Below, one piece after another: positions 1 through 29,799 of a stretch of DNA of 29,799 nt. Source of the DNA: a virus; the IMG/VR virus record IMGVR_UViG_3300037516_000232, positions 1 through 29,799 of that record, one strand, 5' to 3'. The notes beneath the pieces were generated by a model, which ran no database searches, had not been told where the DNA came from, and saw nothing but the letters and a program-made list of their open reading frames with translations. Every line of letters begins with the position of its first letter. Within the stretch, counting starts at the first letter, position 1. The position numbers and the translations under genes were made by a program.

Positions 1-155
1 TAAATTATACGCCCGCCAATTTATCAATTTTGAAGCGCAAACAACCGCCTTATTTCGTCAAATTAGAAAGCGCAATGTCTACGCTTGGAATTGACAATTT
101 AGAAGCGCACGAAGGAAATTTAACTATTACAATACAATTAAAATGCAAAGAATAG
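1..155 (+). CDS. C-terminal part of an unidentified protein (5' end outside window)
   Basis: The frame beginning at base 3 is open from the window edge to TAG at 153-155 and encodes about 50 residues ending in LTITIQLKCKE. The start lies upstream of the window. Its stop lies inside the next gene (ATG at 143), a 13-nt overlap of the kind seen between genes throughout this region, which supports it as coding. A competing open frame from base 2 stops at 92-94 and has no such link. I do not recognise a family. Confidence 0.5.
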   Translation, partial: NYTPANLSILKRKQPPYFVKLESAMSTLGIDNLEAHEGNLTITIQLKCKE

Positions 156-463
156 AAAAGCTAATTGACGCCGAAATACCTTTCGCGGTTATGAATTACA
201 AAAAGACGCCCGCAGGGTTGCCCCGAAATGCGTTTGAATTGGTAGTAATAAACCCTGAAAATGGCGAAATGAATATTTTACCGCTCGACCCGTTAGATAT
301 TAAATTACTAAAAAGCAGAAAACATCAAAGGCAAATCGTAATAAAAAACAAAAATGCAGACGGTCAGGTTTATGAATTTATGAATTTTAAACAGGTTTAC
401 GACGACGCAATTAAAGAATTTGAAAAATTAATGGACGAATATAGCAAAGCACAATTAAATTAA
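143..463 (+). CDS. Hypothetical protein, 106 aa
   Basis: A 106-residue soluble protein, slightly basic, with a mixed alpha/beta-looking N-terminal two thirds and a C-terminal acidic helix (about residues 84-104). No signal peptide, membrane segment or recognised motif is visible. It starts inside the end of the preceding gene and is followed after 4 nt by a 30-residue membrane peptide, so it belongs to the closely packed run of small phage genes that leads to the packaging genes. Function is unknown; the position suggests an accessory early or middle gene. Confidence 0.65.
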   Translation: MQRIEKLIDAEIPFAVMNYKKTPAGLPRNAFELVVINPENGEMNILPLDPLDIKLLKSRKHQRQIVIKNKNADGQVYEFMNFKQVYDDAIKEFEKLMDEYSKAQLN

Positions 464-467
464 AATT

Positions 468-560
468 ATGAAATATATTTTAGTTTTATTAGCATACGAA
501 TTTATGCGGTCGAAAATGATTTGGCTATGGTATTATTTAATCAAAAAAGGGGAACAATGA
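468..560 (+). CDS. Membrane micro-protein, 30 aa
   Basis: ATG at 468 opens a 30-codon frame ending in TGA at 558-560. The peptide has a hydrophobic N-terminal half, an Arg/Lys patch (RSK) and a second aromatic stretch (IWLWYYLI) before a basic tail, so it could insert in the inner membrane. The ATG follows the previous stop by 4 nt and its own stop overlaps the next ATG as ATGA, a translational-coupling arrangement repeated at several neighbouring junctions. The short length means chance cannot be excluded. Confidence 0.5.
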   Translation: MKYILVLLAYEFMRSKMIWLWYYLIKKGEQ

Positions 561-730
561 AAATCACAATTGAAAGTTACGGACAAAAGCATACTACTGA
601 ATACGAAAACGACGATTGCACGTTGGACGAATATATTAATTCTTTTTTTAATTTGCTAATTGCAAACGGATTTAATAAAGAATCACTTTTGCAAGGCTTC
701 AAAGATTACATTCAAGACATCGAGCAATGA
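557..730 (+). CDS. Hypothetical acidic protein, 57 aa
   Basis: The frame is open further upstream, with an ATG at 521, but I choose the ATG at 557. It overlaps the stop of the 30-codon gene as ATGA and gives a compact 57-residue acidic protein beginning MKITIESYGQKHTTEY. The C-terminal part (LLQGFKDYIQDIEQ) is an amphipathic helix. Its own stop again overlaps the next ATG (727-730). No known domain is recognised. Confidence 0.6.
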   Translation: MKITIESYGQKHTTEYENDDCTLDEYINSFFNLLIANGFNKESLLQGFKDYIQDIEQ

Positions 731-960
731 TACACCCAAAACACAAATTTAACAACGGAAACGGCGCTACTCTTTGTAATAATTGTAGTAAGGTAATAAA
801 CAAAGGATTTACCGACGCATTATACTGTAATGAATTATGCGAATCAAAACACAATTTAAAATTAAATTTTACCGACAAAGAATATCGACAACAAATTGAC
901 GAACAATTTAAACAGATAAAAGAGCGAGCAAATAATTACATGAAACTAAAAAAGAAATGA
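727..960 (+). CDS. Putative zinc-knuckle small protein, 77 aa
   Basis: The protein carries two cysteine pairs, C17-x2-C20 and C34-x3-C38, about 13 residues apart. This spacing fits a Cys4 zinc-binding knuckle (MYM/FCS-like treble-clef types have similar patterns). The C-terminal half is a charged helix rich in Lys and Gln. The gene starts in an ATGA overlap with its predecessor and ends in another with the next gene, so translation is probably coupled. Nucleic-acid or protein binding is an inference from the knuckle alone. Confidence 0.6.
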   Translation: MIHPKHKFNNGNGATLCNNCSKVINKGFTDALYCNELCESKHNLKLNFTDKEYRQQIDEQFKQIKERANNYMKLKKK

Positions 961-1055
961 AAAAAGAAGATTTAATAATTAGAATTTGCGAAATTGGAAT
1001 AATAGTAATAACTATTATATTATTAACAATGTCAATTTACGAAGTAATAAAATGA
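957..1055 (+). CDS. Single-pass membrane peptide, 32 aa
   Basis: ATG at 957 (ATGA overlap with the previous stop) opens 32 codons ending in TGA at 1053-1055, which overlaps the next ATG at 1052. After a charged start (MKKED) residues 7-29 are almost all Ile, Leu, Val, Thr or small, a convincing transmembrane helix with a short C-terminal tail. It is the second membrane peptide in this gene run. The role is unknown; membrane micro-proteins in phage accessory regions are sometimes superinfection-exclusion or signalling peptides. Confidence 0.5.
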   Translation: MKKEDLIIRICEIGIIVITIILLTMSIYEVIK

Positions 1056-1192
1056 AACAAAAAATAATAGACAAATTAAACCAAGGTCAAGAAATTGACG
1101 TTTCTTTGTACACGTGGGAAACAATACCGCAAAGCCTGAAACGCTTTTGGCTAAATTATTATAAAAATAAATATTATGAAGACATCAATTGA
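1052..1192 (+). CDS. Hypothetical basic protein, 46 aa
   Basis: The frame is open upstream to a TTG at 986, but the ATG at 1052 overlaps the preceding TGA as ATGA and gives a 46-residue product starting MKQKIIDKLNQGQEID. It is basic and aromatic towards the C terminus (RFWLNYYKNKYYEDIN). It ends 17 nt inside the following gene. No family is recognised. Confidence 0.5.
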   Translation: MKQKIIDKLNQGQEIDVSLYTWETIPQSLKRFWLNYYKNKYYEDIN

Positions 1193-1406
1193 AATGCTAA
1201 TTGACGAATTAGCAAAAAACATTGTCCCAACAGCGGAAGCCGACGAAACCGATTTGGAACGAAACGGGGCGTTTCATATTGCTATAAATTACGCCCGAAC
1301 GTTCCAACAGCGGGAAAAGGATTTAATATTGTCGTCGTTTGATAGTCAGTTTAAAGGAACGGCAAACGAATTTTACGACGCTTGTTTCACAAATAACAAT
1401 TTATAA
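1176..1406 (+). CDS. Hypothetical protein, 76 aa
   Basis: A 76-residue acidic, mostly helical protein overlapping the end of its predecessor by 17 nt and ending 2 nt before the next ATG. It has no cysteine cluster or membrane segment. The pattern of two helices separated by a short linker is typical of small phage accessory proteins, but I cannot name a family. Confidence 0.6.
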   Translation: MKTSIEMLIDELAKNIVPTAEADETDLERNGAFHIAINYARTFQQREKDLILSSFDSQFKGTANEFYDACFTNNNL

Positions 1407-1408
1407 TC

Positions 1409-1594
1409 ATGACACCGAAACAAAAAGCAAATGAATTATACGAAAAAATTTGTTTTACTTTGCCAAATGATTTATACGGCAAACTTTCAGGCATTACAGC
1501 AATGGAATTGGCGCAAATAGTAGTCAACGAATTAATAAAAGAAACGGGGTCAAAGTATTGGTACGAAGTTAAAAAGGAAATAATAAACTTATAA
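1409..1594 (+). CDS. Hypothetical small helical phage protein, 61 aa
   Basis: A 61-residue protein beginning MTPKQKANELYEKI, with a central Ala/Ile-rich helix and a C-terminal YWYEVKKEI segment. Small proteins of this shape (T/S-P-K-x-K-A-x-E-L start, then a second helix ending near W/YY..V) recur in Bacteroidetes phages and prophages as genes of unknown function. The stop overlaps the next ATG by one base (TAATG at 1594). Confidence 0.65.
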   Translation: MTPKQKANELYEKICFTLPNDLYGKLSGITAMELAQIVVNELIKETGSKYWYEVKKEIINL

Positions 1595-1776
1595 TGAAAC
1601 AAAAACAACCCGACCCGATAATCGAAACAATTTTCGAAACCGAAAAACGTTTGAAACGAAAAGCAAACGTAATCTTAAAAGAAGCAAAGGAAACAGAAGC
1701 CGTTAAATTAAAAAACGGTTTCCATTGGGTAATTATCGACAGAAAAACAACAGTATTACGCAAAACAAAAAAATAA
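1594..1776 (+). CDS. Hypothetical basic protein, 60 aa
   Basis: A 60-residue lysine-rich protein that starts on the last base of the previous stop codon (TAATG) and ends in the same way on the next gene (1776). A long basic helix (about residues 12-36) is followed by a short beta-like segment (FHWVIIDRKTTVL). Nucleic-acid binding is possible from charge alone but is not shown. Confidence 0.55.
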   Translation: MKQKQPDPIIETIFETEKRLKRKANVILKEAKETEAVKLKNGFHWVIIDRKTTVLRKTKK

Positions 1777-1913
1777 TGAAATACACAAAAGAACAAGCTA
1801 AAAAACTAAAAACCAAAGGCATGGACGGTTTTACAAAATACAATCGACCATTACCCGACGTTAAAATTGTAGACGGTTTTTATATAATTGAATCGAAAAT
1901 AAATCCTAATTAG
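1776..1913 (+). CDS. Hypothetical basic protein, 45 aa
   Basis: The open frame reaches back to an ATG at 1725, but that start would overlap the previous gene by 52 nt. The ATG at 1776 sits on the preceding TAA as TAATG, like its neighbours, and gives 45 residues starting MKYTKEQAKKLKTKG. It is the last of the micro-gene chain; the next gene has its own promoter. Confidence 0.5.
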   Translation: MKYTKEQAKKLKTKGMDGFTKYNRPLPDVKIVDGFYIIESKINPN

Positions 1914-1922
1914 TTAACTTTG
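1888..1922 (+). promoter_or_regulatory. Bacteroidetes-type promoter, probably leaderless, for the PLD-like gene
   Basis: TAACTTTG at 1915-1922 matches the Bacteroidetes -7 box TAnnTTTG. The nearest upstream TTG is at 1888-1890, a longer gap (24 nt) than the usual 19-21. Only four bases separate the box from the ATG at 1927. Since transcription normally starts about 4-6 nt after this box, the mRNA would begin at or next to the start codon. Confidence 0.5.
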
Positions 1923-1926
1923 TACA

Positions 1927-2658
1927 ATGGAAAATTTTAATTTAGATTTTAATTTTGATTTTGCTTCGTTTTCAAATATTGAAATTGATTTAAACGTAGA
2001 GTTTGAAACAAAATATATTAAACCGCCACAAACTAAAAAATTAACTTATAAAAAACTAAAGTATTCCAAAGCCGAAAAGTTAGCAAAAGACTTAAATTTT
2101 AAGGAATTAGACAGGGCTTTTGTAATTATTAACGGGTCGTTTATTTTTGGCGATTTTATAGAAGCGTTTATCGTAGAAAATCAAATAAATGTATTAGAAA
2201 TGACAATTTCGACGTTGTCGTATTCAAAAGACAATATCGACAGTTTAAAAAACTTATTTGACGCCGACTATATACAAAAATTAAATATTATCGTTTCAGA
2301 TTATTTTTTCAGTCACGAAAAAAATAAATTGATAAAATATACATACGAACAATTTGAAAACAATAATTTCCAATTGGCCACAGCGGGGACGCATTGCAAA
2401 ATTTGTCAATTCAAAACAGAAGGGAACAAATATATAGTAATTCACGGGTCGGTAAATTTAAGGAGTTCGGGAAATATTGAACAATTTGTCATCGAAGACA
2501 ACAAAGAATTATACGAATTTAATCAGGAATACCAAAACAGAATAATAGAAAAGTACAAAACAATAAACAAAACAATTAGAAGCAAAGACTTATGGCATCA
2601 GGTAACAGCGGGGGCGCAAGTTCCACAGGAAAAACAAACGCAAGTAAAAGAACATTAA
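1927..2658 (+). CDS. Phospholipase D-like (HKD-motif) protein
   Basis: A 243-residue protein. Residues 63-185 read as one PLD-type half-domain: a beta strand (FVIING), a region ending LNIIVSDYFF, then H156-C-K158 followed by a strand and H-G-S175-V-N177-L-R-S-S-G-N-I-E-Q. That is close to the H-x-K ... G-S-x-N ... sNprIEQ pattern of PLD-like nucleases found beside terminases in some phages. The usual HKD aspartate is not obvious. PLD enzymes act as dimers of such halves or with two halves in one chain; here only one is present. The C-terminal 40 residues are polar and probably flexible. The gene has its own promoter and precedes the packaging genes, which suggests a DNA-related role at packaging or a nuclease; catalytic activity is inferred. 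Confidence 0.55.
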   Translation: MENFNLDFNFDFASFSNIEIDLNVEFETKYIKPPQTKKLTYKKLKYSKAEKLAKDLNFKELDRAFVIINGSFIFGDFIEAFIVENQINVLEMTISTLSYSKDNIDSLKNLFDADYIQKLNIIVSDYFFSHEKNKLIKYTYEQFENNNFQLATAGTHCKICQFKTEGNKYIVIHGSVNLRSSGNIEQFVIEDNKELYEFNQEYQNRIIEKYKTINKTIRSKDLWHQVTAGAQVPQEKQTQVKEH

Positions 2659-2708
2659 AACAAAGGACTTTATCGGAAAAATACGACGGTAATTCAACAC
2701 CGTTTTAA
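2592..2708 (+). CDS. Candidate nested micro-gene, 38 aa
   Basis: ATG at 2592 lies inside the end of the PLD-like gene in another frame and opens 38 codons to TAA at 2706-2708, 50 nt beyond the end of the host gene. The peptide is Gly/Ser/Thr/Lys-rich at the N terminus (MASGNSGGASSTGKTNASK) and basic afterwards, unlike a random shadow frame, and it fills most of the gap before the small terminase. No domain is recognised. Confidence 0.4.
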   Translation: MASGNSGGASSTGKTNASKRTLKQRTLSEKYDGNSTPF

Positions 2709-2749
2709 AAATATTTAAACAGTAAGAAAAACGGTAAAAAAACGGAATT

Positions 2750-3127
2750 ATGGAAAAAAAAAGTTTCCCAAATAAGTCGACGCAATTTTCAAAAGAAAAC
2801 CAACCTTTAAAAAACGGTCGACCACTTGGAACGTTAAACAGTAAAACAATTTTAAACAGGTTTTTGAATATTACAAAAAAAATGCAAAACCCGTTAAATA
2901 ATATTGACGAAACGTTAACAATTGGCGAATTAATACATTTAAAACAAGTTGCCAACGCGTTAGACGGCGACCTTTCGGCATATAAAGAAATTATCGACCG
3001 TTTAGAAGGTAAAACTATAAACGTTCAGGAAATCAAACAGGAAATCACACAAAAGACGTTGCGCGTTGGTTATGGAGACGCGGACGACGACGAAACGGAC
3101 GACGATAACAGCGAATGGATAAGATAA
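2750..3127 (+). CDS. Terminase small subunit (DUF5681-like)
   Basis: A 125-residue protein directly before, and overlapping by 13 nt, the large terminase. The N terminus has the FSKENQPLKNGRPLGTLNSK segment typical of DUF5681-type phage proteins (F..GN.. ..GRPKG..N). A helical core and then YKEIIDRLEGKT, close to the DR.EGK motif of many small terminases, follow. The C terminus is very acidic (DADDDETDDDNSE), a region that could contact the large subunit. Its role would be to recognise phage DNA and bring it to the motor for packaging. Confidence 0.7.
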   Translation: MEKKSFPNKSTQFSKENQPLKNGRPLGTLNSKTILNRFLNITKKMQNPLNNIDETLTIGELIHLKQVANALDGDLSAYKEIIDRLEGKTINVQEIKQEITQKTLRVGYGDADDDETDDDNSEWIR

Positions 3128-4578
3128 ATTTCAATCCTAAATTATTCAATAACTTATATTGGCATTTATTAAAATATTTTAATGATGCCAATTTCCGTTT
3201 TATATGGGTTTACGGCGGTTCGTCAAGTTCCAAAACTTATTCGGTCGTACAATTACAAATCGTCCTTATGTTATCAGGCGAGGGCGAAAATACTTTAATT
3301 TTAAGGAAATACGCGTCGGATATTCGCGACAGTATATTTGCCGACTTCAAAGGCATAATTTCCGAATGGGGTTTAAATGATTTATTTGTAATACAACAAA
3401 ACTATATTATTTGCGTCCCGACGGGTTCGTTTGTTCGTTTTCGTGGTTTGGACGACAGCGAAAAGGTCAAAGGTATTTCCCAATTTAAGCGGGTCGTAAT
3501 GGAAGAAATTTCACAGTTTGACGAATTGGATTTTAAGCAAATTAAAAAGCGTTTAAGGGGTCGCGTCGGTCAACAAATAATCGGAATATTTAACCCAATT
3601 AGCGAACAACATTGGATTAAAGAAAACATTTTCGACAGGGAAATATTAACGGACATCGAAAGCAATATTTGTCAAACGCAAATAAACGACGCGGGAGACA
3701 CGGTAATTTTGAAAACGAACTATTTAGATAATAAATATATTGTCGGCGAATGGGACGACGAAAACAACCAAATCGGGGGGTTTGTCGATACGCACGTAAT
3801 AAATGATTTTGAAAAGGACAAAATACAAGATTTCAACTATTACCAAATTTATGGTTTGGGTAATTGGGGGAAACTTCGAACAGGGGGCGAGTTTTGGAAG
3901 GACTTTCAAACCGACAAACACGTCACGACAAAAGGTTGGGACGAAAATTTACCAATTCATTTAACATGGGACGAAAACGTTAACCCGCATATAACTTGTT
4001 TAGTTTGGCAAATTAACGGCAAGGTCGCAACGCAAATAGACGAAATTTGTTTGCCCGACCCGCGTAATAGAGTTTTGGACGCCTGTAACGAATTTAAACA
4101 GCGTTACCCCGTCGGAAGGGTTAAAGGTTTGTTTTTATACGGCGACAGAACGAGTATAAAAGAGGACACAAAGTTGGCAAAAGGCGAAAACTTTTACACC
4201 AAAATAAACCAAAATTTAGCGGAATATTTACCGCGTTTACGTATGCAAAGCGTTAACCCAAGCGTCGCACAGTCAGGGGGTTTCATAAACGAAATTTATC
4301 GCAATTGTTTTGAAGAAATAACTATCTTTGTAAATGATAAATGTAAAAAAAGTCTTTTCGATTATCAGTATGCGTTAGAAGACAGCGACGGAACGATTAA
4401 AAAGTCAAAGAAAACGAATCCAATGACAAAGGTAAGTTATGAGGAGTTCGGGCATTGTAGCGATGCAAAACGTTATTTTATAACGGTAGCGTTTGCAACT
4501 GAATATCAAAACTATTTAAGGGGTGGGCGAAAGTCTACAATTTCAATAGGCAGGAATAGGACAAAATCAGGTTATTAA
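3115..4578 (+). CDS. Terminase large subunit
   Basis: A 487-residue DNA-packaging motor of normal length. The ATPase half has the Walker A variant GGSSSSKT (residues 34-41) and a Walker B/catalytic acid segment RVVMEEISQF (about 126-135). The C-terminal RNase H-like nuclease half has plausible metal ligands D286 (LTWDENVNPH), D344 (LYGDRTS) and D450 (FGHCSDAKRY). The Walker A with four serines and the GHCSDA ending place it among terminases (terminase_3 / phage_term_2 type) of Bacteroidetes and Firmicutes phages. It overlaps the small subunit and is followed by connector and portal genes, as expected. It translocates DNA into the prohead and cuts it at the end of packaging. Confidence 0.93.
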   Translation: MDKINFNPKLFNNLYWHLLKYFNDANFRFIWVYGGSSSSKTYSVVQLQIVLMLSGEGENTLILRKYASDIRDSIFADFKGIISEWGLNDLFVIQQNYIICVPTGSFVRFRGLDDSEKVKGISQFKRVVMEEISQFDELDFKQIKKRLRGRVGQQIIGIFNPISEQHWIKENIFDREILTDIESNICQTQINDAGDTVILKTNYLDNKYIVGEWDDENNQIGGFVDTHVINDFEKDKIQDFNYYQIYGLGNWGKLRTGGEFWKDFQTDKHVTTKGWDENLPIHLTWDENVNPHITCLVWQINGKVATQIDEICLPDPRNRVLDACNEFKQRYPVGRVKGLFLYGDRTSIKEDTKLAKGENFYTKINQNLAEYLPRLRMQSVNPSVAQSGGFINEIYRNCFEEITIFVNDKCKKSLFDYQYALEDSDGTIKKSKKTNPMTKVSYEEFGHCSDAKRYFITVAFATEYQNYLRGGRKSTISIGRNRTKSGY

Positions 4579-4590
4579 AATAAAAAATTT

Positions 4591-5001
4591 ATGGCTTACT
4601 TAAATTCAAGTGACTATTTATTGCAAATTCAGGACGTTAATTTGCAACAAATTATTAATTCAAACGTCGCAATCAGGGAAAACGCGGACTTATTGGCAAT
4701 TTCCGAAGCGCGTTCGTATTTAATACAAAAATACGATTTTGACGCGGAATTATTAAAAACAGGGACAGCACGCGACCCGCAATTATTGGCGTACATTATC
4801 GATATTTCATTATACCATTTGCACAGTCGAATTGCACCGCGCAACGTTCCCGAATTAAGAATAACGCGTTATGAAAATGCAATCGCTTTTTTAAAAATGT
4901 GCGCATTTGGCGACGTTACGCCGAAGTTGACGCCAATATCGCCCGCACAGGGAAACCGCATAAGATACGGCGGAAACAGTAAAAATATAAACCAATATTA
5001 A
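4591..5001 (+). CDS. Head-tail connector, Mu Gp36-like (DUF1320)
   Basis: A 136-residue protein with the features of the DUF1320/Gp36 family: an N-terminal YL...DY segment, a helix SEARSYLIQKYDF, then LLAYIIDISLYHLHSRIAPR and a short C-terminal helix AIAFLKMCAFGDV before a disordered tail. Family members are small helical adaptor proteins of the Mu-like head module. It sits between terminase and portal, 2 nt before the portal start. Its likely role is at the head-tail junction. Confidence 0.75.
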   Translation: MAYLNSSDYLLQIQDVNLQQIINSNVAIRENADLLAISEARSYLIQKYDFDAELLKTGTARDPQLLAYIIDISLYHLHSRIAPRNVPELRITRYENAIAFLKMCAFGDVTPKLTPISPAQGNRIRYGGNSKNINQY

Positions 5002-5003
5002 AA

Positions 5004-6302
5004 ATGGGTATAATTGACAAATCAATAAAAGGGGTTAAAAGTCTTTTTAATTACACGCAAATTTTAACACCGCAGGAAACCAACCCGAAAAATTTAGGGT
5101 CAAAAGTTATGCCGTTGCAGTTACAACGTATTAAACAAGATACATTGACATGGCGCGAGGGTATCGAAGAAGCCGAACGCGCATACGTTCCGTTTAGGGT
5201 AAAAATGCAGGAAACTTTTGTCGATACAATTTTAAACGGTCACGTTTCGGCTTGCATCGAGCGAAGAAAAGATTTGACTTTGTTACGCGATTGGCAAATA
5301 ACAAACCCCGACGGTTCAATAAATGAGTCCGTCGAATTGCTTTTGAATTCCGCATGGTTTAATAAATTTATGTCGTTTTCGTTAGATACGATATTTTTCG
5401 GTTATACGTTGGTAAGTTTAGGCGACATCAAAGACGGAAAATTTGACGACATCGAAGTTATTAAACGTTGGAACGTTTCGCCCGACCGCAAGGTCGTTTC
5501 GTCAGTTCCTTACGATACCAACGGCGTAAGTTTTGAAGCCGAAGAGTTCAAAAATTGGCATATTTATATAAAAACCGTTAACGACATAGGTTCGTCAAAA
5601 TGCGGGTTTGGTTTGCTTTATTCCGTTGCATTGTACGAAATATTTTTGCGTAATCTATTGGGCTATAACGGCGACTTTGTCGAATTATACTCACAGCCTT
5701 ACAGGATTGGAAAAACAAACAAAACGCAAGGCGTTGAACGCGACACGTTCGAAGACGCCGTCGCAAATATGGGGTCGGCAGGTTATGCGATTTTGGACGC
5801 AATGGACGATACAATCGAATTTTTAGAAAGTAGCATCGGCGGTTCAGGTTACAAAGGTTATGCCGATTTGGAGCAACGCATCGAAAAGAAAATTTCGAAA
5901 TTGATTTTAGGACACGCCGACGGAATCGATAGCGTAGCGGGAAGGATTGGCGCAAGTCAAGGAAAAGACAGCCCAACAGCCAAAGCGTTAGAAGACAAAA
6001 AAACAAAAGACGGCGTATTTTTAACAGACGTTATTAATTGCGAACTATTACCGAGACTTCGAAATTTAGGTTTTCCAATTCCCGAAGACGCAAAATTTGA
6101 ATTTAAAAACGACACCGAGCAAAACGAAAATAACGAAAATATTGTCGCAATGGCGGTCGAAATTAAAAAGGCAGGTTTGCAAATGGACAAAGACTATTTT
6201 GAAGAACAAACAGGAATAAAACTATTTGATTTGCCCGCCGTTGCGTCAAGCCCAAGCCCAAGCCAAAGCGTTAAAAATAGACTCGAAAATTTATATAAAT
6301 AA
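5004..6302 (+). CDS. Portal protein, Mu Gp29-like (DUF935)
   Basis: A 432-residue protein in the portal position, of typical DUF935 length. Recognisable segments are RIKQDTLTWREGIEEAERAY near residue 41, a D-T-I-L-N-G-H-V-S-A-C-I-E-R-R motif where DUF935 proteins have the conserved D..v.s.v..R, and KKISKLILGHADGIDSVAGRIGASQG. The last matches the family's conserved isKliLGqt.t....g..gs.a region. The C terminus is Pro/Ser-rich. Twelve copies would form the ring at one capsid vertex through which DNA passes. It ends one base before the gpF-type gene. Confidence 0.88.
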   Translation: MGIIDKSIKGVKSLFNYTQILTPQETNPKNLGSKVMPLQLQRIKQDTLTWREGIEEAERAYVPFRVKMQETFVDTILNGHVSACIERRKDLTLLRDWQITNPDGSINESVELLLNSAWFNKFMSFSLDTIFFGYTLVSLGDIKDGKFDDIEVIKRWNVSPDRKVVSSVPYDTNGVSFEAEEFKNWHIYIKTVNDIGSSKCGFGLLYSVALYEIFLRNLLGYNGDFVELYSQPYRIGKTNKTQGVERDTFEDAVANMGSAGYAILDAMDDTIEFLESSIGGSGYKGYADLEQRIEKKISKLILGHADGIDSVAGRIGASQGKDSPTAKALEDKKTKDGVFLTDVINCELLPRLRNLGFPIPEDAKFEFKNDTEQNENNENIVAMAVEIKKAGLQMDKDYFEEQTGIKLFDLPAVASSPSPSQSVKNRLENLYK

Positions 6303-7757
6303 ATGAATTACACCCAACAGCAAATCGACGCATTAATCGAGGGGGTTTTTAACGGGTCAATAACGACCCGCGATTTGCCCGTAGATTTATACAACGCGAT
6401 TTCGACAAAATTGTTATCGGCTTTTGGTAGCGTTGAGGGTGCGCCAAGTCAAAGCCTTTTAAATGAATTAAAAGAAAACATTTATATGTTTTCAGGGGCG
6501 AAGGTTTACCAACAAATACAAGACATAAGTTTATTATCGAATGTAGACACAATAAAATCGTTTGCAGACTTTAAAAAAGAAGCGTTGACGATTTATGACC
6601 AATATAACAAAAATTGGTTACAAACTGAATACAGCACGGCAATAGGTCAGGCGCAAATGGCGACGCGTTGGGAACAAATCGAAGCGCAAAAGTTCGAATT
6701 GCCTTATTTGCAATACAGCGCGGTAATTGACAAAAATACTTCGGATATTTGCAGACCATTAGACGGGGTTTGTTTGCCCGTTGGCGATAAATTTTGGAGC
6801 GTTAATACACCTTTAAACCATTTTAATTGCCGTTGCACAGTTATACAATTTGACAAAACAGACGCAACGCAAACGGGTATAACATCAAAAGAAAACGCCG
6901 ACAAAGCAACGGCGGAAGTTTCCAAAAAACGAAACCCATTATTTGAGGGTAATAGCGGACAGGATAGGGTAATTTTCAACAAAGAACACCCATATTTTGA
7001 CGTACCAAAAGCCGACAGGGAATTCGCAAAAGAAAATTTCGGGTTGCCTATTCCGCAGTTAGAGAGTATATTTACACCTGCAAAAACAATATCGGAAGCG
7101 AGAACGAATATTTTAAATATCTTTGACGAAAATTTAGGAATTAAAGGGAAATCGGTTGGCGTTTCAAAAGATTTGACTTTGGCGGATTTAAACGCAAGGA
7201 GCGAACAATTATTTAATTTAACAAAAGAATATAATACAGCATTTAGTAAAAATTCAGTTCCTGAAATTAAATTCCAATCGTCGGGCGGGGCTTATGGACG
7301 TGTGAATTATTATGAATACAAAGGCACTTTAGAAAGAATGAATTTTGGAAGCAGGTTCGACCCCTCAAGGGCAATCGAAGACCGTATAAGAATGACGCAA
7401 ACGGGTTTTTCAGGTTATGCCAAATCAAAAGTTGATTTTGACAAACTAAATTTGTCTACATTAACGCATGAATTTGGACATGTCATTGCCGTTTCAGATA
7501 TAAGAACAGACTTTGCAGGATTTAAGGATTTTTGGGACGAATTAAAAAACATAAAAAAGGCATACAATACCGAAATAAACAAGTTGGCGACAATTAAAGA
7601 CACGGCAAAATTAAACGAATTATATTTGGGCGATTACGCGAGAACGGATATAAACGAATTTTTGGCGGAAGGGTTTACGGAATATAAATTGAAAACAAAC
7701 CCGTCAAAATATGCAACAGAAATCGGAAAAACAATAGATAAATACTTTAAAAAATAA
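6303..7757 (+). CDS. Minor head protein (Mu gpF / SPP1 gp7-like) fused to a zincin-like metallopeptidase domain
   Basis: A 484-residue two-part protein. Residues about 75-185 are the SPP1 gp7/Mu F domain: WLQTEYSTAIGQAQMA, then YSAVIDKNTSDICRPLDG and the signature PLNHFNCRCTV (170-180). After a linker, residues about 260-484 form a second domain with H389-E-F-G-H393, the HExxH zinc motif, and NEFLAEGFTEY at 451-461, whose E456 could be the third zinc ligand as in gluzincin/anthrax-lethal-factor-like peptidases. gp7-family proteins enter the capsid with the portal, and other members carry C-terminal toxin-like domains (ADP-ribosyltransferase, nuclease). The zincin could therefore be delivered with the DNA or act in head maturation. 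The gp7 part is secure; peptidase activity is inferred. Confidence 0.85.
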   Translation: MNYTQQQIDALIEGVFNGSITTRDLPVDLYNAISTKLLSAFGSVEGAPSQSLLNELKENIYMFSGAKVYQQIQDISLLSNVDTIKSFADFKKEALTIYDQYNKNWLQTEYSTAIGQAQMATRWEQIEAQKFELPYLQYSAVIDKNTSDICRPLDGVCLPVGDKFWSVNTPLNHFNCRCTVIQFDKTDATQTGITSKENADKATAEVSKKRNPLFEGNSGQDRVIFNKEHPYFDVPKADREFAKENFGLPIPQLESIFTPAKTISEARTNILNIFDENLGIKGKSVGVSKDLTLADLNARSEQLFNLTKEYNTAFSKNSVPEIKFQSSGGAYGRVNYYEYKGTLERMNFGSRFDPSRAIEDRIRMTQTGFSGYAKSKVDFDKLNLSTLTHEFGHVIAVSDIRTDFAGFKDFWDELKNIKKAYNTEINKLATIKDTAKLNELYLGDYARTDINEFLAEGFTEYKLKTNPSKYATEIGKTIDKYFKK

Positions 7758-7762
7758 AAATT

Positions 7763-7945
7763 ATGGAAGCAGTAAATTTGGTTTGTTTTAAATGCAAACA
7801 TTTTAGACGATTTACAGGGGACGGAGGTTGCGACGCATTTCCCGACGGAATACCGAGCGAAATAACTTCGGGAGACAACAAACATTCAAAACCGTTAAAA
7901 GGACAGGAAAACGACATCGTTTTTGAACCTGAAAAAGAACAATAA
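7763..7945 (+). CDS. Small Cys-rich phage protein, 60 aa
   Basis: A 60-residue protein with C8-x2-C11-x-H13 and a later C23 in GGCDAFPDGIPSEI, followed by the H and GQxxDIVFE segment near the C terminus. I have a clear sense of this pattern (CxxCxHF ... GGCxAFPxGIPxEI ... GQ..DIVFE) from small conserved proteins next to gp7-type head genes in many phages. The three Cys and one His could bind one zinc ion. No function is established; it probably assists head assembly. Confidence 0.7.
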   Translation: MEAVNLVCFKCKHFRRFTGDGGCDAFPDGIPSEITSGDNKHSKPLKGQENDIVFEPEKEQ

Positions 7946-7949
7946 TACA

Positions 7950-8396
7950 ATGGCGACGCAATTCGATTTTAACCGCGTACAAATAAGACTAAAACAAGCC
8001 GAAAAGGGTTTGTCTTTGTCATTGGCAAACGTTGCTAAAAACGACTTTTTAAACAATTTCAGGGAACAAGGATTTAACGGTCAAAAATGGCGCGAAGTTC
8101 AAAGGCGCATCGCAGGAACAAGGGCGTACGAAGGAAGCAAAGACCCAGGGAAAAGAACACGCGCAATATTACAGGGCAAGGGTTCGGGGCGTTTACGAAA
8201 AGACGTTGCTAATTCAGTAAGTAACGGAATAAAACATAACGAATTAAGTTATACCTTAATCGTCAAAAACGAATATGCAGGTTATCACAACGAAGGGGCG
8301 GGAAAAATACCTCAACGACAATTCGTTGGAATGACTGAAAAATTAAACAAAAAATTATTAAATAAAATAAACGAAAAATTTTCGAAAATATGGTAA
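7950..8396 (+). CDS. Tail completion / virion morphogenesis protein (Mu gpG-like)
   Basis: The frame is open from a TTG at 7923, but the ATG at 7950 lies just after the previous stop and gives a 148-residue product. It has the pattern of the phage virion morphogenesis family: an N-terminal helix, WREVQRRIAGT, the basic KRTRAILQGKGSGRLRKDVA segment (L..tG.Lr.si), then YAGYHNEGAGKIPQRQFVGM (YA..hn.G....P.R.F.G). In Mu and P2 such proteins act at the neck, completing the tail or joining it to the head. It overlaps the next gene by 7 nt. Confidence 0.75.
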   Translation: MATQFDFNRVQIRLKQAEKGLSLSLANVAKNDFLNNFREQGFNGQKWREVQRRIAGTRAYEGSKDPGKRTRAILQGKGSGRLRKDVANSVSNGIKHNELSYTLIVKNEYAGYHNEGAGKIPQRQFVGMTEKLNKKLLNKINEKFSKIW

Positions 8397-8860
8397 ATGT
8401 TATAAATGAAATTATCGCTAAAATTCGCGAAATTCCCGAATTTAAATTGGTTTCAATTTGGAACAATCAATTTAATTACATGGACGAAGGCGAAATTTAC
8501 TCGTTTCCCATGCCTTGCGCATTTGTAGAAATAAGCGCGGACGATTTCGAAATATTGGGCGACAATTACCAAGCGACGGACTTAAATGTAAAAATACATA
8601 TTGGAAACGATTTTTATAACGGTTCGAATATAGACGAAAATTTGGCTATCTTTGTACTTCGGGATTTGGTTATTAAAAAGTTAACAACTTTTACGCCGAC
8701 ATATTCGGGGCAATTTTACAGGAAAAGCGAGAAACAAGATTTTAACCATACAAACGTATATCATTACGAAATTGATTTTAAAACGCATTACGTCGATAGT
8801 ACGGCAGTAGTTCCGCAAATATTAAGCACACCGCCAACGGCGTTACAAATAAACAAATAA
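8390..8860 (+). CDS. Neck protein, possible tail terminator
   Basis: A 156-residue alpha/beta protein beginning VINEIIAKIREIPEFKLVSIW. A central AFVEIS, a DLNVKIHIG strand, and the C-terminal YHYEIDFKTHYVD segment fit the beta-sheet-plus-helices fold of tail terminators and DUF1834/gp37-type proteins. That family occupies this position, directly after gpG-like and before baseplate genes. I do not see a family signature strong enough to be certain. It would cap the tail tube or sheath and bind the head connector. Confidence 0.5.
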   Translation: MVNVINEIIAKIREIPEFKLVSIWNNQFNYMDEGEIYSFPMPCAFVEISADDFEILGDNYQATDLNVKIHIGNDFYNGSNIDENLAIFVLRDLVIKKLTTFTPTYSGQFYRKSEKQDFNHTNVYHYEIDFKTHYVDSTAVVPQILSTPPTALQINK

Positions 8861-8861
8861 A

Positions 8862-9704
8862 ATGGCAAGGACAATCGAACAAATACAGGCGGGAATTATC
8901 GCCGACATACAGGCAACGCCTGAATTAGCAGAAGCAAACAGCACGAGCAAACGCGCAATTTGGCGTTTATTTGCTTACGTGCAAGCGTCCGCAATTTTGT
9001 TATTAGAGCAAATTATCGACACTTTTACAACGGCTAACGAATTAAAAATAAGTCAGGGAATACCCGCGACGGCGAGTTGGATAAATTCAAAAGTTTTAGA
9101 GTTCCAATATTCAGCGACAAACCCGCAAATTGTGCAATTGGTTAATTTTACACCTGTTTACCCTGTAATCGACAAATCGTTGCGCATAATAACGCGTTGT
9201 TCGGTTGTGACTACGTTGTCAAGTCAGGTAATTGTAAAAGTTGCAAAAAATGACCCGCCCGTGGCGTTAACATCGACGGAATTAAGTTCTTTGCAATCTT
9301 ACATTAATCAAATTGGCGTTATTGGCGTAAATTATAATTGTCAAAGTTTAACATCGGATAAATTATACATAGACGCCGAAGTTTATTTCGACGGTCAATA
9401 TAGTACGGTAATTCAGGCGAGGGTAATAAGCGCAATAAATACGTTTTTATCGACATTGTCTTTTAATGGAATTTTAAAGGTTTCCGATATTGAATTGGCA
9501 GTAAGGGACGTTGTCGGGGTTAACGACATATTATTGAAAAACGTTAAAATGCGAAGCGACGTGACACCGTTTACAGGCGGAACGTTTTTAATTCAAAACA
9601 ATACAGTTATTTCGAGAATATACCCAACTGTTTCGGGTTATATTGTAGGCGAAACAACAACAGGAAACACGTTCGCGGACAAACTAACATTTATAGCAAA
9701 TTAA
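8862..9704 (+). CDS. Baseplate J-like protein (Mu gp47-like)
   Basis: A 280-residue protein with the baseplate_J pattern: RTIEQIQAGIIADIQATPEL, then STSKRAIWRLFAYVQASAILLLEQ near residue 26-50. A beta-rich middle and a C-terminal half with DAEVYFDGQYSTVIQARVISAINTFLSTLSFNGILKVSDIELAVRDVVGV-type content (helix, then the conserved v..si.vsd) follow. It is a wedge component that forms the iris around the central hub of contractile baseplates. It is oddly placed between neck and capsid genes, about 11 kb from the other baseplate genes. Confidence 0.82.
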   Translation: MARTIEQIQAGIIADIQATPELAEANSTSKRAIWRLFAYVQASAILLLEQIIDTFTTANELKISQGIPATASWINSKVLEFQYSATNPQIVQLVNFTPVYPVIDKSLRIITRCSVVTTLSSQVIVKVAKNDPPVALTSTELSSLQSYINQIGVIGVNYNCQSLTSDKLYIDAEVYFDGQYSTVIQARVISAINTFLSTLSFNGILKVSDIELAVRDVVGVNDILLKNVKMRSDVTPFTGGTFLIQNNTVISRIYPTVSGYIVGETTTGNTFADKLTFIAN

Positions 9705-10373
9705 ATGTACGACGTCAATTATAATACTACAATCGAAAGCCTTTTAGTTCCCGACAAAAGAACTAAAAAAACGGTTGCGTTTAATAGCGCATTAGTTGCA
9801 GAAACGGCAAACAATCACGACATATTATTCACAATTTACAAAGACTATTCCGTTTCGCCAAATTGGACGGCGGGAACTTACGCAAGGAATCAATTAGTAA
9901 AATACAATAAAAGTATTTTCCAAAGCGTTGAAAACGGTAATACAACAGAACCGACACAATCGGACAAATGGCGTTTAGTTTCTGAAAACTTTTTGGGTTC
10001 GGATTTTCGTTTAAGTATTACAGGGTCAAAATTAAATTTAGAATATGCCTTAAATACATGGTTTGGAAGTACGTTTAGACAACCGAGCGTCGGAAATAGC
10101 GACATTTATTTAACAACAAATAACATTTCTTTAGTTCCAATTTTTAGAGTTGGATTGACTGAAATTGAAAGTACGTCAGTCGGAACGCTTACAAGTTCCC
10201 AATTAGTAGTCGACTCTTATAGTTTCGCAACGCAATACAATATAACAATAAACATTCCGACGGCTTTATATACATCGCTTGGAACAACAAACGACATTCG
10301 TAATTCAGTTGTGCGAAGTTTTGCAGACAAATACATAAACGCAGGGTTAACCTATACGTTAACTATTTATTAA
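9705..10373 (+). CDS. Baseplate/tail protein with carbohydrate-binding-like motif (gp48 position)
   Basis: A 222-residue protein starting at the base after the J-like stop, where Mu-like phages encode gp48. Residues about 54-92 (W-T-A-G-T-Y-A-R-N-Q-L-V-K-Y ... S-I-F-Q-S ... T-E-P ... D-K-W) match the W..G.Y..gd.V.y.g..y.s...gn..ePt.....W pattern of chitin-binding/CBM5-12-type modules common in phage tail proteins. The remainder is beta-rich with a C-terminal helix (NSVVRSFADKYINAG). It may join the wedge to a fibre or touch surface glycans. Role by position; the module is seen in sequence. Confidence 0.6.
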   Translation: MYDVNYNTTIESLLVPDKRTKKTVAFNSALVAETANNHDILFTIYKDYSVSPNWTAGTYARNQLVKYNKSIFQSVENGNTTEPTQSDKWRLVSENFLGSDFRLSITGSKLNLEYALNTWFGSTFRQPSVGNSDIYLTTNNISLVPIFRVGLTEIESTSVGTLTSSQLVVDSYSFATQYNITINIPTALYTSLGTTNDIRNSVVRSFADKYINAGLTYTLTIY

Positions 10374-10384
10374 AATATTTTTTG

Positions 10385-10392
10385 TATTTTTG
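10385..10392 (+). promoter_or_regulatory. Candidate -7 box upstream of the HNH gene
   Basis: TATTTTTG fits TAnnTTTG and lies 11 nt before the ATG at 10404 in a very AT-rich gap between two genes. No clear -33 TTG is visible at the usual distance. It could let the homing endonuclease be expressed on its own, but AT-rich DNA produces such boxes by chance. Confidence 0.35.
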
Positions 10393-10403
10393 TAAAAAAA
10401 AAT

Positions 10404-10931
10404 ATGGAATTAATAGAAATTTGGAAAAGTGTTTTAAATTATGAGGGTATTTATGAAGTTTCTAATTTAGGTAATATAAAATCATTAGACAGAAAAATAC
10501 CCGACGGTAGAAAAGAAAATTCTTTTAGAATAAAAAAAGGAAATACAATAAAAGCAAGTAAATTAAAATATAGTCAAGTAATTTTATGCAAAAATAAAAT
10601 AAGAAAAGCGCATTTATTACATAGAATTGTAGCGACTGCATTTTTAGAAAATAAACAAAATAAGCCTTGCGTAAATCATAAAGATTTAAACAAACAAAAC
10701 AATAAAATTGACAATTTAGAATGGTGTACTTATTCAGAAAATAATATACACGCAATAAAAAACGGAGCAAAAAAACCTTATTGGATTGATAAAAAAAGAA
10801 GTCAAGAAACAAAAGACAAGATTTCATTATCAAAAAAAGGTAAATTAAGCAATAGAAAAAATTATATAGTAAGTCAAGAAACAAAAGACAAGATTTCTAA
10901 TACATTAAAAAACAAACATATTAAAAAATGA
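10404..10931 (+). CDS. Free-standing HNH homing endonuclease (NUMOD4-HNH-NUMOD3)
   Basis: A 175-residue nuclease with three parts. NUMOD4 is at residues 5-55 (IWKSVLNYEGIYEVSNLGNIKS). The HNH core is LLHRIVATAFLEN, then V-N-H92-K-D ... N-N-K-I-D-N-L-E-W-C-T ... E-N-N-I-H-A. The NUMOD3-like C terminus has SQETKDKIS twice (133-141 and 157-165), each a DNA-contacting helix unit. Such enzymes cut intron- or gene-less alleles and spread by repair. The gene is much more A-rich and poorer in CG than its neighbours and is inserted between tail genes, overlapping the next ATG by 4 nt, so it is probably a recent mobile insertion. Confidence 0.93.
   Translation: MELIEIWKSVLNYEGIYEVSNLGNIKSLDRKIPDGRKENSFRIKKGNTIKASKLKYSQVILCKNKIRKAHLLHRIVATAFLENKQNKPCVNHKDLNKQNNKIDNLEWCTYSENNIHAIKNGAKKPYWIDKKRSQETKDKISLSKKGKLSNRKNYIVSQETKDKISNTLKNKHIKK
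10800..10897 (+). repeat. 26-bp direct repeats inside the HNH gene
   Basis: The same 26 bases (beginning AGTCAAGAAACAAAAG) occur at 10800-10825 and 10872-10897, 72 nt apart and in the same reading frame. They encode the two SQETKDKIS units. Exact identity at DNA level points to a recent duplication of a DNA-binding module or recombination between repeats. Confidence 0.9.
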
Positions 10932-11773
10932 AAATACTTAATATTTCAGACATTAGCAGTTCAAACGCCATGCCTATAAAATCAGGGACATTGCAATTTT
11001 TACAGGACGCACACAAAGAAACAATCGCGGGGTTAGTTACAAACATTTTGCCAAACCCAATAACGGGGACTATTTACATTTTATCGGGTTGCGTAAATTC
11101 AGGAACGGGAAGCGTTTATAATATTTCGGCGGGGGTTATTTACTACAATGGCGAAATTTTTAATTTTGACGGAATAAGTTTCACATTAACGGGTTTGGAG
11201 AAAGCATACGCGAGAATAGAAACGACGCAATACATAACCAACGCCGACCCCGTACAATTTACGGACGGGGTTAATAGAAACGTTCACAATATTAGAAAAT
11301 TTGTCGTTGAAAACACAATCACATCGTCGGGGTTACCTGAATTTAAGGACTTTGTAACCGTTCCGAGTAGTTCGTTAAGGGGCGATTTAAAAGAAATCGT
11401 TTGCGACGACGTTTATTTAAACAAATATTTTGACGCGACAGGACTTGGACGTTTAGAACGCACAGGTTGGGCGATAACTAACGGACAAAATGGAACGCCA
11501 AGCGACGCGGGTAAAGTTATAATATCTTACGGCGGGGGTTATACACTCGGACAAACGGGCGGGGCGGAAACGGTAACGTTAACTGAAAACCAAATGCCAA
11601 TACATAGCCACGGCGGAGTACCTCAAGTTGTAACGGACACGGATAGGGGGATTGGTAATCTCTCTCTTTTTAGCCTCGACAATACGCCGTCGTCAACAAG
11701 TTCCGCAGGGGGCGGACAAGCGCACAACAATATGCAACCATTTGTCGTTCGTTTACGAATAATGAAATTGTAA
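10928..11773 (+). CDS. Tail fibre with phage collar / microcystin-dependent-type C-terminal domain
   Basis: A 281-residue tail protein. The N-terminal 170 residues are beta-rich and probably anchor and extend the fibre. The C-terminal part has the collar-type pattern: G-W-A-I-T-N-G-Q-N-G-T-P (about 180-191), a G-rich LGQTGGAETVTL segment, ENQMPIHSH (220-228), and the final HNNMQPFVVRLRIMKL, typical of the NMQPy....yIIk ending. The usual PDLRGRF is changed to PSDAGKV. Collar proteins contact the host or other fibres. Its ATG overlaps the HNH stop (ATGA), so the nuclease gene may have displaced the original upstream junction. Confidence 0.8.
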   Translation: MKILNISDISSSNAMPIKSGTLQFLQDAHKETIAGLVTNILPNPITGTIYILSGCVNSGTGSVYNISAGVIYYNGEIFNFDGISFTLTGLEKAYARIETTQYITNADPVQFTDGVNRNVHNIRKFVVENTITSSGLPEFKDFVTVPSSSLRGDLKEIVCDDVYLNKYFDATGLGRLERTGWAITNGQNGTPSDAGKVIISYGGGYTLGQTGGAETVTLTENQMPIHSHGGVPQVVTDTDRGIGNLSLFSLDNTPSSTSSAGGGQAHNNMQPFVVRLRIMKL

Positions 11774-11777
11774 AAAA

Positions 11778-11930
11778 TTGAGTATTTCAAAACAAAGACG
11801 CGTTACGGCGTACCCAAGCCCTTTGAACTTTAAAAAATTAAAGGAAACAACGGACGCCCGAAAAGTAAGTAAAAGCAAAGTTATAAACGAAGCGTTGACC
11901 GTCTATTTTAAAGATAAAAAAACAATTTAA
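11778..11930 (+). CDS. Small ribbon-helix-helix (CopG/Arc-like) protein, TTG start
   Basis: Beginning at TTG 11778, 7 nt after the fibre stop's first base, 50 codons run to TAA at 11928-11930. The product has the RHH order: a basic N-terminal strand (QRRVTAYPSP), first helix (LNFKKLKETTDARKV), then S-K-S-K-V-I-N-E-A-L-T-V-Y-F as second helix. It is too short and without ATG, so easily missed. RHH proteins bind DNA palindromes as dimers. An 8-bp inverted repeat lies 40 bp downstream at the head-operon promoter, making it a candidate local regulator. Confidence 0.6.
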   Translation: MSISKQRRVTAYPSPLNFKKLKETTDARKVSKSKVINEALTVYFKDKKTI

Positions 11931-11970
11931 TTAATAATTTTATTGTTTTTATTAAAAAAAAGTATTACAC

Positions 11971-11991
11971 AATTTAGAATTTATCTAAATT
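11971..11991. promoter_or_regulatory. Inverted repeat, candidate operator
   Basis: AATTTAGA (11971-11978) and its exact reverse complement TCTAAATT (11984-11991) are separated by ATTTA. The palindrome ends 15 nt before the -7 box at 12007 and thus covers the -33 region of that promoter. The position fits an operator for a small DNA-binding protein such as the RHH protein encoded just upstream; a T-poor tail argues against a terminator. Confidence 0.45.
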
Positions 11992-12006
11992 AAAACAAAA
12001 ATTTTA

Positions 12007-12014
12007 TACATTTG
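12007..12014 (+). promoter_or_regulatory. Bacteroidetes -7 box, probably leaderless, for the head protease-capsid operon
   Basis: TACATTTG matches TAnnTTTG and is followed by four bases and then the ATG at 12019, the same spacing as at 1922/1927. There is no coding sequence for about 75 nt upstream. Transcription would begin at or next to the start codon. A -33 TTG is not evident; the inverted repeat occupies that place. Confidence 0.55.
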
Positions 12015-12018
12015 TATT

Positions 12019-13107
12019 ATGATTTATTGCATTGACGAAAATATCGACGAACCAATTATGTTAATCAATACCCACATCGGCTATGACGACGACGAGGGAA
12101 TGGGAATTGACGGCGCATTGTTTCAAAAAGAATTGTTATATTTAGACACGTTGGGAAAAAAACGTATTCAAATATGGATTAATTCAATTGGCGGGGTTGT
12201 TATGGACGGTTATTCGATAGCATCGGCAATCATTAAAACTAAAACACCCGTCGACACGTTTAACGTTGGTATTTGTGCGAGCATTGCAGGCGTTATTTTC
12301 ATGTGCGGACGAAATCGCGTTGCAATGGATTACAGTTTGTTAATGATACACAAACCAAGCGGGGGAAATGACGAAAAGGTTTTGGAATTAATGCAAGAGA
12401 GTTTAGTCACAATGTTAACAGCAAAAAGCGGGTTAACAATGGAGCAGGTTTCGGCATTAATGGACGCAACGAGTTGGATTAACGCGACCGAATGTTTAAA
12501 AATGGGGTTTGCTACCGAAATTGAAAAAACGTCGCAAAACGACGACACAATAACGTCGACATATTACGCCGACATATTCACGCAAGCGAATAAGATTACA
12601 AACAAAATTTTAAAACCAATAATTAACACAAAAAAAAGTATGTTAAAAGTAACAAACAAACTTGGACTTAATGACGACGCAAACGAAGACAGCATTTTAA
12701 ATGCAATCGAAAAAATCGTTAACAGTTCAACGACAGAAGCCGAAGCAATGAAAAAAACAATTTCTGAAATGGAAATGGAATTGACTTCGTTAAAAGAAAA
12801 GTACGACGCAATGATTATCGAAGTAGAAACCGAAAAAGAAGCGTCAGAAGAAAAAGAAGCAATGGACATGATTTCCAATTTTGCAAAATTGGGACGTATT
12901 AAAAACGACGACGAAACCGTTAAAGTATGGGTTAACCTTGCAAAAGCGGATTTCGAAGGAACAAAAGCAATAATCGAAAATTTGCCTTTGAACGTAGTTG
13001 CAAACAAAATCGAAACCGTAGTAAACAAAGAAGAAACCATTTTCAAAAATGGCGAAGACTTTTTAAACTTTGAATTAAAACAAATTAACAACAAAAACAA
13101 AAAATAA
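12019..13107 (+). CDS. Head maturation protease (ClpP/S14-like) with C-terminal scaffold region
   Basis: A 362-residue protein. Residues 1-170 are a ClpP-type serine protease: IQIWINSIGGVVMDGYSIA (oxyanion-hole strand), then F-N-V-G-I-C-A-S88-I-A-G-V-I-F-M-C-G with S88 as nucleophile, and L-L-M-I-H111-K-P with the catalytic His. ATSWINATECLKMGFATEI follows in the place of the usual d.wm.a.EA..yGl.d. The acidic triad residue is not obvious. Residues about 200-360 are helical, highly charged Glu/Lys coiled coil ending in FLNFELKQINNKNKK, typical of a scaffold cleaved during capsid maturation. It lies 5 nt before the major capsid gene. Confidence 0.87.
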   Translation: MIYCIDENIDEPIMLINTHIGYDDDEGMGIDGALFQKELLYLDTLGKKRIQIWINSIGGVVMDGYSIASAIIKTKTPVDTFNVGICASIAGVIFMCGRNRVAMDYSLLMIHKPSGGNDEKVLELMQESLVTMLTAKSGLTMEQVSALMDATSWINATECLKMGFATEIEKTSQNDDTITSTYYADIFTQANKITNKILKPIINTKKSMLKVTNKLGLNDDANEDSILNAIEKIVNSSTTEAEAMKKTISEMEMELTSLKEKYDAMIIEVETEKEASEEKEAMDMISNFAKLGRIKNDDETVKVWVNLAKADFEGTKAIIENLPLNVVANKIETVVNKEETIFKNGEDFLNFELKQINNKNKK

Positions 13108-13112
13108 ACAAT

Positions 13113-14099
13113 ATGTCATTAAGTACAACATCGAATTTTACCCAATTTGAAAAAGGGTTTTTCATTACAGAAGCCGTTATCGGTTTAGACACAATTAACA
13201 AGGGTTTGGCATACGTTGCCCAAGGGGTTAAAAATGACCAATACTCATTCCCTGTATTAACTGCAAACGTAGTTTTGAACCCGAGAACAAGTTTACCTGT
13301 TGACAATAACACTACCGTTTTGTCAAACAGAACTATAACGTTAGGAGCGTTTGAAGCGTTCGAAATCTTTGACCCGTCAATTTTCGAAAATCATTGGCAC
13401 GTTTCAGAACTTGCCGACAAAATGTTGTCTCGTTCATTGCCTGCAACTTTTGTGAATTATTTAGGCGGTTTTTATACCGAAAAAACTTTCGCACCTGTTG
13501 AGAGAATGATACACGAAGGTTCAACATCTTACACAACGTCAGCGAGTACAACCGCATCGGTAAATTATTCAATCAAACATTTTGACGGTTTAATCAAACA
13601 AGCCTTAAACGCTACGACTCCCGCTTTGCAAGTTGGAACGCCTGTCGCATTAACAAGCGCCAACATCATTTCTAAAATGGAAGCGGCTAAAGCATTAATG
13701 CCAAAAGCATTGTTAGCAAGCGCAGACCGTTACAAAAAATTGAAATTTATTGTTTCAGTTGAAGACGCGCAAAAATACGAAGAAGCATTAACCTCAACAA
13801 CTTACAAAAACAACGATACAACCGAAGCAGGTATAAACAAATACAAAGGTTTTACAGTTGAAGTAACTTCGGGTTTACCTGAAAATACTTTCTACTTTTG
13901 CGAAGCAACTTCGCAAGTGACGTCAAACATTCAATTGGCAGTCGCTTCGTTGGATAACCTTTCGTTTATCGTTGACAAATACGTTTCTTACGCACAACTT
14001 TGGTTTTACAAAGCCGTTGCAAAAATGGGAGTTGGTATTGCAAAACCAAGCGAGTTTGTAATTTACACAACTAAAACGCTTGCGAGTTTCAACGCATAA
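13113..14099 (+). CDS. Major capsid protein
   Basis: A 328-residue protein directly after the protease/scaffold and followed by a terminator, the normal place and size for a major capsid protein of HK97 fold. It is codon-optimised-looking, with fewer rare codons and less lysine than neighbouring genes. It has an extended N terminus and a long helix region (KMEAAKALMPKALLASADRYKKLKFIVSVED), close to the spine helix plus P..l......v.s......Y pattern of capsid proteins of Bacteroidetes phages. The fold assignment comes from context and pattern, not from a diagnostic motif. Confidence 0.8.
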   Translation: MSLSTTSNFTQFEKGFFITEAVIGLDTINKGLAYVAQGVKNDQYSFPVLTANVVLNPRTSLPVDNNTTVLSNRTITLGAFEAFEIFDPSIFENHWHVSELADKMLSRSLPATFVNYLGGFYTEKTFAPVERMIHEGSTSYTTSASTTASVNYSIKHFDGLIKQALNATTPALQVGTPVALTSANIISKMEAAKALMPKALLASADRYKKLKFIVSVEDAQKYEEALTSTTYKNNDTTEAGINKYKGFTVEVTSGLPENTFYFCEATSQVTSNIQLAVASLDNLSFIVDKYVSYAQLWFYKAVAKMGVGIAKPSEFVIYTTKTLASFNA

Positions 14100-14121
14100 T
14101 TTGAATAAAAACTTTTAAGAT

Positions 14122-14150
14122 AACCGCCTTTTAAATAGGGCGGTTTTTCT
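14122..14150 (+). terminator. Intrinsic terminator after major capsid gene
   Basis: AACCGCC (14122-14128) pairs with GGCGGTT (14139-14145) around a 10-nt loop and runs into TTTTTCTT. It lies 22 nt after the capsid stop. It would limit read-through into the tail genes and allow extra capsid mRNA. Confidence 0.8.
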
Positions 14151-14182
14151 TAATTATTTCACAAACATAAACCAACAAAAAA

Positions 14183-15706
14183 ATGGCTTTAAATAACATT
14201 AGTTTTGTAAAAGGTAAAGGCGGACTCGGGCGACCATTGGCAGGCAAAGACTACATTAGCGGTCTTTTGTTTTATACCAATACTTTGCCGAGCGGTTTTA
14301 CTTCAACGGACAGGATAAAACAAATATTTTCAGTTGCCGACGCCGTAGCGTTAGGAATTGGAAAAAATTATACAGACGAAACGCAAGCGACGGGAATTTA
14401 TACAATTTCAAACGCAGGAGCGACAGGCGACAATATTACAGTAAATTACACAGAACCAACAAAAACGGTTGTTTTAGGTTCTTACGTAAAATTAGCAAGC
14501 GACACGACGCCGTTATTAGTTGCAACGGGAATCGTTAACGCAATAAATGCGGGTTCTTTTGTTCACGGTTATATTGCAACGATTGGACTTGCGGGAGCGT
14601 TTACTTTAAAAGTAAAAAAAGGACTTGGAATTTATGCAAATACCGCAGGACTTTTGACTACTACAATTACGGGAACAATTGCGGGAAGCGTTACAACGCC
14701 ATTTTCGGGCGGGGTTGCATCATTGCAAGCGACATGGTATTACCATATATCGGAATTTTTCAGAATTTCGCCAAAGGGGTTTTTGTGGTTAAACTTTCAA
14801 GCCGTACCCGCTTCGTATACTTATACGGAAATTCAAACAATGCAGGAATTTGCTAACGGAGCAATGCGTCAACTTGGGGTTTTTGTAGACAGCAAAGCGT
14901 TAGCGGTTGGCGACACAACAGCAATTCAAGGAGTTTGTAATTTATTAGACACGGCAAAAATGCCTTTGTCAGTAATTTACGCGGGAGACATCAAAGCAGT
15001 TGCAAGCGTTTCAACGTTAACAGACTTGGCAACGTTTTCAAATAACAAAGTTTCGGTCGTTATCGGTCAAGACGGAGCAGGAACAGGAAACGACATTTTT
15101 TACGCGACGGGAAAATCAGTTACAACTTTGGGCGCAACGCTTGGGGCGGTTTCATTGTCAGCGGTAAGCGATAACATCGGTTGGGTTGCAAAATTCGACA
15201 TGACAAACGGCATCGAATTAGATACTATCGCGTTTGCTAACGGGGTTAAATTTACGGACGCATCGGTAACAACTAATTTATTAGACGCAATCGATTTGAA
15301 ACGTTACGTATTTTTAAGAAAATTCCCGAACAAATCGGGTTCTTTTCACAATGATAGCCACACGGTTATAACACCGTCAAGCGATTACGCATTTATCGAA
15401 AATAACCGAGTAATTGACAAAGCAATTAGGGGAGTTGACGAAGCGTTAACGCCGTCTTTAAATAGCCCATTGTTACTAAATGCAAACGGAACGTTGGCAA
15501 ATAGTACGGTTGCGTTTTTAACGGGACAGGCGACAGTAATAACCGACGAAATGGTACGAAATGGCGAAGCGTCAGCAATTGGCGTGACAATTGACCCTAA
15601 CCAAAACGTTGCGAGTAGTTCAAAAGTAATTGTCGCAATAGACATTGTTCCGATAGGAGTTGCGCGCAATATAGTTGTTAACATCGGATTTAAAACATCA
15701 ATATAA
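14183..15706 (+). CDS. Tail sheath protein (DUF2586-like)
   Basis: A 507-residue protein beginning with a conserved-looking G-K-G-G-L-G-R-P-L-A-G-K-D-Y-I-S-G segment, followed by FSVADAVALGI, as in DUF2586-type sheath proteins of Bacteroidetes phages. The middle contains a beta-rich insertion with many Thr/Gly (residues about 80-185). The C-terminal half has the sheath features DAIDLKRYVFLRKFPNKSGSFHND (the F.r.y.g..gvy.nds), then YAFIENNRVIDKAIRG and a final beta strand VARNIVVNIGFK that can exchange with a neighbouring subunit. It is the contractile outer tube and sits directly before the tube gene, as in other myoviruses. Confidence 0.85.
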   Translation: MALNNISFVKGKGGLGRPLAGKDYISGLLFYTNTLPSGFTSTDRIKQIFSVADAVALGIGKNYTDETQATGIYTISNAGATGDNITVNYTEPTKTVVLGSYVKLASDTTPLLVATGIVNAINAGSFVHGYIATIGLAGAFTLKVKKGLGIYANTAGLLTTTITGTIAGSVTTPFSGGVASLQATWYYHISEFFRISPKGFLWLNFQAVPASYTYTEIQTMQEFANGAMRQLGVFVDSKALAVGDTTAIQGVCNLLDTAKMPLSVIYAGDIKAVASVSTLTDLATFSNNKVSVVIGQDGAGTGNDIFYATGKSVTTLGATLGAVSLSAVSDNIGWVAKFDMTNGIELDTIAFANGVKFTDASVTTNLLDAIDLKRYVFLRKFPNKSGSFHNDSHTVITPSSDYAFIENNRVIDKAIRGVDEALTPSLNSPLLLNANGTLANSTVAFLTGQATVITDEMVRNGEASAIGVTIDPNQNVASSSKVIVAIDIVPIGVARNIVVNIGFKTSI

Positions 15707-15708
15707 TC

Positions 15709-16128
15709 ATGGCGACACCATTAATAAACGGCATAAATTACAGTTGGGCAAATGTTAAGGTTATTTTGTTCGGCGTTCCTGTTGTGGGAATTACAAAAAT
15801 CGAATATAAAACCAAACAGAAAAAAGAAAACCAATACGGCGCAGGTTACGAACCAATTTCGCGCGGTTATGGAAATAAGGAATACGAAGGTAGTATCGAA
15901 ATTTATTCGGACGAATTAAAAAGAATAATTGCGAGCGCACCAAATAACGACCTTATGCAAATACCGCCGTTTACAATTAGCGTGCTTTTTGAAAGTGGCG
16001 CGGGGCTTTTAATTACCGAAGACGTTTTGAGTCTGTGCGAATTTACCGAAGAAGGTTTAAGCGCATCGCAGGGAGATACAAAACTTTTAGTATCTTTGCC
16101 TTTAGTTATCGGACAAATACAACGATAA
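15709..16128 (+). CDS. Tail tube protein
   Basis: A 139-residue beta-rich protein, 2 nt after the sheath stop, the usual tube position. Its pattern is an initial INGINYSWANVKVILFGVPV, then ITKIEYKTKQKKENQYGAGYEPISRGYG-type content with a long loop, YEGSIEIY, PPFTISVLFE and a C-terminal strand. This fits the gpM/T4 gp19-type tube fold of two sheets plus a loop that stacks hexamers. It is followed by a hairpin. The assignment rests on size, order and predicted strands. Confidence 0.75.
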   Translation: MATPLINGINYSWANVKVILFGVPVVGITKIEYKTKQKKENQYGAGYEPISRGYGNKEYEGSIEIYSDELKRIIASAPNNDLMQIPPFTISVLFESGAGLLITEDVLSLCEFTEEGLSASQGDTKLLVSLPLVIGQIQR

Positions 16129-16143
16129 TAAAAAGAAACAATA

Positions 16144-16169
16144 AAACCCGTCGAAAACGGCGGGTTTAT
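16144..16169 (+). terminator. Hairpin after tail tube gene, possible terminator
   Basis: AAACCCGTC (16144-16152) pairs with GGCGGGTTT (16159-16167), one G-T wobble, with a 6-nt loop GAAAAC. The following bases (ATATTC) are only partly T-rich. It is a strong stem in a 63-nt gap and may be a partial terminator or an mRNA-stabilising end that raises tube expression. Confidence 0.6.
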
Positions 16170-16191
16170 ATTCACTAAATAAAAAAAAATT

Positions 16192-16506
16192 ATGGAAACA
16201 CAAAAAAAAGCGGAAGCGTTAAGCATCAAATTGAATTGTAAAGTATTGCCAATTATATTTCGCGACGAAGAAACAGGCGAAGACATTATCGGTTTTATAA
16301 AAGAACCGTCTCGAATGGTTAAACTTCGCGTCATGGATAAGGCAATGACCGCACCCGTTACAGCATCGGCGGAATTATTCGACAGTATTTTTATAGAAGA
16401 CGAAAGCGACAAACGCTTTTTATCGGACGATAAATATTATTTAGGCGCAACTATGGAAGCATTTAAAACGGTTGAAATGGCGGTAAATACTTTTAAAAAA
16501 AAATAG
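16192..16506 (+). CDS. Tail assembly chaperone, short form (G-like)
   Basis: A 104-residue mostly helical acidic protein between tail tube and tape measure, the invariant place of tail assembly chaperones. It ends with FKKK encoded by TTT AAA AAA AAA TAG. The A9 run just before the stop is a slippery site, so this is the unshifted product made by most ribosomes. Chaperones of this kind coat the tape measure protein and recruit tube subunits. Confidence 0.8.
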   Translation: METQKKAEALSIKLNCKVLPIIFRDEETGEDIIGFIKEPSRMVKLRVMDKAMTAPVTASAELFDSIFIEDESDKRFLSDDKYYLGATMEAFKTVEMAVNTFKKK

Positions 16507-16676
16507 ACGACCATACAATTAGCGAACAAAGTAGCGAAGAAACGAAAATTATTGCGTTGCTTCGCTACTTTTCGCATTTTACAATAGATTTTGAAAATAT
16601 GTCGGACGACGATTTGGCGAAAAATTGGGGTCAGTTACAATACTCATTAAAACAAACAGGACAATACAATAATTAA
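16192..16676 (+). CDS. Tail assembly chaperone, frameshifted long form (G-T-like)
   Basis: A -1 shift on the A9 run (16495-16503) skips the TAG at 16504. Translation then continues in the -1 frame for 57 codons from ATA at 16503 to TAA at 16674-16676, 3 nt before the tape measure ATG. The extension begins IDDHTISEQSSEE and contains IIALLRYFSHFTIDFENMSDDDLAKNWGQL-type helices. That frame has no good ATG start near its beginning, so it is best explained as the T part of a lambda G/GT-like pair, about 161 residues in total. The order and the shift direction agree with those of lambda, P2 and Mu. Confidence 0.8.
16495..16503 (+). promoter_or_regulatory. Slippery A9 site for programmed -1 frameshift
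   Basis: Nine A residues precede TAG in the chaperone gene. In the 0 frame they read AAA AAA AAA, which contains the heptamer A-AAA-AAA (16497-16503), a classic -1 slippery sequence. Both tRNA-Lys can re-pair after slipping back. The +1 frame closes after only a few codons, whereas the -1 frame stays open to the tape measure gene. Confidence 0.8.
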
Positions 16677-16679
16677 ACA

Positions 16680-18227
16680 ATGGACAATCAAATAAGGTAC
16701 ACAGTAACGGCGAACGATTTACTTACGGGCAAGTTGCAAAACATGAACCAAAGCGCGGGAACACTAAACTCAACAATGGGGAGTTTAGGGGGTGCAATTG
16801 CGGGCGCGTTTTCTGTTTATGCTATTACGTCATTTGCAAAGTCAGTTGTTAGCGCAGGAACAACAGTTGAAAATGCGACGACAGGTTTAACGACTTTATT
16901 GGGCGACGCGGGAGAAGCGGCTCGAGTTGTTCAAAACACAATGCAAGACGCAACAAAAACGCCTTTTGCTTTTGAAGGTTTATTGAGCGCTAATAGGTCA
17001 TTAATAAGTACGGGAGTAGGCGCAGACAAAGCAAGGCAAGACGTTTTAAATTTAGCCAACGCAATTTCGGCAACAGGTGGGGGGGACGACGAATTGAAAC
17101 GTATGGTTGTAAATTTACAAGCTATAAATAACACGGGAAGGGCAACGGCGCAAGATATTAATCAATTTGGTATTGCGGGAATTAATATTTATAAAGTTTT
17201 AGCAGAAGCAACAGGACAGCCAATTACAAAAATTAAAGAAATGGGCGTTTCTTACGATATGTTAACAATGGCATTGCAAAAAGCACACGAAAAAGGCGGT
17301 ATGTATTACAACGGTTTGGAAAACATGGCAAACAATACAAGCGTTAGAATTTCAAACGTTGGCGACGCGCTTTTCCAATTTATGAACGACGTATTTGTAC
17401 AATCCAAACCATTTATCGACGTGGTTTTAAATTCGGTTTTAAGTTTAATTTCAGGTATTAGGGATTTTTTAGTAATATTAAAAGAAAACAAAGACCTTAT
17501 AATAGCGTTGGCAGTTGCAAATTATGCAGGAGCGACAGCGTACGGGGTTTTTATGGTCGCTACAAATTTGGCTAAAATAGAAATGTTTTTATTAAACGGA
17601 ATCGCTACGGTATTGGCGGGGACAATGTTTGTTTTGGAAAATATATTGACTTTCGGAATACCGTTAGCAATTGCAGTAGTGGCGGGCGCGATAACTTACG
17701 CCTATTTACATTTTGCAAAATTTAGGGCGTTTTTATACGGAACGTGGGAAGCCTTAAAAACAGTCGGCGAAATGATAGGACAATTTTTTACAGGATTAAA
17801 AGACGTAATCGTCGGCGCGTTTACATTTGACAAAGACCAAATCACAAAAGGACTTATGGAAATGTCGGGGTCGTTTGAAAATGCAGGAAAAAAAATAGGG
17901 TCAGGATTTAACAAAGGTTATTCCAACAGTATGGCGGAATTTGCAAAAGAACAAGCGACAGACAAAGAGGGTAAACCTAAAAAAGCGCTTGGAATTGTTA
18001 AACCAATGGCGGTAAATGCAGGAGCAGGAACGGAAAAAGATAAAAAAGGAACGTCGGGCGTTTCAGGAAGTAAAGTCGTAACGGTAAACGTCACAATAGG
18101 CAATTTAATAAACGATTTTAGAATACAGACGACAAACATACAAGAAAGTACAACGGCGATAAAAGACAAAGTTTTACAGGCATTAACAAGCGCGGTAAAC
18201 GATAGCCAATTAGTCGCAGGAAATTAA
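16680..18227 (+). CDS. Tape measure protein
   Basis: A 515-residue protein after the chaperones. The N-terminal 260 residues contain the conserved tape measure domain: a Gly/Ala-rich stretch, FAKSVVSAGTTVENATTGLT (the ..a...a...E....l), then DATKTPFAFEGLLSANRSLIS and LQAINNTGRATAQDINQFG (the l.qi...Gk....DlrQ). Hydrophobic, probably membrane-inserting helices lie at about residues 275-350, and the C terminus is beta-rich. At roughly 1.5 angstrom per residue it would fix a fairly short tail, about 75-80 nm. Confidence 0.88.
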   Translation: MDNQIRYTVTANDLLTGKLQNMNQSAGTLNSTMGSLGGAIAGAFSVYAITSFAKSVVSAGTTVENATTGLTTLLGDAGEAARVVQNTMQDATKTPFAFEGLLSANRSLISTGVGADKARQDVLNLANAISATGGGDDELKRMVVNLQAINNTGRATAQDINQFGIAGINIYKVLAEATGQPITKIKEMGVSYDMLTMALQKAHEKGGMYYNGLENMANNTSVRISNVGDALFQFMNDVFVQSKPFIDVVLNSVLSLISGIRDFLVILKENKDLIIALAVANYAGATAYGVFMVATNLAKIEMFLLNGIATVLAGTMFVLENILTFGIPLAIAVVAGAITYAYLHFAKFRAFLYGTWEALKTVGEMIGQFFTGLKDVIVGAFTFDKDQITKGLMEMSGSFENAGKKIGSGFNKGYSNSMAEFAKEQATDKEGKPKKALGIVKPMAVNAGAGTEKDKKGTSGVSGSKVVTVNVTIGNLINDFRIQTTNIQESTTAIKDKVLQALTSAVNDSQLVAGN

Positions 18228-18235
18228 GAAAAAAT

Positions 18236-18910
18236 ATGGAAAATTTTAGAGTACCTAGCAAATTAGAAAACCCTTTAATATTAAACGACGTCGCGAGCGA
18301 TATTATTTACGGACTTGCAAACTATGCAGGGCTAAAAAGCATTAAAATAATGGACGCGCAAAATTCGCCTTATGTAAAAGACAAAGTGCAAAAAGGGTTT
18401 ATTGAAGGCGACGCCCCGCCGTTGTCAAAAGGAGAAAAAAAAGAAAAATTTATTTCAAAACTTAATACGATAGTATATTCAAACGTAATTTTTGACAAAG
18501 GCGTAATTTTAAACGAAGAAGGGGAACAAGTTGACAAATGGGACGATTTCCGAATAGACGACGTATTGTTAAACGTTTCACAAAGCAAAAAAATAATAAC
18601 AACCGAAATTCAAGGACGTGACGGAACGGTTAAGGAATACATCGGGTTGGACGATTTTCAAGTGCAAATAACGGGGCGTTTAAACGGGACTTATAATGTA
18701 AACCCAAAAGAATTAACGCGACAATTAAAAATTATTTTGTCCGCAGGGCAACCGTTAGAAATAACGTCTTGGTATTTGCAAAATTTAGGCATTGACGACA
18801 TCGTTGTCAAAGATTTTAATTTCGGTCAAACAGAGGGCGAGTATTCAACGCAATATTTCACAATTAACGCAATGTCGGACAAACGTTTCGAAGCCAAAAT
18901 AATATCGTAA
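18236..18910 (+). CDS. Tail/baseplate protein, DUF6046-like
   Basis: A 224-residue protein between tape measure and hub. Its C-terminal half has the DUF6046 pattern: QGRDGTVKEYIGLDDFQVQI, then T-G-R-L-N-G, Y-x-V, a helix of L..L..I......L.I.S..L...GI, and a last strand ending F-T-I-N-A-M-S-D. In this position Mu-like phages have the DNA circularisation/N-type protein and P2 has gpU, so a role in joining the tape measure end to the hub is likely. It overlaps the next ATG by one base. Confidence 0.65.
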   Translation: MENFRVPSKLENPLILNDVASDIIYGLANYAGLKSIKIMDAQNSPYVKDKVQKGFIEGDAPPLSKGEKKEKFISKLNTIVYSNVIFDKGVILNEEGEQVDKWDDFRIDDVLLNVSQSKKIITTEIQGRDGTVKEYIGLDDFQVQITGRLNGTYNVNPKELTRQLKIILSAGQPLEITSWYLQNLGIDDIVVKDFNFGQTEGEYSTQYFTINAMSDKRFEAKIIS

Positions 18911-20115
18911 TGCTTAAACCTGTAACCTACATAACAATAACGCAAAAAACGGATTTTACAAATTCCGACAGCGTAATAACAAAAAGGTCAAAAGTATTTT
19001 TCTTTGATTTTTGCAATAGTTTTGAAATAAACGACGGTTGGGAAAACATGACGACAGGCGGGAAAATTGTTTTTCCAAAAAATATGGACGTTATCGACAC
19101 AAATACAAAAACGACATTTTCTTTTTTTGGTAAAAACAAAAATATTGCAGGGTTTAACGGTGCGCCTTTATTAATGCGGGGCGACAAAGTAAAAATCGAA
19201 TCTTTTTATATCTATTGGGACGATAATTTAACCGAAAAACAAACCGAAAAACGAACGATTTTCGAGGGTTATATTACGAAAATAAACGCTAAAATACCCG
19301 TTGAAATTGAAGTAGAAGACAACATGTTTTTATTGAAACAATTGCCAATGACAAACGGGGCTTATGGGGCGGGCGTTAGTTTGGAAACAATATTGACGGA
19401 CGCATTAAGCGGGACGGGGTTAACTGTTAATCAATTAACATCGACAAAATTAACGTGGGACAATTCGTTGTTAATTATTGAAAACGTCACAGTTGCGCAA
19501 TTTTTGGAAAAGTTAAGAAAAGACGCGTTTTTGCATTGTTATTTCAAAGGGACTGAATTACGCGTCGGGTCAATTGTTTATATCGAATCTGAAGCCAAAA
19601 CAAAAACTTTTCAATTTCAGGAAAATATTATTTCGTCCGATTTAACTTTCGTAAGAAAAGACGATATTATTTTGTCGGCGGTTGCATCAAACCACATCGA
19701 AGAACTAACGGGAAAAACAACAAAAGACGGTCACGCAAAAACTAAAAATTCACGCATCGAGGTTTTAGTTTGGTTTGACAGGTCGGGAAAATTTCAAAGC
19801 AAAGAAATAAAAAAAGGCGAAAAAGCCGACGCAAACGTCGACGGCGAAAGGAAAACGTTTCACTTTTTAGAAGCAAAAACGACGGACGATTTAATAAAAT
19901 TGGCAAAAGACAGTTTGCAAAAATATTATTATACAGGATTTAAAGGGAGTTTTTTAACGTTTGGAACGCCAAGCGTAGATTTTGGCGACAATGCCGAAAT
20001 AATAAACAACCTTTTACCCGAACAAAACGGAACTTATAAAATCAAAGCCGTTAACATTATGGGCGGGGTTAGTGGATTTCGTCAAAAAATAGAATTAGAC
20101 TTTAAAATTAAATAA
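18910..20115 (+). CDS. Baseplate hub protein (gpD / gp27-like)
   Basis: A 401-residue protein of normal hub length, starting on the stop codon of its neighbour (TAATG). It has alternating beta strands and the hub-type pattern: an early F-E-I-N-D-G-W-E strand region, R-T-I-F-E-G-Y-I-T-K-I (the g.v...), VSLETILTDALSGTGLTV followed by FLEKLRKDAFLHCYFKG (the ..il......l......fL..l....g...). It ends NGTYKIKAVNIMGGVSGFRQKIEL. The trimeric hub closes the tail tube above the spike, which is the next gene. Confidence 0.8.
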   Translation: MLKPVTYITITQKTDFTNSDSVITKRSKVFFFDFCNSFEINDGWENMTTGGKIVFPKNMDVIDTNTKTTFSFFGKNKNIAGFNGAPLLMRGDKVKIESFYIYWDDNLTEKQTEKRTIFEGYITKINAKIPVEIEVEDNMFLLKQLPMTNGAYGAGVSLETILTDALSGTGLTVNQLTSTKLTWDNSLLIIENVTVAQFLEKLRKDAFLHCYFKGTELRVGSIVYIESEAKTKTFQFQENIISSDLTFVRKDDIILSAVASNHIEELTGKTTKDGHAKTKNSRIEVLVWFDRSGKFQSKEIKKGEKADANVDGERKTFHFLEAKTTDDLIKLAKDSLQKYYYTGFKGSFLTFGTPSVDFGDNAEIINNLLPEQNGTYKIKAVNIMGGVSGFRQKIELDFKIK

Positions 20116-20116
20116 A

Positions 20117-20635
20117 ATGGCGGATTTAACGAGAACAATTCAGGAATTAGCAGGAACGCGAAATCAGGACGAAGTTAAATTGTACCAATGCAATGTTAAT
20201 TCGGTCGATTTAAGCAAAAGAACGGCAAACGTTACAACGATAACAGGGACGGCAAATATAACGTTTGACGCATTGTTAACGGCGGGAATTTCGGACGGGT
20301 TTGTAATTACGCCCGAAATTGATAGTATGGTTTATGTTATCATGTCAAAATATACATTGCCTTTTATTGTTACATTTTCGGACATTACGCAATTTGACAT
20401 CATGGGCGGGGAGTTTGGCGGATTGGTTAAGGTTGTGGAACTTACGCAAAAATTAAACAGTTTGGAAAATAAAGTCAACGAAATTATTAGTACCTTTGGA
20501 ACACACACGCACACCGTTACAGCGGTAGGCGCGCCAACTTCGCCAACATCGACCCCAATTGTGGGAAATTTGACGATTTCACAGCGCGCCGACATTGAAA
20601 ACATCAATATTAAACACGGAAAAAATGGCGATTAG
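20117..20635 (+). CDS. Baseplate spike protein (gpV / gp45-like)
   Basis: A 172-residue protein with an OB-fold-like N-terminal half (YQCNVNSVDLSKRTANVTTI) and a middle strand GFVITPEIDSMVYVIMSK (the P.vGs.v.v). A short coiled region follows, and a C-terminal THTHTV motif precedes a predicted beta-helix-like tail. Gp45/gpV-type spikes often use His pairs to bind iron at the tip. It forms the membrane-piercing tip under the hub. It overlaps the next gene by 11 nt. Confidence 0.78.
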   Translation: MADLTRTIQELAGTRNQDEVKLYQCNVNSVDLSKRTANVTTITGTANITFDALLTAGISDGFVITPEIDSMVYVIMSKYTLPFIVTFSDITQFDIMGGEFGGLVKVVELTQKLNSLENKVNEIISTFGTHTHTVTAVGAPTSPTSTPIVGNLTISQRADIENINIKHGKNGD

Positions 20636-20933
20636 ACACGACTTTGGATTAGATAACGACGGCGATTTATTATTTGCGAACGGCGATATTTCAATCGTTG
20701 AAAGCGACAAACAGCATATTATAGACACATGCAACGCTTTTGTTGGTTGGTGGAAGGAATTCCCTTTGGACGGCGTCGGAATTGGTAATTTTTCCAAATC
20801 GGTAGGCGGTGCGCAACAGTTAGCGCGAAAAGTTAAAATCGAATTAGAAAAGGACGGGTATAAAGTTGACAACCCCGTCGTGGAATTTGACGAAGAAGGT
20901 AAATTAAATTTATACCCAAATGCAAGTATTTAA
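20625..20933 (+). CDS. Baseplate wedge protein (gp25 / gpW-like)
   Basis: The frame is open from a TTG at 20595, but the ATG at 20625 gives a compact 102-residue protein with the gp25-like pattern. It reads DFGLDNDGDLLFANGDISIVESDKQHI (D....dGD......G.i.....ve.i.q.i...l....GEW...p..G), then WWKEFPLDGVGIGNF, and a final acidic strand. gp25-like proteins bind the sheath and start its assembly on the baseplate. Start and stop both overlap neighbours, suggesting coupled translation. Confidence 0.75.
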   Translation: MAIRHDFGLDNDGDLLFANGDISIVESDKQHIIDTCNAFVGWWKEFPLDGVGIGNFSKSVGGAQQLARKVKIELEKDGYKVDNPVVEFDEEGKLNLYPNASI

Positions 20934-22221
20934 AGAATTCCAACAGGGTTGCACAATTTTTGACGTCGTTTTGGAATTGTATTTGTCATTAAATTTATTG
21001 CCAAAATTAATTTATGACAATGGAATAACAGACATAAACGCAATAACAACAACAGGGCAAAAATTTTTGTACGATACCGAATTCATTTACAACGAAAAAA
21101 TGTCGGACGAAATAACAAAAAAAAATTATAAGTTTCGAACGGGCGATTTTAGCGTACCGCAATATAAATTTTTACCTAACGACGCCTATGTAATTAGTCA
21201 AATTGACAATGGTAATTCCGCGTATTTATTTGGAAGTTTTACAGGATATAGTCTAAACAATACACCTTCGAGACATATTATAAAATTAAACCAAGATTTA
21301 ACAATTGACACTTCATTTAATGTAGGGACAGGGTTTAATTTGACAACTTATTTAGGCGAGGGAATAATACAACAACCCGACGGCAAAATAATAGCTTTCG
21401 GCACGTTTACGTCATATAACGGAACGTCAAGCGTTAGAATAATTAGATTAAATACTGACGGCAGTATTGACAATAGTTTTGTCACAGGTAGTGGGTTTTA
21501 CGGGAATTCAATTAATTATACATGTGGGGCGTCAATAGACTCATTAGGGAATATTATTGTTTGTGGAAGATATAACCAATATAATGGCGTTAATCCACCT
21601 ATGAGATTACTAACAAAATTGAATAGTAATGGCGTTATGGACATGACATTTTCAGCGTCAACGAGTTTTAATGATGTAACTATTTGCTCTTTAATTAATT
21701 CAAACGACTCCATGTTTATTGGTGGGTATTTCAGCGCTTTTAGTGGAGCGTCAGCTAACCGTATTATTAAATTAAACTCTAACGGAACAAGGGACAATAG
21801 TTTTGCAGTTGGCACAGGATTTAATGGTAACGTTACAGGATTTTTAAGAATATCAGGAGAGACCTCGTTTTACGTTTTTGGAAGTTTTACAACTTATAAA
21901 GGTATTTCCGCTAATAGAATTATTAAATTAAATTTGGACGGAACAATTGACAATAATTTTGTAAGTGGTTCAGGATTTGGTAATATTTCTTTTTATACTT
22001 TATCTGTTATTTGGACAAATAAATTATTAATTTATGGTAATTTTACCTCTTATAACGGTATACCGTCATTAAATAATATAATATTAAATTCCGACGGGAC
22101 AATATTTCAATCATTTACGACTAAATATGAAATAATGTTTGCAATTGGCAATAAATTATACGGTTCAAAACCTAACGATTATTTGAAACTAATAAAGACT
22201 AATTCGACACCAATATTTTAA
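20920..22221 (+). CDS. LysM/gpX-like baseplate anchor fused to delta-60 (DUF5122) beta-propeller
   Basis: A 433-residue fusion. Residues 1-75 look like a tail protein X/LysM-like domain: FQQGCTIFDVVLELYLSLN, then LIYDNGITDINAIT-T-T-G-Q-K-F. This matches the q.tlfDiai..yGs...l..LidDN.i..i...l..Gq.l pattern. From about residue 90 there are six delta-60 repeats of about 45 residues, each with (F/C)G.F..Y.G....ri.kLN.dG..D.sF..G.GF. A shorter seventh unit may close a propeller. The gene overlaps the wedge gene by 14 nt. A receptor-binding role is inferred from the fold and the place among host-recognition genes. Confidence 0.72.
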   Translation: MQVFKEFQQGCTIFDVVLELYLSLNLLPKLIYDNGITDINAITTTGQKFLYDTEFIYNEKMSDEITKKNYKFRTGDFSVPQYKFLPNDAYVISQIDNGNSAYLFGSFTGYSLNNTPSRHIIKLNQDLTIDTSFNVGTGFNLTTYLGEGIIQQPDGKIIAFGTFTSYNGTSSVRIIRLNTDGSIDNSFVTGSGFYGNSINYTCGASIDSLGNIIVCGRYNQYNGVNPPMRLLTKLNSNGVMDMTFSASTSFNDVTICSLINSNDSMFIGGYFSAFSGASANRIIKLNSNGTRDNSFAVGTGFNGNVTGFLRISGETSFYVFGSFTTYKGISANRIIKLNLDGTIDNNFVSGSGFGNISFYTLSVIWTNKLLIYGNFTSYNGIPSLNNIILNSDGTIFQSFTTKYEIMFAIGNKLYGSKPNDYLKLIKTNSTPIF

Positions 22222-22247
22222 TATAAAAAAAATAAATAAATACGACA

Positions 22248-22583
22248 ATGGCTTTAGATTTTACACACTTAAAGGGCGATACATTCGAAGCGGTTAACCT
22301 TCAAATGATTGTTAATAACGTAGCTTTAGACTTAACAGGTTGCACGTTGAGAATGCAGTTAAAAAAAGAATACGGGGGGGTTGCGTTTTTGTCTTTGACC
22401 TCGGTTGCAAGTGCGGGAATAACTATCACAAACCCCGCAAGTGGTTTGTTTAAAATTAACAGGCAAATAATTAACATCGACGCTTTTAACTATATTTACG
22501 ACATTGAATTGATAAAAGCGGACGGAACGGTTAAAACATACATAAAAGGCAATTTTTCGATAACTAACGACGTGACAAGATAA
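22248..22583 (+). CDS. Ig-like baseplate protein (BppU N-terminal type)
   Basis: A 111-residue all-beta protein with the pattern of BppU-type/phage Ig domains: HLKGDTFEAVNLQMIVNNVALDLTG (the kGdt.......nG.p.dLtG), then LRMQLKKEYGG, ITITNPASGLFKI and YIYDIELIKADGTVKTYIKGNF (the Y.yDIe......g...t...G.f.i). In siphophage and myophage tails it attaches receptor-binding fibres to the baseplate. Its stop overlaps the next ATG by one base. Confidence 0.65.
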   Translation: MALDFTHLKGDTFEAVNLQMIVNNVALDLTGCTLRMQLKKEYGGVAFLSLTSVASAGITITNPASGLFKINRQIINIDAFNYIYDIELIKADGTVKTYIKGNFSITNDVTR

Positions 22584-24220
22584 TGGCAAACGATATAATA
22601 GACATAAATGTAATCCAAACAGTTGAGACGGTCGAAATTACGGTGACCCCAAATTTAACAACTGTTAATATTAATCAAATTACAGGCGGTGGCGGTGGCG
22701 GTGGCGGTGGCGTTACAAATTTAAGCACAACGCAAACCGCAACTAATTTCTCTATTAATAGCGATACAGGAGACGACGCAATCGTACCGTTAGGAAATGG
22801 AACGGAAGCGGGGGCAACTATAAACGATTACACAACAACTGAAAAAACAAAATTAGCAGGAATCGCAACGGGCGCAGAGGTTAACGTTAACGCCGATTGG
22901 GACGCAACAACAGGAGACGCCCAAATATTAAACAAACCTATTATTCCGTCAATAAGTGGATTAGCTACCGTTATTTATGTAGATAGTCAGGACGCTTTAA
23001 AAGTAGATAAAATAACAGGCAAAGGATTAAGCACGGAAGATTATACCACAATTGAAAAAACAAAATTATCAGGAATAGCGACAGGAGCGGAAGTAAATGT
23101 AAACGCCGATTGGGACGCAACAACGGGAGACGCTCAAATATTAAATAAACCTATTATTCCGTCAACAACAAATTTAGTGCCTTACACGGGCGCAATAAGC
23201 GACGTAAATTTAGGCGAATACGGCATACAATTGGGAAATTTGGAGTTTGACAATACGCCAACAAACATTCCAACTTCTGTTGGCTCAATGTATTACAACG
23301 ACACCGACGGAACGTTAGATTTAATATTAAAAGGTGGCAACGTTAAGCTACAAATAGGGCAGGAGTCAGTAGTCCGAGTAGTAAATAAAACCGCCACAAA
23401 TATAACATTATTAGAATCCAATTACCAAGCGGTAAGGGTTACGGGTGCGCAGGGGCAAAGAATGAAAGTTGATTTAGCTCAAGCGACGACCGACGGATTA
23501 AGCGCCGAAACAATCGGTTTAGTAACTGAAACAATCGCAAACAATCAGGAAGGATTTGTCACAACAAGCGGTTTAGTTCGAAATATTAACACGACGGGGA
23601 GTTTACAGTCGGAAACATGGGCAGACGGCGACGTTTTATATTTATCGCCAACAGTTGCGGGAAGTATAACAAAAGTAAAACCAATCGCCCCAAATCATTT
23701 AATTGTTATCGGGTACGTTATTTCGGCACACGCAACGCAAGGAACTATTTTTGTCAAAGTCGATAACGGTTACGAATTGGACGAATTGCACAACGTAAAT
23801 ATAACAAGCGAAGCAAACGAAGACTTTTTGCAATACGAAAGCGCGACGCAACTTTGGAAAAACAAGGCGTTAACAGGAACTTTAATAAAATCAAAGTTAG
23901 GTATTACAACCTTAAGCGGGGACAACACAGGCGACCAAAATTTAAGCGGTTACGCGCTTTTGGCGAGTCCGACATTTTCAGGGACGCCGTCATTACCTAC
24001 GGGAACTATTGCAGTAACACAAACAAGCGGGGACAATACGACTAAAATAGCGACAACGGCTTTTGTTGCGAGCGCATTAAGTGCAGGGTTAGGGGTAACA
24101 GTAAGCCCGCAAGATACGTTTTCAACTGCAAATATTGCAACCGTTACGGCTTCCCAATATAATGCTTTTGTAATAGCGGGGACGGTTAGCGCGACGACTT
24201 TATACTTTATAACTGCATAA
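22583..24220 (+). CDS. Long tail fibre protein
   Basis: A 545-residue fibre. Residues 1-34 are an anchor domain, then nine glycines form a hinge. Two nearly identical 42-residue units (about residues 82-123 and 153-194) carry T-E-K-T-K-L-x-G-I-A-T-G-A-E-V-N-V-N-A and N-K-P-I-I-P, a unit common in trimeric Bacteroidetes phage fibres. A middle domain (about 225-420) has V-N-K-T-A and G-x-V-x-x-x-A features of fibre shafts. The C-terminal part has two GDNT-type motifs with T-T-K-I-A-T-T-A-F-V, typical of fibre trimerisation regions. The repetitive build and position indicate the main host-binding fibre. Confidence 0.83.
   Translation: MANDIIDINVIQTVETVEITVTPNLTTVNINQITGGGGGGGGGVTNLSTTQTATNFSINSDTGDDAIVPLGNGTEAGATINDYTTTEKTKLAGIATGAEVNVNADWDATTGDAQILNKPIIPSISGLATVIYVDSQDALKVDKITGKGLSTEDYTTIEKTKLSGIATGAEVNVNADWDATTGDAQILNKPIIPSTTNLVPYTGAISDVNLGEYGIQLGNLEFDNTPTNIPTSVGSMYYNDTDGTLDLILKGGNVKLQIGQESVVRVVNKTATNITLLESNYQAVRVTGAQGQRMKVDLAQATTDGLSAETIGLVTETIANNQEGFVTTSGLVRNINTTGSLQSETWADGDVLYLSPTVAGSITKVKPIAPNHLIVIGYVISAHATQGTIFVKVDNGYELDELHNVNITSEANEDFLQYESATQLWKNKALTGTLIKSKLGITTLSGDNTGDQNLSGYALLASPTFSGTPSLPTGTIAVTQTSGDNTTKIATTAFVASALSAGLGVTVSPQDTFSTANIATVTASQYNAFVIAGTVSATTLYFITA
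22826..23164 (+). repeat. Duplicated 126-bp unit in the tail fibre gene
   Basis: 22826-22951 and 23039-23164 are in-frame copies of 126 bp that differ at many third positions but encode proteins with only two changes in 42 residues (T/I and A/S). A spacer of 87 nt lies between them. The silent divergence shows that protein sequence is conserved by selection after an old duplication. Confidence 0.9.
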
Positions 24221-24221
24221 C

Positions 24222-25220
24222 ATGGGAATAAAAATAGGAAGTATAAATGCCGATACAAGCGTAAAGTTAGGAACTACTACAATTCAAAGCGGATATATAG
24301 GGACAAATCTAATATTTGGGAATCAATTACTTAAAATTTTAGATATTTTTCCAACAGCGCATCACGCATATTCATTGCGAAAATTAAGAAGCACGTACTC
24401 GGGGGCTTGTTTGAGAATTAGACGAACAACAACAACGCCAAGCGTAACCACGACGACAGTAGATTTAAGTTTTGACTCAAATAATACAATTAGTTTAAAT
24501 AGTGCTATTACTTACGTTTCGGGTACTGCAACAACCGCGACAAATTTAGGTCAATTTTGCGCGTCAATTCTTAATGGTTATACAAATCCTGATTTAGTAA
24601 ATATTAACCAAAATATTTTTGTAGTAACTTGGTTTGACCAAAGTGGGAATGGTAAAAATCCAACAAATGCAACTGCAGGACAACAACCAAGATTAGTAAA
24701 TGGCGGGAATTTGGAATTATCAGGCGGAAAAGTTGCCGTAAGATTTACAAAGGCATCAAGTCAAAACTTAAATTTAGCAGACACAACGGCAAACATTAAT
24801 AATATGTCAAGTTATTGGGTAGGACAATTTTTAAGTACTACGGGAACGCAAATTGGATATTTATTAAGTGCGGGTACCCCAAACGGAAGGTTTTATTTTC
24901 CTTATAATACTGCTAACATTGCTTATGCTGCTTATGGTTCTACACTTACACAACTATTTTACGAGGTTACACCTATTACGAGAAGGTTGTACGAATTAAT
25001 TGCTCCCGACCCTGAATTTGGACAGGTACGCGGTTGGAGTAATGGCGTACAAACAGGAAACACAGCCGTTTTAAGAACGCAAACAATTTCAAACATACAA
25101 ATAGGAACGGGAGCAACAAATTATTTTGACGGATATATACAGGAAATTATCGGCTATCAGTCAAACACAAATAGGCAAGGAAAAGAAAGTAATATAAATA
25201 ATTTTTGGCAAATATTTTAA
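24222..25220 (+). CDS. Receptor-binding protein with arabinofuranosidase-B-like/LamG-fold domain
   Basis: A 332-residue protein. A short N-terminal anchor (1-35, VKLGTTTIQSGYIGTNLIFG) resembles tail-attachment peptides. From residue 48 it has AYSLRKLRSTYSGACLRIRR, then VTWFDQSGNGKNPTNAT and Q-Q-P-R-L-V-N-G-G. This matches the catalytic-domain pattern of fungal alpha-L-arabinofuranosidase B (AYSlRkL...Y.G.a.rvRr ... TWYDQSG.g...t). The domain is a concanavalin-like jelly roll. In phages it probably binds, and might trim, surface glycans; the arabinofuranosidase active-site acids cannot be confirmed by eye. It starts directly after the long fibre gene. Confidence 0.75.
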   Translation: MGIKIGSINADTSVKLGTTTIQSGYIGTNLIFGNQLLKILDIFPTAHHAYSLRKLRSTYSGACLRIRRTTTTPSVTTTTVDLSFDSNNTISLNSAITYVSGTATTATNLGQFCASILNGYTNPDLVNINQNIFVVTWFDQSGNGKNPTNATAGQQPRLVNGGNLELSGGKVAVRFTKASSQNLNLADTTANINNMSSYWVGQFLSTTGTQIGYLLSAGTPNGRFYFPYNTANIAYAAYGSTLTQLFYEVTPITRRLYELIAPDPEFGQVRGWSNGVQTGNTAVLRTQTISNIQIGTGATNYFDGYIQEIIGYQSNTNRQGKESNINNFWQIF

Positions 25221-25222
25221 TA

Positions 25223-25390
25223 ATGGAAAAATATATATTCAATACTTACGAAGAAGCACAAACAGCGTTAAACACCGTAAATTCTTATTTTGGGTTGCCA
25301 TGTGGCGAGACATTAAATTGGACAGACATACAGGAAGGCGACGGATTTTGGTTTTTGGAAGCCGACAGATTAAGCGAAGTTTTAGGATAA
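25223..25390 (+). CDS. Small tail-associated protein, 55 aa
   Basis: The frame can begin at TTG 25205, but the ATG at 25223 comes just after the previous stop. The 55-residue acidic product (MEKYIFNTYEEAQTALNTV ... DGFWFLEADRLSEVLG) resembles small proteins found after fibre genes in many phages, with the Y.F.t...A......N...g......W.......dG.wf pattern. The usual role, fibre chaperone or adaptor, is inferred from context. Confidence 0.6.
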   Translation: MEKYIFNTYEEAQTALNTVNSYFGLPCGETLNWTDIQEGDGFWFLEADRLSEVLG

Positions 25391-25415
25391 ACTTTTTTAA
25401 ACCAATAAATTGTAA

Positions 25416-25423
25416 TAAATTTG
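25416..25423 (+). promoter_or_regulatory. Candidate -7 box upstream of the lysis genes
   Basis: TAAATTTG matches TAnnTTTG and lies in the 108-nt gap between the fibre-linked gene and the holin, 75 nt before the holin ATG. No -33 TTG stands out. A separate promoter for lysis genes would be sensible, but one 8-base match in AT-rich DNA is weak evidence. Confidence 0.3.
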
Positions 25424-25498
25424 GGCTTTAATACTCACAACGCAGTTATAACAGAAGCCGAAGAAATACAGTTAAAACCTGAAAATACAAAATAAAAA

Positions 25499-25933
25499 AT
25501 GAAGTTTATAAATTATTTGCTTACAAGTTTAGCGCTTTTTTACGTTCCAATTACAGGACTTTTAATTGGCGTCGGAGTCGCAATTATTTTCGATACATTT
25601 ACGGGAGTTTTCAAATCGATAAAATTAAAAGGATTTACCGCAATTCGAAGTCGAATTTTAAGCAATATAATTTCTAAAATGGCATTATACGAACTTTGTA
25701 TATTAGCACTTTTTGCGATTGATTACTACGTTTTAAACGAATTTATAATTAAGACCTTTGGCATAGACTTTATGTTTACCAAAATTTGCGCGATTATGTT
25801 AATATTTGTCGAATTGGTAAGCATCAAAGAAAACATCGAAGAAACTTTTGGCGTTGACCTTTGGAAACTATTAAAAAATACATTTAACCGCGCAAAGGAA
25901 ATCAAAAGCGACATTAACGAAATAACAAATTAA
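25499..25933 (+). CDS. Holin (phage_holin_4 / toxin-secretion type)
   Basis: A 144-residue membrane protein with about three to four hydrophobic segments (roughly residues 5-35, 58-80, 83-105). It has the family feature IFDTFTGVFKSIKLKGFTAIRSR after the first segments (D..tG..ka.k....ss...r.gl..k), and a charged C-terminal tail (NRAKEIKSDINEI). Holins of this type collect in the inner membrane and form holes at a set time, which lets the endolysin reach the wall. The stop overlaps the endolysin ATG by one base. Confidence 0.85.
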   Translation: MKFINYLLTSLALFYVPITGLLIGVGVAIIFDTFTGVFKSIKLKGFTAIRSRILSNIISKMALYELCILALFAIDYYVLNEFIIKTFGIDFMFTKICAIMLIFVELVSIKENIEETFGVDLWKLLKNTFNRAKEIKSDINEITN

Positions 25934-26409
25934 TGGACAAAATCACAATCGAGCGCATAAACAAAGCACACCCGAAAATAAGACAGGAACTTTTGTCGTT
26001 ATATTCGCAATGCAACAAACTTTTGCCCGTAGGCGTCCGATTACGTTTTGCCTATGTTTTTAGAAGTCCCGAAGAACAACGCGCGTTGTTTTTACAGCGT
26101 CCGAAAGTAACCAACGCCGACAGTTGGCAAAGCATACACAATTACGGACTTGCGTTTGACATTGTTATTTTATACGACAAAAACGGCGACGGAACGTTTG
26201 AGACGGCAAGTTGGGACGATAACGAACATTGGCAAACCGTTGTTAAATTTTTCAAGTCAAAGGGTTACGAATGGGGGGGCGATTGGAAAAAATTTAAGGA
26301 CGCCCCGCATTTTCAAAAAACATTCGGTTTTGATTGGCGGGTTTTAAAACAACGAATTGACAACGGAATAACAATAATTGACAACGGCATAACTTATGTT
26401 AAAATGTAA
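25933..26409 (+). CDS. Endolysin, M15-family D,D/L,D-peptidase
   Basis: A 158-residue zinc peptidase with the M15 pattern: R44-S-P-E-E-Q-R (start of the conserved fRs..qQ..ly.q), then S-I-H69-N-Y-G-L-A-F-D76-I-V (zinc ligands His and Asp in S.H..G.A.D), E113-W-G-G-D-W and D-A-P-H126-F-Q (third ligand). The inserted DKNGDGTFE (82-90) resembles a Ca-binding DxNxDG loop and is usual in Bacteroidetes phage members. The C terminus ends with a short tandem IDNGIT repeat. It cleaves cross-links or stem peptides of peptidoglycan. No signal peptide, so it needs the holin. Confidence 0.9.
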   Translation: MDKITIERINKAHPKIRQELLSLYSQCNKLLPVGVRLRFAYVFRSPEEQRALFLQRPKVTNADSWQSIHNYGLAFDIVILYDKNGDGTFETASWDDNEHWQTVVKFFKSKGYEWGGDWKKFKDAPHFQKTFGFDWRVLKQRIDNGITIIDNGITYVKM

Positions 26410-26411
26410 TT

Positions 26412-27416
26412 ATGTATAATAAAACATATAAGTCCGACATAGTAAAAGAATATATTTTAAAATTTCCCGAAGCAACTACAATGGCGATTTCGCGAATAAT
26501 TTTAAAAGAAAACCCTTTGGATTTCGACTCTTTTGAACAAGCAAGGGGAATGGTTCGCTATTATAGGGACGAAATTAGCCACACAAAAAAATATAACGGA
26601 ACAATTGTGCAAAAAAGAACGGCGGAACAAAAAAAACAAGCAATGGTAGGAAAACTTCCCGAAAGCGATTATTTACAAAACGAGCCTTTTATTATTCCAA
26701 AAGGTCAAAACAATATTTTAATTTTATCGGATATACATTTCCCATATCAGGACAACAAAGCGTTAGAATTGGCTATCAATTACGGAATTGAACATAAAGT
26801 CAACGCGATTTATTTAAACGGCGATACTTTAGACTTTTACCAATGTAGCAGGTTCACAAAAGACCGTCGTTTACGTGACATGGCAGGCGAATTGGAAATG
26901 GGACGCGAATTTTTAAAAATGTTACAAGATACGTTTAATTGTCCGATTTATTTTAAAATAGGTAATCACGAGAAAAGATTTGAAGACTATTTAATGATAA
27001 AAGCGCCCGAATTGTTAGGAATTGACGATTTTAAGTTGGAACAACTTTTGCGTATGCGGGAATTTGGCGTTACTTTAGTAAAGGATAAACAAATGGCAAT
27101 GGCGGGAAAATTACCGATTTTGCACGGGCATGAATGGTTCGGGGGGTTTGCCCCGCCTGTTAACCCCGCACGTGGTTTGTTTTTAAAAGCGAAAGAAAGT
27201 TGCATCGTTGGACACCACCACAGGACAAGCGAACACACGGAAAAAACTTTGGGCGGGGAAGTTACGACAACATGGTCAACGGGTTGTTTATGCGGTTTAG
27301 AGCCTGAATATGCGCCCTACAATAATTACAATCATGGTTTCGCGCATGTTAAGGTTTTAAATAGCGGTCATTATGAATTGAAAAATATGCGAATTATTAA
27401 TTATAAAATCGTTTAA
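26412..27416 (+). CDS. Metallophosphoesterase (calcineurin-like)
   Basis: A 334-residue enzyme with all motifs of the family in order: D107-I-H109 (LSDIHFPYQD), G-D138 (YLNGDTLDF), G-N185-H186-E (IGNHEKR), H238-G-H240 (LHGHEWF) and G-H268-H-H270. The N-terminal 60 residues look like a helical, HTH-like region. Substrates of phage members include RNA 5'/3' ends, nucleotides and DNA; none can be picked here. It lies between endolysin and spanin candidates and overlaps the latter by one base, an uncommon place for such an enzyme. Confidence 0.9.
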   Translation: MYNKTYKSDIVKEYILKFPEATTMAISRIILKENPLDFDSFEQARGMVRYYRDEISHTKKYNGTIVQKRTAEQKKQAMVGKLPESDYLQNEPFIIPKGQNNILILSDIHFPYQDNKALELAINYGIEHKVNAIYLNGDTLDFYQCSRFTKDRRLRDMAGELEMGREFLKMLQDTFNCPIYFKIGNHEKRFEDYLMIKAPELLGIDDFKLEQLLRMREFGVTLVKDKQMAMAGKLPILHGHEWFGGFAPPVNPARGLFLKAKESCIVGHHHRTSEHTEKTLGGEVTTTWSTGCLCGLEPEYAPYNNYNHGFAHVKVLNSGHYELKNMRIINYKIV

Positions 27417-27874
27417 TGAAATCACTTTCAAAAATAATTTTTTTGTTTTCTTTAGTCTTGTTTGTTGGTTGTAGTACCCGAAAGGTTCAAAAATCGACCG
27501 AAGCGGTAAAAGAAACAACAACCGAAGCGACAAAAATCGACGAAGTAAAAACCGATAACACAAAAATAAATATTGTCGAAAATTGCGACGAAACAATTAT
27601 CGAGCCAATAGACACAATCGCGCCCATGATTGTTAACGGCAAGGTTTACAAAAACGCCCGTTTAAGACGCACAAATAAAAAAGTCGAAACAAATATCGCA
27701 AAAGATACAAAAGAAGTTAAAACAACGGTAAAACAAGCCAAAAAAAAGACGTCGCACGAAGTAATTAAAAAAGATATTAAAAAGAAATCAATTTCATTGT
27801 GGTTTTGGTTGCTTTTAATAATTCCGATTTATTATTTGTTCAGGAAATACAAAGAATTGATTTGGTTTATTTAA
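27416..27874 (+). CDS. Lipoprotein with C-terminal membrane anchor, putative unimolecular spanin
   Basis: A 152-residue protein. The N terminus is a lipoprotein signal (MKSLSKIIFLFSLVLF) with lipobox F-V-G-C19. Residues 20-125 are a charged, Lys/Thr/Glu-rich, partly coiled periplasmic region. Residues about 127-142 (SLWFWLLLIIPIYYLF) form a C-terminal transmembrane helix followed by a positive tail. One protein tied to the outer membrane by lipid and to the inner membrane by its C terminus is the design of unimolecular spanins such as phage T1 gp11. It closes the lysis operon after holin and endolysin and is followed by a terminator. Confidence 0.65.
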   Translation: MKSLSKIIFLFSLVLFVGCSTRKVQKSTEAVKETTTEATKIDEVKTDNTKINIVENCDETIIEPIDTIAPMIVNGKVYKNARLRRTNKKVETNIAKDTKEVKTTVKQAKKKTSHEVIKKDIKKKSISLWFWLLLIIPIYYLFRKYKELIWFI

Positions 27875-27882
27875 AACAAACG

Positions 27883-27909
27883 CCCGTTAATTAGTTAACG
27901 GGTTTTTTT
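27883..27909 (+). terminator. Strong intrinsic terminator closing the late operon
   Basis: CCCGTTAA (27883-27890), loop TTAG, and TTAACGGG (27895-27902) form a perfect 8-bp stem followed by seven T. It lies 9 nt after the spanin stop and separates the late genes from the new promoter at 28095. Confidence 0.9.
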
Positions 27910-28094
27910 ATGCAAAAAAAAAACAGGCTACAAAATCAATTGCGCCCGTCCTTTCACTTAAAAAAATACGGCATTATGAGAACCGAACCACAAAGTTAAT
28001 GTTTTTTATTTAAAAACAAACCCAATAAAAAGGCGTTTCTTATTTAGAATTATTATAAATTAACAAAAAAGATAATTATTTTTATTTAATTGTG
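27910..28094. other. Intergenic region between late and next transcription unit
   Basis: A very AT-rich 185-nt stretch after the terminator. I see only a 29-codon ATG frame (27910) that begins within the terminator tail and an A10 run at 27914-27923. Nothing else is supported here; an origin or attachment site is possible but no repeat or palindrome shows it. Confidence 0.5.
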
Positions 28095-28124
28095 TTGCGT
28101 AATTGAATTGTATTTATATCTTTG
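28095..28124 (+). promoter_or_regulatory. Bacteroidetes-type promoter for the next gene region
   Basis: TTG at 28095-28097 and TATCTTTG at 28117-28124 fit the -33 TTG / -7 TAnnTTTG pair with a 19-nt spacer, the best promoter match in the window. Transcription should begin near 28129, giving a leader of about 28 nt before the ATG at 28157. Confidence 0.75.
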
Positions 28125-28130
28125 ACAAAA

Positions 28131-28159
28131 AATTAATCACTTTTAAAACAAAAATTATG
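28131..28159 (+). repeat. Shared start-codon leader, copy 1
   Basis: The bases before the ATG at 28157 (AATTAATCACTTTTAAAA...AAAATTATGA) recur almost exactly at 29000-29029 before the ATG at 29026. No purine-rich Shine-Dalgarno is present in either. A duplicated A/T-rich initiation leader is the simplest explanation. Confidence 0.7.
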
Positions 28160-28384
28160 AACAAAAATTTAGGATTACTAATTGCACAGGGTTTGGACTT
28201 GGATTTGTTTTGGCATATCGGAATAAAAGCGGACGAAGTAACGTTGTACGGGGACAATACCGCAAAAATTCAAAAGTACCTTTTATTAAAAGGGTTTGAA
28301 AAATTCGACTATTTATACCCAAATGACAAAACAAAAGCGGAATTTAAAAAAGACAATATCAGGGTGGCGTTATTGCCAAAATAA
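28157..28384 (+). CDS. Hypothetical protein, 75 aa (first gene of early-type unit)
   Basis: The frame is open from TTG 28103, but that codon lies inside the promoter; the ATG at 28157 follows the promoter with a 28-nt leader and is the credible start. The 75-residue product (MNKNLGLLIAQGLDLDLFWH ... VALLPK) is mixed alpha/beta and soluble. As the first gene after a clean promoter it should be well expressed, but no family is recognised. Confidence 0.65.
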   Translation: MNKNLGLLIAQGLDLDLFWHIGIKADEVTLYGDNTAKIQKYLLLKGFEKFDYLYPNDKTKAEFKKDNIRVALLPK

Positions 28385-28397
28385 AAACAAAACAGGG

Positions 28398-28416
28398 GCG
28401 CGACTGTATAACGCGC
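28398..28416 (+). other. Small GC-rich hairpin between two genes
   Basis: GCGCG (28398-28402) and CGCGC (28412-28416) can pair over a 9-nt loop. There is no T run after it. In the 54-nt gap between the 75-aa gene and the next membrane peptide it could be an RNA-processing or attenuation element; weak evidence. Confidence 0.3.
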
Positions 28417-28438
28417 ATTAACTTAAAAATCAATTATT

Positions 28439-28543
28439 ATGAAATCATTTTTATTAAAACAAAAATTTCAAATTTATTTTATTATCGTTTGCGCGTTGTA
28501 TTTTATCGGGCGCATTATTGTTCAACAATTTTTAAACATTTAA
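28439..28543 (+). CDS. Single-pass membrane micro-protein, 34 aa
   Basis: ATG at 28439 opens 34 codons to TAA at 28541-28543, 3 nt before the next ATG. After a basic start (MKSFLLKQKFQ) residues 12-27 (IYFIIVCALYFIGRII) form a likely transmembrane helix. Leader sequence before the ATG (TTAAAAATCAATTATT) is like those of its neighbours. Function unknown. Confidence 0.5.
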   Translation: MKSFLLKQKFQIYFIIVCALYFIGRIIVQQFLNI

Positions 28544-28546
28544 CCA

Positions 28547-28705
28547 ATGGCACAGGAAACACAAAGCAAACGCGGGCGCAAAGCAATTGACCCGCAGGAC
28601 GTAAAAAATTTACGATTTCAATTAGTATTTTCGCAAAAACAAATTAACGCCGTTGGCGGTCGCGAAAATGCCTATAAACTTTTAAAAAACGCAATAAAAT
28701 GTTAA
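28547..28705 (+). CDS. Small basic protein, possible DNA-binding, 52 aa
   Basis: ATG at 28547 opens 52 codons to TAA at 28703-28705, overlapping the next ATG by 7 nt. The product starts MAQETQSKRGRKAIDPQDVK and continues L-V-F-S-Q-K-Q-I-N-A-V-G-G-R-E-N-A. The G-R-K-x-I-D-P start and the helix after S-Q-K-Q-I resemble short regulator-like proteins of flavobacteria (RHH-type antitoxin or HTH fragments). The assignment is by resemblance only. Confidence 0.5.
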   Translation: MAQETQSKRGRKAIDPQDVKNLRFQLVFSQKQINAVGGRENAYKLLKNAIKC

Positions 28706-28884
28706 AACTAAAAAACGGTTATTGGACGTTAAAAAGTAAAAAATATCAGGACTTAAACGCAACGGGGAAATTGGTTTTTAATTTATTAATTTCAGACAAA
28801 AAAAACGAATTAATTACGTTGTGTAATCCAAAAATAAAACTATCTTTGCATAACTTAAAAAATCAAAATTATGAATTTAAATGA
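28699..28884 (+). CDS. Hypothetical basic protein, 61 aa
   Basis: A 61-residue Lys/Asn/Leu-rich protein that begins inside the end of the preceding gene and ends 14 nt inside the next. No cysteine cluster or membrane helix. The double overlap supports it as coding, but its composition is close to what AT-rich frames give by chance. Confidence 0.45.
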   Translation: MLKLKNGYWTLKSKKYQDLNATGKLVFNLLISDKKNELITLCNPKIKLSLHNLKNQNYEFK

Positions 28885-29005
28885 CTACCCACAGGGAACG
28901 CATGGACGACCTAAAAACCCACCAAGTTTAGACGAAGACGAAAACGAGGAAATCGAAATCGACGAAATCGAAGTTTTAGACTTTGAACTATTAAAAACAA
29001 ATTAA
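28871..29005 (+). CDS. Small acidic protein, 44 aa
   Basis: ATG at 28871 is preceded by the AAAATT context of other starts here and opens 44 codons to TAA at 29003-29005. After a short start with T-H-G-R-P-K-N-P-P the rest is strongly acidic (D-E-D-E-N-E-E-I-E-I-D-E-I-E). Small acidic phage proteins can mimic DNA and block host DNA-binding proteins, but here that is only a possibility. Confidence 0.5.
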   Translation: MNLNDYPQGTHGRPKNPPSLDEDENEEIEIDEIEVLDFELLKTN

Positions 29006-29029
29006 TCACTTTAAAAATTAAAATTATGA
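29000..29029 (+). repeat. Shared start-codon leader, copy 2
   Basis: AATTAATCACTTTAAAAATT...AAATTATGA precedes the ATG at 29026 and matches copy 1 at 28131-28159 apart from small differences in the A/T spacer. The TAA of the preceding gene lies within the repeat (29003-29005). Confidence 0.7.
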
Positions 29030-29469
29030 GCAAAGACCTTTATTTCGAATTTAAGGCGGAACAAATGGCGACAATGTACGCGCCAACGTTCACAAAAAAA
29101 GAAGCAATTTTGACAGGTAAAAGAATGGTCGACGACCTGTTGGAAAAGGGCGAAGTTGACCCGTTGCAAGTTTGGACAAACATTTGCAGACTTAAAGAGG
29201 TCGTAAATTCCGCAGACGCAACGTTCAGGGACAAAATCGAAATTCTCGAAAAGACCGACAAAAACGGCGTTGAATTTAATTATACAAACGGCGGTAATAC
29301 GGTCAACTATTCAGACGACGAAATTTACAACCAATTAAAAGCCGATTTGGACGCCCGCGTCGAATTGCTTAAATTAGCACAAAAACAAACAATAATAGAC
29401 GCATACGGGAACGACGTTCCAAAAGTCGGGACGACCCCGCGCAAAAGTTCAATAACTGTAAAATTTTAA
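29026..29469 (+). CDS. Hypothetical phage protein, 147 aa, next to ssDNA-binding-type gene
   Basis: A 147-residue mostly helical, acidic protein. It has YFEFKAEQMATMYAPTFTKK near the N terminus, a central M-V-D-D-L-L-E-K-G-E-V-D-P-L-Q-V-W helix and a C-terminal L-K-L-A-Q-K-Q-T-I-I-D-A-Y-G-N-D-V-P-K-V segment ending in SSITVKF. Genes with this shape occur beside the ssDNA-binding-type gene in many Bacteroidetes phages, where they look like replication or recombination helpers. No catalytic motif is visible, so I give no enzymatic role. Confidence 0.65.
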   Translation: MSKDLYFEFKAEQMATMYAPTFTKKEAILTGKRMVDDLLEKGEVDPLQVWTNICRLKEVVNSADATFRDKIEILEKTDKNGVEFNYTNGGNTVNYSDDEIYNQLKADLDARVELLKLAQKQTIIDAYGNDVPKVGTTPRKSSITVKF

Positions 29470-29495
29470 CAAACACTTAATAAAAATTAGAAATT

Positions 29496-29799
29496 ATGGC
29501 AATCACAGCAAAAAAAGGAAATTCGTTTGAAAGAGAATTAATCGAAGCGGGAAACTACGTTGCCCGTTGTTACAAAATGGTCGAAATTGGAACATGCGAA
29601 GAAGAATATCAGGGGGTAAAAAAAACAGCGCACAAAGTACGCATCGGGTTTGAATTACCAACGGAATTAAAGATTTTTAATCCTGAAAACGGCGAACAGC
29701 CTTGCGTTATCGACAAGGAATTTAGTTTGTCGCTACATGAAAAATCGACGTTAAGACGTTATTTGCAGGGTTGGCGCGGTAAAGCATTTACAGACGACG
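29496..29799 (+). CDS. Putative phage ssDNA-binding-type protein (3' end outside window)
   Basis: The frame starts at ATG 29496 and is open to the window edge (101 residues seen). It begins MAITAKKGNSFERELIEAGN, followed by Y-V-A-R-C-Y-K-M-V-E-I-G-T, then T-A-H-K-V-R-I-G-F-E-L-P, F-S-L-S-L-H-E-K-S-T-L-R-R and W-R-G-K-A-F-T. This is the pattern of conserved phage proteins with an OB-like fold near recombination and replication genes (G.y.aR.......G.......... ..r+.fel ... LH.KS.LR..L..WRG..F). Together with the previous gene it marks the start of a replication region. Confidence 0.55.
   Translation, partial: MAITAKKGNSFERELIEAGNYVARCYKMVEIGTCEEEYQGVKKTAHKVRIGFELPTELKIFNPENGEQPCVIDKEFSLSLHEKSTLRRYLQGWRGKAFTDD

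Follow-up and report, generated by a model that had tools for sequence, protein, structure and literature searches.

A 50-residue RHH protein is probably a dedicated on-switch for virus head production in a phage family with Bacteroidota-type promoters

The locus and the RHH gene

The window, by which we mean the whole stretch of DNA that was analysed, is 29,799 bases long and constitutes one IMG/VR record. The gene order is Mu-like: terminase, portal and Mu F/G-like genes precede the locus described here and are followed by a tail-fibre gene, a 50-codon open reading frame, an AT-rich gap of 88 bases, a protease gene, a probable capsid gene and a tail sheath gene. A gene for an HNH homing endonuclease (NUMOD4/HNH_3, 10404-10931) is situated just 5' of the tail-fibre gene. 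An Rfam search of the window returned no match. The features referred to below are as follows.

10928-11773, plus strand: tail-fibre gene, directly upstream of the RHH gene
11778-11930, plus strand: RHH (CopG/Arc-like) regulator gene, 50 amino acids, TTG start
11918-11950, plus strand: AT-rich hairpin, a weak terminator candidate after the RHH gene (-6.3 kcal/mol, z -2.0)
11960-11972, no strand assigned: predicted RHH operator O1, AAGTATTACACAA, with core GTATTACAC at 11962-11970 and centre at 11966
11971-11991, no strand assigned: palindrome O2, AATTTAGA-ATTTA-TCTAAATT, a clade-specific second element
12007-12014, plus strand: -7 promoter element TACATTTG, compared with the Bacteroidota consensus TAnnTTTG
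12019-13107, plus strand: ClpP-like head maturation protease, first gene of the head operon
13113-14099, plus strand: virion structural (probable capsid) protein, in the same operon as the protease (phrog_20525 and phrog_1623, virion structural protein)
28040-28062, plus strand: O2-like sequence TTATTTAGAATTATTATAAATTA, upstream of another promoter

The RHH start lies 5 bases past the tail-fibre stop, so the RHH gene would be the last gene of the upstream operon. In some relatives the hairpins following the gene are GC-rich and stronger (-13.9 to -17.6 kcal/mol in L027, L028 and L197) and resemble intrinsic terminators, which further suggests that the upstream operon closes with the RHH gene and that a new one opens with the protease.

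A preliminary description of this DNA had reported a 50-codon, TTG-initiated frame beside a palindrome and had read its product as a CopG/Arc-like regulator; the frame is present as described, and the assignment is borne out by a PHROG match, a predicted fold with the RHH helices and purifying selection. The PHROG family 'Arc-like repressor' matched weakly (E=5e-4), CopG-like repressors were matched as well, and CopG was also found in a profile search, whilst no Pfam family was matched. The AlphaFold model, a single-chain prediction with a pLDDT of 87, places helices at residues 15-28 and 32-46 and an extended segment at residues 7-13, thereby reproducing the short N-terminal strand and two helices within some 45 residues that characterise the RHH superfamily. 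The best solved structures retrieved with Foldseek were StnY and CopG (TM approximately 0.65-0.73, probability 0.8-0.96), with E-values of only 0.2-0.6, as expected for a protein of 50 residues; Arc was also among the matches, though it fitted the model less well than CopG. CopG aligns to the protein without gaps, and by this alignment residues 8, 10 and 12 would be the outward positions of the strand, making R8, T10 and Y12 the predicted base-contacting residues. The alternation of outward, base-contacting strand residues seen in RHH proteins is thus predicted here too, and residue 10 covaries with operator bases, as set out below.

The same start codon position is occupied by TTG, GTG or ATG in relatives. 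A frame broken in relatives had been named as grounds for abandoning the proposal, and the frame was found to be open in all of them. Pairwise dN within the window clade was 0.02-0.16 against a dS of 0.28-1.9, and dN was far below dS in all pairs save a few that were saturated; on these substitution rates, the window RHH gene is a real gene under purifying selection.

Scans based on the protease retrieved more than 100 relatives among metagenomic viral contigs, some of which are cut. Among the 70 distinct loci with enough upstream sequence, 64 carry an RHH gene at this place, between tail fibre and protease or, in a few, divergent beside the protease. The gene is therefore neither an insertion between the tail-fibre and head genes nor part of a self-contained cassette, as had been supposed; standing at the end of the tail-fibre operon, it is, judged from these loci, a near-universal gene of this large tailed-phage family, whose promoters are of the Bacteroidota type. 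In L192, L193 and L198 the RHH gene is reversed beside the protease and the usual operator is missing, which may represent a distinct, divergent layout. In L028 (4081-4919), L174, L176 and L163 the RHH gene is separated from the protease promoter by one or more reverse-strand genes; this variable spot corresponds in place to the acr-aca locus of phage DMS3.

No relatives of the RHH family were found among 50,697 phage records, nor in named phages, and a search of a genome collection returned distant proteases only. The nearest named phages found were Winoviridae of Flavobacterium (lotta8, FPSV-S1), with a protease identity of only 28-33%. These share the order of Mu-like head genes, small genes, ClpP-like protease, capsid and sheath, but have no RHH gene at the corresponding place, where lotta8-2 has a different gene of 60 amino acids.

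Promoter and operator candidate upstream of the protease

The Bacteroidota -7 consensus, TAnnTTTG, is placed at -12 to -5 (PMC6847099). The -7 element TACATTTG begins 12 bases before the protease ATG, so transcription is predicted to start at or adjoining the A of the ATG at 12019 and the head operon mRNA is probably leaderless. The distance from -7 element to ATG ranges from 9 to 24 bases across the promoters of the family; leaderless-type spacing is common among them, and leaderless mRNA is unusual for Flavobacterium (PMC6847099). The head promoter combines a good -7 element with the lack of a fixed TTG at -33; that lack says little, since the -33 element is weak in Flavobacterium generally (PMC6847099).

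Upstream of the protease there is a family-wide inverted repeat, WWGTRNNNYACWW, distinct from the palindrome of the preliminary description and, on its distribution, a better candidate for the RHH operator. A palindromic motif, WWGTRSSSYACWW, was fitted de novo to the 100-base stretches that precede the protease gene in 35 dereplicated loci, with the window clade left out, and reached a log-likelihood of 97 as against 14-21 in shuffled sequences; it replaced a degenerate first scan with AAGTRNNNYACTT, which was too loose. The site in the window (O1) is a weak match of 6.7 bits, conserved across the clade.

The distance between operator and promoter is narrowly distributed. In 35 of 46 promoters, 31-32 bp separate the operator centre from the -7 element downstream of it, which puts the centre at -43/-44 given the published placement of that element (PMC6847099). 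Another seven promoters have 41-42 bp (41 in the window clade, 42 in L368 and L371), one helical turn further; the window operator is accordingly centred at -53 from the predicted transcription start. In a later scan, for which the expectation was set beforehand, the 31-32 bp spacing recurred in 15 of 16 new loci with a clear motif.

In six family records the protease promoter is the only place where the motif occurs between genes, apart from a few matches in coding ends, and in most records the operator is present once, adjoining the RHH gene. An autoregulatory copy before the tail-fibre gene was considered and rejected, the matches there being coding ends (...YY-stop). A role as global late activator was likewise set aside on the single-copy operator of most records and the lack of a Mor/C gene. 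G021 is an exception to the single copy, with motif-like GTAACTCAC sites at 4669 and 20873; these precede two other genes by 38 and 44 bp and may constitute a small regulon in that phage.

Gene and operator are not invariably found together. L029, L031, L173 and L191 have neither, L163 and L345 have the motif with no RHH gene detected nearby, and a clear motif is missing from about 20 of 68 RHH-operator pairs, for example those with SVRAYLPP-type strands. L328, L331, L355, L361 and L369, whose RHH strand reads SVR/SIR-x-YLPP, share GGCATA(C/T) upstream of the protease, which may be the operator variant of these proteins.

Covariation between protein and operator was assessed by mutual information over some 42 RHH columns in 48 dereplicated pairs with a clear operator, the operator having been fitted on part of the same data, though without reference to the protein. 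Strand residue 10 ranked first against operator bases 3-4 (z=11.4; next column 5.8), and did so in all of 20 resamplings when the set was thinned at 50, 60 and 70% identity (21 to 32 representatives). Among pairs that are 40% or more identical, a shared residue 10 goes with shared bases 3-4 in 82% of cases, and a differing residue 10 in 4%. V10 is paired with GTG, Q10 with GTAA, C10 and D10 with GTAC, K10 with GTAG or GTAT, and the T10 of the window clade with GTAT; pooled, V or I at this position accompanies a G at base 3 in 22 of 23 cases, compared with 5 of 36 for other residues. The sisters L174 (K10, GTATCCTAC) and L176 (I10, GTGCCTCAC) differ in both partners. The later scan supports this code only in part: after dereplication, 5 of 6 V/I10 loci and 4 of 6 others were correct (Fisher p=0.24; 0.04 before dereplication), and the code is noisy at its edges. 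Overall, protein and operator change together, and binding of the RHH protein to the predicted operator is well supported by the covariation.

Direction of regulation and the reported palindrome

The earlier proposal that the RHH protein acts on the protease-capsid promoter is supported, and the protein would do so through GTATTACAC, a member of the family-wide motif that covaries with the RHH strand. The repression it had envisaged is not favoured, as a distance to the -7 element that is fixed and in helical phase points rather to activation. The explanation that we consider best, and probably correct as a whole, is that the protein is a dedicated regulator, and specifically an activator, of the protease-capsid operon through a GTR-N3-YAC operator. 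The protein would be the final product of the preceding structural operon, which comprises packaging, baseplate and tail-fibre genes; as a dimer it would fit its two-stranded sheet into the palindromic operator, where residue 10 of the strand would read bases 3-4. Bound at about -43/-44 (-53 in the window), it would most likely recruit RNA polymerase, since a fixed and phased site upstream of the -7 element suggests an activator that touches polymerase, as does Mor of Mu from -43.5 (PMC4390567). With the gene ending the first operon and the site starting the second, a relay is suggested, in which expression of the first operon would switch on the second. Against the activator reading stand the weak and displaced operator of the window, the noise of the residue code out of sample, the loci in which motif or RHH gene was detected singly, the extra sites of G021 and the preponderance of repressors among characterised RHH proteins (PMC5569661).

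The main rival, which we consider unlikely, has the protein bind the same GTR-N3-YAC site as a repressor, covering the upstream part of the promoter and so delaying or dampening the head genes. Motif and covariation serve this reading equally, most characterised RHH proteins being repressors that occlude promoters (PMC5569661), and a protein at the operator would also cover the upstream contact region of RNA polymerase. A repressor would, however, need no fixed distance of 31-32 bp with jumps of one turn to 41-42 bp, and a repressor produced from the last gene of a structural operon would silence a second such operon at the very stage when both are required.

The operator of the preliminary description was the palindrome O2, TTTAGA-N5-TCTAAA, read by an Arc-like RHH repressor. 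The palindrome does lie 40 bases past the RHH stop codon and in the place of a -33 element, its right arm being 16-23 bp upstream of TACATTTG. Taken singly it is within chance, as 29% of dinucleotide shuffles of the 88-base AT-rich gap separating RHH gene and protease contain at least one inverted repeat whose arms are 8 bases or longer (P=0.29), but in eight clade members both arms are invariant (apart from one T/C) around a variable 5-base spacer, and chance was therefore rejected. None of the 14 close relatives with an RHH gene lacks it; L027 (40% RHH identity) has it too, and L410 has it nearly intact. The Arc operator site, too, has an N5 spacing. Length and core, 21 bp with TAGA, likewise recall the 'TAGA box' of Arc (21 bp, PMC12645479).

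Co-conservation with the RHH gene, as expected of an Arc-type operator, was not observed: most relatives carrying the gene, all phages of the GYLKP type among them, either lack the palindrome or have a broken copy of it. It is broken in L337 and L344, lost in L358 and absent from L162 and L197, all of which have the contact residues R8-T10-Y12, and it is unchanged in L015 despite S at residue 10. L161 keeps it, near the protease, with no RHH gene found in a 17-kb contig, a soft point given that this contig is cut off upstream. A scan covering all the viral contigs placed the palindrome near an RHH gene of the family only in the window clade and L027. Together with the poorer fit of Arc to the model, this makes the palindrome an improbable RHH operator; we read it instead as a second, clade-specific element between operator and -7 element, presumably with a binder of its own.

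A related sequence in the window, TTATTTAGAATTATTATAAATTA, precedes a -7 element, TATCTTTG, by about 67 bp, and two relatives have conserved it (G006 near 20349, G008 near 13554); its 21-base core is identical to the core at the protease promoter of L337. Most matches of the palindrome scan outside the family are an unrelated intergenic box of the form TTAGAATNATTCTAA, and an intergenic AATTTAGAATNATTCTAAATT box is frequent in viral contigs outside the family (for example L058, L086 and L100). These boxes probably represent Fur/PerR-like sites.

It is highly improbable that another phage or host factor reads the GTR operator with the RHH gene as a linked passenger, an idea to which L163 and L345 (operator, no RHH gene detected) and the use of non-RHH Mor/C at the same kind of position in Mu-like phages (PMC4390567, PMC4461284) lend something, and against which stand the residue-10 covariation, the lack of a Mor/C gene in 12 records and the single operator per record adjoining the RHH gene.

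Comparison with known regulators and meaning

The closest functional parallels are Mor and C of Mu, likewise phage-encoded activators of structural gene operons, acting at Pm (Mor) and at PI and other late promoters (C). Mor acts as a dimer on an inverted repeat whose centre is at -43.5 (PMC4390567), and the promoter of gene I, which encodes the protease, requires C (PMC4461284). Gene order is Mu-like and the regulated gene is a protease in both cases, and a palindromic site near -43.5 of a promoter without a good -35 element is seen here in 35 of 46 promoters (-53 in the window). Mor and C, however, have a fold of their own as opposed to the RHH (CopG) fold; the RHH gene, by contrast, closes a structural operon directly beside its target, with one operator per genome in most records. 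A search for the Mor/C family (PF08765) in 12 records gave no match. By this comparison, the RHH family would work like Mor/C without being a member of that family.

CopG and Arc share fold and sequence pattern with the window protein but are repressors that autoregulate, whereas the window gene's own promoter bears no site and the operator of its product occupies an activator position; their operators also differ in sequence. AmrZ of Pseudomonas is an RHH protein able both to activate and to repress (PMC3325190), but is not a phage protein and is not tied to one neighbouring operon. In the Mu-like Pseudomonas phage DMS3, aca1 encodes a small DNA-binding regulator directly upstream of the protease I gene (PMC8027618); Aca1, however, represses the acr promoter, whereas the site of the window RHH protein belongs to the protease promoter.

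To our knowledge, late-gene timing in Bacteroidota phages is poorly known. We tentatively suggest, at somewhat less than even confidence, that these proteins form an undescribed class of RHH late-gene activators, near-universal in their phage family, in which protein and operator co-diverge by a residue-10 code and link structural operons in a relay. If so, one protein of 50 residues and one 9-bp site per phage would set head expression in at least 60 distinct phages, the RHH protein filling the role that Mor/C has in Mu. There would then be dozens of natural, mutually distinct RHH-operator pairs, a ready set for working out RHH-DNA recognition, which would also be useful as orthogonal small regulators working with Bacteroidota promoters.

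Follow-up and report, generated by a model that had tools for sequence, protein, structure and literature searches.

A Putative Baseplate Wedge Protein Fused to a Predicted DUF5122/Delta-60 β-Propeller in a Contractile-Tailed Phage

The window analyzed here, the whole of a 29,799-base virus record, has the gene set of a phage with a contractile tail (terminase, portal, protease, sheath, tape measure, and hub) and, on its plus strand, a 433-residue open reading frame (20920–22221) in which the N-terminal part of a baseplate gene is joined to a DUF5122/delta-60 propeller. The N-terminal part (residues 1–78; 20920–21153) is a small baseplate protein, LysM/gpX-like by indirect comparison, which we read as a probable wedge protein 4 (BW4; gp53/gpX type); DNA alignments place a recombination junction at 21150–21157, and residues 80–433 (21157–22218) correspond to a predicted seven-bladed β-propeller (PF17164, AlphaFold2 model, Foldseek, and VIA-align). 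The fusion gene overlaps by 14 bases a gene for a gp25-like baseplate wedge 1 (20622–20933; phrog_120 baseplate wedge subunit, E 0.0015; Peternella_1 counterpart, E 5e-7). Upstream lie the genes for a protein at the spike position (gpV place; 20117–20635), so placed by the gene order seen in Winoviridae and matching only phrog_27270, of unknown function, for the baseplate hub (18910–20115; phrog_4930, E 1.4e-38; 22–30% identical to the hubs of Bacteroidota phages, Winoviridae among them), and for a DUF6046/phrog_5233 baseplate hub protein (18236–18910). Downstream, a BppU_N-like small protein (22248–22583; PF10651, E 3.4e-5, 24 bits for a cut-off of 23.1; phrog_1084, E 2.8e-20) marks the start of a variable adhesin locus and is followed by a tail-fiber-like protein (22583–24220; phrog_4209 tail fiber, E 7.6e-6). 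A gpJ-like baseplate wedge 2 (8862–9704; Flavobacterium-prophage J-like HMM, E 5.7e-34; phrog_6, E 1.3e-4) and a conventional tail fiber (10928–11773; phrog_8469 tail fiber, E 2e-20; prophage fiber HMM, E 4.1e-8) are encoded among the head genes; all of these genes are on the plus strand. Apart from those of the propeller itself, 20500–22600 has a single repeat, a short two-copy match. An Rfam scan of the window returned no match, and promoter- and terminator-like sites near the fusion gene gave no useful signal.

Searches with the window hub find Winoviridae (19 records), including the Flavobacterium phages FPSV, lotta8-1, and pippi8-1 and the Winogradskyella phage Peternella_1 (E 1e-25 to its hub). 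The order hub–spike–gp25–small LysM-like gene is common to the window, the Winoviridae, and Flavobacterium prophages; by these two features, a homologous hub and a shared structural gene order, the window is linked to the Winoviridae. In lotta8-1, FPSV-S1, and Peternella_1 the tail genes have the same order, the hub is 29–30% identical by tblastn, and the small gene behind the gp25-like gene stands alone (90–96 residues), whereas the window carries a fusion at this place and has its J-like gene elsewhere, among the head genes. A hub profile located the tail block in 50 of 299 genomes in one draw from the genus Flavobacterium, many weaker matches being split, and 18 of the 20 prophage regions fetched hold a counterpart by a small-gene HMM (E < 1e-3). 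The prophage regions listed have J-like, I-like, and fiber genes after the small gene; some prophages have other small genes between the gp25-like and the small LysM-like gene. About 23 of the 30 rows in an alignment of prophage counterparts keep a GIGxMI-type end, six are without it, and one is cut by the end of its locus. The head-gene block of the window also holds what is probably an I-like gene (9705–10373, E 0.98) and an HNH endonuclease gene (10404–10931); the J-like, probable I-like, and fiber genes (8862–11773) stand between head genes here and behind the small LysM-like gene in Winoviridae-type prophages.

The fusion protein is a member of Pfam PF17164 (DUF5122; E 4e-41, 139.4 bits for a cut-off of 27, in four stretches). 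A six-frame scan located five DUF5122 places, three of them above the cut-off (21373–21480, 60.1 bits; 21703–21804, 36.8 bits; 21874–21960, 33.4 bits) and two below it (21232–21318, 22.4 bits; 21547–21651, 16.9 bits). With TIGR02608 (delta_60_rpt) the protein scores 62.5 bits, below that model's own cut-off of 76.5 and hence outside the NCBIfam family as delimited, and its closest relative (locus L019) scores 75.2 bits. An AlphaFold2 model of the fusion protein from an 18-sequence alignment (pLDDT 79.1, pTM 0.73) has a pLDDT of about 71–95 across most of residues 91–430, with one ten-residue block at 65, and low confidence for residues 1–90. In Foldseek the model is matched best by the symmetric, 7-bladed propeller 7bie (E 5.6e-9, TMt 0.72), and VIA-align gives Z of about 20 to WD40-type propellers; the latter matches bear on the fold only and are uninformative on function. 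Phage propellers were absent from the VIA-align matches listed, which does not exclude that they exist. The six to seven DUF5122 repeats proposed from the sequence alone are thus recovered, as six repeats and a closing half blade by sequence and as a best match to 7-bladed propellers by model. A seven-bladed fold of residues 80–433 is predicted with good confidence and, in our reading of the alignment and model, the C-terminal and N-terminal strands of the propeller would together close the seventh blade.

With residues 1–78 as query, the gene was found in 11 other virus contigs, whose counterparts are 71–99% identical to the window. In nine of these it is a stand-alone gene (107 residues from the shared start), and in two (L007 and L008) it forms the same fusion as in the window, so that the 12 contigs divide into 9/12 stand-alone and 3/12 fused. 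The stand-alone gene directly follows the gp25-like gene and usually precedes fiber-like or variable genes. A hub search yielded 10 contigs, all but one already among the relatives; the sequence examined of the new one (L236) ends before the small-gene position. The last ∼30 residues are conserved among the stand-alone proteins and missing in the fusion; a second copy of the lost segment was not found in the window, which is a fragment. The same join, with the frame kept open at a dS of about 0.1–0.17, is present in three independent contigs, which excludes an assembly artefact; the fusion is real and retained in all three. The sequence-only reading had proposed a baseplate anchor fused to a delta-60 propeller, the anchor being a conserved component onto which the propeller had been placed, and had suggested a search for the anchor as a separate gene in related phages; it is borne out on the fusion and the placement, and the separate gene exists.

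The N-terminal part occupies the place of wedge protein 4: in the window, its relatives, and the cultured Winoviridae it comes immediately after the gp25-like wedge gene. In this it resembles the BW4 proteins T4 gp53, pyocin PA0627, and P2 gpX (LysM fold; gpX we take to be a BW4), which are likewise small and encoded right after a gp25-like wedge gene, and with which it would share a LysM/gpX-like core according to an indirect profile comparison. The proposed likeness to gpX/LysM-type tail proteins would hold indirectly, through that comparison, and not at the level of family membership. Neither Pfam Phage_tail_X (none at E ≤ 0.1) nor LysM matched the fusion protein, and Phage_tail_X (PF05489) matched neither three Winoviridae counterparts (none at E ≤ 1; control P2 gpX, 4.4e-32) nor the prophage counterparts tested; the N-terminal part is accordingly not filed as a member. 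By sequence it found nothing usable in Pfam, PHROGs, or the PDB, the best PDB row (3zfj, E 0.12) being judged spurious. Pfam LysM gave E 0.0013–0.0023 in three of 10 prophage counterparts and 0.1 in a fourth, all below its cut-off. When a 30-sequence alignment of the prophage counterparts (genes for ∼97 residues in the same, Winoviridae-type, place) was compared with P2 gpX, hhalign scored 26.9 with a probability of 66% (best of 100 shuffled gpX sequences, 15.9), and the window family aligned in register with these counterparts at 21.3 with a probability of 13% (best of 100 column shuffles, 18.3). The shallow window family showed no hhalign link to P2 gpX alone or to the three Winoviridae proteins alone, iterated HMMER with the prophage-counterpart family never brought the window family below E 0.4, and an initial search of cultured phages for this gene returned two chance-level rows only. 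Structure prediction, which the sequence-only reading had put forward for both parts, produced a propeller fold for one and, for the other, a model with a pLDDT of 57 and no PDB match, whose helices (13–23 and 27–34) and strand (49–52) fit a β-α-α-β order minus the first strand; a fold search with the stand-alone protein gave six rows, none below E 5. From gene position and the indirect profile link we infer that the N-terminal part is a LysM-type BW4 (T4 gp53/P2 gpX type).

The window DNA tracks the stand-alone gene of its relatives to about 21150 and the propeller gene of L019 from about 21156, the source switching within about ten bases. Downstream of the junction the identity to L019 is 82% over 1,023 bases of DNA and 78% in protein, and blastn found no shared sequence between the flanks of the two loci; in L019 the propeller stands behind a Thr/Pro-rich stalk and an unrelated N-terminal region. 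Nearly all conserved segments of the propeller family, starting from the first, lie within the captured piece, so that a complete domain moved. IMG/VR lists L019 as viral, and glycosyltransferase and helicase families of phage type occur in this record; neither terminase nor portal was found in it.

A wider search collected 61 viral propeller loci, of which the closest to the window are 78–46% identical (78, then 58, 56, 52, and 47%), in comparison with 42% for the best bacterial relative (among 79 distinct loci drawn from the best 80 of 176 matches, the latter from 430 pattern stretches). An HMM built from 11 viral window-type propellers gave 410–574 bits for window-type proteins, 256 and 251 for two further viral types, and 200 for the best bacterial protein, a partly circular comparison in which only L043 (410), L061 (256), and L051/L053 (251) are independent of the model. 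The sequence-only reading had regarded such propellers as typical of secreted Bacteroidetes proteins and this one as a captured host-type module. The first point agrees with the data, as 76 of the 79 best bacterial loci are from Bacteroidota (by record titles) and, among nine bacterial DUF5122 proteins examined (6–13 TIGR02608 stretches each), eight have a T9SS sorting domain above the cut-off and the ninth has one below it. The second, if taken as direct capture from a host, probably fails: since the nearest relatives are viral, the best bacterial match is at 42%, and the HMM scores are higher for viral proteins, the propeller seems to have come most immediately from a pool of modules carried by phages, with an older bacterial origin possible. 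In anatomy the sequence-only reading is largely right, and in function it is likely right.

Window-type propellers occur on four N-terminal groups (the window group; L019; L038/L039/L040; and L041–L044), between which BLASTP found no similarity at E ≤ 0.01; L045, left out of this test, resembles L044 by eye. Terminase (phrog_2) was detected in three of 11 propeller-carrying records, and portal phrog_213 in none of eight, a result made uninformative by controls that were silent too. The propeller genes of L038 (2325–3779) and L060 (4650–6311) have a Thr/Pro stalk, and part of the N-terminal region is common to L038, L039, and L040. The sequence-only reading had counted occurrence of the repeats in another class of protein against a module placed on a baseplate component; such occurrence is found, on other phage anchors and in T9SS proteins, and is what a mobile module predicts as well.

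Both parts of the fusion are under purifying selection: among the three fusion contigs dN/dS is 0.05–0.16 for the N-terminal part and 0.16–0.32 for the propeller, compared with 0.03 for the hub (window and L008 only) and 0.06–0.12 for the spike-position gene. The propeller has the highest dN of the genes compared. We assigned as D-A loops the 12 residues after each G-x-G-F (or STSF) motif, giving five regions with 60 of the 354 codons. These regions hold 13 of 30 replaced propeller codons and six of 43 synonymous-only codons (Fisher p 0.0003 against other codons and 0.006 against synonymous-only codons). As the regions were defined after the alignment was seen, and as such loops vary in propellers generally, the clustering of replacements on one set of loops is only a hint.

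On balance we favor, as rather probable, a hybrid baseplate protein whose phage-derived propeller is displayed outward and binds the surface of a flavobacterial host. A BW4-type core of ∼78 residues, linking neighboring wedges, would seat the hybrid in the wedge ring, presumably in six copies. One illegitimate recombination would have swapped the last ∼30 residues for a complete seven-bladed DUF5122 propeller, the donor being drawn from a module pool common to phages. The propeller would then be exposed on the baseplate exterior with the variable loops of one face outward, and this face may bind a glycan or surface protein of the flavobacterial host, the propeller serving as a receptor-binding or auxiliary adhesion module next to the ordinary fibers. 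The BW4 identity, baseplate seat, copy number, outward display, host group, and receptor binding are all presumed here. Receptor binding is the likeliest function, and an exchangeable device for gripping bacteria the most likely role. The propeller may be an auxiliary and not the main receptor-binding protein, because the same phage has an ordinary fiber and a second fiber-like gene, and the hybrid may seat abnormally in the baseplate, because the stand-alone proteins, and most prophage counterparts too, conserve the C-terminal segment that it lacks.

A bolder version, which we offer tentatively, is that the wedge "glue" protein now acts as a receptor-binding protein in its own right, its C terminus being a docking point at which adhesins can be exchanged; the delta-60 propeller would then be a cassette passed between unrelated phages and attached to any available virion protein. 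A further hint of the C terminus as a recurrent docking point comes from a 151-residue LysM-like version (L205, 3177–3632; L240, 3359–3814) on a contig of 4,850 bases from a genome of the genus Flavobacterium, in which a glycine-rich C-terminal tail, which we take to be fiber-like, replaces the conserved end and fiber-like genes come next; a phage search with this tail returned no match.

The propeller could instead be a general stickiness or decoration module of the virion surface (for particles, mucus, or extracellular polysaccharide), with the baseplate as one of several sites. The widely differing N-terminal anchors and the position of the L038 and L060 propeller genes among head genes, between terminase and portal genes, would suit such a module, but the carrier gene of the window lies inside the baseplate block and that of L041 two places downstream of a tail-fiber-like gene. 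Replacements also cluster on one loop set, as for a specific site, though such loops vary generally, and we regard general decoration as unlikely. An enzyme that cuts host polysaccharide at the baseplate (a depolymerase or lyase) seems quite improbable. In its favor, propellers also occur as catalytic folds, the best fold matches include the propeller-bearing alkylating enzyme CylK, and phage propeller endosialidases are on record (PMC4901313). Against it, Pfam, PHROGs, and NCBIfam yielded no convincing catalytic family, one acetyltransferase model reached E 0.051 with 13 bits for a cut-off of 550, and the propellers matched by fold are of every kind, most of them not enzymes. That the propeller merely substitutes structurally for the lost segment, as an inward-facing spacer or clamp, would account for the replacement of a conserved terminus, but it is very doubtful for a domain of ∼350 residues in place of a ∼30-residue tail that other phages keep, and one that evolves faster than its neighbors. 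An assembly chimera or recent dead fusion, which a breakpoint within a gene might suggest, is extremely improbable given three contigs with the frame kept open at a dS of about 0.1–0.17 and a dN/dS well below 1 in both parts.

The hybrid baseplate protein that we favor would extend known arrangements: propeller adhesins on baseplates, BW4 fusions, and phage delta-60 proteins have all been described. BW4 is small, of LysM fold, and universally conserved, and acts as the "glue" of pyocin wedges; it is fused to the centrepiece BCP in Milano, PVC, and AFP and to BW1 in SPO1-like phages, and in previously studied baseplates receptor-binding proteins bind BW3 (all from PMC10811340). Those fusions join core baseplate proteins, whereas in the window an adhesin-like propeller takes the place of the protein's C-terminal segment. 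PhiKZ gp131C, a seven-bladed propeller at the baseplate periphery, and the phi11 receptor-binding protein gp45, with a five-bladed propeller, are similarly baseplate propellers, for which binding to the host surface has been proposed or modelled (PMC4901313). They have other anchors and are likened to the window protein by fold and place, not by DUF5122 sequence; the phi11 propeller is on a trimeric stem attached to the baseplate, in contrast to the putative wedge core protein in the window. Bacteroidota DUF5122/delta-60 proteins belong to the same repeat family (PF17164, TIGR02608) but are mainly secreted proteins, whereas the window has one seven-bladed module, carried by a phage baseplate protein. 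Phage delta-60 proteins (BFVD A0A6J5M436 "Delta-60 repeat" and A0A6J5NBZ2; phrog_5490; Stenotrophomonas phages RAS14 and CM1) have the same kind of propeller, with at most 28% identity to the window protein among the matches listed, and none is known to be joined to a baseplate core protein. No published report of such a fusion was found in the accessible, largely non-subscription literature, and we saw no precedent for BW4-borne adhesin display in the literature consulted.

If the favored reading is correct, a wedge core protein, instead of BW3 or fibers, would be added as an attachment point for host-recognition domains, and DUF5122, a Pfam family of unknown function, would gain a plausible and assayable function. 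The apparent movement of a whole propeller domain between phages, with a readable breakpoint, makes adhesin acquisition by phages directly testable.

Several minor observations concern the surrounding genes. In L187 and L217 the LysM-like gene is in one frame behind a coiled-coil-like gene (open frame of 228 residues), and the J-like gene that follows looks fragmented. In L228 and L229 (about 933–3266) several small genes, including one peptidase-like and one lipoprotein-like by eye, lie between the gp25-like and LysM-like genes of these prophages, and lysis genes may therefore be inserted in this baseplate block. The stretch 464–1926 of the window has open reading frames all shorter than 80 residues on either strand, without an Rfam match, and is probably a run of small genes. 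The close relative L007 lacks, at the corresponding position, the metallophosphoesterase gene (phrog_221) that the window has at 26412–27416; its endolysin gene is directly followed by the counterpart of 27416–27874.
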